From: Pseudomonas sp. CBZ-4
GTDB taxonomy: Bacteria; Pseudomonadota; Gammaproteobacteria; Pseudomonadales; Pseudomonadaceae
Reading direction: 5' to 3'
Length of the DNA stretch: 64,000 nucleotides
Assembly: GCF_000346755.1 (NCBI RefSeq)
Contig: NZ_ANNV01000077.1
Coordinates: 1-64,000, forward strand
The position numbers and the translations under genes were made by a program. The notes beneath the pieces are model-generated. The model worked only from the letters and a program-made list of their open reading frames with translations, was not told the origin of the DNA and did not search any database. Shown here one piece after another: positions 1 to 64,000 of the stretch (the stretch's first letter is position 1; the number at the start of each line of letters is the position of its first letter).

Positions 1-3
1 CAC

Positions 4-31
4 CGCTATCGCAGGCAAGCCAGCTCCCACA
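4..31. repeat. REP half-element at the left edge
   Basis: One arm of the GTGGGAGCTGGCTTGCC-type palindrome lies at the window edge, oriented CGCTATCGCAGGCAAGCC then AGCTCCCAC. Its partner arm would lie outside the window. Confidence 0.75.
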
Positions 32-161
32 TGAGTTCAGCGGCGCTCGGCCCAATCCCACCAGGCAACCTCCCCCTAAACCCACCACCTTGCATTTCGT
101 TTAACCTTTCAGGATAAAATTGGTCACAGATTCTTACAGACCACAGAGGGAGCTTGTCGTA

Positions 162-1859
162 ATGATCGTAGGAATCGACCTGGGAACCACCAACAGCCTC
201 GCCGCCGTCTGGCGCGGTGACGCCGCCGAGATGGTGCCCAATGCCCTGGGTGAATTGCTCACCCCCAGCGTGGTGGGCCTGGATGACCAAGGCCGCATCC
301 TGGTAGGCCAGGCCGCCAAGGAACGCCTGCACACCCACCCGCACCTGACCACTTCGCTGTTCAAGCGCTACATGGGCAGCGCCACCGAAGTGCGTTTGGG
401 CGACCGCTCATTCCGCCCCGAAGAACTCTCGGCCCTGGTGCTCAAAAGCCTCAAGGAAGACATCGAACGCACCTACGGCCACACCGTCACCGACGCCGTG
501 ATCAGCGTGCCCGCCTACTTCAGCGACGGCCAGCGCAAAGCCACGCGCATCGCCGGCGAACTGGCCGGGCTCAACGTCGACAAGCTGATCAACGAACCCA
601 CCGCTGCCGCCCTCGCCTACGGCCTGCATCAGCGCGACAAGGAAACCTCGTTCCTGGTATTCGACCTTGGCGGCGGCACCTTTGACGTGTCGATCATCGA
701 GCTGTTCGACGGGGTGATGGAAGTACGCGCCAGCGCCGGCGACAACTTCCTCGGCGGCGAAGATTTCGACACCCTGCTGCTGGAACACTTCGTCGACAGC
801 CAGCGCCACGCCGCCGGGTTCCCACCCACCAGCAGCGTCTTGCACGCCCTGCGCCGTGAAGCCGAGCGCGTGCGCAAGGCCCTGGGCCAGGACGACAGCG
901 CCGAATTCGCCCTGCGCGTCGACGGCCAGCAGTGGGTCAAGACCATCACCCAGCAGGAACTGGCCAAACTCTACACGCCGCTGCTGGAGCGCCTGCGCGC
1001 GCCCATCGAGCGGGCCCTGCGCGATGCGCGGATTCGTGTCGGCGACCTTGATGAAATCCTCCTGGTGGGCGGCACCACACGCATGCCGCTGGTGCGCAAG
1101 CTCGCCGCTGGTTTGTTCGGGCGCTTCCCGTCCATCAGCCTCGACCCGGACCAGGTGGTCGCCCACGGCGCCGCAATCCAGGCCGCGCTTAAAGCGCGCT
1201 CGGCAGCGCTGGAAGAAGTGGTGTTGACCGACGTCTGCCCCTACACCCTGGGCATCGAAACCTCGCACCAATATGGTGGCCATATCGAAAGCGGTCACTA
1301 CCTGCCGCTGATCGAACGCAACAGCAGCGTGCCGGTCAGCCGGGTCAAAAGCGTGGTCACCCTGCACGACAACCAGAGCCAGGTGCTGCTGAAGATCTAC
1401 CAGGGCGAAAGTCGCCTGGTCAAAGACAACATCGAGCTCGGCCAACTGGACATTGCCGTGCCCAAGCGCAAGGCCGGCGAGGTCTCGCTGGACGTGCGCT
1501 TCACCTACGACAACAACGGCCTGCTGGAAGCCCAGGTGAAGATCCCGCTGACCGGCGAACAACACTCCCTGGTGATCGAGAACAACCCCGGCGTATTGAG
1601 CCCGGACGAAATCCAGCAACGCCTGCAAGCCCTGGCGCTGTTGAAGGTCCACCCGCGCGACCAGCAGGTCAACACCGTGCTCACTGCCCGCCTCGAACGG
1701 CTCTACCAGGAAAACCTCGGCGAGCTGCGCGAACAGCTCGGCCACTGGGCCGCGCAGTTCCAGCAGGTGCTCGACACCCAGGACGAGCGACGCATCCGCG
1801 AGGCCCGCAGCGAACTGACCCGCCAACTCGAACAGCTCGACAACGGGTTCTGGCGCTGA
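162..1859 (+). CDS. hscC: Hsp70 family chaperone, HscC type
   Basis: A 565-residue Hsp70. The ATPase domain shows phosphate-1 GIDLGTTNS at residues 3-11, phosphate-2 [11 protein letters not shown] near 167 and the adenosine motif LVGGTTRMP near 308, followed by a short substrate-binding domain. It is about 70 residues shorter than DnaK and lacks the long acidic DnaK tail, matching HscC (556 residues in E. coli). The ATG at 162 was chosen because the protein then begins MIVGIDLG, as the family does, and GGGAG lies just upstream; an in-frame GTG/TTG-type extension to 120 looks non-coding. The next gene, 11 bp away, is a J-domain membrane protein, the usual HscC partner. Expected role: specialised chaperone near the inner membrane. 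Substrates are unknown. Confidence 0.92.
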
Positions 1860-1870
1860 GGAAACACCCC

Positions 1871-3478
1871 ATGGATTGCTGGACCGTATTGCAACTGCCG
1901 GAAGACACCGACGAGCGCACCATCAAGCGCACCTACGCGCGGCTGCTCAAAAGCTGCCGCCCGGACGATGACGCCGAAGGTTTCCAGCGCCTGCGCGAAG
2001 CCTACGAAGAAGCGCTGGCCTACGCCCGCTGGCGGGCTGACTGGGAAGAAGACGACACCCGCGTGGAGGAGCCCGTGGCCGCACAGGCCTACGGCAACCT
2101 CAACGACCTCGCCGAGCTGATGGACGTCAGCGCCCTGCACCCAGCCCCGCTTGAAACACCAGAGCCCGACCCGGCCCAGGCGCTGATCAGCGGCCTCAAC
2201 CTGCACAATCTCGACGAGCGCTGGGCCCTGGCGCAGCAGCAAGGCTGCAGCGACGCGTTCCAGGCCGGCTTGTTGCGCCATTGCTTCGACAGCCCCGGCG
2301 AACGCGGTGCGATTGCCGGTTGGGCGGTGCACCACCTGGAATGGCTGACACCCTGGCAACAGGTGACCATGACCCGCTGGCAGCACGATGCGCTGACCGG
2401 CGAACTGCTCCAGGACTACCGCCGCACCTTGCAGGAACTGCTGGAGCAAAAGGCCGAACGCGAGTTCATCACCCAGCTCACGCAGTACGGCAACCAAGCC
2501 TGGCTGCGGGTGTTCGACCTGCAACAACAGTGGCAACGCATCATCCTGCACCTGCTCCACGACACCACCTGGAGCGTGCCGCTGTTCGAGCGCGTGTGCC
2601 AGTCGTTCGGCTGGGACGACCAGAAAGGTGTGTACCCGGAACCCGTCTGGATGTGGCGCGAGCTGGTCGCGCGCTGCGAGCAGGAGAGTTTCTACGAACA
2701 CTTGCAAGCCAAGGCCCAGGACCCCACCTGGAAATCCGCCGATGCCATGGCCGCGCGCCTGCTGCTGACGCCCCTGTCCGACACCCAGCAAAGCTGGATG
2801 ACCGCGCAGTTCAGTGACAACGACTGGCACGCCTGCCAACAGCTGGCCGAAACCCTCAACTGGCGTTATCCGCAACTGCTGGAGCGCCTGCCCCAGGCCG
2901 ACGTGTTTTTCTGGCGCAAATTCCTCCCGCGCCCGGTGTCCCATCGCAGCTGGATCCGGCTGTGGGGCGCGCTCGCCTTGGCCACGGGACTGGCCCTCGT
3001 CCCCGAGACCAAAACACTGTCCACCGAAGCGATCCTGGTGGTGCTGCTGACGGTCATTCCGGCCTTCCTCGCGATCCGTGCCACCCAACTGTGGGCGGCC
3101 GTGACCTCACGCTTGATCATCGCCGACCTGTGGCTGACCCAGCGCCTGCTGCCCGAACGCTTCAACCCGCATCAGCAGTGGCTGGTGCTGCGCCACGGTG
3201 TCCCACAACTGTGCCTGCTGGTGTTCTTCGGCATGCTGCTGGGGGTGATGGGCATGCTGGCGTACGCCGGGATGATCCTGATCCATGTGCTGCACGCCAA
3301 GCGCATCGGTCAGGTCAGCGAGCACGTCGAGCACTATTACCCGTGGTTCAGCGGTTTGCACTGGGCGCACTGGAGCCCGTTGCAAGTGGCGTTCCTCGCG
3401 GTGATGGTACCTGCCACCCTGCTGTGCCAGCGCTACTTGCCCGAGATTCCCTGGACCAGCCTGACGCACGTTCTCTAG
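1871..3478 (+). CDS. Membrane J-domain co-chaperone (DjlB/DjlC-like)
   Basis: A 535-residue protein. The N-terminal 60 residues resemble a J domain (MDCWTVLQLPEDTDERTIKR, then FQRLREAYEEAL), but the HPD tripeptide reads RPD (CRPDDD), so the histidine that normally stimulates the Hsp70 ATPase is replaced by arginine. The middle is Trp/Gln-rich and probably alpha-helical. Three or four hydrophobic segments lie in the last 180 residues (near 365-382, 388-408, 443-470 and 500-520). The gene is 11 bp downstream of hscC and almost certainly co-transcribed. In E. coli HscC works with DjlB and DjlC, which share this architecture, so a partner role is inferred from context and fold rather than from an intact HPD motif. 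Confidence 0.8.
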   Translation: MDCWTVLQLPEDTDERTIKRTYARLLKSCRPDDDAEGFQRLREAYEEALAYARWRADWEEDDTRVEEPVAAQAYGNLNDLAELMDVSALHPAPLETPEPDPAQALISGLNLHNLDERWALAQQQGCSDAFQAGLLRHCFDSPGERGAIAGWAVHHLEWLTPWQQVTMTRWQHDALTGELLQDYRRTLQELLEQKAEREFITQLTQYGNQAWLRVFDLQQQWQRIILHLLHDTTWSVPLFERVCQSFGWDDQKGVYPEPVWMWRELVARCEQESFYEHLQAKAQDPTWKSADAMAARLLLTPLSDTQQSWMTAQFSDNDWHACQQLAETLNWRYPQLLERLPQADVFFWRKFLPRPVSHRSWIRLWGALALATGLALVPETKTLSTEAILVVLLTVIPAFLAIRATQLWAAVTSRLIIADLWLTQRLLPERFNPHQQWLVLRHGVPQLCLLVFFGMLLGVMGMLAYAGMILIHVLHAKRIGQVSEHVEHYYPWFSGLHWAHWSPLQVAFLAVMVPATLLCQRYLPEIPWTSLTHVL

Positions 3479-3601
3479 GCACAAACACGCCGGGCCGCAG
3501 TGCCCGGCAACTTGCGTGCGATCATCGCCCACAACCCGCCCTCCCCCGATTGAACCGCTTGCACCCCGCCCCGCACCATGGCCCGCACCTGCACAACCTC
3601 C

Positions 3602-3611
3602 AATAACAATA
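3602..3611 (+). promoter_or_regulatory. Crc/Hfq-type AANAANAA motif before the porin start
   Basis: AATAACAATA sits immediately before the weak AGG ribosome-binding site of the OprD-family gene (ATG at 3623). It matches AANAANAA, the A-rich catabolite-repression motif bound by Hfq with Crc in pseudomonads. The same 10-mer precedes pcaK in this window. Confidence 0.55.
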
Positions 3612-3622
3612 GGTTCAACGCC

Positions 3623-4873
3623 ATGAGCACGTTCCGCCCTCGCCAGCTGTTGCTGGCTGCCGCCGTCACCAGCCTTGCCTTGCCCGTCGTCGCCGAAGAA
3701 CACGGCTTCCTCGAAGACGCCAGCGCCAACCTCAACCTGCGCAATTTCTTCTTCAATCGCAATTACACCAACCCGACCAAGACCCAGGGCGGCGCACAGG
3801 AGTGGACGCAGAGTTTCATCCTTGACGCCAAGTCCGGCTTCACCCAGGGCACGGTGGGTTTCGGCGTGGATGTGCTGGGCATGTACTCATTGAAGCTCGA
3901 TGGCGGACGTGGCACCGGCGGCACCCAGTTGCTGCCACTGGACCACGACGGCCGCCCGGCGGACGAGTTCGGGCGCCTGGGCGTGGCGTTCAAGGCGAAG
4001 ATTTCGAAGACCGAATTGAAGGTCGGCGAATGGATGCCGGTGCTGCCGATCCTGCGCGCGGACGATGGCCGCTCCCTGCCGCAAACCCTGCGCGGCGGGC
4101 AGATCACCTCCAAAGAGATCGACGGCCTGACCCTCTACGGCGGCCAGTTCCGCGCCAACAGCCCGCGCGACGACAGCAGCATGAACGACATGTCGATGGT
4201 CGGCAAAACCGCCTTCACCTCCGACCGTTTCAACTTCCAGGGCGCTGAATATGCGTTCAACGACAAGCGCACCCAGGTCGGCCTGTGGAACGCCCAGCTC
4301 AAGGACATCTACCGCCAGCAGTTCGTCAACCTGATCCACAGCCAGCCCCTGGGCGCCTGGACCCTGGGCGCCAACCTCGGTTTCTTCTACGGCAAGGACG
4401 ACGGCAGCGCCCGCGCCGGCAGCCTCGACAACAAGACCTGGTCCGGCCTGTTCTCGGCCAAGTACGGCGGCAACACCTTCTACGTCGGCCTGCAAAAACT
4501 CACCGGCAACAACGCCTGGATGCGCGTCAACGGCACCAGCGGCGGCACCCTGGCCAACGACAGCTACAACTCCAGCTACGACAACGCCGAGGAAAAATCC
4601 TGGCAACTGCGCCACGACTACAACTTCGCCGCCCTCGGCGTGCCCGGCCTGACCCTGATGAACCGCTACATCAGCGGCAGCAACGTGCACACCGGCACCA
4701 TCACCGACGGCAAGGAATGGGGCCGCGAAAGCGAAGTGGGCTACACCGTGCAGAGCGGCGTGGCGAAAAACCTCACAGTGCGCCTGCGCAATTCCAGCAT
4801 GCGCCGCGACTACAGCAACAATGAGTTTGATGAAAACCGGTTGATCGTCAGTTACCCGATCAGTCTGCTGTAA
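3623..4873 (+). CDS. OprD-family outer membrane porin
   Basis: A 416-residue precursor. The N-terminus MSTFRPRQLLLAAAVTSLAL is a signal peptide, probably cleaved after VVA near residue 23. The mature part has OprD-family features: an early segment FLEDASANLNLRNFFFNRNY, a KTQGGAQEWTQSF block, alternating aromatic beta strands throughout, and a C-terminal strand ENRLIVSYPISLL. Family members are monomeric 18-stranded channels for basic amino acids or small carboxylates and aromatics. The substrate cannot be assigned from sequence, though the adjacent pca cluster and the Crc-type motif at the start suggest a carbon source. ATG 3623 is preferred over an upstream in-frame start because the signal peptide begins there. 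Confidence 0.88.
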   Translation: MSTFRPRQLLLAAAVTSLALPVVAEEHGFLEDASANLNLRNFFFNRNYTNPTKTQGGAQEWTQSFILDAKSGFTQGTVGFGVDVLGMYSLKLDGGRGTGGTQLLPLDHDGRPADEFGRLGVAFKAKISKTELKVGEWMPVLPILRADDGRSLPQTLRGGQITSKEIDGLTLYGGQFRANSPRDDSSMNDMSMVGKTAFTSDRFNFQGAEYAFNDKRTQVGLWNAQLKDIYRQQFVNLIHSQPLGAWTLGANLGFFYGKDDGSARAGSLDNKTWSGLFSAKYGGNTFYVGLQKLTGNNAWMRVNGTSGGTLANDSYNSSYDNAEEKSWQLRHDYNFAALGVPGLTLMNRYISGSNVHTGTITDGKEWGRESEVGYTVQSGVAKNLTVRLRNSSMRRDYSNNEFDENRLIVSYPISLL

Positions 4874-4906
4874 ACCGTCATCGACCTTGCTGTATGGTGC
4901 GCGCCT

Positions 4907-4941
4907 GCCGCTGCTGAGCTAAATCAGCAGCGGCTTTTTAT
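4907..4941 (+). terminator. Rho-independent terminator after the porin
   Basis: GCCGCTGCTGA and TCAGCAGCGGC form a perfect 11-bp stem with a short GCTAAA loop, followed by TTTTTATTT. It separates the porin from the deacetylase gene. Confidence 0.85.
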
Positions 4942-4958
4942 TTGAGCCCCTGCACACC

Positions 4959-5858
4959 ATGAAATCCTTCGCTTTAGCGTGCGCCCTGCTTGCCCTGGCC
5001 TTGAGCCTCAGCGGCTGCATCGGTGCCCCCATCGCCCTCACGCCGCAAACCGAACAACGCCTGCAAGCCCAGGCGCCGATCCGTTTCCTGCTGACTTTCG
5101 ATGACGGCCCCAGCGCCTCCGGCTACAACAACCCGAGCCGCTCGGTGGTCGCTGACCTGGCGCACAACCCGACTCTGCCAGGTATCAAGGCGGTGTTCTT
5201 CCTGCAGACCGAATCCTCACGCTCCGGTGGCAGCTCACGTGGGCGCAAGACCATGGAGCGCGAGTACGCCGGCGGGCACATCCTGGCCTTCCACACGGCC
5301 ACGACGTTTCATACCAACCATCGCTGGCTGAACGACGCCGAGCTGGAAAGCACCCTCAGCCAAGGCGCGGCCGACATCGCCTCGATCACCGGCCGCCCGC
5401 CCCTGCTGGTGCGCCCGCCGTTCTGGAACTACGACCGCCGCACCTTCGCCGCCTACCAGCGGCATGGCATGCACGTGCTGCTGACCGACTTGAGTGCCAA
5501 TGACGGCAAGATCTGGGGCTTCAACGGCAGCCCGCGCCGTCGGGCCAACCTGTACCGGCAACTGTCGGTGGTGCGCGAGCGCATTGCGTTGGAGGAATTG
5601 CCGACGGTGGACGGGGTGATTCCGGTGGTGGTGACGTTTCACGACATCAACCGCTACACGGCGCGGCACATTCAGGAGTACTTGCAGATCCTGCTGGACA
5701 GCGCACGGATCAACGGCATGAAGACGGCGGCCGAGCCGTTCTACACCGACACGGCCCAACTCGAACGCGCCGCACTGGCCCGCACGGTGAAGGATGTGAG
5801 TGAACCGGTGCACCTGCCGGGCGTGTGGAACTGGGTGTGGGATGCCGATTCCCACTGA
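4959..5858 (+). CDS. Lipoprotein polysaccharide deacetylase family protein
   Basis: A 299-residue protein with a lipoprotein signal peptide (lipobox LSGC, Cys20) and a NodB-type carbohydrate esterase 4 fold. Motif 1 is FLLTFDDGPSASG near 43, with the two aspartates that bind metal and act in catalysis. AFHTATTFHTNH near 109 supplies the histidines of motif 2. RPPFWNYD near 151 is motif 3, and VVTFHDIN near 226 carries a late catalytic histidine. The likely reaction is N-deacetylation of a cell-surface or exopolysaccharide amino sugar in the envelope; the substrate is unknown. Its last codons are included in a 193-bp tandem duplication that follows. Confidence 0.82.
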   Translation: MKSFALACALLALALSLSGCIGAPIALTPQTEQRLQAQAPIRFLLTFDDGPSASGYNNPSRSVVADLAHNPTLPGIKAVFFLQTESSRSGGSSRGRKTMEREYAGGHILAFHTATTFHTNHRWLNDAELESTLSQGAADIASITGRPPLLVRPPFWNYDRRTFAAYQRHGMHVLLTDLSANDGKIWGFNGSPRRRANLYRQLSVVRERIALEELPTVDGVIPVVVTFHDINRYTARHIQEYLQILLDSARINGMKTAAEPFYTDTAQLERAALARTVKDVSEPVHLPGVWNWVWDADSH

Positions 5859-5872
5859 CACCCTGCAGTTAA

Positions 5873-5961
5873 TGTGGGAGCTGGCTTGCCTGCGAAAGCG
5901 GTGGGTCAGCTAAACAGTTGCTGGCTGATGCACCGCCATCGCAGGCAAGCCAGCTCCCACA
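5873..5961. repeat. REPIN (inverted REP pair), copy 1
   Basis: Inverted arms TGTGGGAGCTGGCTTGCCTG and CAGGCAAGCCAGCTCCCACA flank a spacer of about 40 bp. One arm has GCGAAAGC where the other copy has GCGATGGC. Confidence 0.85.
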
Positions 5962-6065
5962 GTTGATCGCATTTCAGGTTCAGGAGGGTTGGTGTAAGTG
6001 GCATTCGCCGCTGCTGCCCCGCACTGGTTGTAGGACACCAATCCCCACTGACACCCTGCAATTAA

Positions 6066-6154
6066 TGTGGGAGCTGGCTTGCCTGCGATGGCGGTGGGTC
6101 AGCTAAACAGTTGCTGGCTGATGCACCGCCATCGCAGGCAAGCCAGCTCCCACA
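6066..6154. repeat. REPIN (inverted REP pair), copy 2
   Basis: Near-identical to the copy at 5873-5961, including the spacer that reads GTCAGCTAAACAGTTGC; part of the tandem duplication. Confidence 0.85.
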
Positions 6155-6172
6155 GTTGATCGCATTTCAGGT

Positions 6173-6571
6173 TCAGGAGGGTTGGCGGGATTCCACGCCC
6201 AATTCATCCCATACCGATTCGGCCAGGTGGAACGTCGCATTCGCCGCCGGTATCCCGCAGTAGATCGCGCTCTGCATCAGCACTTCCTTGATCTCGGCAC
6301 GGGTCACGCCATTGCTGGCGGCGGCGCGCAGGTGCAGCTTCAGCTCGTCATTGCGGTTCATGCCGATCAGCATCGCGATGGTGATCAGGCTGCGGGTGTG
6401 CCGAGGCAAACCCGGGCGGGTCCAGATGTCACCCCAGGCGTGGCGGGTGATCATGTCCTGGAATTCGCTGTTGAACTCGGTCAAGGCATTGAGGCTGCGG
6501 TCGACATGAGCATCGCCCAGCACTTCGCGGCGCACTTGCAGGCCGTCGGCGTAACGTTGTTTCTCGTCCAC
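6173..6571 (-). CDS. pcaC: 4-carboxymuconolactone decarboxylase
   Basis: A 132-residue protein of the CMD family. It converts 4-carboxymuconolactone to beta-ketoadipate enol-lactone in the protocatechuate branch of the beta-ketoadipate pathway, in the cytoplasm. Conserved segments visible include HAWGDIWTRPGL, RSLITIAMLIGMNR and VLMQSAIYCGIPAANATFHLA. The start is the GTG at 6571: GAGGAG lies eight bases upstream and the family length (about 130 residues) fits, while an extension to 6688 would run into pcaD. The gene is the last of pcaTBDC, 10 bp after pcaD. The final five codons recur in the upstream tandem duplication. Confidence 0.95.
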   Translation of the reverse strand: MDEKQRYADGLQVRREVLGDAHVDRSLNALTEFNSEFQDMITRHAWGDIWTRPGLPRHTRSLITIAMLIGMNRNDELKLHLRAAASNGVTRAEIKEVLMQSAIYCGIPAANATFHLAESVWDELGVESRQPS

Positions 6572-6581
6572 AAAAAGCTCC

Positions 6582-7373
6582 TCAGTGGGCCAGCAGAAAT
6601 TCAATAACCCGGTCGCTGAACGCAGCGCCGGCCTGGACATTGGACAGGTGCGCCGCATAGAACTCGGCGTATTCGGCACCCTGCACATGGTTCTGGATAA
6701 AGTGGCTGCCCTCCGGTGGCGTAACGGCGTCGTCGGTGCCGGCGATCACCAGGGTCGGGGCCTTGATCAACGCCAGTTGCTCGCGGAAATCCGCATCGCG
6801 CACGGCGGCGCAGTTGGCGGCGTAACCTGCGGGGGATGTGGCGGCCAGCATGTCGGTGATCTGCTTGGCCTGGTGCGGGTTGGCCGCCGCAAAGTCGGCA
6901 GTGAACCAGCGCGCAATCGACGCATCGCGCAGGGCGACCATCGCCGCCGCGCCGTCGCGCAGGACCATCTCGATGCGCGGGTTCCAGATCTCAGGCGTGC
7001 CGATCTTGGCAGCGGTGTTGCACACCACCAAACGGTGCAGACGCTCGCCCGCATTGATACCCAGCCACTGGCCGATCAAGCCGCCCATGGACAAGCCACA
7101 GAAATGCGCGCGCGGGATATCCAGCGCGTCCAGCAGCGCGATCACGTCGCGGCCCAATTGCTCGATGCTGTAGGGCCCTGGGGTGACCAGGGATTTGCCA
7201 TGGCCACGGGTATCAAAGCGCAGCACGCGAAAGTGCTCGGTGAATGCCGGGATCTGGATGTCCCACATGTGCAGGTCGGTGCCCAGGGAGTTGGACAGCA
7301 CCAGGACCGGCGCGCCCACGGGGCCGTCCAGTTGGTAATGCAGTTCGCCGTCGGCGAGTTGTACAAAGGCCAC
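6582..7373 (-). CDS. pcaD: 3-oxoadipate enol-lactonase
   Basis: A 263-residue alpha/beta hydrolase that opens beta-ketoadipate enol-lactone to 3-oxoadipate. The nucleophile elbow is GLSMGG with Ser95; a late aspartate occurs in IAGTDDAVTPP and the catalytic histidine is probably His242 (AAHLSNVQ). An oxyanion-hole region follows VLSNSLGTDLHMW near residue 25. A GTG start at 7373 is preceded by GAGGAG; this gives the standard length and leaves 10 bp between pcaB and pcaD. Upstream in-frame codons belong to the pcaB region in another frame. Confidence 0.95.
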   Translation of the reverse strand: MAFVQLADGELHYQLDGPVGAPVLVLSNSLGTDLHMWDIQIPAFTEHFRVLRFDTRGHGKSLVTPGPYSIEQLGRDVIALLDALDIPRAHFCGLSMGGLIGQWLGINAGERLHRLVVCNTAAKIGTPEIWNPRIEMVLRDGAAAMVALRDASIARWFTADFAAANPHQAKQITDMLAATSPAGYAANCAAVRDADFREQLALIKAPTLVIAGTDDAVTPPEGSHFIQNHVQGAEYAEFYAAHLSNVQAGAAFSDRVIEFLLAH

Positions 7374-7383
7374 GGTGGTCTCC

Positions 7384-8739
7384 TCAAGAGAAGTGTTCGG
7401 TGATGGCGCGGCTGACCCAGGTACGGGCCAACCCCAGGTAATGGGCGGGGTCGAGCAGGCGGTCGAGTTCGGTCGCTGACAGTTCAGCGGTGACCTGGGG
7501 TTCGTCCGCCAGCACCGCCCGCAAGTGCCGCCCTTCGGCGACGGCGCGTTTGCAGCAGTGTTCCAGCAGATGGTGCGCGGTCTCACGGCCCAGGCGCTGG
7601 GCCAGCACGATACTCACGGCTTCGGCCAACACCAGGCCTTGGGTCAGGTCGAGGTTTTGCGCCATGCGCTCAGGATCGACCTCCAGACCTTCGCTCACCA
7701 GCAACGCCTGTTGCAGCGCGCCGGACACCAGCCGGCAGATCTCCGGCAGGGTCTCCCATTCGGCGTGCCACAGGCCCAGGCTGCGCTCGTGTTCCTGAGG
7801 CATGGCGCTGAACATTGTCGCCACCAGCCCGGGCACGCGGGTGGCGGCGCTGATCAGCACGGCGGCGCCCACCGGGTTGCGTTTGTGCGGCATGGTGGAC
7901 GAGCCACCTTTGCCCGGCGCGGAGGGTTCGAATACCTCGGCCGCTTCGGTCTGCATCAACAGGCTGATGTCGCGCCCCAATTTGCCCAGGCTGCCGGCGA
8001 TCAGGCCGAGCACGCTGGCGAACTCCACAAGTCGATCGCGCTGGGTGTGCCAGGGTTGTTCGGGCAGGCTCAGTTGCAACTCATCGGCCAGCGCTTGCGC
8101 CACCGGCAGTGCCTGTTCGCCGAGCGCAGCCAGCGTGCCGGATGCGCCGCCGAATTGCAGCACCAGCAAGCGCGGTTTCAGCTCGGCCAGGCGTTGACGG
8201 CTGCGGGTCACCGCCCCCAGCCAACCGGCGATTTTCATCCCCAGCGTGACCGGCGTCGCATGCTGCAACCAGGTGCGTCCGGCCAGCGGCACGTCGGCAT
8301 AACGTTGGGCCTGTGCGGCCAGGATATCGCCCAGTCGTGCCAGGTCCGTTTCGATCAGCACCAGCGCCTGACGCAATTGCAGCACCAGCCCGGTGTCCAT
8401 CACATCCTGGCTGGTGGCACCCAGGTGCACATAACGTTCGGCGCCAGCGTCTTCACTGGCGATCAACTTGCCCAGCGCCTTCACCAGCGGGATCGCCGAA
8501 TTGCCCGCCGTGGCAATCGCCACGCCGAGGGCATCGACGTCGTACAGCGAGGCCAGGCACGCCTGGGCAATCGGCGCGACGGCAGTTTGCGGGATCAACC
8601 CGACCTTCGCCTCGGCCCGGGCCAACGCGGCTTCAAAATCCAGCATGCCCTGCAAGCGTCCCTGATCGCAGAACACCTCGGCCATGCTGCCCGCCGTGAA
8701 GTAAGCGTCGAACAGTTGATTGCTCGTGCGCAGTGTCAT
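7384..8739 (-). CDS. pcaB: 3-carboxy-cis,cis-muconate cycloisomerase
   Basis: A 451-residue member of the fumarase/aspartase superfamily that lactonises 3-carboxymuconate to 4-carboxymuconolactone. The superfamily signature GGSSTMPHKRNPVGA is present near residue 280. Other conserved stretches are YVHLGATSQDVMDTG near 105 and GRTWLQHATPVTLG near 155. Length is typical. It lies 10 bp after the transporter gene and 10 bp before pcaD, so it is in the middle of a tight operon. Confidence 0.95.
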   Translation of the reverse strand: MTLRTSNQLFDAYFTAGSMAEVFCDQGRLQGMLDFEAALARAEAKVGLIPQTAVAPIAQACLASLYDVDALGVAIATAGNSAIPLVKALGKLIASEDAGAERYVHLGATSQDVMDTGLVLQLRQALVLIETDLARLGDILAAQAQRYADVPLAGRTWLQHATPVTLGMKIAGWLGAVTRSRQRLAELKPRLLVLQFGGASGTLAALGEQALPVAQALADELQLSLPEQPWHTQRDRLVEFASVLGLIAGSLGKLGRDISLLMQTEAAEVFEPSAPGKGGSSTMPHKRNPVGAAVLISAATRVPGLVATMFSAMPQEHERSLGLWHAEWETLPEICRLVSGALQQALLVSEGLEVDPERMAQNLDLTQGLVLAEAVSIVLAQRLGRETAHHLLEHCCKRAVAEGRHLRAVLADEPQVTAELSATELDRLLDPAHYLGLARTWVSRAITEHFS

Positions 8740-8749
8740 AACCCGTCCC

Positions 8750-10045
8750 TTACAAGTCGTGGTGCAAATACGCCGCCTGTTTCGGCAAGCGCAAGCTGAA
8801 CAGGAACGCGATGGCCATCATCGCCGTGACGTACCAATAAAAGCTGTTTTCCATGCCGATGGACTTGAGGCTCAGCGCGACGAATTCCGCCGAGCCGCCA
8901 AAGATCGCATTGGCCACCGCATACGCCAGGCCCACACCCAGGGCGCGCACCTGGGGCGGGAACATTTCCGCTTTGACCAGGCCGCTGATGGAGGTGTAGA
9001 AGCTGACAATCGCCAGGGCCAGGGTGATCAACACAAAGGCCAGGAACGGGCTGCTGACGGTTTTCAAGGTGAGCAGGATCGGCACGGTGAACAAGGTGCC
9101 AAGGCCGGCAAACCAGAGCATCGAGTTACGGCGGCCGATCTTGTCCGCGAGCATGCCGAACAGCGGCTGCATGCACATATACAGGAACAGCGCGCCGGTC
9201 ATGATGTAGCTCGACGTCTTGGCGTGCATGCCGACGGTGTTCACCAGGTACTTCTGCATGTACGTGGTGAAGGTGTAGAAAATCAGCGAGCCGCCCGCGG
9301 TGTAGCCCAGCACCGTGATAAACGCCGCCTTGTGGTCGCGAAACAGCGCGGCAATGCTGCCGGCGTCCTTGTCTTCGCGCATTTCCTTGCTGGTGGTTTC
9401 CTTCAGGGTGCGGCGCAGCAACAGGGAGATCACCGCCGCGATGGCACCGATCACAAACGGAATCCGCCAGCCCCAGGCGCGCAGCTCTTCTTCAGTGAGG
9501 ATCTGTTGCAGGATCACCACCACCAGCACCGCCAGCAATTGGCCGCCGATCAGAGTCACGTATTGGAAAGAGGCGAAGAACCCACGCTGGCCCTTGAGCG
9601 CCACCTCACTCATGTAGGTCGCGGTGGTGCCGTATTCGCCGCCCACGGACAGGCCCTGGAACAGGCGCGCGATCAGCAGCAGGATCGGTGCCCAGACGCC
9701 GATGTCGTTATAGGTCGGCAAAAAGGCGATGACCAGGGAGCCGGCGCACATCATCAGCACCGAGATCATCATCGAGTTCTTGCGGCCGTGCTTGTCAGCC
9801 ACGCGCCCGAACAGCCAGCCGCCGATGGGCCGCATCAGGAAACCGGCGGCGAATACACCGGCCGTATTCACCAGCTGCACGGTGGGGTTGTCCGACGGGA
9901 AGAAGGCGGGGGCGAAGTAGATGGCGCAGAAGGCGTAGACGTAGAAGTCGAACCATTCGACGAGGTTGCCGGAAGAGGCCCCGACAATCGCAAATATCCG
10001 TTTGCGGCGTTCTTCTCCGGTGTAGTGACTGGTGGTTGTTGTCAT
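8750..10045 (-). CDS. pcaT: MFS transporter of the pca cluster (dicarboxylate/3-oxoadipate type)
   Basis: A 431-residue, 12-helix MFS protein of the metabolite:H+ symporter (KgtP/ShiA-like) family. The N-terminal block [14 protein letters not shown] and the loop motif [13 protein letters not shown] near residue 85 are diagnostic. PcaT of P. putida, in the same position before pcaBDC, has been linked to dicarboxylate/3-oxoadipate uptake, so the name follows both family and context. It is the first gene of the pcaTBDC block and is separated from pcaG by about 190 bp containing a REPIN. Substrate is inferred. Confidence 0.85.
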
Positions 10046-10142
10046 GATTTTTCACTCAGTGGGAACGGTTATAGCCTAGACATACTTTGCAACAAGCTCG
10101 TTCCGCAACAAGACCTTTGGAGGTGGGGGGACAGGGAGGGCC

Positions 10143-10220
10143 CTATCGCAGGCAAGCCAGCTCCCACCTTTGACGGCGTTCACACATCAAACTGTGGGAG
10201 CTGGCTTGCCTGCGATGAGG
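10143..10220. repeat. REPIN inside the pca cluster
   Basis: Inverted arms CTATCGCAGGCAAGCCAGCT and AGCTGGCTTGCCTGCGATGA lie in the gap between pcaG and pcaT. In transcripts it would form a long hairpin between two halves of the cluster. Confidence 0.85.
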
Positions 10221-10234
10221 CCCTCAAGGCCCAC

Positions 10235-10801
10235 TCAATAATCGAAGAACACCGTCTCCTTATCGGTCCCCTGCAACACCACATTCCACTGATGCACACC
10301 CGCTGCATCCTGCTTGGCAATCAAGGTCTCACGTCGCGCAGCCGGCACGCACGCCAGCAACGGGTCATCCCCGTTCATCGGCTCGCCGTCAAAATAAATC
10401 CGCGTCAGCAAGTGCTTCACCAAGCCACGGGCAAACACCAGCACCACCAGGTGCGGCGCCTGGGTCGTGCCCTTCAGCCCCGGCACGGCGCCCGGCTTGA
10501 TGGTGGTAAAGCGAAACCGCCCTTCGGCATCCACCGGCACCCGGCCAAAGCCTTCGAAGTTCGGGTCGAGCGCTTTGTCCTGCTCATCTTCCGGGTGGTC
10601 ATATTTGCCGGCGGCGTTGGCCTGCCAGACTTCCAGCATGGCGTCGTTGACGACTTCACCGTTGCCGTCCAGCACTTGCCCGCTGATCGCCACGCGTTCA
10701 CCGAGGGTGGCGGCGGTGGTCAGGTCTTCGCGGTTCAGCCAGGTCAGGCCGATGTGGTAATACGGCCCGACGGTGTGGGACGTGGTCGCGTTGAGTGTCA
10801 T
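10235..10801 (-). CDS. pcaG: Protocatechuate 3,4-dioxygenase alpha subunit
   Basis: A 188-residue subunit of the intradiol dioxygenase that cleaves protocatechuate to 3-carboxy-cis,cis-muconate. It has the family N-terminus SHTVGPYYHIGLTW, the block LEVWQANAAGKYDHP and IKPGAVPG. As expected of alpha subunits, the pair of iron-binding histidines and their tyrosine partners are not all conserved (APHLVVLVFARGL instead of RPAHIHFSLFG). The start ATG at 10801 is one base after the pcaH stop codon, implying translational coupling and balanced subunit synthesis. Confidence 0.96.
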   Translation of the reverse strand: MTLNATTSHTVGPYYHIGLTWLNREDLTTAATLGERVAISGQVLDGNGEVVNDAMLEVWQANAAGKYDHPEDEQDKALDPNFEGFGRVPVDAEGRFRFTTIKPGAVPGLKGTTQAPHLVVLVFARGLVKHLLTRIYFDGEPMNGDDPLLACVPAARRETLIAKQDAAGVHQWNVVLQGTDKETVFFDY

Positions 10802-10802
10802 C

Positions 10803-11507
10803 TCATTTCTCCATCGGCGTGGCGTCGCGGCCGCGCAGGACGATGTCCCAGCGGTAGCCGAGGGCATAGGAAGGAATGGTTTTTTCCAGGTCGAAACGGG
10901 CGATCAAGCGCTCCTTGGCGCGGGTGTCCGGGACGCAGTTGTAGATCGGGTCGTATTCCAGCAGCGGGTCGCCGGGGAAGTACATCTGCGTGACCAGGCG
11001 CGTCAGCACGCTGGGGCCGAACAGCGAAAAGTGGATATGCGCCGGGCGCCACGCGTTGTGGTGGTTACCCCACGGGTAGCCGCCGGGCTTGATGGTCTGG
11101 AACTGGTACCAGCCGTCGGCGTCGGTGACGGTGCGGCCGGTGCCGGTGAAGTTCGGGTCCAGCGGTGCGTCGTGCAGGTCACGCTTGTGGTTGTAGCGAC
11201 CGGCGGCGTTGGCCTGCCAGATCTCCACCAGGATGCCCGGCACCGGCAGGCCGTTTTCATCGAGCACACGCCCGTGAATGATGATGCGTTCGCCCTGGGG
11301 CTCGCCGTCATGCTGGGCGGTCAGGTCGTTGTCCTTCGCGTTGATGCGCTCGGCGCCGATGGTCGGGCCGGTGATTTCCGACAAGGAATGGGGCAGAAAC
11401 ACCAACGGCTGTGACGGCGAACGCACGTTCGTCGACTGGTAGGCCGGGTGCAGGTAATCAGGTTGGGTGCCCGCTTGCGGGCGCCGGTAACCGGGCTTGT
11501 CACTCAT
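10803..11507 (-). CDS. pcaH: Protocatechuate 3,4-dioxygenase beta subunit
   Basis: A 234-residue catalytic subunit carrying the non-haem Fe(III) site. The expected ligands are all visible: Tyr105 (AAGRYNHKRD), Tyr144 (KPGGYPWG), His157 and His159 (RPAHIHFS). It forms an (alpha-beta) hetero-oligomer with PcaG. The gene lies 17 bp downstream of pcaF on the same strand. In several pseudomonads pcaHG stands apart from the other pca genes, so its place between pcaF and pcaT is a feature of this lineage. Confidence 0.97.
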   Translation of the reverse strand: MSDKPGYRRPQAGTQPDYLHPAYQSTNVRSPSQPLVFLPHSLSEITGPTIGAERINAKDNDLTAQHDGEPQGERIIIHGRVLDENGLPVPGILVEIWQANAAGRYNHKRDLHDAPLDPNFTGTGRTVTDADGWYQFQTIKPGGYPWGNHHNAWRPAHIHFSLFGPSVLTRLVTQMYFPGDPLLEYDPIYNCVPDTRAKERLIARFDLEKTIPSYALGYRWDIVLRGRDATPMEK

Positions 11508-11524
11508 GGAGCAATCCTCTCTTA

Positions 11525-12724
11525 TTAGATGCGTTCAATCGCCAGGGCCAGACCTTGGCCGACGCCCACACACATGGTCGCCAGGCCTTTGCGGCCAGCG
11601 GTTTTTTCCAATTGGTGCAGGGCGGTCAATACCAGCCGTGCACCGCTCATGCCCAGCGGGTGGCCGAGGGCGATGGCGCCGCCGTTCGGGTTGACCTGCG
11701 GCGCGTCGTCGGCGATGCCCAGTTCACGCAGCACCGCCAAGCCTTGGCTGGCGAAGGCTTCGTTGAGTTCGATGACGTCAAAGTCGGTGACCGCCAGGCC
11801 GAGGCGTTCCACCAGCTTGCGCACGGCTGGCACCGGGCCGATGCCCATCACACGCGGCGCAACGCCGGCACTGGCCATGCCCAAGACACGGGCGCGGGCG
11901 GTCAGGCCGTGTTTTTTCACCGCTTCGGCGGACGCGAGGATCAAGGCTGCCGCGCCGTCGTTCACGCCGGAAGCATTGCCGGCCGTCACGGTCTTGTCCG
12001 GGCCGTTCACCGGTTTGAGCTTGGCCAGGGCTTCCAGGGTGGTGTCCCGTGGATGCTCATCGTGCTCCACCAGGGTCTCGCCTTTTTTATGGGCGACCCG
12101 CACCGGCACGATTTCCTCGGCGAAGAACCCAGCGGCTTGTGCGGCAGCAGTACGTTGCTGGCTGCGCAGGGCAAAGGCGTCCTGGTCGGCGCGGGATACG
12201 TTGTAGTCATCGGCAACGTTATCGGCGGTCTGCGGCATCGCGTCCACGCCGTACTGGGCCTTCATCAACGGGTTGATAAAACGCCAGCCGATGGTGGTGT
12301 CTTCCAGCTTCATGTCGCGGGAAAACGCCGCGCCGGCCTTGCCCATCACGAACGGCGCGCGGGACATCGACTCCACGCCGCCGGCAATCGCCAGTTCCAT
12401 TTCGCCGCTGGCAATGGCGCGAAAGGCCGTGCCGATGGCGTCCATGCCCGAGGCACAGAGGCGGTTGAGGGTGACGCCCGGAACGCTCTCCGGCAGCCCC
12501 GCCAGCAACAGCGCCATGCGCGCGACGTTGCGGTTGTCTTCGCCCGCCTGGTTGGCGCAGCCGAGGAACACTTCGTCCACCGCGCTCCAATCCACCGACG
12601 GGTTGCGTTCGATCAGCGCCTTGATCGGCAGGGCCGCCAAGTCATCGGCACGCACCGTGGCCAGGCCACCGCCGAAACGGCCGATGGGGGTGCGGATGGC
12701 GTCACAGATAAATACATCGCGCAT
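11525..12724 (-). CDS. pcaF: 3-oxoadipyl-CoA thiolase
   Basis: A 399-residue thiolase that splits 3-oxoadipyl-CoA into succinyl-CoA and acetyl-CoA, the last step of the pathway. The nucleophilic cysteine is Cys90 ([10 protein letters not shown]); the second site has His355 ([11 protein letters not shown]) and Cys385 (TMCVGVGQG). Its start codon overlaps the pcaJ stop codon (TGATG), giving a coupled pcaIJF unit. Homologues act on acetoacetyl-CoA or in phenylacetate degradation, but the neighbours settle the assignment. Confidence 0.96.
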
Positions 12725-13503
12725 CAGGCTTCTCCAGGCGCTTGGCCGTGGGCCGCCGCAGTGCGCGCTTCAAGGTCACGCAAAGCAGTCAGTTCCAGGT
12801 CTGTCGGTTCGGCGGTGGTGCTGACCTGCTCGGCAAAACGAATCGCCCAGCCAGTGGCGGCCACCACCTGCTCGCGGGTCACCCCTGGGTGCAACGCGGT
12901 GACGACAAATTCATGGGTGCCCTCTTCCGGTTCCATGATGCACAGGTCGGTAATGATCCCTACCGGCCCGGCGCCCGGCAGGCCCAGACGCTTGCGTGAA
13001 TCGCCGCCTTCGCCGTGCCCTACCGAGGTGATGAAATCCAGCTTGTCGACAAACGAGCGCGCCGACTGCTTGAGGATGATCAGCACGCTCTTCGCGGAGC
13101 CGGCGATCTCCGGCGCACCACCGGCACCCGGCAGGCGCACTTTGGGCTGGTGGTAATCACCGACCACGGTGGTGTTGATATTGCCGAAGCGATCGACCTG
13201 GGCCGCGCCAAGGAAACCGACGTCGATGCGCCCGCCTTGCAGCCAGTAGCGAAAGATCTCACCGGTAGGGACGACGGTGTCGGCGGTTTCCGCCAGCTCG
13301 CCGTCACCGATGGACAGCGGCAATACGCTCGGCTTGGCGCCGATCGGGCCGGATTCGTAGATCAGCACCACGTCCGGCGACGAGGTCAGGCGCGCGAGGT
13401 TGGCGGCCTTGGAGGGCAAGCCGATGCCGACAAAACACACGGAGCCATTCTTGAGGCGACGCGCGGCGGCGACGGTCATCATTTCATTGGTGGAGTAAGC
13501 CAT
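12724..13503 (-). CDS. pcaJ: 3-oxoadipate CoA-transferase subunit B
   Basis: A 259-residue beta subunit of the family I CoA-transferase that moves CoA from succinyl-CoA to 3-oxoadipate. The catalytic glutamate is Glu50 in IYESGPIG, and the GxGxP-type sequence [12 protein letters not shown] is near residue 24. The first codon shares one base with the pcaI stop (TAATG) and the stop shares one base with the pcaF start, so all three are translationally coupled. Confidence 0.96.
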
Positions 13504-14360
13504 TACTTGGCCCCCTGTGCAGTGGCCAGCTTGGCCTGGAATTCACTGAAGTCGGCGGTGCCATGGATGTATTCGTCGATCCAGGCAGTAAAGGTCTCAC
13601 GGTCGCGGGCGATGGGGTCCCACGCCTGATAGAAGCGGTTGTCGCGCTCGTTGTAGCCGTGGGCGTAGGACGGATGCGCACCACCGGGTACATGGCACAC
13701 CGCAGTCAGGGCCCAGGTCGGCAACACGCAGCTGTTCATTGGCGCATTCAAGTCATCGACGATTTCTTCGACGGTGACGATGCAACGCTTGGCCGCCAGG
13801 GCCGCTTCCTTCTGCACACCGAGAATGCCCCAGAGCAGCACGTTGCCCTTGCGGTCGGCCTTTTGCGCGTGGATCACCGTCACATCCGGACGCACCGACG
13901 GCACGGCCGCCAGTACTTCACCGGTGAACGGGCACGTCACGGTCTTGATCAGTGGGTTGACCTTGGGCAGGTCGGAACCGGCGTAGGCACGCAGCACCGC
14001 GAACGGCAGGCCGGAAGCGCCGGCGACGTAGGCGTTGGCCAGGTCGGCGTGGCTGTGCTCTTCGATCTCCAGCGGTTGCGGCCATTGCTTCTCGACCGCG
14101 TCGCGCAGGCGATGCAGGGAACCCACGCCCGGGTTGCCGCCCCAGGAGAAAATCAGCTTGCGAGCGCAGCCGGCACCGATCAATTGGTCATAGACCAAGT
14201 CAGGCGTCATACGCACCAGCGTCAGGTCTTTCTTGCCCTGACGAATGATTTCATGACCCGCCGCCGTGGGGATCAGGTGGGTGAAGCCTTCGAGCGCAAC
14301 GGTATCGCCGTCGTTCACGAAACGCTTTACCGCGTCGGTCAGGGTGAGCATTTCAGCCAT
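13503..14360 (-). CDS. pcaI: 3-oxoadipate CoA-transferase subunit A
   Basis: A 285-residue alpha subunit of 3-oxoadipate:succinyl-CoA transferase. N-terminal segments VNDGDTVALEGFTHLIP and IFSWGGNPGVGSLHR match the family. It is the first gene of pcaIJF(HG) and is preceded by about 285 bp that hold two PcaR-like operator sites, consistent with induction by 3-oxoadipate through PcaR. Confidence 0.95.
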   Translation of the reverse strand: MAEMLTLTDAVKRFVNDGDTVALEGFTHLIPTAAGHEIIRQGKKDLTLVRMTPDLVYDQLIGAGCARKLIFSWGGNPGVGSLHRLRDAVEKQWPQPLEIEEHSHADLANAYVAGASGLPFAVLRAYAGSDLPKVNPLIKTVTCPFTGEVLAAVPSVRPDVTVIHAQKADRKGNVLLWGILGVQKEAALAAKRCIVTVEEIVDDLNAPMNSCVLPTWALTAVCHVPGGAHPSYAHGYNERDNRFYQAWDPIARDRETFTAWIDEYIHGTADFSEFQAKLATAQGAK

Positions 14361-14448
14361 GGGGTCGGGCTCCCGGTGTGGATCGAAAAAGGCGCAGAGG
14401 TGGCGCCGAAGTGCATTGAAGATTAAGTCGGGGAAATGGCTGTAACAA

Positions 14449-14481
14449 TCCGATAATCGACTAAGTGTTCGATAATCGAAC
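14449..14481 (-). promoter_or_regulatory. Paired PcaR-like operators upstream of pcaI
   Basis: Two copies of CGATAATCG lie at 14451-14459 and 14470-14478, 19 bp apart. The second is embedded in GTTCGATAATCGAAC (14467-14481), nearly identical to the 15-bp PcaR recognition sequence I recall for P. putida (GTTCGATAATCGCAC). They lie 90-120 bp upstream of the pcaI start. The identical element in front of pcaR supports the call. Confidence 0.8.
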
Positions 14482-14523
14482 TGATTGTTGCCTGGCTAAC
14501 TTTCCTCAATGCACAGCCCCCAC

Positions 14524-14612
14524 TGTGGGAGCGGGCTTGCCCGCGATAGCGGTGGATCAGCACCTGATTCATCAACTGACAGACCGCTATCGCAGGCAAG
14601 CCAGCTCCCACA
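14524..14612. repeat. Hybrid REPIN between pcaI and pcaK
   Basis: The left arm is of the GGGAGCGGGCTTGCCCGCG type and the right arm of the CGCAGGCAAGCCAGCTCCC type, so the two arms come from different REP subtypes. The spacer includes an AT-rich stretch. Confidence 0.8.
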
Positions 14613-14645
14613 CAAGCCCTGCCGCCATAAGATCAGCGCTAAGCC

Positions 14646-15986
14646 TCAAGTCGCATCCGCATGGCTGACCATGCCCTTGATCACCACCGCCGCCGTGGCC
14701 AACGCCGCCGGAATCACCAGTGCCGTCAGCACCTGCTCGAAATTCCAACCCAACCCCAACAACGTTGCGCCCATCCACGCCCCGAGAATCGCGCCGAACC
14801 GCCCAATCCCGAGCATCCACGACACCCCGGTGGCACGCCCCTGGGTCGGGTAAAACCGCGCCGCCAGCGAGGGCATCGCCGATTGCGCGCCGTTGACACA
14901 CATCCCGGCGATCAACACCAGGGTCGCCAGTAGCGTGATATTGCCCAGGCTCTGCCCGACCGCGTAGGCAAAGACCCCAGCCAGCAGGTAGAACGTGCCG
15001 ATGACCTTGTGCGGATTGAAGCGGTCCATCGCCCAGCCCACGCCGACGGCGCTCAGCACCCCGCCAAACTGGAACAACGCGCCGATAAACGCGGCCTGCT
15101 CCATGCTGGCGCCGCTGTCGCGCATCAGGGTCGGCAGCCAGCTGGTCAGCAGGTAGACGATCACCAGGCCCATGAAGTAGGTGAGCCACAGCAGCAAGGT
15201 GCCGGCGCTGTAGGTGCCGGAGAAGATCACCGCGAACACGTTGCGCGCCTTCACGGTTTTTTGCTCGGGCACGCTGAAGTCGCTGGCTTGGGCGACGATG
15301 TTCGGCTCGATGGGTGCCAGGGTCTTGCGCACTTTGTCGGTGCCGCGATTGCGCACCACCAGGTAACGCGCCGACTCCGGCAGCCACACCAGCAATACCA
15401 CCGCGAGGATCAACGGCAGGATGCCGCCGATCAGCAGCAGGCTGTGCCAGCCAAATGCCGGGATCAGCTTGGCCGAGATAAACCCGCCGCCGGCCATGCC
15501 CAGGTTGAAGCCGCAGAACATGCTGGTCACCAGCAGGGATTTGTGGCGCTCGGGGGTGTATTCGGAGAGCAGCGTGGTGGCGTTCGGCATGCCGGCCCCG
15601 AGGCCAAGCCCGGTGAGAAAGCGCAGCACCAGCAACTGGTCGACGTTGGCGGCGTAGGCCGAGGCCAGGCTAAACGCACCAAACACCAGCACCGCGCCCA
15701 CCAGCACCATTTTGCGCCCGAACCGGTCGGCCAACGGGCCGGAGCCGAGGGCGCCGAACACCATGCCGATCAGCGCGGCGCTCATCACCGGGCCGAGGCT
15801 GGCACGGTCGATGCCCCAATCCTGGGACAGTGCAGGCGCAATAAAGCCCATGGCCGCCGTGTCGAGGCCATCGAGGAAGACGATCAGGAAACACAGGATC
15901 ACCACGCGCCATTGGTATCGCGACAGTGGCTGGGCGTTGATGAAGGACTGGACGTCCAGGGTCGTACCAACAGACGATTGATTCAT
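14646..15986 (-). CDS. pcaK: 4-hydroxybenzoate/protocatechuate MFS transporter
   Basis: A 446-residue MFS carrier of the aromatic acid:H+ symporter (AAHS) family. TM1 carries the DGLDTAAMGF motif (consensus DGxD) needed for aromatic acid transport by PcaK, and the TM2-3 loop reads GPLADRFGRKMVL. It imports 4-hydroxybenzoate or protocatechuate to feed the cluster. ATG 15986 is chosen over the in-frame GTG at 16001 because the family N-terminus begins MNQSS. AATAACAATA immediately upstream is a Crc/Hfq-type motif. The gene follows pcaR by about 150 bp on the same strand. Confidence 0.92.
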   Translation of the reverse strand: MNQSSVGTTLDVQSFINAQPLSRYQWRVVILCFLIVFLDGLDTAAMGFIAPALSQDWGIDRASLGPVMSAALIGMVFGALGSGPLADRFGRKMVLVGAVLVFGAFSLASAYAANVDQLLVLRFLTGLGLGAGMPNATTLLSEYTPERHKSLLVTSMFCGFNLGMAGGGFISAKLIPAFGWHSLLLIGGILPLILAVVLLVWLPESARYLVVRNRGTDKVRKTLAPIEPNIVAQASDFSVPEQKTVKARNVFAVIFSGTYSAGTLLLWLTYFMGLVIVYLLTSWLPTLMRDSGASMEQAAFIGALFQFGGVLSAVGVGWAMDRFNPHKVIGTFYLLAGVFAYAVGQSLGNITLLATLVLIAGMCVNGAQSAMPSLAARFYPTQGRATGVSWMLGIGRFGAILGAWMGATLLGLGWNFEQVLTALVIPAALATAAVVIKGMVSHADAT

Positions 15987-15997
15987 TATTGTTATTT
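15987..15997 (-). promoter_or_regulatory. Crc/Hfq-type AANAANAA motif abutting the pcaK start codon
   Basis: On the coding strand the bases just before the ATG read AAATAACAATA, which contains AATAACAA, a perfect AANAANAA. This overlaps the initiation region, the usual location for Crc/Hfq translational repression of aromatic uptake genes. Confidence 0.6.
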
Positions 15998-16138
15998 CCA
16001 CACCGATGGGCGGGCTGACGACCTGGGGCCGTCGTTATTATTGAGTGAGGCGGCGCCCTAGAGCGCTGCCGCACAGTAATAAGCCGGGGGAAACATCGTC
16101 AATTGATCAAACCGGGATCTGTGCGATCAGCGAACAGC

Positions 16139-16981
16139 TTAGGTAAACAACTGCGCGCTCAGCTCGCGGCTGGCGCTGAGCATGCTCGGCAGGAAACGCT
16201 GCTCCAGCTCGCTGCGGCTGACGCGGCCGGCGTGGGTGCTGACGTTGAGCGCGGCCAGCACCTGACCGGAGGCGTCATACACCGGCACCGCGATGGAGCG
16301 CAGACCCTGCTCCAGTTCCTGATCGACAATGCACCAGCCCTGCTGCCGCACTTGTTGCAGGCATTCGAGCAAGGCGGCCGGGGTGGTCAGGGTGCGGCTG
16401 GTCTTGGTTTGCAGGTCGGCGTGGTCGAGGTAGTCCTGCAGGGACGCGTCATCCAGCGCAGCGAGCAGGATGCGGCCCATGGACGTGCAGTACGCCGGCA
16501 GGCGCCCGCCCACCGACAGGTCCACCGAGATCAGGCGCTGGGTCGTGGCGGAACGGGCGATGTAGAGAATGTCATCGCCTTCGAGGGTGGCCATGTTGCA
16601 GGCTTCGTGGAGCTGCTCGCTCATGCGGTCCAGGTAAGGCTGCGCCGACACCGCCAACGGCGTGGACGACAGGTACGCATGGCCAAGGGTCAACACCTTG
16701 GGCAGCAGCGAATACGTGCGCCCATCGGTGGTGGCGTAGCCGAGCTTGATCAGGGTGTAGAGGCAACGGCGCACGGCGGCGCGGGGGATTTCCGTGCGAT
16801 GGCTGATCTGGGCGATGGTCAGGTGGCGCTTGCGTTCCTGGAACGCCTGCACCACGGCCAGGCCGCGGGCCAGGGAGGTCATGAAATCGGGATCGCCGGT
16901 AAACGCCTGGATGCGCTTGGCCGGTGACGCCACGATCGGTGGCGCCACTGATGCGAAGGAGTTGCGCAATTGATCGTTCAT
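16139..16981 (-). CDS. pcaR: IclR-family regulator of the beta-ketoadipate pathway
   Basis: A 280-residue IclR-type regulator. A winged helix-turn-helix occupies about residues 35-95 (SLARGLAVVQAFQERKRHLT, then IAQISHRTEIPRAAVRRCLY), followed by the effector domain (TLEGDDILYIAR, PAYCTSMGRILLAAL, GWCIVDQELEQGLRSIAVPV). PcaR activates pca genes in response to 3-oxoadipate and represses its own gene. ATG 16981 has AGGA at the proper distance. Two operator-like CGATTATCG sites lie about 100-128 bp upstream. Its position at the head of the cluster supports the assignment. Confidence 0.93.
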   Translation of the reverse strand: MNDQLRNSFASVAPPIVASPAKRIQAFTGDPDFMTSLARGLAVVQAFQERKRHLTIAQISHRTEIPRAAVRRCLYTLIKLGYATTDGRTYSLLPKVLTLGHAYLSSTPLAVSAQPYLDRMSEQLHEACNMATLEGDDILYIARSATTQRLISVDLSVGGRLPAYCTSMGRILLAALDDASLQDYLDHADLQTKTSRTLTTPAALLECLQQVRQQGWCIVDQELEQGLRSIAVPVYDASGQVLAALNVSTHAGRVSRSELEQRFLPSMLSASRELSAQLFT

Positions 16982-17080
16982 TTCATGAGTCCTTTTTCTT
17001 GTTTTCAACCGTCATCGCGTTTGGCCGCTATTACAAGCCGCACAGGGCGCACTGCACAACGCCGGGGCAGTGACACTGGG

Positions 17081-17108
17081 CGATTATCGGACACTCTTCC
17101 GATTATCG
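17081..17108 (-). promoter_or_regulatory. Paired PcaR-like operators upstream of pcaR
   Basis: CGATTATCG occurs at 17081-17089 and 17100-17108, again exactly 19 bp apart as upstream of pcaI. This predicts autoregulation. The remainder of the 500-bp gap (16982-17483) shows no gene I can support. Confidence 0.72.
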
Positions 17109-17483
17109 CAATTTACAGCGCCAGGCTCTTGTTCGAGGATGAAAACTTTCTGACGCCAGATTTTCCGCAATCGACTGACGCGCTTAAGTAACAAAACGCT
17201 CACACGAAGTTGGCAATTTTTAACTTTATGGTGATAGTGTTCTTAAAATGCGCCGCTATACTGCAACCTGTGCAGAGGTCAACCCGGTTTCATTATCGGG
17301 GCCAGAGCTCGCCAGGCGATGCATTCAGTGTGCATCGTCGGTCACAAGTAACCGCTTAAAGTATCGACCTCAGGCCACTCACTCGGACTTGAACGTTAAA
17401 CCGTTCAACTTCGAACAACCTGTCAGCGACTTTCCGGTACGCCACTGCACAATAATCAAACTCAACTCATATTAGGTAATACA

Positions 17484-17684
17484 GTGACGAAAGATGAACT
17501 GCGCGCGGAACTTGAGCGCCAGGAACAACGTTACAAGGACGTTTACGGCGGGGAAGTCACCACCTACGCCGCGCAGCCTGAACCCGAGCGTAAACCTTGG
17601 CGTAAACGCGCCAGCTTGCTCGATCAGGCGTTTGCCCAGGAAATCCAAAAGATTGAACAGGAACTCAAGGCCGAAGAGCCATAA
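17484..17684 (+). CDS. Small charged protein of unknown function
   Basis: A 66-residue protein starting with GTG at 17484, preceded by TAGGT. It is rich in Glu, Lys, Arg and Gln, with predicted helices at residues 3-18 ([19 protein letters not shown]) and 44-63 ([20 protein letters not shown]) joined by a Pro-rich link ([12 protein letters not shown]). There is no signal peptide or membrane segment. I do not recognise a function. Codon use resembles the neighbours. The 323 bp that follow, up to pit, hold no gene I can support. Confidence 0.6.
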
Positions 17685-18007
17685 GCCCTTCGACCTGAGC
17701 TGCGGCACTTGCCACCTCAGCTGGCGCATTGCCAGCCGAGGGCCGCGATAGATTCGGCACGCGTCCTATCGTCGCAAACGAAATTTCATACAAATGTTTC
17801 AGACATGCCGATTCAGTGGCATTTCCTCCCAGAAACGCGCCCTCACTTTATAAATCAAAGACTTGCCAAAGCCCCGAAAACCCTGGGATGAACGCCTCCC
17901 GCCCCTGGCATTTCAATGAAGATTGCTACCGATGAGCAGCTAATGCATCGATTACCGAGGTTTTCTGGCATAATCGCGCCCCCTTACGACCGGGTCAGAA
18001 AACCTTC

Positions 18008-19483
18008 ATGATCGATTTATTCAGCGGACTGGATGCTTGGGTTCTAGTGAGCCTGCTGCTCGCCCTGGCCTTTGTCCTCGCCTTCGAGTTCATCAATGGC
18101 TTTCATGACACCGCTAACGCGGTGGCCACAGTCATCTATACCAAAGCCATGCCGCCGCACCTGGCCGTGTTCTTCTCCGGGGTGTTCAACTTCCTCGGCG
18201 TGTTGCTCGGTGGTGTCGGTGTCGCCTACGCCATCGTGCACTTGCTGCCGGTGGAGTTGCTGATCAATGTGAACACGGGCCACGGCCTGGCCATGGTCTT
18301 CTCGCTATTGGCGGCGGCGATCACCTGGAACCTGGGCACCTGGTACTTCGGTATCCCGGCCTCCAGCTCCCACACCCTGATCGGCTCGATCCTCGGTGTC
18401 GGCCTGGCCAACGCCCTGATCAACGATATCCCCCTGGCTGACGGTGTGAACTGGCAGAAAGCGATCGATATCGGTGCGTCCCTGGTGTTCTCGCCAATGG
18501 CCGGCTTCCTGGTCGCAGCCCTGGTGCTGATCGGCCTGAAATGGTGGCGCCCACTGTCGAAGATGCACAAGACGCCGGACCAGCGCCGCAAGCTTGACGA
18601 CAAGAAGCACCCGCCCTTCTGGAACCGCCTGGTCCTGGTGATTTCGGCCATGGCCGTGAGCTTCGTGCACGGTTCCAACGATGGCCAGAAAGGCATCGGC
18701 CTGATCATGCTGGTGCTCATCGGTATCGTGCCGGCGCAGTTCGTCCTCGACCTGGGCAGCACCACCTACCAGATCGAGCGTACCCGCGACGCCACCCTGC
18801 ACCTCAACCAGTTCTACCAGCGCAACCACGAGACCCTCGGTGAGTTCCTGGCCCTGGGCAAAAGCGTGAAGGACGACCTGCCGGGCAAGTTCCGTTGCAA
18901 CCCGCAACAGACCGAGCCGACCATCAACGCCCTGCTGGATACGTTGAAAGGTGTGTCCGACTACCACTCGCTGACCGCCGATCGCCGCATCGAAGTACGT
19001 CGCTACCTGCTCTGCCTGGACGACACCGCGAAGAAAGTCGGCAAGCTGCCGGGCCTGGAAGCACGTGAGAAGTCCGACCTGGACAAGCTGCGCAAAGACC
19101 TGACCGCCACCACCGAGTACGCACCGTTCTGGGTGATCCTCGCCGTCGCACTGGCCTTGGGCCTGGGCACCATGGTGGGCTGGAAGCGTGTGGTACTGAC
19201 CATTGGCGAGAAGATCGGCAAGCAGGGCATGACCTATGCCCAGGGCATGTCGGCGCAGATCACCACGGCCACCATGATTGGCTTTGCCAACATCTTTGCA
19301 CTGCCGGTGTCCACTACTCACGTACTGTCGTCGGGTGTGGCCGGTACCATGGTGGCGAACAAAAGCGGCCTGCAAGGCGGGACGGTCAAGACCATCCTGA
19401 TGGCCTGGGTGCTGACCCTGCCAGCGACCGTTGGCCTGTCGGCCGGGTTGTTCTGGCTGGCGTCCAAGGCGCTGGGCAGCTGA
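18008..19483 (+). CDS. pit: Low-affinity inorganic phosphate transporter (Pit family)
   Basis: A 491-residue PHO4/Pit-family symporter of the inner membrane (divalent metal-phosphate:H+). The two internal PD001131-type repeats are visible: FEFINGFHDTANAVATVIYT near residue 27 and SFVHGSNDGQKGIGLIML near 218. A hydrophilic central loop spans roughly residues 260-375. About ten hydrophobic segments are present, including IPASSSHTLIGSILGVGLA and the matching LPVSTTHVLSSGVAG. A strong terminator follows. No Pho box is visible upstream, as expected for a constitutive Pit system. Confidence 0.94.
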   Translation: MIDLFSGLDAWVLVSLLLALAFVLAFEFINGFHDTANAVATVIYTKAMPPHLAVFFSGVFNFLGVLLGGVGVAYAIVHLLPVELLINVNTGHGLAMVFSLLAAAITWNLGTWYFGIPASSSHTLIGSILGVGLANALINDIPLADGVNWQKAIDIGASLVFSPMAGFLVAALVLIGLKWWRPLSKMHKTPDQRRKLDDKKHPPFWNRLVLVISAMAVSFVHGSNDGQKGIGLIMLVLIGIVPAQFVLDLGSTTYQIERTRDATLHLNQFYQRNHETLGEFLALGKSVKDDLPGKFRCNPQQTEPTINALLDTLKGVSDYHSLTADRRIEVRRYLLCLDDTAKKVGKLPGLEAREKSDLDKLRKDLTATTEYAPFWVILAVALALGLGTMVGWKRVVLTIGEKIGKQGMTYAQGMSAQITTATMIGFANIFALPVSTTHVLSSGVAGTMVANKSGLQGGTVKTILMAWVLTLPATVGLSAGLFWLASKALGS

Positions 19484-19500
19484 TAAGCCGCCTGTATTAA

Positions 19501-19535
19501 AAAAGGTGCGATCCGCGAGGGTCGCACCTTTTTTA
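19501..19535 (+). terminator. Rho-independent terminator after pit
   Basis: GGTGCGA (19505-19511) pairs with TCGCACC (19522-19528); the hairpin is preceded by an A run and followed by TTTTTTAT. Confidence 0.88.
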
Positions 19536-19542
19536 TTGCCTG

Positions 19543-19661
19543 GTGATCGCTCCCACGCTCCGCGTGGGAATGCCGGCCTGGACGCTCTGCGTCCACTCTT
19601 GAAGTTGCGACGCAGAGCGTCACAGGATGCATTCCCACGCAGAGCGTGGGAACGATCACGA
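19543..19661. repeat. Large nested palindromic intergenic repeat
   Basis: Outer arms GATCGCTCCCACGCTC..GTGGGAATGC and GCATTCCCACG..GCGTGGGAACGATC enclose an inner pair GACGCTCTGCGTC / GACGCAGAGCGTC. This resembles a second, dispersed Pseudomonas intergenic palindrome family, distinct from the REP elements elsewhere in the window. Confidence 0.7.
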
Positions 19662-19671
19662 ACTAACGGGC

Positions 19672-19697
19672 AAAAAAAAGGGCGACCGAAGTCGCCC
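19672..19697 (-). terminator. Rho-independent terminator for the ccoM-like gene
   Basis: On the minus strand GGGCGAC-TTCG-GTCGCCC is followed by eight T residues. It lies 36 bp after the stop codon of the small membrane protein gene. Confidence 0.9.
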
Positions 19698-19732
19698 AAA
19701 ATGCCTTGCGTGCTCATGTAATCCAGAAAGAC

Positions 19733-19846
19733 TTATTTTTTCCGCTTATTCGCGTCTTTCCAGATAAAAAAACCAAACCCTACAAAAAACAGCACCATGA
19801 GGCTGACAGTCAGCACTCCGGCAAAAACCACATTATCGAAAAACAT
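19733..19846 (-). CDS. ccoM: CcoM-like single-helix subunit of cbb3 cytochrome oxidase
   Basis: A 37-residue protein, starting at 19846 with AGGAGG six bases upstream and ending in TAA at 19733. It begins MFFDNVVFAGVLTVSL, continues with a hydrophobic helix (about residues 6-28), and ends in a charged tail FIWKDANKRKK. Length, the FDNVVFAG start and the IWKD..KRK tail match my recollection of CcoM, the small extra subunit of cbb3-type oxidase in P. stutzeri. An ANR/FNR-type box upstream, expected for a microaerobic respiratory gene, and a perfect terminator downstream support a real monocistronic gene. It is far from any ccoNOP genes here. Family assignment is from memory, not from a search. 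Confidence 0.72.
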   Translation of the reverse strand: MFFDNVVFAGVLTVSLMVLFFVGFGFFIWKDANKRKK

Positions 19847-19911
19847 GACCGGCCTCCTGCACTTGCCCTGTTGCGATAGGGCTAAGTTAATCGAGAAGGC
19901 GGATTGGAAAA

Positions 19912-19925
19912 TTGACGGGGATCAA
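19912..19925 (-). promoter_or_regulatory. ANR/FNR-type box upstream of the ccoM-like gene
   Basis: TTGACGGGGATCAA on the plus strand (TTGATCCCCGTCAA on the gene strand) differs by one base from the consensus TTGAT-N4-ATCAA. It is centred 72 bp upstream of the start codon, leaving room for a promoter with the box near -41. Confidence 0.7.
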
Positions 19926-19989
19926 TGTCGCCCACAACGGGGCGTAAAGAAGGGTAATAACTGACCTGCATCAACAGATGCAGGCTGTC

Positions 19990-20151
19990 TCAACGCTTTT
20001 TCGGTTTGTTCTTTGGTTTCTTCTTGGCCTTGCCCAACGGCATGGCCTGCTCGAAGGCCTGGCGCACTTCGTTCAGGCGCTTGTCGTTAAGGTCGTGCAC
20101 GCGCTTGGCACGTTCGGCGTTCAGGTCGATCAGCTTGTCGTCATCGCTCAT
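19990..20151 (-). CDS. Small basic protein of unknown function
   Basis: A 53-residue protein beginning MSDDDKLIDLNAERAKRVHD, with a helical charged middle and a strongly basic end (GKAKKKPKNKPKKR). No signal or membrane segment is seen. The ATG at 20151 was chosen because upstream in-frame sequence overlaps the divergent LysR leader. The basic tail suggests nucleic acid or ribosome contact, but that is a guess; I do not recognise a function. Confidence 0.6.
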   Translation of the reverse strand: MSDDDKLIDLNAERAKRVHDLNDKRLNEVRQAFEQAMPLGKAKKKPKNKPKKR

Positions 20152-20282
20152 GGCTTGGCTTACGTTGTGGCGGGAATGCCTCAATAATGCGTCCTGCCCC
20201 GCCCGACGGCAAATCAGCGGGCGACAAAATGCAGGCCATCGCCCAAAATCGGCCCTTCCCTCAGGCAACGGAGCGCACTCAA

Positions 20283-21149
20283 GTGGCACTGCACAAGGAC
20301 CTTCCGCCCTTGCTGGCCCTGCGCGCCTTTGAAGCCGTGGCGCGGCACTTGAGTTTTAGCAAGGCGGCGCATGAGCTGTCGGTGACCCAGAGCGCACTGA
20401 GCCATCAAGTGCAAAAACTTGAGCAGCACCTGGGCAAACCGCTGTTTATCCGACGCACCCGGGCGATTGACCTGACGGGCGACGGCCAACGCTACTACGC
20501 CGAAATCCGCCCTGCCCTCGACACCATCGCGGCCGCCACCCGCACCCAGCGCACCGCGCCCAGCACCACGGTGCTGCGCATCGGCCTGCTCGCCTCTTTC
20601 GCCACCTTGTGGCTGGCGCCGCGCCTGGCCGACTTTCTGCATCGCTACCCGCATATCCAGGTGGAGTTGTTACCGGCAATTCAACTGGCTGATGTCGCCG
20701 CCGCCGAGGTGGACCTGGCGATACGTTACGGCAAGGGCGATTGGCCCGATGTGCAGGCCACGCGCCTGATGGCGGAAGTGATCTCGCCGGTGTGCAGCCC
20801 GGCGTTCAAGGCCCGGCATGACAGCCCGTTGCTGATGGCCACCTCCCACCGGCCGTTCGAGTGGACCGATTGGTCCGAGCACCACCACGTCGATCTCGCC
20901 AGCCATCCCCGCGTGATGCTGCATGACTACAACATCGTGGTCGAAGCCGCCGTGGCCGGCCAGGGCATCGCCATGGGCCGCCACCGCTTGATCGAGCGTC
21001 GGCTCAAGGACGGCAGCCTGGTGGAAGCGTTCGAGTGGCCGCCGTATCACAGTGACATCGGCTACTGGCTGATCGCCCCCCAAGGCCCCGCCAGCGCGGC
21101 GGCCGAATGTTTCAGCCAATGGCTGCAGGACGCTTGCCGCGACGCGTGA
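20283..21149 (+). CDS. LysR-family regulator (GcvA-like)
   Basis: A 288-residue LysR regulator. The N-terminal helix-turn-helix is LLALRAFEAVARHLSFSKAA then HELSVTQSALSHQVQKLEQ, and the substrate-binding domain follows (GLLASFATLWLAPRLADFLH, DLAIRYGKGDWPDV, VEAAVAGQGIAMGRHRLI), a layout typical of the GcvA subgroup. A GTG start at 20283 has CGGAG nine bases upstream; an ATG at 20229 in frame is possible but lacks a ribosome site. It precedes ridA-like and class V aminotransferase genes on the same strand and may control them. Confidence 0.87.
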   Translation: MALHKDLPPLLALRAFEAVARHLSFSKAAHELSVTQSALSHQVQKLEQHLGKPLFIRRTRAIDLTGDGQRYYAEIRPALDTIAAATRTQRTAPSTTVLRIGLLASFATLWLAPRLADFLHRYPHIQVELLPAIQLADVAAAEVDLAIRYGKGDWPDVQATRLMAEVISPVCSPAFKARHDSPLLMATSHRPFEWTDWSEHHHVDLASHPRVMLHDYNIVVEAAVAGQGIAMGRHRLIERRLKDGSLVEAFEWPPYHSDIGYWLIAPQGPASAAAECFSQWLQDACRDA

Positions 21150-21240
21150 GTTTTTTCGATGCGTCGGGTGAGATCTATCCGTTTGTCGCCAATGATCCCG
21201 GCCGACATGCTCAAGCCTCTTTTACCTTTGAGGATTGATC

Positions 21241-21711
21241 ATGAGCGACTCCCTGCGCCAACGCGTGCAAGCCCTCGGCCTCACGCTGCCGACGCCCAGC
21301 CAGCCAGCCGCCAACTACATTAACTACGTGATCAGCGCGAACCAGCTGTTTGTCTCCGGGCAGATTCCGCTGGTGGATGGCCAACCGGCCTACGTCGGCC
21401 GACTGGGCGAAGCCCTCAACGATAGCGAAGGCACCCAGGCCGCCGAACTGGCAGCGCTGGGCCTGCTGGGGCAATTGAGCCATGCCCTGGGGGATGACCT
21501 GTCGCGCCTGGTGCGCACGGTACGCCTGGGGGTATTTATCGCCAGCAGCGCCGAATTCACGCACCAGAGCGCAGTCGCCAACGGTGCGTCGAACCTGCTG
21601 GTGAATGCCCTCGGCGACAAGGGGCGGCATGTGCGCACCGCCGTCGGCGTTGCCAGCCTGCCCGCCGGTGTCGCGGTGGAGGTGGACGGGATTTTCGAGC
21701 TGCAACCATGA
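21241..21711 (+). CDS. RidA/YjgF-family protein
   Basis: A 156-residue RidA-like protein (the YjgF_like_1 type, longer than classical 130-residue RidA). Family features include INYVISANQLFVSGQIPLVDG near residue 23 and the late segment VRTAVGVASLPAGVAVEVDG, which carries the conserved arginine that binds imine or keto acid substrates. RidA proteins hydrolyse reactive enamine/imine intermediates from PLP enzymes. The next gene encodes a PLP aminotransferase-fold enzyme and overlaps by four bases (ATGA), which suggests RidA clears an intermediate of that enzyme. ATG 21241 has GAGG at seven bases. Confidence 0.85.
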   Translation: MSDSLRQRVQALGLTLPTPSQPAANYINYVISANQLFVSGQIPLVDGQPAYVGRLGEALNDSEGTQAAELAALGLLGQLSHALGDDLSRLVRTVRLGVFIASSAEFTHQSAVANGASNLLVNALGDKGRHVRTAVGVASLPAGVAVEVDGIFELQP

Positions 21712-22889
21712 GCCTGCTCGACACCCAGGCGCTGCGCGACGCCACACCCGGCTGCCAATCCGGCATCGTGCATTTCAATCATGCCGGCGCCTCGCTGCCG
21801 AGCCAGGCCACCCTCGATGCCATCATCGCGCACCTGCACCGCGAAGCCCGCGACGGCCCGATGGAAGCCGGCGAACATGGCGCCCTGCTGCTGGAAAACG
21901 CCCGCCGCGCCGCCGCGCAATTGCTCAATGCGCCGGCCTCGTCCATTGCCTTCGCCAGCAGCGGCTCGGCCGCCTGGAACATGGCGTTCCAGGCACTGGC
22001 GCCGTGGCAGCCGGGCGACCGCATCCTGGTGGGCCGCCATGAATGGGGCGGCAACCTGGCGAGCATGCAGCTCGCGGTGCAAGCCGGCGCCCGCGTGGAG
22101 GTCATCCCCTGCGATGCAACCGGCGCGGTGTGCCCGCTGGCGCTGGAGGCGATGATCGACGCCAGAGTGAAGCTGATCGACCTCACGTGGTTGCCAGCCA
22201 ACGGCGGCCTGATCAACCCGGCCCAAGCCATCGGCGAGATCGCCAAAAAACACGCGATCCCTTACTTCATCGACGCCGGCCAAGCCGTCGGCCAAGTACC
22301 GGTGGACGTGCAGGCATTGCACTGCGATGTGCTCAAGTCGGCCGGCCGCAAGCATCTGCGTGGGCCGCGCGGTACCGCGTTGCTGTATGTGCGGCCAGCG
22401 TTCCTCGCGCAGTTGAACCCGGCCCAGCGCGACGTGTTTTCCGCACCGTGGACGGCCGACGGCTTCGACCTGCGCAACGACGCCCGCCGTTTTGAAACCA
22501 GCGAAGTGTCCTACGCCTTATTGGCGGGATTGGGCAATGCGTTGCAGGAGATAAACCGACTGGGTATCGAGCAGGTGTGGCAAACCATCAGGCAGACCCG
22601 TCAGCAGATTCGCGAAGCGCTGGGTCAGATCCCCGGCATTACCGTGCATGATCTGGGCGCCAGCCAATCGGGCCTGATCGCCTTCAACCTGGCTGGTTGG
22701 GACGCCTTTGAACTGAAACGGCGGCTGGGCTTGCAGCGCATCAACATCGGCGCCAACGGCGTGGCCTACACCCCGCTGGACATGCAGGCGCGCGGCCTGG
22801 CCAGCGTGGCGCGGATTTCCGTCAGCCCGCTCAACAACGCGGATGACATCGAGCGGCTGCTGGCCGCCCTGCGGGCATTGCGCGGCTAG
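21708..22889 (+). CDS. Class V aminotransferase-fold PLP enzyme
   Basis: A 393-residue fold-type I PLP protein of the class V aminotransferase / cysteine desulfurase / isopenicillin N epimerase group. Seen: VHFNHAGASLPS at the N-terminus, SSGSAAWNMAFQ (cofactor phosphate region) near 85, DAGQAVGQVPVDVQ near 191 with the aspartate that pairs with the pyridine nitrogen, and the lysine region KSAGRKHLRGPRG near 211. No conserved catalytic desulfurase cysteine loop is apparent. The substrate is unknown; translational coupling to the RidA-family gene implies an enamine/imine-forming reaction. The stop overlaps the convergent gene by four bases. Confidence 0.82.
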   Translation: MSLLDTQALRDATPGCQSGIVHFNHAGASLPSQATLDAIIAHLHREARDGPMEAGEHGALLLENARRAAAQLLNAPASSIAFASSGSAAWNMAFQALAPWQPGDRILVGRHEWGGNLASMQLAVQAGARVEVIPCDATGAVCPLALEAMIDARVKLIDLTWLPANGGLINPAQAIGEIAKKHAIPYFIDAGQAVGQVPVDVQALHCDVLKSAGRKHLRGPRGTALLYVRPAFLAQLNPAQRDVFSAPWTADGFDLRNDARRFETSEVSYALLAGLGNALQEINRLGIEQVWQTIRQTRQQIREALGQIPGITVHDLGASQSGLIAFNLAGWDAFELKRRLGLQRINIGANGVAYTPLDMQARGLASVARISVSPLNNADDIERLLAALRALRG

Positions 22890-23227
22890 ACTTCGACGTC
22901 CACCCACAAGCCCTGGCGCGGCGCATCTTCAATCAGCGGTATCACCGGCACGGTGTTGTCGGCGTTGAGCACATCCCCCGGAATCGCCAAGTGCTGTTCC
23001 GGGTCTTCATCGGCTTCACGCCGGCGTTTTTGCTGCTCTTGCTGGCGGCGCTGTTCTTCGCGCAGCAGCAGGGTCGATTGCTCGGCGTCGCGGTTTTTCA
23101 GGTCGATCGTGCTTTCATTGGAGCCCGGTTGTACTGGCACCACGGGCGGGATATCCGGCTTCTGGCGCACCGGATCGAGTTGTGACGTGACCGGCACAAC
23201 GCTCACGGGCAGCATGGGTGGCAGCAT
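22886..23227 (-). CDS. Conserved protein of unknown function next to rapA
   Basis: A 113-residue protein starting at 23227 with AGGAG at eight bases. The N-terminus is Pro/Val-rich (MLPPMLPVSVVPVTSQ), the middle has a highly charged predicted coiled-coil (LLLREEQRRQQEQQKRRREA), and the end is acidic. It is not an obvious membrane or secreted protein. It is divergent from rapA with 220 bp between them. I do not recognise a function. Confidence 0.65.
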   Translation of the reverse strand: MLPPMLPVSVVPVTSQLDPVRQKPDIPPVVPVQPGSNESTIDLKNRDAEQSTLLLREEQRRQQEQQKRRREADEDPEQHLAIPGDVLNADNTVPVIPLIEDAPRQGLWVDVEV

Positions 23228-23446
23228 AGGTTTACTCTCCTGATCAACAGGCTGTCGGCGCGCCACAGGGCGACTTGAGCGCGCACTCGCCAAGCTGTGA
23301 CCCAGTCGACACTCCCAAGTGCCCGCCACCCGTCGATCCGACTCTCGCTCAGCCACGCAAACGGAGTAGTTTTTGTCAGGAGTCCTTTGGCTGAGGGCCG
23401 TGTTCCGTTAAGATAGTCGGCTTTTTCACGGCGGGAGTCAGGCAGC

Positions 23447-26293
23447 ATGGCGCAGCAGTATCAACCGGGGCAACGCTGGATTAGTGACAGCGAAGCAGAG
23501 CTGGGGTTAGGCACCGTTCTGGCACAGGACGGGCGCTTGTTGACCGTGCTCTATCCGGCCACTGGCGACACCCGCCAGTATGCGCTACGGAATGCGCCCC
23601 TCACCCGCGTGCGGTTCTCGCCGGGTGACAGCATCACCCATTTCGAAGGCTGGAAAATGACCGTACAGGAAGTCGACGACGTCGACGGCCTGCTGGTCTA
23701 CCACGGCCTCAATGGGCAGAACGAGCAGGTCACCCTGCCGGAAACCCAACTGTCCAATTTCATCCAGTTCCGCCTGGCCAGCGACCGTCTGTTCGCCGGG
23801 CAGATCGACCCCCTGGCCTGGTTCTCGCTGCGCTACCACACCCTGGAACACACCAGCCGCCAGTTGCAATCCGCCCTGTGGGGCCTGGGTGGCGTGCGTG
23901 CGCAACCGATTGCCCACCAATTGCACATTGCCCGTGAAGTCGCTGACCGTATCGCACCGCGGGTATTGCTGGCCGACGAAGTCGGTCTGGGCAAGACCAT
24001 CGAAGCCGGCCTGGTGATCCATCGCCAGCTGCTGTCGGGCCGCGCCAACCGCGTGCTGATCCTGGTCCCGGAAAACCTGCAGCACCAGTGGCTGGTGGAA
24101 ATGCGCCGCCGCTTCAACTTGCAGGTTGCACTGTTCGACGAAGAGCGCTTTATCGAAAGCGATGCCGCCAACCCGTTCGAAGACACCCAGCTGGCCCTGG
24201 TGGCGCTGGAATGGCTGGTGGACGACGAGAAGGCCCAGGACGCGCTGTTCGCCGCCGGTTGGGACTTGCTGGTGGTCGACGAAGCCCACCACCTGGTCTG
24301 GCACGAAGAGAAAGCCAGCCCGGAATACGCCCTGGTCGAACAACTGGCCGAAGTGATCCCTGGCGTACTGTTGCTCACCGCCACCCCGGAACAACTGGGC
24401 CAGGACAGCCACTTCGCACGCCTGCGCCTGCTGGACCCGAACCGCTTCCACGACCTGAAAGCCTTCCGCGCCGAGAGCGAGAACTATCGCCCGGTGGCCG
24501 AGGCCGTGCAGGAGCTGATGGACAAGGGTCGCCTGTCGCCCAAGGCGCATAAAACCATCCAGGGTTTCCTCGGCGATGAAGGCGAAGCCCTGCTCACCGC
24601 CGTCAACGATGGCGACACCGAAGCCAGCGCACGCCTGGTGCGTGAGCTGCTCGACCGCCACGGCACCGGCCGCGTGCTGTTCCGCAACACCCGCGCCGCC
24701 GTGCAGGGTTTCCCGGAGCGCAAGCTGCACGCCTACCCGCTGGCCAACCCGGACGAATACCTCGAACTGCCGCTGGGCGAACACGCCGAGCTGTACCCGG
24801 AAGTCAGCTTCCAGGCACAACCGGACATCGACGAAGAACACCGCTGGTGGCGCTTCGACCCGCGTGTCGAATGGCTGATCGACCAGCTGAAAATGCTCAA
24901 ACGCACCAAGGTCCTGGTGATCTGCGCCCACGCCGAAACCGCCATGGACCTGGAAGACGCCCTGCGCGTGCGTTCCGGTATTCCGGCCACGGTGTTCCAC
25001 GAGGGCATGAACATCCTCGAGCGTGACCGCGCCGCCGCCTACTTCGCCGATGAAGAGTTCGGCGCCCAGGTGCTGATCTGCTCCGAGATCGGCAGCGAAG
25101 GCCGCAACTTCCAGTTCTCCCACCACCTGGTGCTGTTCGACCTGCCGTCCCACCCCGATCTGCTGGAACAGCGCATCGGGCGTCTGGACCGGATCGGCCA
25201 GAAACATGTGATCGAACTGCACGTGCCGTACCTCGAGACCAGCCCGCAAGAGCGCCTGTTCCAGTGGTACAACGAAGCGCTGAATGCCTTCCTCAACACC
25301 TGCCCGACCGGCAACGCCTTGCAGCACCAGTTCGGCCCACGCCTGCTGCCGCTGCTGGAAGCCGCCGACGATGGCGAGTGGCAAGCCCTGATCGACGAAG
25401 CCCGCACCGAGCGCGAGCGCCTGGAGCAAGAGCTGCACACCGGCCGCGACCGCCTGCTGGAACTCAACTCCGGCGGCGCCGGTGAAGGCGATGCGCTGGT
25501 CGAGGACATCCTTGAGCAAGACGATCAGTTCGCCCTGCCGATCTACATGGAAACCCTGTTCGACGCGTTTGGCATCGACAGCGAAGACCATTCGGAAAAC
25601 GCCCTGATCTTGAAGCCGAGCGAAAAAATGCTCGACGCCAGCTTCCCCCTGGGCGACGACGAAGGTGTGACCATCACCTACGACCGCAACCAGGCACTGT
25701 CGCGCGAAGACATGCAGTTCATCACCTGGGAACACCCGATGGTGCAGGGCGGCATGGACCTGGTGCTGTCCGGTTCGATGGGCAACACCGCCGTGGCGCT
25801 GATCAAGAACAAGGCGCTCAAGCCGGGCACCGTGTTGCTGGAACTGCTCTACGTCAGCGAAGTGGTGGCACCGCGCGCCCTGCAACTGGGGCGTTACCTG
25901 CCGCCGGCGGCCCTGCGCTGCCTGCTGGATGCCAATGGCAATGACCTGTCGGGCCGTGTGTCGTTCGTGACCCTCAATGACCAACTGGAAAGCGTGCCAC
26001 GGGCCAGCGCCAACAAGTTCATCCAGGCCCAGCGCGACCAGCTGACGCCACGGATCAACGCCGGTGAAGAAAAAATCACCCCGCAACATGCCGAGCGCGT
26101 GGCCGAGGCCAAGCGTCGCCTGGCGGCGGACACCGACGAAGAACTGGCGCGCTTGACCGCGTTGCAGGCGGTCAACCCGACAGTGCGTGACAGTGAGTTG
26201 GTGGCGTTGCGCAACCAGCGTGAGCAAGGGTTGGCGATGCTGGACAAGGCCGCTTTGCGTTTGGAAGCGATTCGCGTCCTGGTCGCCGGCTAA
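23447..26293 (+). CDS. rapA: RNA polymerase-associated ATPase RapA (HepA)
   Basis: A 948-residue Swi2/Snf2 ATPase that binds RNA polymerase and promotes its recycling after transcription. The N-terminal Tudor-like region starts [20 protein letters not shown]. Walker A is [14 protein letters not shown] (Lys183), the DEAH box is VVDEAHH near 278, [20 protein letters not shown] is motif III, and motifs V-VI are [12 protein letters not shown] and [11 protein letters not shown] near 550-585. Length matches E. coli RapA (968). GGGAG lies ahead of the ATG, and a strong terminator follows directly after the stop codon. Confidence 0.97.
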
Positions 26294-26325
26294 AAAAGAA
26301 GGCCCGCGCAATGCGGGCCTTTTTT
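26294..26325 (+). terminator. Rho-independent terminator after rapA
   Basis: GGCCCGC (26301-26307), loop GCAAT, GCGGGCC (26313-26319), then six T residues; the TAA stop of rapA flows into the preceding A run. Confidence 0.92.
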
Positions 26326-26339
26326 ATAGGCCTTTCGCG

Positions 26340-26430
26340 CCTCATCGCAGGCAAGCCAGCTCCCACAGTTGACCGAGTTCCAACGTTGGAATGCAGTCAA
26401 CTGTGGGAGCTGGCTTGCCTGCGATGAGGT
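26340..26430. repeat. REPIN with extended stem after rapA
   Basis: Arms CTCATCGCAGGCAAGCCAGC and GCTGGCTTGCCTGCGATGAG extend inward through CTCCCACAGTTGA / TCAACTGTGGGAG, and the spacer itself contains the palindrome CCAACGTTGG. Confidence 0.88.
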
Positions 26431-26440
26431 CACCTCGGTC

Positions 26441-27787
26441 TCAAGCTGTAACCGCCGAACCCGGCACCTCCACCGCACTCAACCCCTCCTTCATCTTCTT
26501 GGCATCCCGCACAAAACACCGCGACGCCTGGAACAGAAACAGCATGGTCAAGAACAGCGCCACCGGAATCAGGTACATGGCGTCATGCAACCCCACCGCC
26601 TTATAAGCCTCGGTCATCTGCTCCGCCCCGGCCGCATACATCGCCGAATGGGCAAAGTGATCGGACAAGCCCCCCACCACAATTGGCCCCATGCCACCAC
26701 CCAGCAAGTACAACCCGGCGAAGAACAGCGCCATCGCCGTGGCCCGCAGGCGCGGCTCGACCACGTCCTGGATCGCCGTGTACACGCAGGTGTAGAAGTT
26801 ATAGGCAAACAGCCAGCCCACGCTGAATACCGCGACGAACACGCCGATCTCAATGCGCCCGGCATGCAAGGCCCAGGCGGTGCACACCGTCGAGATAATC
26901 AGGCTGAACGCCGCAAACAACAGCCGGCCATTGGCGATGCGCTGATGGATCTTGTCGGCCACCCAGCCGCCCAGGGTCAGGCCCACCAGGCCCGTCAGGC
27001 CGACGATGACCCCGGTGGCCACCGCCGCGTCCTGCAACGGCATCAGGAAGTAGCGCTGCAGCATCGGCACCAGGAACGAGTTGCAGGCATAGGTGGCAAA
27101 GTTAAAGCACAGGCCAGCCAGCACCAGCCAGAGGAAGGTCGGCACCGCCAGGACGCGGCGGATCGGGCGGTCCACGCGTTCCTGGGACACTTGCACGGTC
27201 TCCGCCGCGCCGCGCTTGGGCTCCTTGATATAGAACATGAACACCGCGAGGATCATCCCCGGCACGGCGGCAATAAAGAACGGTGCGCGCCAGCTGTCGA
27301 ACGCCTTGACCATCCAGCCGATGGTGAAAAATGCCAGCAACAAGCCCAGGGGCAAGCCAAGCATAAAGATGCCCATGGCCCGGGCGCGGCGGTGGGCGGG
27401 AAACAGGTCGCCGATCAGCGAGTTGGCCGCCGGTGCGTAGCTGGCCTCGCCGATGCCGATGCCCATGCGCACCAGCAGGAAGGTCCAGAAACTGCCGACC
27501 AGGCCATTGACCGCCGTCAGCCCGCTCCAGGCGAACAGGCCCCAGCCCATCAGTTTGCTGCGCGAACCGGTGTCGGCCATGCGCCCGAGGGGCAGGCCGG
27601 CAATGGCGTAGACGATGGTAAAGGCGGTACCGATGATGCCGAGCTGGAAGTCGCTCAGGTGCCATTCCATGCGGATCGGCTCGATGATGATCGCGGGAAT
27701 GGTGCGGTCGAAGAAGTTGAACAGGTTGGCCAGGAACAGCAGGAACAGAATGCGCCAGGCATTCGCCGCTTGGGTCGAGTTCTGCAT
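26441..27787 (-). CDS. MFS transporter (spinster/ExuT-like)
   Basis: A 448-residue MFS protein with 12 hydrophobic segments. TM1 reads LFLLFLANLFNFFDRTIPAI, and the TM2-3 loop has GLPLGRMADTGSRSKLMGWG. RMGIGIGEASYAPAANSLIGDLFP near residue 105 is characteristic of the spinster-like and related organic acid carriers. The substrate is unknown. There is no enzyme operon partner. An AACAATAA motif ends 12 bases before the start codon and suggests Crc/Hfq control, hence a non-preferred carbon source as cargo. Confidence 0.85.
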   Translation of the reverse strand: MQNSTQAANAWRILFLLFLANLFNFFDRTIPAIIIEPIRMEWHLSDFQLGIIGTAFTIVYAIAGLPLGRMADTGSRSKLMGWGLFAWSGLTAVNGLVGSFWTFLLVRMGIGIGEASYAPAANSLIGDLFPAHRRARAMGIFMLGLPLGLLLAFFTIGWMVKAFDSWRAPFFIAAVPGMILAVFMFYIKEPKRGAAETVQVSQERVDRPIRRVLAVPTFLWLVLAGLCFNFATYACNSFLVPMLQRYFLMPLQDAAVATGVIVGLTGLVGLTLGGWVADKIHQRIANGRLLFAAFSLIISTVCTAWALHAGRIEIGVFVAVFSVGWLFAYNFYTCVYTAIQDVVEPRLRATAMALFFAGLYLLGGGMGPIVVGGLSDHFAHSAMYAAGAEQMTEAYKAVGLHDAMYLIPVALFLTMLFLFQASRCFVRDAKKMKEGLSAVEVPGSAVTA

Positions 27788-27798
27788 GGGTCCGTCTC

Positions 27799-27810
27799 TT
27801 TTATTGTTAT
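27799..27810 (-). promoter_or_regulatory. Crc/Hfq-type AANAANAA motif before the MFS start
   Basis: The gene strand reads ATAACAATAAAA, containing AACAATAA, a perfect AANAANAA, 12-23 bases upstream of the ATG and overlapping the ribosome-binding region. Confidence 0.58.
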
Positions 27811-28038
27811 GAGAGCTGCGATGCCCGATGCATCCTGCCCGGTATCAGCAACATAGTCAGGCTGGCGGCGCTTGTCTGTAATGATTCGTAAAGCTGATAG
27901 GGCATGATTTCCCCCAGATTCATGGGACTTCCCCTACGAAAATATATATCTGCGCCCCTCTTCCCAACGGCCATGGCGCAGATAGAATGGCGAGCCTTCC
28001 CGTAGTACCCCCTCTTACATTTCTTATCGATGACGTCC

Positions 28039-28404
28039 ATGTCCGAAGCCAGTCCGTGCCTGAATTGTGGTGCCTGCTGTTCACACTTCCGTGTGTCTTT
28101 TTTCTGGGGTGAGTGCGCCTCCTCCGGCGGGACGGTACCGGACGATCTGGTGGTGCAGATCAATCCGACGCGCGTGGCCATGATCGGCACCGACCAGAAA
28201 CCCGTGCGTTGCTGCAGCCTTGAAGGCGAAGTGGGCAAAGGCACCCGTTGCTCGATCTACGAGCAACGGTCGAGCACCTGCCGTGAGTTTGAAGCGTCCT
28301 GGCACGAGGGCGTACAGAACGTCGATTGCGATGCCGCCCGCGCGGCCTTTGGCCTGGCGCCGCTGGAGATGCCCTTCGAGCTGGACCTGCCCATCAGCGC
28401 TTAG
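28039..28404 (+). CDS. YkgJ-family cysteine cluster protein
   Basis: A 121-residue protein with the family cluster CLNCGACC near the N-terminus (residues 6-13) plus later cysteines (CAS, RCCSLEGE, RCSIYEQRSSTCREF, VDCDAA), consistent with a zinc or Fe-S site of the UPF0153/YkgJ type. Biochemical role is unknown. Start ATG 28039 (MSEASPCLNCG) is preferred; an in-frame ATG at 28030 would add three residues, and neither has a convincing ribosome site. Expressed alone, divergent from the MFS gene. Confidence 0.8.
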   Translation: MSEASPCLNCGACCSHFRVSFFWGECASSGGTVPDDLVVQINPTRVAMIGTDQKPVRCCSLEGEVGKGTRCSIYEQRSSTCREFEASWHEGVQNVDCDAARAAFGLAPLEMPFELDLPISA

Positions 28405-28543
28405 CATCAAACGCTATGGCCGGCATGCCAAAATCGTAGAGATCAAAGTGCCATTATCCATGGCGAATTTCGCAGGCCTTCTATACTCGAGGTCGTAGGC
28501 CATCGCTGTAGGCAATGGCGCAACGACTTTTACGGGACATGCT

Positions 28544-30808
28544 ATGGAATGGCTTGGTCTGCATTTTTTTACCGAGCTTCCAGAGAACGGGCACTTATTA
28601 CTCAATTGCAGTCATAACCCCTTCCTGGTTCTGCTGGCCTACCTGGTCGCGTGTGCGGCGGGTTTTGGCACCCTTGATATGGCCGAGCGGGTCGGCCACG
28701 TCGAAGACCCTACCGCTCGTCGCCGCTGGCGCTGGCTCGGTGCCGGTTGCCTGGCGGGTGGCATCTGGTCCACCCACTTCATCAGCATGCTGGCCTTTCA
28801 GGCGCCCATTGCCATTCATTACGAATTGATCATGACGTTCGCCTCGCTGCTGATCGCCATGATCGCCGCGCTGTTCGCCATGAAAACCCTCAGCCACACC
28901 CATCTGCGGTTCCATCAGTACCTGCTGGCGTCGGTATGGATGGGCCTGGGCATCGCCCTGATGCACTACGTGGGCATGTCGGCCATGCGCTCCCAGGCCG
29001 CGGTGTATTTCGAATCCGGGTTGTTCATGGCCTCGGTGGGCATTGCCATCGGCGCCAGCCTGGCGGCGCTGTTGCTGTCGAGCTACCTGCGCAACGGTGC
29101 CGGGGTGTTCCACCAACTGCTCAAGTACGCCGCCAGCCTGGTACTGGGCGCCGGCATCCTGAGCATGCATTTCACCGGCATGGCGGCCATGCGCATGCTG
29201 GTGCCCACTGGCGCCGATCTATCGCTGCCATTGGACAACAACCCCATTCAACTCGGCCTGTCCGTCGCCGTGATCACGCTGTTGGTGATTGGCAGCAGCG
29301 TCAGCGCCGCCCTCGCGGACAAGAAGCTTCAGCATAAGGAACGCGACCTGCGCCGGGTCAACGCCCTGCTCAGCGAACTGGACCAGGCCCGCGCCTCCCT
29401 GCAACAGGTGGCGCACTTTGACGCGTTGACCAGCCTGCTCAATCGGCGCGGTTTCAACCAGATCTTTGCCGAGAAGCTCGACGAGAAAACCAGGACTCAC
29501 GGCATGATGGCCGTGGTTTTCCTCGATATCGATCATTTCAAACGCATCAACGACAGCCTCGGGCATGACGCAGGCGACCAGTTGCTCACCGTGCTCGCCG
29601 CGCATATCAAAGGCACGGTGCGCAGTCATGAAGATGTGGTGGCTCGGTTCGGTGGCGATGAGTTCTGCATTCTGATCAGCGTCCATCACCGTGACGAAGC
29701 GCGCCACCTGGCCCAACGCATCATGCAAAAAATGAAAGAACCGATCGAACTGGCCGGGCGGCGCATGGTGATGACCACCAGCATTGGTATCAGCCTGTTT
29801 CCCGATGATGGCCTCACCTGTGAAGAGCTGCTGAAAACCGCCGACCTGGCGCTGTACCAATCCAAGGACACCGGGCGCAACAGCCTGACCTTCTTCAGCT
29901 CCAACCTGAAAACCCGCGCCTTCCTCGAACTGCAACTGGAAGAAGAACTGCGCGGTGCCCTGCGTGCGCGCAACCAACTGGTGCTGTTCTACCAACCGAT
30001 CTTCGACATGAAGCTGGGCAAGGTCACGCGCCTGGAGGCCCTGGTGCGCTGGCAGCACCCGGTGCATGGCCTGCTCGCCCCGGACCGCTTTATCGGCATC
30101 GCCGAAAACAATGGGCTGATTGCCGACCTGGACCACTGGGTATTGCGCCAGGCCTGTCATGACCTGAGCCTGTTGTCTGACCGGGGCTACACCGAACTGA
30201 CCATGGCGGTGAACTGCTCGGCCCTCAACCTGGCCCGCGACGAACTGGCCGACGAGATCGAAGACGCCCTGCGCTTCAGCGGCATCGCGGCCCACCGCCT
30301 GGAACTGGAAGTCACCGAAAACGCCCTGATGGGCAATATCAGCAGCACCCTCGCCCTGTTGCGGCAGATCCGTGCGCTGGGCGTGTCGCTGGCCATCGAC
30401 GACTTCGGCACCGGGTATTCGTCCCTCGCCTATCTCAAGCGCCTGCCGCTGAACACCTTGAAGATCGATCGCTCATTTATCCAGGACATCCCCAAGTCCA
30501 CCGCCGACATCGAGATCGTCCAGGCGATTATCGGCATGGCCCACACCCTGCACCTGCAAGTGGTGACCGAAGGCGTGGAAACCCAGGCGCAATTCGAGCT
30601 GCTGCTCAAGCATGGCTGCGATTACGTCCAGGGTTACCTGTTGAGCCCGGCGGTGTGTGCCGCCGACGTGATCGGTGTCATCCAGGGCATTCAGATGCGT
30701 AATCCGTTGTACCCATTCAGCGTGGCGGGCACCAAGGACCCGCTGGCCCCCAGAAGTCCCTCCCCGGTCCGTATCGGCCCCACTTCGGTGATTCGGCCAA
30801 TTCGCTGA
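28544..30808 (+). CDS. MHYT-GGDEF-EAL membrane c-di-GMP signalling protein
   Basis: A 754-residue inner-membrane protein. Residues 1-265 form an MHYT sensor with about seven helices and the repeated motif (WSTHFISML, LMHYVGMSA, SMHFTGMAA), proposed to bind copper and sense oxygen, CO or NO. A GGDEF domain follows (FGGDEFCIL near 369-377; active-site motif intact), then an EAL domain (LEALVRW near 496, ELEVTENAL, DDFGTGYSS and EGVETQ all present), so both cyclase and phosphodiesterase motifs look functional. The I-site RxxD is not evident where expected. Likely regulates biofilm or motility in response to a gas or redox cue. Monocistronic. Confidence 0.94.
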   Translation: MEWLGLHFFTELPENGHLLLNCSHNPFLVLLAYLVACAAGFGTLDMAERVGHVEDPTARRRWRWLGAGCLAGGIWSTHFISMLAFQAPIAIHYELIMTFASLLIAMIAALFAMKTLSHTHLRFHQYLLASVWMGLGIALMHYVGMSAMRSQAAVYFESGLFMASVGIAIGASLAALLLSSYLRNGAGVFHQLLKYAASLVLGAGILSMHFTGMAAMRMLVPTGADLSLPLDNNPIQLGLSVAVITLLVIGSSVSAALADKKLQHKERDLRRVNALLSELDQARASLQQVAHFDALTSLLNRRGFNQIFAEKLDEKTRTHGMMAVVFLDIDHFKRINDSLGHDAGDQLLTVLAAHIKGTVRSHEDVVARFGGDEFCILISVHHRDEARHLAQRIMQKMKEPIELAGRRMVMTTSIGISLFPDDGLTCEELLKTADLALYQSKDTGRNSLTFFSSNLKTRAFLELQLEEELRGALRARNQLVLFYQPIFDMKLGKVTRLEALVRWQHPVHGLLAPDRFIGIAENNGLIADLDHWVLRQACHDLSLLSDRGYTELTMAVNCSALNLARDELADEIEDALRFSGIAAHRLELEVTENALMGNISSTLALLRQIRALGVSLAIDDFGTGYSSLAYLKRLPLNTLKIDRSFIQDIPKSTADIEIVQAIIGMAHTLHLQVVTEGVETQAQFELLLKHGCDYVQGYLLSPAVCAADVIGVIQGIQMRNPLYPFSVAGTKDPLAPRSPSPVRIGPTSVIRPIR

Positions 30809-31012
30809 CGCCGAAACTTTGGCATTTCGCCATCATTTGCTTAAAGAAACCCGACAGACGGCCGATTCATCAGAGTCCGGCCACGATTTCCCTTGAAAAA
30901 GCAGGGTTAAACCCACGCGTCCCGGACGAAAACGCGCTGCAAAGTCGCGAACTCCCATTCAGTGATGGCTCCTTGAATTCTTCCAGCCATCCGTCCAAGT
31001 ACATGGCGCCCA

Positions 31013-33190
31013 ATGACTTCCAAAAATAACTCTGCCACCGTGGTTCCCGACGAGTTGCCGACAGCACCTGCGGAAAAATCCCCAGGTTCAAAGTCATTGA
31101 GCAGCGCCCGCCCGCTGGCGACCCAGCAGTACTTGTACTTCACCGAAACCAATACCGACCGCATCCTCGACAACCTCGACGGCCTGCGTGACATGGTGTT
31201 CCCGCGCCTGCCCCAACAGGAAGGCGACGGCGACCCGCGCAACGAGCAGGAATTTCCCTCGGTATGCCTGATCGGCCTGGGCCGCTGCGGTTCGAACATC
31301 GCGCTGGACGTGGCGGAACTGGTGTACAACGCGCGCAAGTTCTACCTGAACGAATTCAGTAACGAAGACAAGTCGGTGGACAAGGGCTACAGCCCGGCCC
31401 AGTGGATTCGCAACAACCTGCGCCTGGGCGGCGGCAAGGCCAGCAAGCCGGTATTCCTGGTGGAACCGCTGGTGATGCTGGGCGACTTGGACAAGGACAT
31501 CGCCGGGCGCATCCGCTTCTCGCGCAAGGGCGAAAAAAGCGGCTTCTTGCGCGACTACAGCAAGATGAAAATCATGGACCTCTCGGAAGTCCATGCCGGT
31601 GGCGCCGGTAACGCGCCGATCCTCGGCCAGTACCTGGCCAAGATCATCCTCAACAAGGACACCCAGCGTTTCTCCAGCCCCGACTGGAAAATGATCCACT
31701 CGTACCTGATCGACTCCTGCGGCATCAAGGCCAACCAGTCGCGCCTGTACTTCTCGATCTTCAGCGCCGGCGGTGGTACTGGCTCGGGCATGGCCTCGGA
31801 ATTCGGCCTGGCCCAGCAGCACTCCTATATGAACAAGACGTTCGACACCAAGCCCGCCGACGAGCACGACAGCAAGAGCGGCCACGCGTTTGTGTTCGAG
31901 CCGATCTTCACCAGCGGCATCTGCGTGCTGCCGAATATCTCCGACCACCGCAGCGAAATGTCCGAGGCGCTGCACATCAACGCGGGGCGTTTGCTCTGCA
32001 AGTATCTGTCGGAAGAATGGGATTTCTCGTACAACTTCGCCAACGAAGACAGCAGCGAAGCCAGCGTGAAGGGGCGTATCCGGCCGTGGAACGCGATGAT
32101 GCTGATCTCCAACGACATCATGCGTTACGCCGAAGAAAGCGATGACGGCAATATCCAGAACATTGACGTCAATGCCATGGAAAAACACGCCAACCAGTAC
32201 ATCTCCCAGCAGATCTTCAACATCCTCACCGCCCAGGCGGTGACCACCGACTACGACCAGAACTACTTCCGTCGCGCCGGTATCGACATTGGCGAGACCA
32301 TCCGCCTGGATGCCAACGACCTGTTCATGAGCCTGGCCGGCCCGGTGGCGATTGCCTACGCCGAATCCGTGGTCCCGGAAACCCCGGCGCCGTCCAATGA
32401 CAAGTTCAAGGTGTTCGATAAAGAACCGCAGCGCCTGAACATCGACGACCTGTTCTTCCGCTCCATCGACCTGCCGCACTTCAACAAGGTCACCCAGGCC
32501 ATCGAAGGCATCAGCCTGTTGCCGATCGAGTCCAAGCGCTACAAGGCGTCCCTGGAGCAGTACAAGAATTCCGGCTACGACGCGGCGGCGCTGCACGACC
32601 TGCACTTCTTCAAGAACTGCTCGTCGGTGGTGTCCATCGTTTCGTTGCCCAAGGACTACAAGCTGTCCTACATGGACCTGAACCGGCTCAAGACCCACCT
32701 CAACAGCCTGTTCCCCAACACCACGCTCAAGCGGTATGCCTTGGTGATCGGCGCTTCGGCCAACCTGTCGCTGACCACCCTGATCGCCAAGAGCCCGTGC
32801 CTGTCGGATGATTTCCTCACGCTGATCGTGGCGTTTATCAAGCGCTGTTTTGCGCGCAACCCGTACCGTTTCGATGAGACGCTGGACAACTCGATCCTGG
32901 ACTTCATCATCCACGAGGACTTCGACGAAGACCGCATCGACGAGTTGCTCAACGAGTTTGAAAACCCGGCGAAGATCCTCGATACCAACTGGTACGCGAT
33001 CAAGCCGATGTATGAGAAGAAGTACCGCGAGCTGATCAACGACAAAGAGAAGTTTGTCTCGATCAATGACATTCGACTGTCACGGGATTGCGTGAAGAAG
33101 GCGATCAAGTACCTGCGCGAGATCTATCGTCATCGCATCGGCAAGACCAAGGTCATTTCCTTGAACAACTACACCGGCAAGACGTTCTAG
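31013..33190 (+). CDS. Large tubulin/FtsZ-superfamily GTPase-like protein
   Basis: A 725-residue protein. CLIGLGRCGSNIALDVAELV near residues 84-103 resembles the nucleotide-binding first glycine loop of tubulin/FtsZ (tubulin GQCGNQ), and SAGGGTGSGMASEFG near 250-264 contains the tubulin signature GGGTGSG. A leading Ser/Pro-rich segment (1-40) precedes the fold. The C-terminal 350 residues are not recognisable as FtsZ or TubZ tails. It is much longer than division FtsZ (about 390) and has no ftsA/ftsQ neighbours. It may belong to the FtsZ-like families described computationally by Makarova and Koonin, or to the Pfam tubulin-like group. Function is unknown; GTP binding and polymerisation are inferred. 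No strong ribosome site is visible. Confidence 0.78.
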   Translation: MTSKNNSATVVPDELPTAPAEKSPGSKSLSSARPLATQQYLYFTETNTDRILDNLDGLRDMVFPRLPQQEGDGDPRNEQEFPSVCLIGLGRCGSNIALDVAELVYNARKFYLNEFSNEDKSVDKGYSPAQWIRNNLRLGGGKASKPVFLVEPLVMLGDLDKDIAGRIRFSRKGEKSGFLRDYSKMKIMDLSEVHAGGAGNAPILGQYLAKIILNKDTQRFSSPDWKMIHSYLIDSCGIKANQSRLYFSIFSAGGGTGSGMASEFGLAQQHSYMNKTFDTKPADEHDSKSGHAFVFEPIFTSGICVLPNISDHRSEMSEALHINAGRLLCKYLSEEWDFSYNFANEDSSEASVKGRIRPWNAMMLISNDIMRYAEESDDGNIQNIDVNAMEKHANQYISQQIFNILTAQAVTTDYDQNYFRRAGIDIGETIRLDANDLFMSLAGPVAIAYAESVVPETPAPSNDKFKVFDKEPQRLNIDDLFFRSIDLPHFNKVTQAIEGISLLPIESKRYKASLEQYKNSGYDAAALHDLHFFKNCSSVVSIVSLPKDYKLSYMDLNRLKTHLNSLFPNTTLKRYALVIGASANLSLTTLIAKSPCLSDDFLTLIVAFIKRCFARNPYRFDETLDNSILDFIIHEDFDEDRIDELLNEFENPAKILDTNWYAIKPMYEKKYRELINDKEKFVSINDIRLSRDCVKKAIKYLREIYRHRIGKTKVISLNNYTGKTF

Positions 33191-33198
33191 GCCGCGGA

Positions 33199-33222
33199 GG
33201 CGGCGCCACTCGGCGCCGCCGC
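33199..33222. terminator. Hairpin between two convergent genes
   Basis: GGCGGCGCC (33199-33207) and GGCGCCGCC (33212-33220) form a perfect 9-bp stem with a 4-base loop in the 36-bp gap between the tubulin-like and glycosyltransferase genes. The T tract is weak, so its strength is uncertain. Confidence 0.55.
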
Positions 33223-33226
33223 CCTG

Positions 33227-34318
33227 TTATTGGGCCAGGCGCTGGCGCAGGAAGGCCAGGATGGTTTGCTCGTCCGCCGCCTTGGCGGGCCGGGGCATGT
33301 GCTGCGGCCATCCGGCGTCCTTCGCCTGCAGCAGCTTCTTCTGCTCAGCCTCGTCCCAGCGTCGTATTTCCTTGCAGGCGGATTCCCACCAGCCGTGTCG
33401 GCAGACGTCGTAGTACGGGTGCTCGGGCGCGGAGCTGCCGTAGAGCAAGTCACGGCCGACCTTCTTCAGATGCTTGCGCAGGTTGCGCAACTGCCACTTG
33501 ATCCACACGCGCTGCAGTGGCGATGGCATCGGCTTGAAGCGCGGCACATCCAGGCAGCGTGCGACCAGTTCCGGGCTGAACGCCTCACCGTGCAGGCCAA
33601 AAAAGTGCGCCTGCATGGCATGGAAGAAGCGCTTGTCGGCGTAAAAGTGGTGCACGAACTTGCGCGCCTCGCGCACCGGCTTGCCGCGCATCGCGAAGGA
33701 AATCGCCACCTGCTCGATGGTGTGGATGTCGAACGACTCGCGGGTCCACTCGTCGATAAAGCCGATCGCCGTTTCGAGCAGCGGTGCGTCACTCGCCCGC
33801 ACACCGCACAGGCCGCTGTTGTATAGCTTGAAACCATTGCTGGCACTGATGCCATGGGCCTGTAGGTCGCGACCCAATTTGAGGTAGTCCGGACGCTTGC
33901 AGACGTAGCTCCAGTCGTATTCGAACTCGTCCATCACATACTGGCCGGGCTCGATCAGCTCGAGTACGCGGTGGGGCGATTTGAGAAACAGCGTGTCGGT
34001 ATCAACGAACAGGGTCTTGTCCGCCAGCGTCAGCCCATGGGCGATGGCGCAGGCCTTGCGGCGGTGGGTGTAGCCGTTGTCGCCCTGCCACCGGGTCAAG
34101 GTCTGCTCATCCAGTGCGAGCGTTTCGACTGGCCAGCCGGTGTAGTCCTGCGGACGATCCGTCATGACCCGAATGCACAACGACTCGCCCTGCTTGAGCT
34201 GCGACAGGGCGGTGAGGATGCTGAACTTGGCCTCGCGTCGATAAACATCCTGTTCACCGTAGACAAGGTAGAGCAGCTGGTGCGGGGTTTTTAGTAAGGG
34301 CGGCAGCGTGGACGGCAT
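33227..34318 (-). CDS. Putative glycosyltransferase (GT-A-like)
   Basis: A 363-residue soluble protein. It begins with a beta strand typical of GT-A nucleotide-sugar folds (LLYLVYGEQDVYRREAKFS), and LADKTLFVDTDTLFLKSP near residue 105 supplies a DxD-type metal/nucleotide motif. An acceptor-domain-like segment (NGFKLYNSGLCGVRAS) follows near 165. The C-terminal 90 residues are basic and helical. I place it with bacterial glycosyltransferase-like proteins of unknown acceptor. ATG 34318 is preferred to 34330 because GGAG lies six bases upstream of it. It is convergent with the tubulin-like gene. Confidence 0.65.
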   Translation of the reverse strand: MPSTLPPLLKTPHQLLYLVYGEQDVYRREAKFSILTALSQLKQGESLCIRVMTDRPQDYTGWPVETLALDEQTLTRWQGDNGYTHRRKACAIAHGLTLADKTLFVDTDTLFLKSPHRVLELIEPGQYVMDEFEYDWSYVCKRPDYLKLGRDLQAHGISASNGFKLYNSGLCGVRASDAPLLETAIGFIDEWTRESFDIHTIEQVAISFAMRGKPVREARKFVHHFYADKRFFHAMQAHFFGLHGEAFSPELVARCLDVPRFKPMPSPLQRVWIKWQLRNLRKHLKKVGRDLLYGSSAPEHPYYDVCRHGWWESACKEIRRWDEAEQKKLLQAKDAGWPQHMPRPAKAADEQTILAFLRQRLAQ

Positions 34319-34589
34319 GACGGGCTCCATGGAACAAGCCGCGAACTTTACCGGAATCCACTGACAAATCCGCGCAACCCGCAGATTTATCTTACAAATG
34401 ACCCTTGTTTATTCACACCAGGAAACAATTCTCCCACCGGTTAGCCGGGCTCAAAACTGTTCCCATGACGCGCACGTCACCCTGCGCTGTGACCTTTCTC
34501 TACGGCAACTTGCCATCACGGCGCCAGCGGTTACTCCGCTACACACTTCTGCCAGGGAAAAACATGCACCTTTTTTGTGCGAGGTTTTC

Positions 34590-34892
34590 TTACGCTGCCC
34601 TTTCCTGGATCAGAATCCACGGCGAAACCACCACGGCCCACAGGCTCGGATCACGCTCAACCAGGTCCAATGCCCGCGTCGCAGACACTTCGCCAAGGCT
34701 GCCCGAGGCCAGCCAGGCAGCCACTTTGTCACGGTTGTCCTCGGCCATTCCTTCGGCGGCCTCGATCAAATCCAGGCCGGCATCGACCCACAATAGGGCA
34801 CCCTTGGCAAAGAACGGTTCAAGCTCCTTCCAGGAAATTTCGGCGGTTTCACCGAGCAGCTTGGCATAGAGGGTGCTAGGTTCTTGCGTCAT
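34590..34892 (-). CDS. DUF2288 family protein
   Basis: A 100-residue acidic, soluble, probably all-helical protein beginning MTQEPSTLYAKLLGETAEI, with the conserved SWKELEPFFAKGALL and VERDPSLWAVVVSPW segments of DUF2288. Function unknown. AAGGTG lies seven bases upstream of the ATG. Stands alone between the glycosyltransferase gene and the bra operon. Confidence 0.8.
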   Translation of the reverse strand: MTQEPSTLYAKLLGETAEISWKELEPFFAKGALLWVDAGLDLIEAAEGMAEDNRDKVAAWLASGSLGEVSATRALDLVERDPSLWAVVVSPWILIQERAA

Positions 34893-35115
34893 GGGAGTTC
34901 ACCTTGGGGAAAAAACGGCGCAATCATAACGTCACGCCCTTGGTAGAAAAACCCAGTTGCAAATGAGGCATCGATAGAAAGTGTCAGAAAAGCCAAGGAT
35001 TGCCTGAAACTCTGGCATAAGCCCGCCGCAATTCTGTCTTTTTCTTTCATTTAAGCGACACACCCGGGTTTTGCCCCCAGCAGCCAGCTTTTCAAGCGAT
35101 CAACCGGCGCTCTAC

Positions 35116-35131
35116 ACTGTACCGGTACAGT
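35116..35131. promoter_or_regulatory. 16-bp perfect palindrome upstream of braC
   Basis: ACTGTACCGGTACAGT is a perfect 16-bp palindrome 103 bp before the braC start. Just downstream are two adjacent copies of GATATCCGA (35152-35160, 35161-35169), and then an AT-rich TATAAAAAATAC stretch that could be the -10 region. It looks like an operator for a dimeric regulator; which one is unknown. Otherwise the 341-bp gap holds no gene. Confidence 0.5.
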
Positions 35132-35233
35132 TGCCAGGTCGCTGCCGGGGGGATATCCGAGATATCCGATCCGGTTCTGCAGCTCACAAGGCCGCTAGAA
35201 CTATAAAAAATACAACAGTAAGAGTGGAGCACT

Positions 35234-36361
35234 ATGAATAAGGCTACTAAGCAGATTTCCAAACTGTTTGCCGCTATGGTCCTGGCTGGGGTTGCCGGCC
35301 ATTCGTTCGCAGCTGATACCATCAAGATCGGTATCGCCGGGCCCAAGACCGGTCCAGTGACGCAATACGGTGACATGCAGTTCACCGGCGCCAAGCAAGC
35401 CATCAAAGACATCAACGCCAAGGGCGGCGTAGACGGCAAGATGCTTGAAGCCAAGGAATACGATGACGCTTGCGATCCTAAACAAGCGGTTGCCGTAGCC
35501 AACAAAGTGGTCAACGACGGCGTCAAGTTTGTCATCGGTCACCTCTGCTCCAGCTCCACTCAACCAGCGTCCGACATCTATGAAGATGAAGGCGTGATCA
35601 TGATCACCCCAGCCGCCACCAGCCCGGACATCACTTCCCGTGGCTACAAGCTGGTGTTCCGCACCATCGGCCTGGACAGCGCCCAGGGCCCGGCAGCCGG
35701 CAACTACATCGCCGACCACGTGAAGCCGAAAGTCGTTGCCGTCCTGCACGACAAGCAGCAATACGGTGAAGGCATCGCCACTGCCGTCAAACAGACCCTG
35801 GAGAAGAAAGGCACCAAGGTTGCCGTCTTCGAAGGCCTGAACGCTGGCGACAAAGACTTCTCCTCGATCATCCAGAAGCTCAAGCAAGCCAACGTCGACT
35901 TCGTCTACTACGGCGGCTACCACCCAGAGCTGGGCCTGATCCTGCGCCAGTCCCAGGAAAAAGGCCTGAAAGCCAAGTTCATGGGCCCGGAAGGCGTCGG
36001 CAACGACTCCATCTCGCAAATCGCCCAGGGTGCTTCCGAAGGCCTGCTGGTGACCCTGCCGAAGTCGTTCGACTCCGAGCCTGAAAACAAGGCCATCGTT
36101 GACGCCATCAAGGCTGACGGCAAGGACCCAAGCGGCCCGTTCGTGTTCCCGGCCTACTCCGCCGTTGAGCTGATCGCAGGCGGTATCAAGGCTGCGAAGA
36201 GCGAAGACACCGCCAAAGTGGCCGAAGCCATCCACGCGGGCACCTTCAAGACCCCAACCGGCGACCTGAGCTTCGACGCCAAGGGCGACCTGAAGGACTT
36301 CAAGTTCGTGGTCTACGAATGGCACTTCGGCAAACCAAAAACCGAAGTTTCCCCTCAGTAA
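35234..36361 (+). CDS. braC: Branched-chain amino acid ABC transporter, periplasmic binding protein
   Basis: A 375-residue precursor with a signal peptide (MNKATKQISKLFAAMVLAG, cleavage near HSFA-AD at residue 26). The mature protein is a class I periplasmic binding fold of the LivJ/BraC type: IKIGIAGPKTGPVTQYGDMQ, the ligand-loop GHLCSSSTQPASDIYE, and MITPAATSPDIT, which contribute contacts to the alpha-amino and carboxyl groups. It delivers Leu, Ile, Val and also Ala/Thr to BraDEFG. The ribosome site is GTGGAG. A terminator lies after the gene, so braC can be made in excess over the membrane components. Confidence 0.95.
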   Translation: MNKATKQISKLFAAMVLAGVAGHSFAADTIKIGIAGPKTGPVTQYGDMQFTGAKQAIKDINAKGGVDGKMLEAKEYDDACDPKQAVAVANKVVNDGVKFVIGHLCSSSTQPASDIYEDEGVIMITPAATSPDITSRGYKLVFRTIGLDSAQGPAAGNYIADHVKPKVVAVLHDKQQYGEGIATAVKQTLEKKGTKVAVFEGLNAGDKDFSSIIQKLKQANVDFVYYGGYHPELGLILRQSQEKGLKAKFMGPEGVGNDSISQIAQGASEGLLVTLPKSFDSEPENKAIVDAIKADGKDPSGPFVFPAYSAVELIAGGIKAAKSEDTAKVAEAIHAGTFKTPTGDLSFDAKGDLKDFKFVVYEWHFGKPKTEVSPQ

Positions 36362-36382
36362 GCCAGGCATTACTGGTCCAAC

Positions 36383-36414
36383 AAGCCCACTGTGAGAGCA
36401 GTGGGCTTTGTTTT
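36383..36414 (+). terminator. Attenuating terminator between braC and braD
   Basis: AAGCCCACTG (36383-36392) pairs with CAGTGGGCTT (36399-36408), followed by TGTTTT. In an operon, this position typically allows partial readthrough and a high braC to braD ratio. Confidence 0.8.
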
Positions 36415-36590
36415 ACGAGGTTTATGGGCCTGTCACCCGCGATCCGGGCGCTGGCTCACCTGAAAATCTTAAAACCGTCACCAGCGGTTCGCTGGCAAAC
36501 GCTTTGTGCAAATGTGCTCATAGAACACAGCGCAGGGCCGGAACATGACTCCACCAGTGAAATGCGTATCGGGTTTTTAGGAGCGCTGTA

Positions 36591-37510
36591 ATGCCTGAGA
36601 TCTATCATTTTTTCCAACAGCTGGTTAATGGCCTGACCATTGGCAGCACCTATGCCTTGATAGCCATTGGCTACACAATGGTTTACGGCATCATTGGAAT
36701 GATCAACTTCGCCCATGGCGAGGTGTACATGATTGGTTCCTACGTGGCCTTTATCGCCCTTGCCGGGCTGGCCATGATGGGTATCCACTCCCTGCCGCTG
36801 TTGATGACCGCCGCGTTTATCGCGTCAATCGTTGTAACCAGTGCCTATGGCTACAGTATCGAGCGTGTTGCCTACCGTCCCTTGCGTGGCAGCAACCGTT
36901 TGATCCCGCTGATTTCCGCCATCGGTATGTCGATTTTCCTGCAGAACACCGTATTGCTGTCCCAGGACTCCAAGGATAAATCCATCCCCAACCTGATCCC
37001 TGGGAGCATCTCCTTCGGCCCGGGCGGCGCGGAGGAAGTGCTGATTTCCTACATGCAAATCCTGGTCTTCGTCGTCACCCTGGTGGCGATGCTGGGCCTG
37101 ACCCTGTTCATCTCCCGCTCCCGTCTGGGGCGCGCCTGCCGGGCGTGTGCCGAAGACATCAAGATGGCCAACCTGCTGGGCATCAACACCAACAACATCA
37201 TCGCCCTGACCTTCGTGATCGGTGCCGCACTGGCTGCCGTCGCGGCGGTGCTGCTGAGCATGCAGTACGGCGTGATCAACCCCAACGCCGGTTTCCTGGT
37301 GGGCCTCAAGGCCTTTACCGCAGCGGTCCTGGGCGGCATCGGCAGTATCCCGGGCGCGATGCTCGGTGGCCTGGTGCTGGGTGTGGCCGAAGCGTTCGGT
37401 GCCGATATCTTCGGCGACCAATACAAGGACGTCGTGGCGTTCGGCCTGTTGGTTCTGGTGCTGTTGTTCCGTCCGACCGGCATTTTGGGCCGCCCGGAGG
37501 TTGAGAAAGT

Positions 37511-37514
<4 letters not shown>
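36591..37514 (+). CDS. braD: Branched-chain amino acid ABC transporter permease (LivH type)
   Basis: A 307-residue inner-membrane permease with about eight helices. It starts [20 protein letters not shown], and its cytoplasmic EAA-like loop is [19 protein letters not shown] near residue 180. It pairs with BraE to form the channel. TAGGAG precedes the ATG. The gene ends overlapping braE by four bases (ATGA). Confidence 0.96.
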
Positions 37515-38760
<1,246 letters not shown>

Positions 38761-38764
<4 letters not shown>

Positions 38765-39528
38765 GCCGCGAGATCCTGAAAGTCGAAAATCTGAGCATGC
38801 GCTTCGGCGGTTTGCTGGCGGTCAACGGCGTGGCCCTGACCGTCAAAGAAAAACAGGTGGTTGCCTTGATCGGCCCCAACGGCGCCGGCAAGACCACGGT
38901 GTTCAACTGCCTCACCGGTTTCTACAAGCCGAGCGGTGGCAGCATCCTGCTGGACGGCCAGCCGATCCAGGGCCTGGCCGGCCACGAGATCGCCCGCAAG
39001 GGCGTGGTGCGCACCTTCCAGAACGTGCGGTTGTTCAAGGACATGACGGCGGTCGAGAACCTGCTGATCGCCCAGCACCGTCACTTGAACACCAACTTCC
39101 TGGCGGGCCTGTTCAAGACCCCGGCGTTCCGCAAGAGCGAGCGCGAGGCCATGGAATTTGCCGCGTACTGGCTGGACAAGGTCAACCTCACCGAGTTTGC
39201 CAACCGCCCTGCCGGCACCCTGGCCTACGGCCAGCAACGTCGCCTGGAAATCGCCCGCTGCATGATGACCCGCCCGCGGATCCTCATGCTCGACGAACCG
39301 GCCGCCGGCCTGAACCCCAAGGAGACCGAAGACCTCAAGGCGCTGATCAGCGTGCTGCGTGAGGAACACAACGTCACCGTGCTGTTGATCGAACACGACA
39401 TGAAACTGGTCATGAGCATTTCCGACCACATCGTGGTGATCAACCAGGGCACGCCGCTGGCCGACGGGACGCCGGAGCAGATCCGCGACAATCCTGAAGT
39501 GATCAAAGCCTATTTGGGGGAAGCGTAA
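38761..39528 (+). CDS. braF: Branched-chain amino acid ABC transporter ATPase (LivG type)
   Basis: A 255-residue ABC ATPase. Walker A is GPNGAGKTT near residue 40; the signature region is [15 protein letters not shown], Walker B is [13 protein letters not shown], and the switch histidine is in LIEHDM. The variant signature without a canonical LSGGQ is usual in LivG. It forms a heterodimer with BraG. Confidence 0.96.
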
Positions 39529-39529
39529 A

Positions 39530-40231
39530 ATGCTGCAATTCGAAAACGTTTCCACTTTCTACGGCAAGATCCAGGCCCTGCACAGCGTCAACGTGGAAGT
39601 GCGCCAAGGCGAGATCGTCACGCTGATCGGCGCCAACGGCGCGGGCAAGTCCACCTTGCTGATGACCCTGTGCGGTTCGCCCCAGGCCCACAGCGGCAGC
39701 ATCCGCTACATGGGTGAAGAGCTGGTGGGCCTGCAATCGTCGCAGATCATGCGCAAGAGCATCGCCGTGGTGCCGGAAGGCCGTCGGGTATTTTCCCGCC
39801 TGACCGTGGAAGAGAACCTCGCCATGGGCGGGTTCTTTACCGACAAGGGCGACTTCCAGGAGCAGATGGACAAGGTGCTGCACCTGTTCCCACGGCTCAA
39901 GGAGCGCTTCAGCCAGCGCGGCGGCACCATGTCTGGCGGCGAGCAGCAAATGCTCGCCATCGGCCGCGCGCTGATGAGCAAACCCAAGCTGCTGCTGCTG
40001 GACGAACCATCGCTGGGCCTGGCACCGATCATCATCCAGCAGATCTTCGACATCATCGAACAGCTGCGCAAGGACGGTGTAACGGTGTTCCTCGTGGAGC
40101 AGAACGCCAACCAGGCCCTGAAAATCGCCGACCGCGCCTATGTCCTGGAAAACGGCCGGGTGGTGATGGAAGGCTCGGGTGAGCAACTGCTGACGGATCC
40201 GAAGGTGCGTGAGGCCTACCTCGGCGGCTAG
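39530..40231 (+). CDS. braG: Branched-chain amino acid ABC transporter ATPase (LivF type)
   Basis: A 233-residue ABC ATPase starting one base after the braF stop codon. Walker A is GANGAGKST near residue 37; signature MSGGEQQMLAIGRAL; Walker B LLLLDEPSLGLAP; switch histidine position replaced by VEQNAN, which is typical of LivF. Last gene of the bra operon. Confidence 0.96.
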   Translation: MLQFENVSTFYGKIQALHSVNVEVRQGEIVTLIGANGAGKSTLLMTLCGSPQAHSGSIRYMGEELVGLQSSQIMRKSIAVVPEGRRVFSRLTVEENLAMGGFFTDKGDFQEQMDKVLHLFPRLKERFSQRGGTMSGGEQQMLAIGRALMSKPKLLLLDEPSLGLAPIIIQQIFDIIEQLRKDGVTVFLVEQNANQALKIADRAYVLENGRVVMEGSGEQLLTDPKVREAYLGG

Positions 40232-40258
40232 GCAACACTCAATATCTGTGCTGGCTTA

Positions 40259-40286
40259 TGTGGGAGCTGGCTTGCCTGCTCCCACA
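40259..40286. repeat. Collapsed mini-REP palindrome
   Basis: TGTGGGAGCTGGCTTGCCTG runs straight into CTCCCACA, so the arms of a REPIN have fused with loss of the spacer. It lies between braG and the bufferin operon. Confidence 0.7.
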
Positions 40287-40341
40287 TTTGTTTTTGGGTG
40301 ATCCCGGACTTTTGCAATGTTTGAAATTTTTTCGACCGACC

Positions 40342-40369
40342 TGTAACGAACCTCCCGCTCCCGTCTCTA
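40342..40369 (+). promoter_or_regulatory. Candidate ECF-sigma promoter of the bufferin operon
   Basis: TGTAAC at 40342-40347 and CGTCT at 40362-40366 resemble -35 (xGTAAC) and -10 (CGTC) elements of ECF sigma factors, located about 60 bp upstream of bufA. Bufferin-type operons elsewhere are under ECF sigma control, which is why I looked for it; the motif match itself is modest. Confidence 0.4.
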
Positions 40370-40424
40370 GTGGTACAAGCAGGCACCCAAGCCCGCCCAC
40401 TCAACCCACTGCTGGAGATCCACC

Positions 40425-40721
40425 ATGACCACCAAACTGTCCGCCGCCACCCTCGTCCTGGCCCTCGGTTCCGCCCTGAGCCTGTCCGCCCTGACCTCCA
40501 CCGCCCACGCGGCCGACGACATGCAGAAATGCTTCGGCGTCGCTGAAGCCGGCAAGAACGATTGCGCCGCCGGCGCTGGCACCTCCTGCGCCGGCACGTC
40601 GAAAACCAAGGACCAGGCCAACGCCTGGAAACTGGTCCCGGCCGGCACCTGCACCCAAACCCCAAGCTCCACCTCGCCGACCGGTTTCGGCCAGGAAGCC
40701 GCCTTCACCGCCAAGTCCTGA
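40425..40721 (+). CDS. bufA: Bufferin precursor peptide (DUF2282, BufA1 type)
   Basis: A 98-residue secreted peptide. A Sec signal ([20 protein letters not shown], cleavage after AHA-29) precedes a mature part with four cysteines: Cys36 (MQKCFGVA), Cys47 (GKNDCAAG), Cys55 (GTSCAGTS) and Cys76 (AGTCTQ). This four-Cys pattern is the hallmark of DUF2282 peptides, recently recognised as bufferins: RiPPs whose Cys residues are oxidised to thiooxazole-type heterocycles by an MNIO enzyme so that the periplasmic peptide can bind copper. The enzyme and its partner follow immediately. The start ATG has CTGGAG upstream. Metal specificity here is inferred from the family only. Confidence 0.88.
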
Positions 40722-40743
40722 AACCTGCACAGCCTGAGTACTG

Positions 40744-41622
40744 ATGATGACCCTTTCATCCTTGCCAGCCATCTCCCAGGCTCAGGCGCCCGGCCTCCCG
40801 CGCCGGGCCGGGCTGGGGCTCAAGTACGAGCACTTCAGCGAAGTGCTTGAGACCGCCCCCGACATCGGTTTTTTTGAAGTGCACGCCGAAAACTACATGG
40901 TCGCCGGCGGGCCGTTTCACCACTACCTGGGATTGATCCGCGAGCAGTACCCGCTGTCCTTGCACGGCGTGGGCCTGTCCATCGGCGGCGAAGGCCCGCT
41001 GGACCGTGCGCATCTGGCACGGCTGGCTGCGCTGATCGAGCGCTATCAACCCCACTCCTTTTCCGAACACCTGGCCTGGTCAAGCCACGGCCCGGTGTTT
41101 CTCAACGACCTGCTGCCCCTCGCCTACGATGCCGCGACCCTCAAGCGCGTCTGCGCACACGTGGATCAGGTGCAAAGCACGCTCAAGCGCCCCATGCTGC
41201 TGGAAAACCCATCCACCTACCTGCAATTCCAGCGCTCGACCCTGGACGAGACGGACTTCATCAGCGAAGTCATCCGCCGCACCGGTTGTGGCTTGCTGCT
41301 GGACGTCAACAACGTCTACGTGTCGTGTATCAATCATCAACGCGACCCGCTGGCCTACATCGATGCACTGCCGTTGCACGCTGTCGGTGAGATTCATCTG
41401 GCCGGGTTTGCCGAAGACACTGACAGCCTCGGCGACCGCTTGCTGATCGACGATCACGGTGCGCCCATCGATAACGCCGTGTGGCGCCTGTACGAAACCC
41501 TACTGGCACGCACGGGCCCGGTGGCCACGCTGATCGAACGGGATAACCAGGTGCCGGCCTTCAGTGCCCTTCACGCTGAGGCGCAACAGGCCGACTGGCA
41601 CTTGTCGCAGGTGCTCCCATGA
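40744..41622 (+). CDS. bufB: MNIO-family (DUF692) peptide-modifying enzyme
   Basis: A 292-residue TIM-barrel, multinuclear non-haem iron oxidative enzyme. Candidate metal ligands seen in order: HAEN (His47/Glu49), SLHG (His74), SEHLAW (His109), LLENPS (Glu154), LLLDVNN (Asp187), NH (His198), EIHLAG (His218), DDHGAP (Asp237/His238) and LIERDN (Glu265), as in MbnB/DUF692 enzymes. It probably oxidises cysteines of the upstream peptide using O2. The start may be ATG 40744 or 40747. It lies 22 bp after bufA and overlaps bufC by four bases (ATGA), so enzyme and partner are translationally coupled. Confidence 0.9.
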
Positions 41623-42395
41623 GCCTCTACGACACATTTGCCAGCGCTCTGCTGGCGCCTGACCTGCCCTGCCCCGATGGGCTGTTCAGCAGCAACGGTG
41701 CCGACCCGGCCAGCCGCTTTGCGGTGTACCGCAACAACGTCCACAGCGCGTTGATCAATGCGTTGGCGGCAGCACACCCGGTGACCTTGCAACTGGTGGG
41801 CGACGACTTCTTTCGGGCCATGGCCGGCCTCTATGTACAGGCCAGCCCGCCGAGCAGCCCGCTGATCAGCGAATACGGCGACACTTTTGCCGCATTCATC
41901 CGCGCGTTCGAACCCGCCGCCAGCGTGCCCTACCTGGCAGATGTCGCCCAGCTTGAACGCCTGCGCGTGCGGGCTTATCACGCGGCGGATACGCCGGGCC
42001 TGAATCGGCACGCCGTCCTCCACCACCTGCAAAACGGGGCGGACCTGGGGACGTTGCGCCTGCAACTGCACCCGTCCCTCGCGACGCTGAACAGCGCGTA
42101 TGCCGTGGTTGCCGTGTGGGCCGCGCATCAGATCGAAGGCGCCTTGGCCACCTTGAACCCCTGGCACCCACAGAGTGCGCTGGTATTGCGCCACGGCCTG
42201 GGGGTCAAGGTGTTCGCCATCGACGGCGGCGCCGTAGCGTTTATCAACAGCCTGAACCACGGCTCAACGCTGCAACAAGCAGTCGCTCACGCCCTTGAGG
42301 CGTCGACCGAGTTCGACTTGCACAAATGCCTGTCACTGCTGGTCAGTCACGAGGCCATCACCCATCTGCACCTGGAACCAAAGGTATCGCCATGA
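41619..42395 (+). CDS. bufC: DUF2063 (HvfC/BufC) partner protein of the MNIO enzyme
   Basis: A 258-residue soluble protein. The N-terminal DUF2063 domain (about residues 5-95) contains [21 protein letters not shown], the family core; the remainder is a less conserved domain with [19 protein letters not shown]. In bufferin and methanobactin-like systems such partners bind the precursor peptide and present it to the MNIO enzyme. Overlaps both bufB and doxX by ATGA, which supports one coupled unit. Confidence 0.88.
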
Positions 42396-42877
42396 ACACT
42401 GCCCCCACCGGCCTGATAAATCGGGCAATCGCGCTTTTAGAGAAAATCCCCTACAGCCTGATCGCCTTTCTCGCACGCTTCTCCATCGCGGCGGTGTTCT
42501 GGAAGTCGGGGCAAACCAAGGTCGAAGGTTTTGCCGTTGACCTGATCAGCGGCACCTTCCAACTGGGCGAACCACGCCTTGCCGCCTCGACATTGCCGTT
42601 ATTTCGCAGTGAATACCACGTGCCAGTGCTATCGCCGGAAGTGGCTGCACACATGGCGGCGTTTGCCGAGCACTTCTTCCCGGTGTTGATCCTGGTGGGC
42701 CTTGCCACGCGCTTTTCGGCCCTGGCGCTGATCGGCATGACCCTGGTCATTCAGGTGTTCGTCTACCCGGATGCCTACCCGACCCACGGCACCTGGCTGG
42801 CCATACTGTTGTGGCTGGTGGCCAGAGGCCCGGGGCGCCTGTCTATCGACCACCTGATCGCCCGACGCTACGGCTAA
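42392..42877 (+). CDS. DoxX-family membrane protein
   Basis: A 161-residue protein with four hydrophobic segments and the DoxX-type N-terminal helix (FLARFSIAAVFWKSGQTKVEGF). It is often the last gene of bufferin operons, where its part is not established; a role in redox poise or export is possible. ATG 42392 overlaps the bufC stop; GGAACCAAAGG lies upstream. It ends tail to tail with the LysR gene, overlapping by four bases. Confidence 0.85.
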   Translation: MNTAPTGLINRAIALLEKIPYSLIAFLARFSIAAVFWKSGQTKVEGFAVDLISGTFQLGEPRLAASTLPLFRSEYHVPVLSPEVAAHMAAFAEHFFPVLILVGLATRFSALALIGMTLVIQVFVYPDAYPTHGTWLAILLWLVARGPGRLSIDHLIARRYG

Positions 42878-43782
42878 AGACGGTCCAGCGCTTCGCCGCT
42901 GCGCTTGAACCAGTCCACCAGGTAATCGGCCAGTACCTGGGTGCGCCGTGGCAGGCCGCCTTGATAGGGGTGGACCAGGTACATCGGCATGCTCCGCGTC
43001 TGATAATCGCGCAGGAGCCAACGCAAGCGCCCGTCAGCCAATTCCGCCGGCAGGACGTAGGAAGGCAGACGGGCAATACCGGCCCCCACCAAGGCGGCCT
43101 TCTTCAACAGGTTGTAGTGGTTGGAGGCAAAGGTGCCGCTGACCCGCACCCGCAACAACTCATGTTGCTGGTGGTACAGCCACTCTTCGCGGCCGCTGTA
43201 GTGGCTGTTGAGCAGACAGGTGTGGGCAGCCAGGTCCGCCGGCGTCTGCGGCTCGCCGTGCTGTTCCAGGTAGGCCGGGCTGGCGCAGGTCATTTCATGC
43301 CAGGCCAGCAGCGGCTTGGCCACCAGGCGCTCGTTTTCAATCGCACCCGAGCGCACCCCCAGGTCAAAGCCATCCCGTGCCAGGTCGCGGTAGCTGTTGT
43401 TCAACTCCAACTCGATCTGCACCTGCGGGTATTGCTTGGAGAACTCCAGCAACAAGCCATCAAAGAAGGTTTCGCCCAGCGACACCGGAACCGTCATACG
43501 CACCGGCCCGGCCAAATCGTCCTTCAGCCGAGCCAATGCCTGACGAGCGCGATCCACCTGCACCACCAGCGCCTGGGCCTGGGGCAACAACGCCGCACCG
43601 GCTGCCGTGAGGCTCAGCTTGCGCGTGGTGCGATGCAGCAAGACCACGGAAAACTGCGCTTCCAACTGGCTGATGCGCTTGGACAATTGCCCCTTGCTGC
43701 AGCCCAATTGCTCGGCCGCCACGGTGAAACTGCCGGCTTCGATCAGCACGGCAAAGGCCGCCAGGTCATCCATTTCGCTCAT
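42874..43782 (-). CDS. LysR-family regulator (CrgA/AaeR-like)
   Basis: A 302-residue LysR regulator: helix-turn-helix DLAAFAVLIEAGSFTVAAEQ then LGCSKGQLSKRISQLEAQ, followed by the effector domain (MTVPVSLGETFFDGLLLEFS, DLGVRSGAIENERLVAKPL). This resembles the subgroup of AaeR/CrgA/DmlR proteins that sit divergently from an oxidoreductase they control. The SDR gene starts 103 bp away on the other strand, so it is the likely target. ATG 43782 gives MSEMDDLAAF, a standard start. Confidence 0.87.
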   Translation of the reverse strand: MSEMDDLAAFAVLIEAGSFTVAAEQLGCSKGQLSKRISQLEAQFSVVLLHRTTRKLSLTAAGAALLPQAQALVVQVDRARQALARLKDDLAGPVRMTVPVSLGETFFDGLLLEFSKQYPQVQIELELNNSYRDLARDGFDLGVRSGAIENERLVAKPLLAWHEMTCASPAYLEQHGEPQTPADLAAHTCLLNSHYSGREEWLYHQQHELLRVRVSGTFASNHYNLLKKAALVGAGIARLPSYVLPAELADGRLRWLLRDYQTRSMPMYLVHPYQGGLPRRTQVLADYLVDWFKRSGEALDRL

Positions 43783-43885
43783 GGATTGTTTCCAATAGAA
43801 AACCAAAGGTTGCCTATTAGCACGTTTATCCATTGAAAAAGCCACTCTAGACTGAACCTTCACTTACCCCCGGAGGAACAGCCCC

Positions 43886-44485
43886 ATGAAAATCCTATTG
43901 ATTGGTGCCAGCGGCACCGTCGGCTCGGCAGTCAAGGCAGAACTGGCACAGCGTCACGAGGTCATCAGCATCGGCCGCAGCAGCGGCGACTTGCAGGTCG
44001 ATATCAGCGACAGCACCTCGATCCGCAAACTGTTTGAACAGACCGGCAAGTTCGACGCCCTGGTGTGCGCGGCGGGTAGCGTGAACTTCGTACCCCTGGG
44101 TGACATGAGCGAAACCGACTTCGAGCTGGGCCTGCGCGACAAGTTGATGGGCCAGGTCAACCTGCTGCTGATCGGCCGCGAGTACGCCAACGACGGCGCC
44201 TCGTTCACCTTCACCAGCGGCATTCTCAACCGTGACCCGATCCGCACCGGTGCTTCGGCGGCGCTGGTCAACGGCGCACTCGACGCCTTTGTAAAGGCGG
44301 CGGCGATTGAATTGCCACGGGGCCTGCGCGTCAACTCCGTCAGTCCTACGGTGCTGGTGGAAGCCATGGGCAGCTATGCGCCGTATTTCCGCGGCTTCAA
44401 ACCCGCTCCGGGGGCCGATGTTGCGTTGGCCTACGCGAAAAGCGTCGAGGGCTTGCAGACCGGTCAGACCTTTATCGTCGGCTGA
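43886..44485 (+). CDS. Short-chain dehydrogenase/reductase-like protein, catalytic Tyr missing
   Basis: A 199-residue Rossmann-fold protein. The cofactor loop is LIGASGTVGSAVKAEL near residues 5-20, with GRSSGD at the end of beta-2; the NNAG-equivalent is CAAGSVNF. FTFTSGIL supplies the serine region, but the expected YxxxK appears as an RTGASAALVNGALDAF stretch without the Tyr-x-x-x-Lys pair. The length (199) is short for an SDR. It may use another mechanism or bind NAD(P) without classical catalysis. CGGAGG precedes the ATG. Divergent LysR gene probably regulates it. Confidence 0.82.
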   Translation: MKILLIGASGTVGSAVKAELAQRHEVISIGRSSGDLQVDISDSTSIRKLFEQTGKFDALVCAAGSVNFVPLGDMSETDFELGLRDKLMGQVNLLLIGREYANDGASFTFTSGILNRDPIRTGASAALVNGALDAFVKAAAIELPRGLRVNSVSPTVLVEAMGSYAPYFRGFKPAPGADVALAYAKSVEGLQTGQTFIVG

Positions 44486-44580
44486 CCTTCACGTCTGACA
44501 GAATCGCCTGAAGCTGGCAGGCGGGCTTGTGATGCAGCGTCAGCCTGCGTAACGTGGCGGCACTTGTCTGGAGACCCTCT

Positions 44581-45252
44581 ATGCGTGCCGCTCGTACCCT
44601 TGCCCTGTTTGCCCTGCTCCCCCTGTTCGCCGCCTGCCAGATGTTCGAAAGCGAGCCGGCCAAGCCGTCAACTGCCGGCCTGACCCGCATGCAGGGCGAA
44701 CTCACGGCGGTCAGTGGCAAGCTGCTGTTCCAGCCGTGCAACGACCAACGCAACTACGTGGTCAACGACACCGGCGGCACCAGCATCCTGCAGGAAGCCG
44801 CTTCCCTGGCCGGCCAGCAAGGCGCGCTGTTCGCCGACCTGCGCGGCAAGTTCTCCGGTGTGGCCAGCGGCACCCAGGGCAGCGTGGACCTGCAGCAACT
44901 CTATCGTGTGGAGCGCTCGACCTCGGCGTGCAACGACCCGGACTTCAGGCGCATGATCCTGCGCGCCAACGGGCACAAGCCGGCCTGGGCGATGAACGTC
45001 ACGGCCAAGGGCATGGTCCTGGAGCGTGAAGGCCAGCCGCCACTGGCGGTGCCGTATGTGGAAGAGCAAATCGGCGACGGCCGCTTCAACCTGATGACCG
45101 AGGCCAACAACCAGAAGGTCGAACTGTGGGTCGCGCCGCAGCGTTGCATCGACAGCGTCAGCGGCAGCCTGCAACACATGACCGCCGAATTGCGGATCAA
45201 CGGTCAAGTCCAGCGTGGCTGCGCGGCTTTCGGCGGTTCGCGGGACGATTGA
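44581..45252 (+). CDS. Lipoprotein of unknown function (COG3650-like)
   Basis: A 223-residue lipoprotein: MRAARTLALFALLPLFAACQ with lipobox FAAC (Cys19). The mature part carries a repeated pattern (MQGELTAVSGKLLFQPCN and later TAKGMVLEREGQPPLAVPY, LRINGQVQRGC) with several conserved cysteines (RSTSACND, QRCIDSVSGS), reminiscent of predicted outer-membrane-associated COG3650 proteins. Function unknown. GGAGAC precedes the ATG. Confidence 0.7.
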   Translation: MRAARTLALFALLPLFAACQMFESEPAKPSTAGLTRMQGELTAVSGKLLFQPCNDQRNYVVNDTGGTSILQEAASLAGQQGALFADLRGKFSGVASGTQGSVDLQQLYRVERSTSACNDPDFRRMILRANGHKPAWAMNVTAKGMVLEREGQPPLAVPYVEEQIGDGRFNLMTEANNQKVELWVAPQRCIDSVSGSLQHMTAELRINGQVQRGCAAFGGSRDD

Positions 45253-45357
45253 TTACCCCCTGCGCTGTTTTAGCATGACGGGAAACCACGGTTGGGGCTT
45301 ATAATCGCCGGTTTGCAAAACCGCCGGCCTTACGAACGCCGCACACCGGATCCTGTC

Positions 45358-46971
45358 ATGCTACGAATCACCGAACTCAAGCTGCCCATCGACCATCCCG
45401 AAGAAGACCTGCGGCCTGCCATCGTGCAGCGCCTGGGCGTCGCCAGTGATGACCTGCTCGATTTCACCCTGTTCAAGCGCAGCTACGACGCCCGCAAGAA
45501 ATCGTCGGAGCTGTGCTTCATCTACACCATCGACTTGAACGTGAAAGGCGAAGCCGCCCTGTTGCTCAAGTTCGCCGATGACCGCAACGTCAACCCCGCG
45601 CCGGATGTCAGCTACAAGGTGGTTGGCCAGGCGCCACAAGACCTGACCGAACGTCCGATCGTCGTGGGCTTTGGCCCGTGCGGGATCTTCGCCGGGCTGT
45701 TGCTGGCACAGATGGGCTTCAAGCCGATCATCCTTGAACGCGGCAAGGAAGTGCGCCAGCGCACCAAGGACACCTGGGGCCTGTGGCGCAAAAGCGTGCT
45801 CAACCCAGAGTCCAACGTGCAGTTCGGTGAAGGCGGCGCCGGGACGTTTTCCGACGGCAAGCTGTACAGCCAGATCAAGGACCCGAAATTCCACGGGCGC
45901 AAAGTCCTGCACGAGTTCGTCAAGGCCGGCGCGCCGGAAGAGATCTTGTACGTCAGCAAGCCGCACATCGGTACCTTCCGCCTGACCGGCGTGGTGGAAA
46001 ACATGCGCGAGCAGATCATCGCCCTCGGCGGTGAAGTGCGTTTCGAGCAACGCGTCACCGACGTGCTGATTGAAGACGGCCAGTTGCATGGCGTAGTGGT
46101 CGACGGCGGCGAGCAGATCCTCTCCAAGCACGTGATCCTGGCCCTCGGCCACAGCGCCCGCGATACTTTCCGCATGCTCCACGGCCGTGGTGTGTATATG
46201 GAAGCCAAGCCGTTCTCGGTGGGTTTCCGTATCGAACACCCGCAGTCGCTGATCGACGCGGCGCGCCTGGGTAAATACGCCGGCCATCCAAAACTCGGCG
46301 CGGCGGACTACAAACTGGTGCACCACGCCAAGAACGGCCGCTCGGTCTACAGCTTCTGCATGTGCCCAGGCGGCACGGTGGTCGCTGCGACCTCCGAACC
46401 GGGTCGCGTCGTGACCAACGGCATGAGCCAATACTCGCGTAACGAGCGCAATGCCAACTCCGGCATCGTGGTCGGCATCACGCCAGAGGTGGACTATCCG
46501 GGTGGCCCGCTGGCGGGTATCGAGTTGCAGGAACGCCTGGAATCCCACGCCTACATCCTCGGCGGCAGCAACTACGAGGCTCCGGCGCAGTTGGTCGGCG
46601 ATTTCATCGATGGCAAGCCGTCCACCGCCACTGGCAGTGTGGAACCTTCCTACAAGCCGGGTGTGTCCTGGGGCGATCTGGCCCTCGCGCTGCCGGACTT
46701 CGCCATTGAGGCGATCCGCGAAGCGCTGCCGGCGTTCGAGAAGCAGATCAAGGGCTACTCGCTGCACGATGCCGTGTTGACCGGTATCGAGACACGCACC
46801 TCGTCGCCACTGCGGATCACCCGCAATGAATCGATGCAGAGCTTGAACGTGAAAGGCCTGTTCCCGGCCGGTGAAGGCGCGGGTTATGCCGGTGGGATTC
46901 TGTCGGCGGGTGTGGACGGGATTCGGATTGCCGAGGCGTTGGCGCGGGATATGTTGGGCATCGAGGCCTGA
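45358..46971 (+). CDS. FAD-dependent oxidoreductase (COG2509 type)
   Basis: A 537-residue protein of the uncharacterised FAD-dependent dehydrogenase family. An N-terminal domain of about 95 residues (MLRITELKLPIDHPEEDLR) precedes the Rossmann dinucleotide loop VVGFGPCGIFAGLLLAQMG near 100-118, ending in ILERG. Other conserved pieces: QFGEGGAGTFSDGKLYSQIKD, RSVYSFCMCPGGTVVAAT and, near the C-terminus, GLFPAGEGAGYAGGILSAG. The FAD is expected to bind tightly; the substrate is unknown. ATG 45358 matches the family N-terminus. Confidence 0.85.
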   Translation: MLRITELKLPIDHPEEDLRPAIVQRLGVASDDLLDFTLFKRSYDARKKSSELCFIYTIDLNVKGEAALLLKFADDRNVNPAPDVSYKVVGQAPQDLTERPIVVGFGPCGIFAGLLLAQMGFKPIILERGKEVRQRTKDTWGLWRKSVLNPESNVQFGEGGAGTFSDGKLYSQIKDPKFHGRKVLHEFVKAGAPEEILYVSKPHIGTFRLTGVVENMREQIIALGGEVRFEQRVTDVLIEDGQLHGVVVDGGEQILSKHVILALGHSARDTFRMLHGRGVYMEAKPFSVGFRIEHPQSLIDAARLGKYAGHPKLGAADYKLVHHAKNGRSVYSFCMCPGGTVVAATSEPGRVVTNGMSQYSRNERNANSGIVVGITPEVDYPGGPLAGIELQERLESHAYILGGSNYEAPAQLVGDFIDGKPSTATGSVEPSYKPGVSWGDLALALPDFAIEAIREALPAFEKQIKGYSLHDAVLTGIETRTSSPLRITRNESMQSLNVKGLFPAGEGAGYAGGILSAGVDGIRIAEALARDMLGIEA

Positions 46972-47000
46972 CATTCACCCTCCAGCTTCCACACACCCAC

Positions 47001-47106
47001 TGTGGGAGCTGGCTTTTGTGGGAGCTGGCTTGCCTGCGATAGCGGTCTTTCAGTTACAAGGCTGTTGTCTGATCCGCCGCTATCGCGGGCAAGCCCGCTC
47101 CCACAC
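47001..47106. repeat. Hybrid REPIN with a partial arm duplication
   Basis: The left side repeats TGTGGGAGCTGGCTT twice before continuing as GCCTGCGATAGCGG; the right arm is CCGCTATCGCGGGCAAGCCC, a different REP subtype. Lies between two convergent genes. Confidence 0.8.
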
Positions 47107-47138
47107 TGTCCACTTCTAACACGGGTTTTTGCGCCGTA

Positions 47139-48233
47139 TCAGATATTCGCGCGCAAGACGCTGGCCGGCAGCGGCTTGCCCCGCTCAACACTCGCCGCGA
47201 CAACCGCAATCAAGCCAGCCAGTTCAAAGCCCTGCGCCTCAAGCCACGCCGGATCATAGTAGGTGGTGGCATACCGCTCGCCCCCATCACACAAGATCGC
47301 CACGATCGACCCCGACTCCCCCGCCGCCTTCATCTGCTGCGCAGCCATCAACGCGCCAATCAAGTTGGTTCCACTGGACCCGCCGACCCGCCGCCCCAAC
47401 CGCTCAGCCAGGTAATGCATGGCCGCCAACGACAACGCATCCGGCACTTTGACCATCGCATCAATCACCTTGGGCAGAAACGACGCTTCTACCCGAGGCC
47501 GGCCAATGCCTTCGATCCGTGAACCGCAGTCCAGGCGCAAGCTGGCATCGCCACTCAAGTAATAATCAAAAAACACCGAACGCTCGGCATCGGCGCACAG
47601 CACGCGGGTGCAATGCTGGCGATAACCCACATAACGCCCCAGGGTCGCGGTGGTGCCACCGGTGCCTGGGCTGGAAATCAGCCAGCTCGGCTCGGGAAAA
47701 TGCTCAAAGCGCATCTGCTGGAAGATCGACTCAGCGATGTTGTTGTTCGCCCGCCAGTCGGTGGCGCGTTCGGCGTAAGTGAATTGGTCCATGAAGTGAC
47801 CACCACTTTCCTGCGCCAAACGTTCGGATTCGGCGTAGATCTGCGTCGGATCGCTTACCAAGTGGCTCTTGCCACCGTAAAAGGCGATCTGCGCGATCTT
47901 TTCCTGGGAAGTGCTCGCCGGCATCACCGCGATAAACGGCAAGCCAAGCAGGCGAGCGAAGTAGGCTTCGGAAATCGCCGTCGAACCACTGGAGGCTTCG
48001 ATCACCGGCGCACCCGGCTTCAGCCAGCCATTGCACAGCGCATACAGGAACAACGAGCGGGCCAGCCGATGTTTCAGGCTGCCGGTGGGATGGCTGGACT
48101 CATCCTTGAAGTACAACTCGATACCCGGCAAACCCGGTAACGGCAGCGGGATCAGGTGCGTGTCAGCGCTGCGCTGGAAGTCCGCTTCGATGATGCGAAT
48201 GGCTTCGCGAGCCCAGGGACGATGGTCGCTCAT
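47139..48233 (-). CDS. Cysteine synthase-fold PLP enzyme (Cds1-like)
   Basis: A 364-residue fold-type II PLP protein. The PLP lysine is in [13 protein letters not shown] near residue 54, the asparagine-loop equivalent is [16 protein letters not shown], and the glycine-rich phosphate loop is [14 protein letters not shown] near 188. A conserved late segment [12 protein letters not shown] near 290 fits cysteine synthase-like enzymes. It resembles the L-cysteine desulfhydrase Cds1 group more than CysK or CysM, since the N-terminus is extended and the KTG loop differs. Expected product: pyruvate, H2S and NH3 from cysteine, but this is inferred. Confidence 0.75.
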
Positions 48234-48405
48234 GAGGAGTTTCTCTAAGGATTTCACCCCCAATCTTAGGAGGTTTCCTACACTCCACACAGATACAGTA
48301 CCGACTCAATTGGACACACAATTGCTAGGCTTTGGCGCACCGTCACCCCGGGCCATCGCTTATAACAAATAAGAATATAACTTTTGTTTTAACAACTAAC
48401 GGTAC

Positions 48406-48420
48406 GGGTTAGGGTAACCC
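48406..48420 (+). promoter_or_regulatory. Structured leader hairpin of nhaA (possible nhaA-I/Li+ riboswitch)
   Basis: GGGTTA-GGG-TAACCC (6-bp stem, 3-base loop) lies 30 bp before the nhaA start, directly upstream of the GGAGAG ribosome site, within an otherwise AT-rich leader. Proteobacterial nhaA genes often carry the nhaA-I motif RNA (a Li+/Na+-responsive riboswitch). I cannot confirm the full consensus by eye. Confidence 0.35.
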
Positions 48421-48449
48421 CCTATTGAACCTGGATTGGAGAGCATCCC

Positions 48450-49631
48450 TTGCCTCTGCGTAGCACTTTCACCCGTTTCTTCCAGCTGGAAGCCGCCAGC
48501 GGCCTGTTGCTGATCGCCGCTGCCGCGTTGGCGCTGATCATCAACAATTCGCCGTTGTCGCACCTCTACAGCGCCTTTCTCGACGTGCCGGTGGTGGCAC
48601 AGATCGGCGCCCTGAAAATCGCCAAGCCCGCGCTGCTGTGGATCAACGACGGCCTGATGGCACTGTTCTTCCTGCTGATCGGTCTGGAGGTCAAGCGCGA
48701 GCTGATCGATGGGCACCTGTCCAAGCCCTCGCAAGTGGTGCTGCCCGGTGCCGCGGCGATTGGCGGCATGGTCATCCCCGCGCTGATCTACTGGGCAATC
48801 AACAAGGACTACCCCGCCGCACTGTCCGGCTGGGCAATTCCCATGGCCACCGACATTGCCTTCGCCCTTGGCGTGCTGGCCCTGCTGGGCAAGCGCGTGC
48901 CGGTGTCGTTGAAGCTGTTCCTGATGACCCTGGCGATCATTGACGACCTCGGCGCAATCATCGTGATTGCCGTGTTCTATTCCGCCGACCTCTCGGGCGC
49001 CGCACTGGCGGGTGCGGGCGCATGCCTGATCGCCTTGATCGCGATGAATCGCCTGGGCGTGATCAAGCTCGGGCCATACCTGATCATCGGGCTGATCCTG
49101 TGGGTCTGCGTGCTGAAAAGCGGCGTGCATGCCACCCTGGCCGGCGTGACATTGGCGTTCTGCATCCCGATGCGCACCAAGAACGCCGAGCCTTCACCAC
49201 TGATGACCCTGGAGCACGCGCTGCACCCGTGGGTGGCCTATGGCATCCTGCCGCTGTTTGCGTTCGCCAACGCTGGCGTATCCCTGACCGGCGTCAGCCT
49301 GGAAAGCTTCACCCACCACGTGCCGATGGGCATTGCCGCCGGCCTGCTGATAGGCAAGACCGTCGGTGTGTTCGGCCTCACCTGGCTGGCCATCAAGACC
49401 GGCCTGGCCGCACTGCCCGAAGGCGCCAACTGGGGCCAGGTGTTTGGCGTGGCGATCCTGTGCGGCATCGGCTTTACCATGAGCCTGTTTGTCGGTTCGC
49501 TGGCGTTTGTGCCGGGCGCCAGTGAGTTTGCCGGGGAGGATCGGATGGGGATTCTGACCGGGTCGATTCTGGCGGCGTGTATTGGGTATGCGGTGACGGC
49601 GATGGCGAGTCGCAAGAAAGTGTCCCACTAA
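48450..49631 (+). CDS. nhaA: Na+/H+ antiporter NhaA
   Basis: A 393-residue, 12-helix antiporter that exchanges one Na+ for two H+ across the inner membrane for pH and sodium homeostasis. The essential aspartate pair lies in [18 protein letters not shown] (residues about 162-163), and [20 protein letters not shown] carries the TM IV TD region (Asp133 equivalent). Length is that of E. coli NhaA (388). The start is TTG at 48450 with GGAGAG seven bases upstream, an unusual start that may help regulated translation. Confidence 0.95.
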
Positions 49632-49637
49632 GGTCAA

Positions 49638-49732
49638 TGTGGCGAGGGAGCTTGCTCCCGCTGGGCTGCGAAGCGGCCCCAGAAGCCTTGGGAGCGCTGC
49701 GCACTCCAGCGGGAGCAAGCTCCCTCGCCACA
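49638..49732. repeat. Second-family REPIN after nhaA
   Basis: Inverted arms TGTGGCGAGGGAGCTTGCTC and GAGCAAGCTCCCTCGCCACA enclose a spacer with CGCTGGGCTGCGAAGCGGCC. This REP family differs from the others in the window. Confidence 0.85.
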
Positions 49733-49811
49733 GGCAAACTTAGACATACTCGGCCCTCCGTGAGTTGGGCCTTACCTCCAGCGCACTTACCGGAACATGT
49801 GGGCCTTTGGA

Positions 49812-50151
49812 TGCAGGTCGATGCATCTTTGAGGCGGCCGGGTTAATGGGCTTTCCGCATGAATCCGGCACGGATTACTAGCCCGTGGCGGTCGGTCCAA
49901 AAATTCGCGCGCGTACCCGGCTCACCTGAAAGCGACAAACGCAGAACGAAGAGGAGCCTAACCAAAATACCGCTTGAAGGTGTGACCAAAAGAGGCCGAA
50001 TATCCATTTCTGATTAGTGTATCTATTGCAAACTTTTGCAGCGGCAATCGCCAAGAGAAAGATTCAAAGCATACCAATGCCGGCCATCGTTCAACCTTGC
50101 ATGACACTATGCCCGACGGTAGTATCCGGCTGCAGGTCGATGCATCTTTGA
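49812..50151. repeat. Direct repeats flanking a 300-bp AT-richer segment
   Basis: A 21-bp direct repeat (GCAGGTCGATGCATCTTTGA plus one flanking base) occurs at 49812-49832 and 50131-50151, exactly 319 bp apart. The sequence between is less G+C-rich than its surroundings and holds no convincing gene. This occupies most of the 608-bp gap between nhaA and the SlyB-like gene, together with the REPIN at 49638 and a hairpin GCAAGCCCAG/CTGGGCTTGC at 50155-50181. Confidence 0.7.
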
Positions 50152-50185
50152 AGCCGCAAGCCCAGCCACTAACTGGGCTTGCAAC

Positions 50186-50222
50186 AAAAAACCCCAACCG
50201 GTCACCCGGTTGGGGTTTTTTC
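50186..50222 (-). terminator. Bidirectional terminator
   Basis: AACCCCAACCGG and CCGGTTGGGGTT form a strong stem around a TCAC loop, with A runs on one side and TTTTTTC on the other. It terminates the SlyB-like gene and could also stop plus-strand transcripts. Confidence 0.88.
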
Positions 50223-50239
50223 GTTTCTGCGGCTAACGC

Positions 50240-50704
50240 TTAGCGAGTAACCCGGCTAGTCCCATCAACGGTCATGATGCGCACACGGTCACCAATGCGG
50301 AAGATTTCATTCTCCTGCACGGCCTGCACGTAGGCACGCATGCTGCCGTCGTCTTCGCGCACGGTGATTTCCACGCCTTGGGTGCGGGTCAGGCCTTCTT
50401 CGGTGGCCGAGCCCAGCAGGCCACCGGCGACGGCGCCGATCACTGCGGTCACGATGCTGCCACGGCCGCCGCCGATGGCGCTGCCGCCAACGCCGCCGAT
50501 GACTGCGCCAGCAGCGCCGCCGATTGGGGTCTTGGTGCCTTCGATTTTCACCGGGCGCAGGGATTCAATGGTGCCCATGCGCACGCTCTGTACACGACGC
50601 GCTTCGTCACGGGAGTACGAGTCGCCGGTCAGACTCGAAGCACAGCCACCCAGCAGAAGTGACAGAGTGGTGAAGCAGGCAACTAGTAAAACGGACTTAC
50701 GCAT
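50240..50704 (-). CDS. slyB: Glycine-zipper outer membrane lipoprotein (SlyB-like)
   Basis: A 154-residue lipoprotein: MRKSVLLVACFTTLSLLLGG then Cys21 (lipobox LGGC). A glycine zipper (GGAAGAVIGGVGGSAIGGGR, then GAVAGGLLGS) spans about residues 63-100 and would form a membrane-inserted helical hairpin; the C-terminal beta domain (VEITVREDDGSMRAYVQAVQ) matches SlyB/PcpA. SlyB contributes to outer membrane integrity. GGAG lies eight bases before the ATG. Confidence 0.88.
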   Translation of the reverse strand: MRKSVLLVACFTTLSLLLGGCASSLTGDSYSRDEARRVQSVRMGTIESLRPVKIEGTKTPIGGAAGAVIGGVGGSAIGGGRGSIVTAVIGAVAGGLLGSATEEGLTRTQGVEITVREDDGSMRAYVQAVQENEIFRIGDRVRIMTVDGTSRVTR

Positions 50705-50899
50705 AGCATCAACTCCAAAGGACAGGTGATCATTAGACGCTGCGGCTTGGCGCCTGTCACGGCAAGCACCGCAGAAAATAGCTTTCATTCAGCCTGAGTA
50801 CAGACTGCTAGCACCACAAAACTCGACCAACGGTAGCCCAGCTCTTGTGCCAAGTGATGTCACGACTGTTTCATCATTGTAGTCGCGCAGCCGCACGCG

Positions 50900-50928
50900 G
50901 CCGACGTCTCTACCATAGAGACGTCGGC
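50900..50928. other. Perfect 12-bp stem-loop between pdxH and slyB
   Basis: GCCGACGTCTCT and AGAGACGTCGGC pair perfectly around ACCAT. No T tract follows on either strand, so it is not a standard intrinsic terminator. Confidence 0.6.
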
Positions 50929-50968
50929 GCAGCGGAAAACATTCAGGCGGGATGACGAAAGGTGGCGC

Positions 50969-51616
50969 TCAGGGCGCCAGGCGCTCGCGGGTCCAGTCGG
51001 CCCCTTGCAGGCGGTAGTTCAGGCGATCATGCAGGCGGCTGGCGCGGCCTTGCCAGAACTCGATGCGCTCGGGCAGCAAGCGATAACCACCCCAGTGCTC
51101 GGGGCAGTCGGGTTGGGTATCGATGAAACGCTGCTCGGTGGCCTTGAGCAAGTCGTGCAGTTCTTCACGGTCACGAATGACCTTGCTCTGCGGCGAAGCC
51201 CAAGCCCCCAAGCGGCTCCCCAACGGACGGACCTGGTAATAAGCATCCGACTCCTCAGGCGACACCTTGACCACCCGCCCCTCGATCCGCACCTGGCGCT
51301 CCAGGGTCGGCCAGAAGAACGTCATGGCCGCAAACGGCCGCGCGGCAAGCTGTTCGCCCTTGGCGCTCTGATAGTTGGTGAAGAAGGTAAAGCCCTGCGC
51401 ATCCAGGCCCTTGAGCAGCAGGATGCGACAGTGTGGGCGCCCCTCCTGGTCAACCGTGGCCAGGGTCATGGCATTGGCTTCCACCGGTGGCTGCTCGGTT
51501 TTCACCGCATCGGCAAACCACTGGTGGAACAACGCAAACGGCTCGGCCGGGGCCTGGGCCTCGCTCAAACCGTCCCGGGTGTAGTCACGGCGCATATCGG
51601 CCAGTGCCTGGGTCAT
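50969..51616 (-). CDS. pdxH: Pyridoxamine/pyridoxine 5'-phosphate oxidase
   Basis: A 215-residue FMN enzyme that makes pyridoxal 5'-phosphate. Family segments: [20 protein letters not shown] near 50, [20 protein letters not shown] near 75, [14 protein letters not shown] near 98, and the C-terminal signature [20 protein letters not shown] then LHDR. Length and start match E. coli PdxH (218). Confidence 0.97.
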
Positions 51617-51643
51617 GCGGCTTTATCCTTCTACTTCAACAGG

Positions 51644-52675
51644 TCAGTTTTTTGCCTGGTCGTTAGCCGGTGCAGCAGCCTTGGCCTTGGCCGGAGCCGC
51701 TTTTTTCGCAGCCGGCTTGGCCGGGGCTTTCTTGGCAGCTGGCTTGGCAGCGGCTTTTTTGGCGGCAGGCGCTTTTTTCGCCGGGGCTTTTACAGCCGGT
51801 GCGGGTGCAGGAACGTCCTGCACGGCGACCATTTCAGCCACAGGCGGGGTCTTGCCCGAGTTGTACTTGCTCAGCAAGGCCAACATAGTTGTACGCTGAG
51901 TGAACATAATTTCCATGCGACGGTTCAGCGCACGGCCCTGGGTGCTGTCGTTGGCGGCACGTGGCATAAGGTCGCCCATGCCACGCAGCATCAGGCGATC
52001 CTGCTTCAAGCCGCTGAGGCTGAAGATCGAGGCAATCGACTGTGCACGCTCCTTGCTCAACACCTGGCTCGCCGGTGCGGTACCGGTGGCATCGACGTGG
52101 CCCAGGACCAGCACGGCGGTCTTCGGGTCGGCTTCAACGGCCTTGGCCACGCGAGTGAACGGGCCCAGGGTGACCGGCAGCAGCATCGCCGGGCGTTTCG
52201 GGTTGTAGGAGCCGTCTACCGGGGCGATCACGACGAGTACGTTGTCACGACGCTCCAGTTGCAGGTTGCTGTCCTTGATGGCAGCGCGCAGGCGCGGCTC
52301 ATAGTCGTCCAGCCAGGCTTGGGTGATTTTTGGGTCTGGCATCGGGATGTTGGTGACATCGACCTTGGCCAATGGCTTTGGCTTGCTTTCGAACGGCCAC
52401 CACCAGTGGGTTTCGCTGTCGGTCTTGGCGACAGCCGGCGCGGCGGCAGGTGCAGGGGTAGCAGCCTTGAGATCGGCTTTCAGGTCGGCAGCCTTGGCAT
52501 CGGCGGCGACTTTGGCATCCGGCTTGGCGGCAACCTGAGTCGCGGCATCCTTGGCGGCGGTTTTATCAGACCCAAATGACCACCAATGTCCGCCATCGGC
52601 ATCATTTTGTGGGGTTTGTGCGCAGCCAGTCATAGTGAGGCAAAGCGCCAGTGCCAAGGACTTGTTCGATAACAT
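51644..52675 (-). CDS. OmpA-domain lipoprotein with an AlgP-like Lys/Ala/Pro tail
   Basis: A 343-residue lipoprotein (MLSNKSLALALCLTMTGCAQ, Cys18). Next is an Ala/Lys-rich linker (about residues 40-85), then an OmpA-type peptidoglycan-binding domain (AVLVLGHVDATGTAPASQVL, then SKERAQSIASIF and GRALNRRMEIMF, about 190-265). The last 60 residues are Lys/Ala/Pro repeats (such as PAAKKAPAKPAAKKAAPAKA), similar to histone H1-like AlgP tails. The OmpA part should anchor the cell wall; the polycationic tail is unusual on an outer membrane lipoprotein. It lies 27 bp downstream of pdxH's start on the opposite end of the same strand, so pdxH may be transcribed after it. Confidence 0.83.
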   Translation of the reverse strand: MLSNKSLALALCLTMTGCAQTPQNDADGGHWWSFGSDKTAAKDAATQVAAKPDAKVAADAKAADLKADLKAATPAPAAAPAVAKTDSETHWWWPFESKPKPLAKVDVTNIPMPDPKITQAWLDDYEPRLRAAIKDSNLQLERRDNVLVVIAPVDGSYNPKRPAMLLPVTLGPFTRVAKAVEADPKTAVLVLGHVDATGTAPASQVLSKERAQSIASIFSLSGLKQDRLMLRGMGDLMPRAANDSTQGRALNRRMEIMFTQRTTMLALLSKYNSGKTPPVAEMVAVQDVPAPAPAVKAPAKKAPAAKKAAAKPAAKKAPAKPAAKKAAPAKAKAAAPANDQAKN

Positions 52676-52817
52676 GAGATATCCACAAAATGAGAAAAAA
52701 TCAGGGGTCTGGATGACCCGTTAAACAGACGCCAGGATAAGAATAAAGTTACAACTTTTCCTTCAGCCTCTTCTTATAGTTGCCTTTGTAACAAAAAAAC
52801 GTGAAACAGCAAGGGGT

Positions 52818-53963
52818 TTACAGACAACCGGCCAATATTCTGACCAACTTCTGTGCACGCGGGTCCATAAGTACATAAGGCCCCAATGTATTAGTCACGA
52901 AACCAAACGCTACATCATGCTCAGGGTCGGCAAACCCCACCGAACCGCCCGCCCCCGGATGCCCGAAAGCACGCGGGCCAAGGCCGAAGGTGGCATTGGG
53001 CAGGTGTGGCTGATCCAACATGCAACCCAGGCCGAAGCGGGTTTGTGTGAGTAATGTTTTATCCGCCCCGATACTGTGTTCGCGGGTCAACTCTTCAAGC
53101 ATGTCGCTCTCCAGCAAACTACCGTCCAGCAAACCACTATAAAAACCCGCCAGGCTGCGCGCATTACCGTGGCCATTGGCGGCGGGTTGCTGCATGCGTC
53201 GCCATTCGGGTTTATTAGTGCTGGTCAGAATAGACGGTGGATTGGCAAATGCCCGCGTCGTCATCGCATTCGGCTCGCGCATCATTACTTGCAGTAAGCG
53301 TTGCGCGGCTTCATCGCCCATATTGCCTTTGCTGCGCGCTATATGGGCAACACGATAAAACTCGGCATCCGCCAGGCCGACATGAAAGTCCAACCCTAAC
53401 GGGCGTGCCACCCGCGCCACGATGGACTCCCCAGGGCCGCGCCCGTCGGCACGGCGCAGCAATTCACCGACCAGCCAGCCGTAGGTGATCGCCTCGTAGC
53501 CATGGCCCTGGCCCGGCGTCCACCACGGGGCCTCGGCCGCCAGGGTGTCGACCATCAATTGCCAGTCATACAGGGCTTCGGTGGGCAGCATCTGGCGGAT
53601 TGCCGGCAAGCCCGCCTGATGGCAGAGCAACTGGCGCAGGGTGATGGCTTCTTTGCCTGCCGCCGCAAATTCCGGCCAGTAATCGGCCACGGGGGCGTCC
53701 AGCTTCAGCTTGCCCTCGGCGACCAGTTGCAGGGCCGTGACGGCGGTGAAGGTCTTGGTGCAGGAGAACAGGTTGACGATAGTGTCGCTGTGCCAGGCCT
53801 CGGCACCGTCCTTGTCGGCGGTGCCGGCCCACAGGTCAACCACGGTTTCACCGCCGACCTGGATACACAGCCCGGCGCCACGCTCCTGAGGGTCATCGAA
53901 CAAGGCGGCGAAAGCTTCACGTACCGCTTCGAACTGGAGCTCGTAATGACCCTGAATCTGCAC
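52818..53963 (-). CDS. Class C beta-lactamase-fold serine hydrolase (EstB-like)
   Basis: A 381-residue hydrolase. The SxxK motif is SCTK (Ser67, Lys70) in NLFSCTKTFTAVTALQLV, a Tyr-containing loop (GYEAITYGWLVGEL, near 170-185) follows, and the third-motif region is GHPGAGGSVGFAD near 335. No signal peptide is seen, so it is probably cytoplasmic and acts on esters rather than as a true beta-lactamase, as in the EstB family. Confidence 0.85.
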   Translation of the reverse strand: MQIQGHYELQFEAVREAFAALFDDPQERGAGLCIQVGGETVVDLWAGTADKDGAEAWHSDTIVNLFSCTKTFTAVTALQLVAEGKLKLDAPVADYWPEFAAAGKEAITLRQLLCHQAGLPAIRQMLPTEALYDWQLMVDTLAAEAPWWTPGQGHGYEAITYGWLVGELLRRADGRGPGESIVARVARPLGLDFHVGLADAEFYRVAHIARSKGNMGDEAAQRLLQVMMREPNAMTTRAFANPPSILTSTNKPEWRRMQQPAANGHGNARSLAGFYSGLLDGSLLESDMLEELTREHSIGADKTLLTQTRFGLGCMLDQPHLPNATFGLGPRAFGHPGAGGSVGFADPEHDVAFGFVTNTLGPYVLMDPRAQKLVRILAGCL

Positions 53964-54045
53964 CTAAGCCCCCTCGGAAAACGCCGTAAAAAGTGGCCGA
54001 CATTGTTCCAGTCATTGCAGGCTTTGTGAACCCGTCAACGCGCAA

Positions 54046-56331
54046 TCAGTGACCATTTCCCGCGTGCCCGCCCGCATGCCCGGCGGCTTTGCCAGCGCTT
54101 GCGCCATTACCACTTTGATGTTCACGGACCGCGCTGGCCGCCTTGGCTTTTTCCGCCTCCTTGCCCAACTGATCGACGGCCGCCAGGTTGCTCTTGCGCA
54201 CAGTCTCGACAAAGCCCTGGAACGGCACATCGGTGATGCCGACCAAGCCGAAATGGCCGTTCTCGGCGTCCAACAGGCGGCCGGTCACAGGCTGGTCCAG
54301 GTACTGGAACCAATGCACGCCGACAATCGACGGCTCGGCCATGGCCTGTTTGAGGAAGTTGGCGTACGCCGTGCCGCGCTCCTCTTCCCTGGCCACTGGC
54401 GTCACACCACCCCAGAACGGGCCACGATCCGTGGAGCCAAAGTTGAATTCGGTGATCAGCACCGGCTTGTCCAGCGCGCGCAAGGCCGCGAAGTCATAAC
54501 CGTCCTGGGGTTTGAGCGTGTACATGTTGAAACTCAGCACATCGCAATACTGCGCGCAGGCCGCCACCGCTTCCGGGGTGCTCACCGCGTAACGGCCGCC
54601 CAGCAGCAACTGGTTGGGCGCGTGCCATTTCAGCGAGTCGGAGATGGTCTTGAAGTAGGCGTCAGCAAAGGTCTTCTGGAAATACTTGAAGTCGGCCTCG
54701 ATTTCCGGGTGCTCGGCACTTGGCATCGGCGGCTCGAAACCCGGGTCTTCCATCAGCTCCCAGCCCGCCAAATGGATGCCCCAGGCTTTCGACAGGCCTT
54801 CCTCGTTGCGGTACTTGTCGCGCAATTGCTTGAGGAACGCGCGCTTGGCCGGCACGTCGGTGGTCATGCGCAAGGTGCCGTAGGCCAGGGCGTAACGGGA
54901 CTTCGCATCGTCGCCGGGGCCGGCCCAGGCCAGTTCGTTGTCGGCAAAGAAGCCGATCAACCACGGGTCATCCCGATGATCACGGGCGGCGATGGCCACG
55001 GCACGTTCGGTGGCCATGGCGAAGCGCGGGTCAAACGGATCGGGCATGCCGCCCCACCAGTCGGTGCCGGTGCTGATGCTGGCGTAGTCGCCGACAATCG
55101 ACAGCGGCAAGGTGTAGGGCACGCGGTCGGCGCGGGCCAGGTCTTCGTCGCTCCAGTTGCCCAAAGTGTTGAAACCCCAGGCCTGCAGGCGGTCGAGGGT
55201 GTGGGTGGCCCAACGTTTCTGGTCAAAGCCCTCGCCACCGTAAGTGCGTTGCAGGTTGGCGCCGTAGAAGTCGTACCAACGCCCGGCGCCAAAGCTGCGC
55301 CCTTCGCCGGCGCCGTTGCCGGTGCGGTTATCGCCGCTGCCGTAGTACCGGTCGAAGGGTTCACCGGCCTTGGGCAGCGCCGCGAACATCCATTCACGGC
55401 CGGAGACGTAGGTCTGGCTGTTATCCGGGGCGACGGTGTTGACGCCCAGGGAGTAAAACGGATGGCCTTCTGGTGTCACCAGGTACCAACGGCCGTCACG
55501 TTTCTCGGTGCGAAAAAAACCGCTGGCGTCGAACGCCGGGCCCTTGTTCCAGCCACCAAACTTGTCCAGGGCGGATTTATCCCGCGTGGCCAGCCAACCT
55601 TGCAGCTGTTGCTGTTCCTTGGCGGCCGCGGCCTTGAGTTGTTCGTCGCTGCTGACCTTTTCCGGCCAGCGCGCCCGGGTGGATTGGCCGTAGGCATCCA
55701 CCAGCTCGCTGTACGCGGCCTTGATCACCGGGTCGCTGTCCTGCACGCCAAAGCGCTCCAGCAGGATGCTTTGCGCAGCATTGGGCTTTTGCATCGACAA
55801 GGTCACCGACACCACCTGGCTACGGTCGATCTCGCCAAAGCTGCCGGCGAGCAACACGCGCTGGCCGTCCACGGTGATCGGCATCGGCGGGCCGGCCTTC
55901 ATGCCCTGGCTCAGTGGCGAGTTGGCTTGCAGCGGCACCAGCAAGGTCTGGGCCGGGCCGGCGGGCAAGTCGATGCGGCTGCGCAAGGTCTTGCCGTCGG
56001 CGCTCTGCACCGTGACGTAGAGGGTCAGCGCCCAGTCCATGGCACTCTGGATGCGCAGGCTCATGGCGCTGGACTGCGACCAGTCCCAGGCACCGGTCTG
56101 CGGGCTGAGCACCAGGCTCGGCTCAGCGGCCGGGTTGAAGGTGATGCGGCGCAGCACTTCGCCTTCCGGGGTTTGTTCGGCGTTGTATTGCGGCAGGCTG
56201 GCGTCCTGGGTCGCCACCTTGACCACATCGGCCGGCCGGACGAAGTTGAACAGGGTCTGTTGCCCGGCAGGCGCGGCCAGCAAGGGCGCGGCGAACAGTA
56301 GGGCAAATAGAGCGGGCAGCGTGCGAATCAT
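54046..56331 (-). CDS. Agarase-like glycoside hydrolase (GH50-type)
   Basis: A 761-residue secreted protein with a signal peptide (MIRTLPALFALLFAAPLLA, cut near APA). Residues 25-210 form a carbohydrate-binding-like beta domain. A catalytic TIM barrel follows, with the likely acid/base glutamate in FFADNELAW near 463 and the nucleophile in LITEFNFGS near 627; FYSLGVNTVAP and DRLQAWGFNTLGNWSDEDL also match the GH50 barrel. The C-terminus is a Gly/His-rich low-complexity tail (GNGASAGKAAGHAGGHAGNG). The natural substrate in a Pseudomonas is probably not agar; an endogenous or plant galactan is possible. Confidence 0.75.
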   Translation of the reverse strand: MIRTLPALFALLFAAPLLAAPAGQQTLFNFVRPADVVKVATQDASLPQYNAEQTPEGEVLRRITFNPAAEPSLVLSPQTGAWDWSQSSAMSLRIQSAMDWALTLYVTVQSADGKTLRSRIDLPAGPAQTLLVPLQANSPLSQGMKAGPPMPITVDGQRVLLAGSFGEIDRSQVVSVTLSMQKPNAAQSILLERFGVQDSDPVIKAAYSELVDAYGQSTRARWPEKVSSDEQLKAAAAKEQQQLQGWLATRDKSALDKFGGWNKGPAFDASGFFRTEKRDGRWYLVTPEGHPFYSLGVNTVAPDNSQTYVSGREWMFAALPKAGEPFDRYYGSGDNRTGNGAGEGRSFGAGRWYDFYGANLQRTYGGEGFDQKRWATHTLDRLQAWGFNTLGNWSDEDLARADRVPYTLPLSIVGDYASISTGTDWWGGMPDPFDPRFAMATERAVAIAARDHRDDPWLIGFFADNELAWAGPGDDAKSRYALAYGTLRMTTDVPAKRAFLKQLRDKYRNEEGLSKAWGIHLAGWELMEDPGFEPPMPSAEHPEIEADFKYFQKTFADAYFKTISDSLKWHAPNQLLLGGRYAVSTPEAVAACAQYCDVLSFNMYTLKPQDGYDFAALRALDKPVLITEFNFGSTDRGPFWGGVTPVAREEERGTAYANFLKQAMAEPSIVGVHWFQYLDQPVTGRLLDAENGHFGLVGITDVPFQGFVETVRKSNLAAVDQLGKEAEKAKAASAVREHQSGNGASAGKAAGHAGGHAGNGH

Positions 56332-56420
56332 ACAGACAAGGTTCTCCCAGACGGCCGATGAATGGCCTGATGAAATACAGTGAGATAGACCACGAAGTGG
56401 GCGAAACCGCCCACGGTGGC

Positions 56421-58565
56421 TTAAGAAATTTCGCGCCGGAACGGTGGCAGAGCATTAAGAATAGCTTTGCCATAGCGCTGGGTGACCAGACGGCGGTCAA
56501 GCAAGGTGATGGTGCCCCGGTCTTCTTCGGTGCGCAGCAAGCGGCCGCAGGCCTGGACCAGCTTCAAGGAAGCGTCCGGCACCGAGATTTCCATGAACGG
56601 GTTGCCGCCGCGCGCTTCGATCCACTCGGCCAGTGCCGCCTCGACCGGATCGTCCGGCACCGAGAACGGGATCTTCGCGATCACCACGTGTTCGCAGTAG
56701 GCGCCGGGCAAGTCCACGCCTTCGGCAAAACTCGCGAGGCCGAACAGCACGCTGGAATCACCGCCATCCACCCGCGCCTTGTGCTTGTTCAGGGTTTCCT
56801 GCTTGGACAGGTTGCCCTGGATAAACACCTGCTTGCGCCAGTCGCGGTCGAGGCCGTCGAACACGTCCTGCATCTGTTTGCGGGACGAGAACAGCACCAG
56901 GGTGCCACGCGAGCCTTCGACCAGTTCCGGCAGGTCACGGATGATCGCGGCGGTGTGCGCGGCTGCGTCCCGGGGGTCGGCCTTGAGGTCCGGCACCCGC
57001 AGCACGCCGGCGTCGGCGTGATGGAACGGGCTTGGCACCACGGCGGTGACGGCCTTTTTCGGCAGGCCGGCGCGCATGCGGAAACGGTCGAAGGTACCCA
57101 GGGCGGTCAGCGTGGCGGAGGTCACCAGGCAGCCGTAGGCCACGTTCCACAGGTTGCGCCGCAGCATTTCGGCGGCAAGGATGGGGCTGGCGTTGACCTC
57201 GATATCAAACAACGCACCGCTTTCCGACAGGGTCAGCCAGCGCGCCATCGGCGGGGTGTCTTCCGGGTCTTCGACGGTGAAGGCGGTCCACAACTCCCAG
57301 TTGCCCTGGGCGCGGGACAGCAGGCTGCCGAACAGCGGGTACCATTCTTCGGCCTGGTTGCTGGCTATGCCAATGTTGACCTCGCCGTCCATGCCTTCCT
57401 TGAGCAGGTCGGTGAGACGGGTAAACAGGTCGGTCAGGCGGGAAAAGCCCTTCTTCAACTCGATGCCCATTTCGCGCATGTGCTCGGGGATCATCCCACC
57501 GACAAAACGGTGACGCGGCCGCTCGCGGCCTTCCACGTCTTCGCCCGGTTTGAAGTCGGCGACCTGTTCGCAGGCGCTGAACATGAACTGCTGCTGGGTC
57601 TTGATCTCCCGCGCCAGCTCCGGCACTTGCTCGATCAACTTGCCGAGGTCGCCGGGCAGCGGGTGCTGGGCCAGCAACTTGGTGAGGTTCTTCGCGGTGG
57701 TTTCCAGCCAGTCGGCGGTGGAACGCAGGCGCGTGTAGTGGGCGAAGTGGCCGATGGCCTTGTCCGGCAGGTGGTGGCCTTCGTCGAACACATACAGGGT
57801 GTCACGCGGGTCCGGCAGCACGGCGCCGCCGCCCAGGGCGAGGTCGGCCAGCACCATGTCGTGGTTGGTGACAATCACATCGACCTTGCCCATGCCTTCG
57901 CGGGCCTTGTAGAAGGCGCATTGGCCGAAGTTGGGGCAGTGACGGTTGGTGCATTGGCTGTGATCGGTGGTCAGGCGCGCCCAGTCGGCGTCTTCCAGGG
58001 CATTGGGCCAGCTGTCGCGGTCGCCGTCCCATTTATTGCCGGCCAGCTTCTCGATCATGCTGGTGAACAGCTTCTGGCTGACTTCATCCACCTCGATCTT
58101 GAAGCCTTCTTCTTCGAACAGCGAGGCTGTGGCGGTTTGCGCGTGGCCTTCCTGCAACAACACATCGAGCTTGGACAGGCACAGGTAGCGGCCACGGCCC
58201 TTGGCCAGGGCGAAGGTGAAGTTCAGGCCGCTGTTGCGCATCAGGTCGGGCAGGTCTTTGTAGACGATCTGCTCTTGCAGGGCGACGGTCGCGGTGGCGA
58301 TCACCAGGCGTTTGCCGGCAGCCTTGGCGGTGGGAATCGCCGCCAGGCTGTAGGCCACGGTCTTACCCGTACCGGTGCCGGCTTCGACGGCCACGACCGC
58401 AGGGTCGCCACTGCGCCGACCTTCGTCGTCGGTGTCGATATCGCCGAGGACCTTCGCCACTTCGGCGATCATCAGGCGTTGGCCGTAGCGCGGTTTCAAG
58501 CTCTTGGCTTCGAGAAAACGCGAATAGGCGCCCTGGATCGTGGTTTTGAGTTCAGTGCTGATCAT
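56421..58565 (-). CDS. dinG: ATP-dependent DNA helicase DinG
   Basis: A 714-residue superfamily 2, XPD-like 5'-3' helicase. Walker A is VEAGTGTGKTVAYSLAA near residue 60, the DEAH-type box is VFDEGHHLPDK near 248, the Fe-S domain cysteines include YLCLSKL, CTNRHCPNFGQC, and motif VI is QACGRLLRTEEDRG near 670. DinG helps resolve R-loops and G-quadruplexes. Length matches E. coli DinG (716). Confidence 0.96.
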   Translation of the reverse strand: MISTELKTTIQGAYSRFLEAKSLKPRYGQRLMIAEVAKVLGDIDTDDEGRRSGDPAVVAVEAGTGTGKTVAYSLAAIPTAKAAGKRLVIATATVALQEQIVYKDLPDLMRNSGLNFTFALAKGRGRYLCLSKLDVLLQEGHAQTATASLFEEEGFKIEVDEVSQKLFTSMIEKLAGNKWDGDRDSWPNALEDADWARLTTDHSQCTNRHCPNFGQCAFYKAREGMGKVDVIVTNHDMVLADLALGGGAVLPDPRDTLYVFDEGHHLPDKAIGHFAHYTRLRSTADWLETTAKNLTKLLAQHPLPGDLGKLIEQVPELAREIKTQQQFMFSACEQVADFKPGEDVEGRERPRHRFVGGMIPEHMREMGIELKKGFSRLTDLFTRLTDLLKEGMDGEVNIGIASNQAEEWYPLFGSLLSRAQGNWELWTAFTVEDPEDTPPMARWLTLSESGALFDIEVNASPILAAEMLRRNLWNVAYGCLVTSATLTALGTFDRFRMRAGLPKKAVTAVVPSPFHHADAGVLRVPDLKADPRDAAAHTAAIIRDLPELVEGSRGTLVLFSSRKQMQDVFDGLDRDWRKQVFIQGNLSKQETLNKHKARVDGGDSSVLFGLASFAEGVDLPGAYCEHVVIAKIPFSVPDDPVEAALAEWIEARGGNPFMEISVPDASLKLVQACGRLLRTEEDRGTITLLDRRLVTQRYGKAILNALPPFRREIS

Positions 58566-58664
58566 GGATAGTCGGGCGCAAAAAACGCTGGATAAATTTT
58601 CAGTGGTTCGGATCGGCCGCTATCATACCCCGCTAATTAATCCCGCGCAGAACGGAGTACTTCA

Positions 58665-59129
58665 ATGACCGCCTTTAGCCTCGCTTACACCCTGCATGTA
58701 TTGGCCGCCCTGATCTGGGTCGGCGGCATGTTTTTCGCCTGGATGATCCTGCGCCCCGCCGCTGTGGCGGCACTTGACGGCCCTGCCCGGCTGACGTTGT
58801 GGGCGAATGTGTTTCAACGTTTTTTCGTGTGGGTGTGGGTCGCCGTGGCGATTTTGCCGATCAGCGGTGTTGGCCTGCTGCAACTGCGCTTCAGCGGGTT
58901 TGAGACCGCGCCGCGTTATGTGCAGGTGATGATGGGGTTGTATCTGGTGATGACGGCGTTGTTTATCCGTATCCAGGCGTTGAAGTTCCCGGAGCTGCGC
59001 GCGGCGGTGGCGGCGCAGGATTGGCCGACGGGTGCGGCGGTGTTGGGGCAGATTCGGCGGTTGGTGGGGATTAATCTGGTTGTGGGGTTGGTGGTGGTGG
59101 CAATTGCCTCGGCTCGGCCGATGTTCTGA
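58665..59129 (+). CDS. CopD-family inner membrane protein
   Basis: A 154-residue protein with four hydrophobic helices. It begins LAYTLHVLAALIWVGGMFFA, with a conserved histidine (His11) and Trp in TM1, and WMILRP at its end, features of the CopD/YcnJ-like fold proposed to take part in copper uptake or haem-related electron transfer. Role not established. CGGAG precedes the ATG. Confidence 0.8.
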   Translation: MTAFSLAYTLHVLAALIWVGGMFFAWMILRPAAVAALDGPARLTLWANVFQRFFVWVWVAVAILPISGVGLLQLRFSGFETAPRYVQVMMGLYLVMTALFIRIQALKFPELRAAVAAQDWPTGAAVLGQIRRLVGINLVVGLVVVAIASARPMF

Positions 59130-59142
59130 GGCGACGGTTAAA

Positions 59143-59234
59143 CCGCTATCGCGGGCAAGCCCGCTCCCACAGTTTGACCGCATTCCAAAGGTGGAAATCG
59201 GTCGAAGGTGGGAGCGGGCTTGCCCGCGATAGCG
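59143..59234. repeat. REPIN of the CCCGCGATAGCG subtype
   Basis: Arms CGCTATCGCGGGCAAGCCCG and CGGGCTTGCCCGCGATAGCG flank a spacer of about 38 bp. Confidence 0.88.
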
Positions 59235-59248
59235 TCAGCCCAAACGAC

Positions 59249-60007
59249 TCACAGCCGCTGGATAGTCACTGAACCCGCAGGCCCCACCGGCCCCGGCTGC
59301 CCTTCCAGCCCCGGACGGCCCTTCTCGCCGCCATCGGCCTGATACACCAGGCACCCCTTGGACTGGCCACCCTTGCCCGGTTTGCCCGCAGTACCCGCCA
59401 GGCCACCCGCACCACCCTCCACCCAGACCTTGATCTGCTGCGCCGGGTAGTCCTTCGGCAACTCGACCCGCACCAGCGCACCCGCGCCGCCGGGCAAGCC
59501 GTCGCCACCATTATCGCCATTGGCGCCGCGCCCCGCCGAACCCCAGGTGCAACCCGGGTCTACGCCATTGGCGCCGTCCAGGCCGGCATAACCTTTGGCG
59601 CCGGCGCCGCCACGGGCGTCCACCGACAGCTCGTCGGCCACCAGCGAATTGATGCGCAAGGTCAGGTCTCGCCCAGCCTTGGCCGGTTTTTCATGGGTGC
59701 CGGGGGCGCCCCGCGAGGTGATCTGGCTGCCGTGGTCCAGTTGCGCATGGCGCACCTGCAGTTGCAGCGCGGTATTGCCGGGGACGATGGTGATGCGTGC
59801 TTCACGGCCCAGGTGCAGTTCATCCACCGTGACCTGGCTGATGCTGGCCGGAATCAGCAGGGTGCCGTAGTCCGCCACCTCCAGGCGCTCCAGTTGCAAC
59901 ACGCTGGTGCTGCTGGGCAGGCGCATCAGCGAGTTGGTTTCAACACTGACGCTCTGGGCCAGGGCAATGGGGCTGACCAGCAGGGCCAACAGTAAAACCT
60001 TACGCAT
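59249..60007 (-). CDS. Secreted collagen-like repeat protein
   Basis: A 252-residue protein with a signal peptide (MRKVLLLALLVSPIALAQ). Residues about 20-125 are beta-rich; the C-terminal half (125-252) is dominated by irregular Gly-X-Y triplets (GANGDNGGDGLPGGAGA, GGAGGLAGTAGKPGKGGQSK, EGQPGPVGPAGS). A cysteine pair is present in PGCTWGS and KGCLVYQ. Collagen-like Gly-X-Y stretches in bacterial surface proteins serve as stalks; this one lacks an anchor and may be extracellular or periplasmic. Function unknown. Confidence 0.75.
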   Translation of the reverse strand: MRKVLLLALLVSPIALAQSVSVETNSLMRLPSSTSVLQLERLEVADYGTLLIPASISQVTVDELHLGREARITIVPGNTALQLQVRHAQLDHGSQITSRGAPGTHEKPAKAGRDLTLRINSLVADELSVDARGGAGAKGYAGLDGANGVDPGCTWGSAGRGANGDNGGDGLPGGAGALVRVELPKDYPAQQIKVWVEGGAGGLAGTAGKPGKGGQSKGCLVYQADGGEKGRPGLEGQPGPVGPAGSVTIQRL

Positions 60008-60147
60008 CTTGGAGCTCCCCTTGAGAGTGTTTCAAAGCTGTTTCTAGTTTTTCTTTGGACGCACAGTAACGACTTCTACCGGCGATTTGCCAGTGAAGGT
60101 TCAAAAAAATTGGGAAGTGGATGGTTTCGGTAAAGATCGCCAGCAAT

Positions 60148-60170
60148 GCCCCTGTGGATCCCACAGGGGC
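60148..60170. terminator. Hairpin downstream of the OmpA gene
   Basis: GCCCCTGTGG and CCACAGGGGC form a perfect 10-bp stem with an ATC loop, eight bases past the stop codon of the OmpA-family gene. The T tract on the gene strand is poor. Confidence 0.55.
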
Positions 60171-60178
60171 AAGGGCTG

Positions 60179-60871
60179 TCAGCGGTTGATCTGGATTTCC
60201 ACGCGGCGGTTCAAGGCACGGCCTTCAGCGGTTTTGTTGTCGGCGACCGGATGGCTTTCGCCAGCGCCCGTGACCGAGACAAAACTGCTGCGCGGGATAC
60301 CGGAACCGATGAGGTATTCGGTGACCGAGTGCGCACGTTTTTCCGAGAGTTTCTGGTTGTAGGCGTCTTTGCCGACGCTGTCGGTGTGGCCGCTGACCCG
60401 CAGCTGGGCGGTTGGCGCTTCTTGTTTCAGGCGGGTGGCGATGGTGTCGAGCTTGGTTTTATCCGCCGCCGTCAATTTGGCCGAGTCAAACTGGAAGTGC
60501 ACATCACGAATCACGATGGTTTCTTCCTTGACCACCACCACTTCCTCGACCACTGCGACCGGCACCGGTGGGCAACCGTTGGCATCGACCGGCACGCCTT
60601 TCGGTGTGCCTGGGCACTTGTCGCGGCTGTCCGGCACGCCATCGCCGTCTTCATCGCCATCACCGTGCACCCAGCAATAGGCGCCGGCCATGCCGCCGAT
60701 CAGCAGCGCACCGGCGCCTGCATAGGCCGAGCTTTCGGTGGCGCCGATCGCCGCACCGGTCACACCGCCAAGGGCGGCGCAGGTGGGCCAATCGGTTTTT
60801 TGCAAACCTGCGCAACCTGTCAGTACTCCGGTTAGCAGAATCAAGGGTAGAGCTGTCCGCATGATGCTCAT
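60179..60871 (-). CDS. OmpA-family outer membrane lipoprotein
   Basis: A 230-residue lipoprotein (MSIMRTALPLILLTGVLTGC, Cys20). A glycine-zipper-like segment (ALGGVTGAAIGATESSAYAG then GALLIGGMAGAY) precedes a thrombospondin type 3-like Asp-rich calcium stretch (DGDEDGDGVPDSRDKCPGT) near 72-90, and then an OmpA peptidoglycan-binding domain (VHFQFDSAKLT, SGHTDSVGKDAYNQKLSEKR, ALNRRVEIQI). It probably links the outer membrane to the cell wall. ATG 60871 has AGGAG at seven bases. Confidence 0.87.
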   Translation of the reverse strand: MSIMRTALPLILLTGVLTGCAGLQKTDWPTCAALGGVTGAAIGATESSAYAGAGALLIGGMAGAYCWVHGDGDEDGDGVPDSRDKCPGTPKGVPVDANGCPPVPVAVVEEVVVVKEETIVIRDVHFQFDSAKLTAADKTKLDTIATRLKQEAPTAQLRVSGHTDSVGKDAYNQKLSEKRAHSVTEYLIGSGIPRSSFVSVTGAGESHPVADNKTAEGRALNRRVEIQINR

Positions 60872-61061
60872 CTGATTTCTCCTGAGGGGATCGGCGGGGG
60901 CCGATGGGTGGAGTAAAGACCGCTCTTTTCATCTGCGCCAGTTGGCCACACCCCCGGATTCATTGAGGATCGCCACGCAGGGCTGGCTTTTCGCAATCGC
61001 CCGCTCTAGGCCCGCACGCTCAGCCGCGCTAGTCTCTACGGTCCTGATGTGAGGATCTCTG

Positions 61062-61559
61062 ATGACCGCCGGTATTTCTGCCCGTACACCCCAGCAAGCC
61101 CTGGCCGCCTTGCTCGACCTGCACCAGCCCAAACGCCTGCTGCTGTTGGGGGCCAGCCAGTTCCCGGCGCTGGAGGCGTTTGCGGCCGAACACCCGGACA
61201 CCCAAGTGTCCATCGCCCCGCCCGGCCCCTTGCCGGCCGAGCTTGCTGCGCAGCGTTTTGACCTGGCGCTGGTGGTCGATTGCCTGGAACACCTGTCAAA
61301 AGCGCAAGGCCTGACCTTGCTCGGCGGCGTCCGCAACCTCAATGCCAGCCGCATTGCGGTGCTGGTGGACCTGGGCGCATGCGAATGGAAGGACACCGAC
61401 TTCTTCTCCCTGGCCTTGCAGGCCGGCGAGCGGTTCCAGCGCGAGGAGCAGGTTCTGACGCTGTTTACCTACGATCTGCTTGACTATAAACAGGTGCCCG
61501 ACTGGCTCAACGCGCGGTTCTGGGCCAACCCGCAAAATTTTGGAAAGTATTGGTGGTAA
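61062..61559 (+). CDS. DUF6231-like protein
   Basis: A 165-residue soluble protein with a Rossmann/methyltransferase-like core (KRLLLLGASQFPALEAFAAE, FDLALVVDCLEHLSKAQGLT, SRIAVLVDLGACEWKDTD), resembling the DUF6231 family of gammaproteobacteria. The glycine loop typical of SAM-dependent enzymes is incomplete. Function unknown. Its last 16 bases (61544-61559) recur 1,003 bp downstream, immediately before the ychJ-like gene, marking the boundary of an inserted mqsRA module. Confidence 0.7.
   Translation: MTAGISARTPQQALAALLDLHQPKRLLLLGASQFPALEAFAAEHPDTQVSIAPPGPLPAELAAQRFDLALVVDCLEHLSKAQGLTLLGGVRNLNASRIAVLVDLGACEWKDTDFFSLALQAGERFQREEQVLTLFTYDLLDYKQVPDWLNARFWANPQNFGKYWW
61544..61559 (+). repeat. 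16-bp direct repeat, left boundary of the mqsRA insert
   Basis: AAAGTATTGGTGGTAA forms the last five codons and stop of the upstream gene. An identical copy is at 62547-62562. Confidence 0.85.
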
Positions 61560-61571
61560 GCCGATAAGAAC

Positions 61572-61973
61572 CTAGGCTGTTCGGACTTCGTCAAGCAACT
61601 CAGGGTGGCGGTCGAGCACCCTGAGAAGCTTTATGAGCGCCAAGGGCGGTTTCGTCTTGCCGTTCTCATAGCGAGAAAAAGCGTTGACCCCTCCGCCGAA
61701 TATCTCGGCCGCCTCCCGCTGGTCCAACGATAGTTTCTTACGCACTGCGGCGATAAAACCGGGATCTACGAGGTCTGCGTTGACTCGCTTGGAGAATGCC
61801 CTCATTTCTTTCATGACGCGATCCGATTCAGCCAAACCCAAAATCGACTCGGAGCAAGAGGGGCAGAACTCACCCATGACATTCTCAATCACCGTCGTTT
61901 CGCCTTTGTACGAATAGGGTAAGTCGCGGGTGTCGTGGACCAAGCCCGCCGCACCACAAACAGGGCATTTCAT
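61572..61973 (-). CDS. mqsA: Antitoxin and repressor MqsA
   Basis: A 133-residue antitoxin. The zinc-binding N-terminal domain has Cys3, Cys6 (MKCPVC), Cys37 and Cys40 (FCPSC). The HTH C-terminal domain has LSLDQREAAEIFGGGVNAFS, then RYENGK, with Asn97 and Arg101 at the positions that contact DNA in E. coli MqsA. It neutralises MqsR and represses the operon. ATG 61973 has AAGGAG eight bases upstream and gives the canonical MKCPVC start; the ATG at 61979 overlapping the mqsR stop would be only two bases from that site. Confidence 0.93.
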   Translation of the reverse strand: MKCPVCGAAGLVHDTRDLPYSYKGETTVIENVMGEFCPSCSESILGLAESDRVMKEMRAFSKRVNADLVDPGFIAAVRKKLSLDQREAAEIFGGGVNAFSRYENGKTKPPLALIKLLRVLDRHPELLDEVRTA

Positions 61974-61975
61974 AT

Positions 61976-62272
61976 TCATAGCTCCTTGAAGGACACGATC
62001 AGTACGTCTTCGATAACCGTGAGTTTCAGGTAGACCGTCCCTGCCTTCGTGCGTGGCCGGTACACGTCTTGCCATATCGTGTGGTCGGCATAAGTAGTCA
62101 TGCTCTTGTAAAAATCCATGGGCTCGAGGGCCAGTATCACGGCCAACATCCCGGCAAGGTCAAGGTTGAGCTCCTCGGCGCCGAGACGTGCAGAGTGAGT
62201 CGTGCGAACCTTCCCAGTTTCAACCAAAGCCTTGACGGTATTCAGCTTGCAGTGAGGCGTCCATTTCTCCAT
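61976..62272 (-). CDS. mqsR: mRNA interferase toxin MqsR
   Basis: A 98-residue RelE-superfamily endoribonuclease that cleaves mRNA at GCU-type sites and induces growth arrest. Catalytic residues known from E. coli are at the same positions: Lys56, Gln68, Tyr81 and Lys96 (DFYKSM, TIWQDVYRPR, TVYLKLT, SFKEL). Toxin before antitoxin is the normal mqsRA order. Two palindromic operator-like sites lie immediately upstream. Confidence 0.93.
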   Translation of the reverse strand: MEKWTPHCKLNTVKALVETGKVRTTHSARLGAEELNLDLAGMLAVILALEPMDFYKSMTTYADHTIWQDVYRPRTKAGTVYLKLTVIEDVLIVSFKEL

Positions 62273-62282
62273 GTTCGAAACT

Positions 62283-62322
62283 AACCTAATTGGTTTTATT
62301 TTGGCAAGTAGGTTAATTACCT
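62283..62322 (-). promoter_or_regulatory. Palindromic operator sites of mqsRA
   Basis: AACCTAATTGGTT (62283-62295) and AGGTTAATTACCT (62310-62322) are 13-bp palindromes with AACC/GGTT and AGGT/ACCT arms, 11-50 bp before the mqsR start. MqsA in E. coli binds AACCT-N-AGGTT palindromes, so these are the expected autoregulatory sites. The remaining 240 bp up to the second direct repeat hold a GAACCTC-AGC-GAGGTTC hairpin (62361-62377) but no gene. Confidence 0.72.
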
Positions 62323-62546
62323 GCGCAGCGTCGCTTGAGAGGTACCAAGCGGGCCCAATGGAACCTCAGCGAGGTTCGGCGAACCAGCGACGAAATGTCT
62401 CAAGGCATGAACTGGCCAGTTGCTTCCCTGCGCTAGTGGCCGTCGAGTTCCCTGACGATCCTCTGTAGTATCCGGTCATAGGCCGTCATTGAGCTTTTCT
62501 GCGGTAATGCCAAGGCTTGGCTAACGTTATCTCTGACAGAATTCTA

Positions 62547-62562
62547 AAAGTATTGGTGGTAA
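62547..62562 (+). repeat. 16-bp direct repeat, right boundary of the mqsRA insert
   Basis: Exact copy of 61544-61559 (AAAGTATTGGTGGTAA). Here it supplies the GGTGG ribosome-binding site of the next gene, whose ATG follows after CCCA. Confidence 0.85.
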
Positions 62563-62566
62563 CCCA

Positions 62567-63037
62567 ATGAGTACATCCATTTGCCCCTGCGGCAGTGGCA
62601 ACCTGCTGGATGCCTGCTGCGGTCATTATCACGCCGGCCACCCGGCACCGTGCGCCAGCGCGTTGATGCGCTCGCGCTACAGCGCCTACGTGCTGGGCCT
62701 GGTGGACTATCTGGTTGCCACCACCTTGCCCGCGCAACAGGCCGGCCTGGACCGCGACGCCATCGGCGCCTGGAGCGCCCAAAGCACCTGGCTGGGCCTG
62801 GACGTGGAAAGCTCCGAGGTGTTCGGCGGCCAGCCGGAACACGCCTTTGTGACCTTTACCGCACGCTGGCATGACAGCACTGGCGAACATAGCCACCGCG
62901 AACAGTCTTCTTTCGTACAGAATGACGGGCGCTGGTACTTCATCGACCCCACCGTGGAGGTGAAGGCCGGACGCAACGATGCCTGCCTGTGTGGCAGTGG
63001 GCAAAAATTCAAGAAGTGTTGTTCCAGCTACCTCTAA
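62567..63037 (+). CDS. YchJ-family SEC-C protein (UPF0225)
   Basis: A 156-residue protein with two SEC-C zinc motifs: [13 protein letters not shown] near residues 6-18 and [13 protein letters not shown] at the C-terminus (about 140-152), around a NTF2-like core ([19 protein letters not shown]). E. coli YchJ (152 residues) has the same layout. SEC-C motifs often contact the ribosome or SecB-like partners. The next gene starts 19 bp later, with AGGA, so the three genes to 63736 are likely one operon. Confidence 0.88.
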
Positions 63038-63056
63038 CCCACACAGGACAAACGCC

Positions 63057-63539
63057 ATGCTTCGGATCTACAGCTTGATGCTGGCGTTGACCCTCGGTTT
63101 GACCGGCTGCGCGTCGTGGTTCGAAGACGACTCGCCGCCGCCCCACGTGTCCCTGGTCAAAGTCGAAGTGGTGCGGGCCAAGCTGCTGGAGCAGAAATTC
63201 AAGCTGTACTTTCGCGTCGACAACCGCGACGACGCCGACCTGACCGTGCGCGGCCTGGTCTACAAGGTGACGCTGGATGACTTTGTGCTGACCGAGGGCG
63301 AGTCCAACGAGTGGCTCACCGTGCCACCGCGCAGCCATAAGTTTTTCCGTGTGTCGGTGCGTACCAACCTCTGGCCGCAGATCCGCGATGTGGTGCAAAT
63401 GCTGAAAAACCCGGACAAGCCGGTGCCCTATCGCCTCGACGGCGAGCTGAAAACCGGATTATTCATCGGTTATGACGTGCAGGTGGCCCACAATGGCGAG
63501 ATAATCCCCGGCGATTTTATTCCGGAGCGACATCGATGA
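63057..63539 (+). CDS. LEA type 2 (WHy-domain) lipoprotein
   Basis: A 160-residue lipoprotein: signal [20 protein letters not shown] with lipobox LTGC (Cys18). The mature region is a WHy/LEA type 2 beta-sandwich ([20 protein letters not shown], then [19 protein letters not shown] and [12 protein letters not shown]), a fold linked to desiccation or stress tolerance. Stop overlaps the next gene by four bases (ATGA). Confidence 0.82.
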
Positions 63540-63736
63540 CTCAGCAACCCCATGTCCATGGTCCTGACTGCAACCACGATCACGATCACCATGATCACGA
63601 CCACGGCCATGTCCACGGCCCGAACTGCGGCCACGCTCACCAGGAGCCGGTGCGCAATGCCTTGAAGGACGTGGGTCGCAACGATCCTTGCCCGTGCGGC
63701 AGTGCGAAGAAGTTCAAGAAGTGCCACGGGGCGTAA
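63536..63736 (+). CDS. His-rich SEC-C miniprotein
   Basis: A 66-residue protein. Residues 1-36 are packed with His, Asp and Cys ([20 protein letters not shown]), and the C-terminus is a SEC-C motif ([14 protein letters not shown]). Both halves look able to bind metal; the His-rich stretch resembles nickel/zinc storage segments. Function unknown. Translational overlap with the WHy lipoprotein gene suggests the products act in the same circumstances. Confidence 0.8.
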
Positions 63737-63774
63737 GCCACGCTGAAAAGCCGACTGAATGAGTGGGCTTCTTC

Positions 63775-63861
63775 TGTGGGAGCTGGCTTGCCTGCGATAG
63801 GATCACCTCGGTACTACTGAAGGACCGAGTCGCCTGAATCGCAGGCAAGCCAGCTCCCACA
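63775..63861. repeat. REPIN near the right edge
   Basis: Arms TGTGGGAGCTGGCTTGCCTG and CAGGCAAGCCAGCTCCCACA; the spacer carries GGACCGAGT / CCTCGGTAC-like inner arms. Confidence 0.88.
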
Positions 63862-63878
63862 TTGGACTGCATTTCACT

Positions 63879-64000
63879 TCAGGCTTTGCGTTGAAATAAC
63901 AACTCGACCTCAAGCCCGCCACCCTCCCGATTCCTCAAACTCAACCGCCCGTCATGCGCCCTGGCAATGGTGTGAGCAATGCTCAACCCCAACCCATACC
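63879..64000 (-). CDS. Sensor histidine kinase, C-terminal end (partial)
   Basis: Only the last 40 codons are present. The reading frame gives YGLGLSIAHTIARAHDGRLS followed by LRNREGGGLEVELLFQRKA and a stop. GLGLSIAHTIARAHDG is the ATP-lid G2 box region of a HisKA/HATPase sensor kinase. The gene continues beyond the right edge, so its sensor and partner cannot be identified. Confidence 0.85.
   Translation of the reverse strand, partial: YGLGLSIAHTIARAHDGRLSLRNREGGGLEVELLFQRKA

Follow-up and report, generated by a model that had tools for sequence, protein, structure and literature searches.

An mqsRA toxin-antitoxin module flanked by a duplicated gene end at the DUF6231-ychJ junction of Pseudomonas sp. 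CBZ-4

Toxin-antitoxin (TA) pairs are known between cistrons at plastic loci, and the mechanism of their integration is stated to be unelucidated in the accessible part of a 2020 review (PMC7167474). The E. coli cases given there are mazEF within relA-mazG, yafNO within dinB-yafP and ccdO157 within folA-apaH. Restriction-modification (RM) genes insert with target duplications according to the accessible text of PMC3874152, which cites Nobusato 2000 and Furuta 2010. Among recombinase-bearing elements, SE elements have the gene order intA, tfp, intB, srap (PMC10214605, accessible part), and GInts are similar to SE elements in organisation (PMC5385486, accessible part).

At the mqsRA locus of Pseudomonas sp. 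CBZ-4 described here, an ordinary TA module has been inserted, in a precise and polarised event, at a gene-end hotspot, with a target duplication of 16-28 bp. The locus resembles the E. coli intercistronic pairs, as these are presented in the accessible part of PMC7167474, in that the pair lies between cistrons that are adjacent in strains without it and that the loci also hold other elements. At the CBZ-4 site the gene end is duplicated, and other cargo at the junction bears recombinases. RM systems, again from the accessible text of PMC3874152, are alike in being small addiction modules with target duplication flanks and with movement unlinked to a known mobile element; CBZ-4 differs in carrying a TA rather than an RM system and in a duplication of 16-28 bp versus the order of 100 bp. 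As in integrative elements of tyrosine recombinases, target-derived direct repeats lie at both ends and empty sites exist, but there is no recombinase gene among the open reading frames (ORFs) taken as genes. Unlike SE elements and GInts, the module lacks the four-gene recombinase operon, the conserved termini and the footprint of about 6 bp, although the junction is also used by islands of such organisation in two genomes (G231 and G232) and by an island sharing only their ends in a third (G279). Beside mqsRA all ORFs are too short for a known transposase of a DDE transposon or insertion sequence, and among the inverted repeats found none links the two module ends.

The window analysed is a stretch of 64,000 nucleotides of the CBZ-4 genome, and the features of the locus are collected in Table 1. 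The first-pass annotation, made from the letters of this window, had described mqsRA as bounded by a 16-bp direct repeat, and the repeat AAAGTATTGGTGGTAA was indeed found at both places. The left copy consists of the 13 final coding bases and the stop codon of the DUF6231 gene; the right copy ends 4 bp 5' of the ATG of the YchJ-family gene. No further copies were found within the window with 2 mismatches allowed, and none arose in 100 shuffles; with 1 mismatch allowed, the full 6.5-Mb genome gave no others either. The 987 bp between the repeat copies is also single copy in the genome. A REP or chance repeat was ruled out because AAAGTATTGGTGGTAA is unique in the genome. Other 16-base direct repeats in the window amount to 111 overlapping word pairs spaced 100-3000 bp apart. 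Separately, positions 5851-6120 of the window hold two partly identical stretches with 193 bp between them, which include the REP-like word GTGGGAGCTGGCTTGC.

Table 1. Features of the DUF6231-mqsRA-ychJ locus (positions in the window)
Feature	Position	Strand	Evidence and remarks
DUF6231 gene, 3' end = target site	61062..61559	+	Pfam PF19742, E 4.4e-49; in 198/199 genus genomes
Left repeat, exact part	61544..61559	+	reaches 61565 (22 bp, P. kairouanensis vs empty sites); 61571 (28 bp) at most
mqsA antitoxin gene	61572..61973	-	PF15731, E 3e-63; phmmer vs E. coli MqsA/YgiT 2kz8, 3gn5, E 1.1e-44
mqsR toxin gene	61976..62272	-	PF15723, E 5.2e-34; upstream of mqsA in operon
Operator-like repeats AACCTAATTGGTT ... 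AGGTTAATT	62283..62318		upstream of mqsR
Tail without assigned function	62320..62546		73% identity with P. kairouanensis copy
Right repeat, now in ychJ leader	62547..62562	+	
ychJ-like gene (YchJ middle domain, SEC-C)	62567..63037	+	PF17775, E 1.6e-27; PF02810

Deletion of 61560-62562 in silico leaves a gene spacing of 4 bp, as had been proposed, and most close empty relatives have 4 bp at this position (for example TAA-CCCG-ATG). The earlier reading that the insertion copied the gene end agrees with these empty sites and with the unique repeat pair. The insert is more AT-rich than its surroundings, also as first noted, with 53.6% GC versus 61.9% in the window; only 0.9% of 975-bp segments are equally low. 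Its contents were seen as described, namely mqsR, mqsA, an operator-like stretch and non-coding DNA, of which about 227 bp have no assigned function. The sole ORFs of the insert taken as genes are mqsR and mqsA, in line with the reported lack of an integrase. The claim that both neighbours remained functional stands as far as structure goes: DUF6231 and ychJ are intact and the ychJ leader is conserved, with 22 of 22 bases ahead of the ychJ ATG (62545-62566) the same in Pseudomonas kairouanensis; functionality itself is presumed from sequence.

The length of the duplication was delimited by comparison with P. kairouanensis KC12 (G067), which carries the same module. The two repeat copies of CBZ-4 are 86% identical over a 28-nt alignment, and those of P. 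kairouanensis have 19 exact bases in common. The left copy in the latter, AAAGTATTGGTGGTAACCCGAT, is identical to bases 1-22 of the empty site as seen, for example, in G321 and G101. The bases GTAC, two bases past this 22-bp match, also agree with the target. Assignment of GTAC to the target is uncertain because CGTACCTAGGCGGT is common to P. kairouanensis and the mqsA 3' flank of another mqsRA locus (L038); these may be bases of the module rather than of the target. We therefore give the duplication as 16 bp exact in CBZ-4, with 22 bp supported and 28 bp at most, as suggested by these alignments. With limits set by the longest possible repeat, the module proper is 975 bp (61572-62546); the mqsA stop codon lies at its left edge and the right repeat begins immediately past the other. 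A shared GATG to GATA change in both left copies was considered as proof of one event and was dropped because those bases may be the module's own.

Both proteins are close to the E. coli pair. MqsR gives a 97-residue gapless alignment with E. coli MqsR (3hi2, E 2.4e-38), and residues 1-131 of the 133 of MqsA align with E. coli MqsA (2kz8, 3gn5). MqsR has K56, Q68, Y81 and K96, which we take to be its key residues, at those positions. MqsA combines PF15731 with an HTH_3 domain and has C3, C6, C37 and C40, presumably the N-terminal Cys4 zinc site. The operon begins with mqsR, followed by mqsA. The CBZ-4 pair is thus like E. coli MqsR-MqsA in the near full-length alignment of both proteins and in the toxin-first order, and differs solely in chromosomal context and the associated tail. 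MqsR and MqsA would be an ordinary type II toxin-antitoxin pair, with activity expected from the family. A second, distant mqsR-like gene (45% identity) lies outside the window in CBZ-4 (G000:C104:26855-27151). Many other Pseudomonas genomes gave similar matches, at 40-49%, suggesting a separate and widespread MqsR-like gene.

The operator-like repeats upstream of mqsR are presumably MqsA boxes. Of 27 other Pseudomonas loci, 18 have a match to this stretch ahead of mqsR (E 0.006 or better). The tail gave no Rfam match, and its folding energy is ordinary (z 0.28 vs shuffles); the tail as an RNA was rejected on these grounds. For an attC-like site of an integron cassette, the folding energy was the one property considered. 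No sigma-70-like promoter was detected in it. When 293 relatives were searched with the module, 38 genomes matched, and only CBZ-4 and P. kairouanensis did so across the tail. A 23-base exact tail match in G169 does not extend, and the tail as a piece of another element was discarded on this ground. A 23-position tail pattern was found in one contig of genome_contigs, from P. kairouanensis, in a collection from which own or near records are possibly absent.

Empty sites, for which the first-pass annotation had proposed a search in related genomes, are the rule in the genus. We used 398 Pseudomonas genomes sampled evenly from a larger genus set; within-species polymorphism is hardly sampled, because nearly all are one genome per species. 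DUF6231 and ychJ are adjacent in 382 of the 398. The junction holds mqsRA in 3 (CBZ-4, G302 and G067), tyrosine-integrase islands in 3 (G064, G307 and G189) and larger islands in 3 (G231, G232 and G279); other cargo at the junction, also anticipated earlier, was thus found in both forms. Among the 30 best-scoring DUF6231 loci (of 199 genomes), 28 were empty and 2 occupied (CBZ-4 and G067). The third carrier at the junction, G302, is flagged as the same species as CBZ-4 and came from a search for mqsR, which gave a match in 177 of the 398 genomes and from which 30 loci were inspected.

The adjacent class was built from sequence patterns. A looser pattern (the repeat, then ATGAG within 1-12 bases) matched 296/398 genomes; of the 102 outside it, 89 were checked in the DNA and 12 via coordinates, with G076 left over. 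A stricter pattern, in which GAYTGG must also stand at its proper position within the final DUF6231 codons, matched 289/398, and its reversed control matched 0. The 382 adjacent genomes are the 289 of the stricter pattern (about 150 matches viewed; ychJ not confirmed gene by gene) and 93 established individually. Four genomes (G077, G103, G366 and G376) match the looser pattern and not the stricter one, for which either an insertion or sequence variation may be responsible; they stand outside all classes and have no mqsR match. Two more were left out of the classes: G076, where ychJ is cut at the contig start, and G330, which has no true ychJ match. Adjacency holds even where DUF6231 identity is 62-65%. 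G345 (L142), counted apart from the adjacent class, has a spacer of 130 bp, where the adjacent pairs that were measured range from -2 to 23 bp.

The islands at the same junction make the DUF6231 gene end an insertion hotspot, a recurrent target of site-specific recombinases. DUF6231 is full length in G064, G307 and G189, and a tyrosine integrase gene lies about 30 bp beyond it. The integrase has 493 and 494 aa in G064 and G307 (Pfam Phage_integrase), and that of G189 gave a match 79% identical to that of G064. Some 6.4 to 7.9 kb on, the final 14-15 codons of DUF6231 recur, abutting ychJ (the last 14 residues in G307, the last 15 in G064). The two copies of the DUF6231 end are non-identical: in G307 the longest exact word that they have in common, AGTTCTGGGCCAACCCGGAAA, has 21 bases, and in G064 it has 11. 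Judged by G307, the crossover of the integrase islands seems to fall within AGTTCTGGGCCAACCCGGAAA, which lies 5' of the mqsRA repeat. Further products of the G307 island are a resolvase and a SIR2-like protein, the latter (L216:16551-19112, 853 aa, in a 7.9-kb island) being a possible defence gene.

In the larger islands, DUF6231 and ychJ are 40.2 kb (G279), 32.9 kb (G232) and 20.2 kb (G231) apart. The islands of G232 and G231 open with genes of 382-383, 558 and 627-629 aa plus a 142-aa gene. In G232 the first product matches Phage_integrase (E 2.6e-19), the second matched no Pfam family, the third matches Phage_integrase at E 1.6e-4, below Pfam's cut-off, and the 142-aa protein matches DUF6262, also below cut-off. 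By gene order, compared with published descriptions rather than with sequences, these two islands are probably SE/GInt-like. HxxR boxes were dropped as a means of telling the island recombinases apart, such words being present in all three proteins. The G279 island (L161, L162 and L096, at G279:C2:400000-441500, 40 kb between DUF6231 and ychJ) has the same ends and a siderophore-type cargo (NRPS, TonB receptor, FecCD, ABC transport); the third, IntB-like recombinase of the SE-like islands was not matched in it. At the left junctions of the large islands the target bases are kept up to CCGATGA or an equivalent, and on the right about 6 variable bases, judged by eye, lie ahead of the ychJ start. 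A 62% relative of the SE-like third recombinase is present in G101, located elsewhere in a genome with an empty junction.

The module has no convincing nucleotide similarity to these islands. No 9-base word is common to mqsRA and the G232 island ends, comparison with the large islands gave nothing beyond chance-level matches, and the G064 integrase island gave a single weak match of 36 bases (78%, E 0.007). In the carriers CBZ-4, G302 and P. kairouanensis, nothing matched the IntB-like recombinase of the SE-like islands. The mqsRA repeat of 16-28 bp stands against about 6 variable bases on one side in the SE-like islands. The crossover points and ends of the islands differ from those of mqsRA, and therefore neither family is shown as its mover.

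We also compared 27 other mqsRA loci for flanking repeats (410 bp left, 600 bp right). The longest shared flank word was at most 11 bases at 25 of the 27, 13 at L062 and 16 at L041, the latter REP-like by eye; the largest word in single-base shuffles of the flanks was 14. A stretch of about 46 bp with the operator, but not the tail, is common to other mqsRA loci. On these grounds mqsRA as a widespread mobile element with fixed ends was not supported. A phage or plasmid origin was rejected as well: no phage record matched, the 36 plasmid records that match include none covering at least 80% of the query, and one viral contig gave a partial MqsR match. By sequence context, mqsRA may recur at a few fixed places in Pseudomonas. 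The module lies upstream of seemingly the same gene (a release-factor-like start, by eye) in L037, L040 and L046, and L051, L055, L058-L061 and L063 apparently have one right-hand neighbour in common.

The structure of the insertion, the empty sites and the same junction in two species are observed. We put at about even chances the reading that one ancestral insertion took place at the attB-like gene end, by a recombinase that acted in trans or has since been lost, and was followed by vertical inheritance; the probabilities that we attach to this and the competing explanations are not mutually exclusive. A 975-bp unit of mqsRA, operator and 227-bp tail would have been inserted at the DUF6231 stop codon in the ancestor of the clade, leaving 16 to 28 bp of target copy on each side, with DUF6231 keeping its end and ychJ its ribosome-binding leader. 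The unit would have been a small circle that carried or had copied the target and that probably entered by site-specific integration, with a tyrosine recombinase, in trans or later deleted, as the presumed catalyst. It would then have been retained as an ordinary MqsR/MqsA type II pair. Between CBZ-4 and P. kairouanensis both genes have low dN/dS (about 0.05 for mqsA, with dN 0.061 and dS 1.28, and 0.14 for mqsR, with dN 0.110 and dS 0.80, vs 0.11 for DUF6231 and 0.02 for ychJ).

A serious rival, somewhat unlikely in our judgement, needs no recombinase: a fragment with mqsRA would have been captured in a staggered break at the junction, and the gaps then filled in and sealed. It is consistent with a module that has no recombinase, with edges and repeats that do not coincide with the inferred crossover points of either island family, and with the microhomology of 4 bases, GTAC, that P. 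kairouanensis has at the left edge. RM systems likewise insert with duplication (PMC3874152, accessible text), the fill-in step being our own suggestion. The same text, however, puts the long RM duplications in the order of 100 bp, random capture gives no reason for the gene end being hit by two families of recombinase islands as well, which may be coincidence, and 25 of the 27 other mqsRA loci have no flanking exact repeat above 11 bases.

The left edge of mqsRA in P. kairouanensis (CCCGAT/A, with the slash at the edge) lies within 2 bases of the SE-like left junction (CCCGATGA/T). Because of this near coincidence we propose, as an unlikely model, that mqsRA is a minimal unit with no recombinase of its own: it would travel as a small circle, and resident islands would supply in trans the recombinases that integrate it at the gene-end hotspot, with 16-28 bp from the left flank copied rightward as an enlarged Tn554/SE footprint. 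We consider it quite unlikely that mqsRA is the remnant of a larger integrase-bearing island that lost all but its mqsRA end. Recombinase-bearing islands do enter the DUF6231-ychJ junction, and such a remnant would account for a 227-bp tail that has no other explanation, but the known islands have other crossover points and ends, and the mqsA stop codon sits at the module edge. The same minimal unit is moreover present in both carrier species, and the deletion would thus need to be older than their divergence.

Vertical descent of a single insertion was weighed against the relationships of the carriers. Module ends and site are identical in CBZ-4, G302 and P. kairouanensis. In a tree of the 5.8-kb rapA region, these three and G359 form one clade (support 100/99); the tree holds the 30 best-scoring of 50 genomes picked by DUF6231/junction similarity, and other near relatives may be missing. 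G359 has an empty junction, with one extra C in the spacer. Its pairing with P. kairouanensis is weak (support 74/50), and a clade of just the three carriers was not rejected (p-AU 0.349). The data therefore fit a single gain, either alone or followed by one precise loss.

Entry in one species with transfer by homologous recombination of the flanks, or two gains at the same site, is of slim probability. The empty G359 within the carriers' clade is in its favour, as is synonymous divergence, with dS of 0.80-1.28 in mqsRA vs 0.37-0.49 in the flanks, about 1.6 to 3.4 times higher; the excess may reflect an earlier split of the modules, weak codon bias or noisy estimates from short genes. Identity between CBZ-4 and P. 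kairouanensis is 87% for DUF6231, 81% each for mqsA and mqsR, 73% for the tail and 93% for ychJ, and the 27% divergence of the tail is consistent with synonymous divergence in the flanks. This speaks against transfer or a double gain, as do the homology and identical position of the ends and tail and the clade of carriers not being rejected. That mqsRA is ancestral at the junction and was deleted between the repeats in all other lineages is very unlikely on distribution, with the genes adjacent in 382/398 genomes, including those with DUF6231 62-65% identical, and with a repeat that duplicates DUF6231 coding sequence, although direct repeats permit precise loss and this may explain the empty G359.

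TA insertion between cistrons is already known; the hotspot itself was not found described in the literature searched, and no description of a DUF6231-ychJ mqsRA locus was found in titles and abstract openings, a search with few subscription papers within reach. The CBZ-4 junction is a clean case for asking how TA modules enter chromosomes. The insertion is polarised, the target and the duplication are defined to a few bases, close relatives have empty sites and two island families share the junction. With a defined target, empty sites and recombinase islands at the junction, the question of TA integration becomes testable. The locus also shows a way for an insertion to leave both genes of a tight pair intact.
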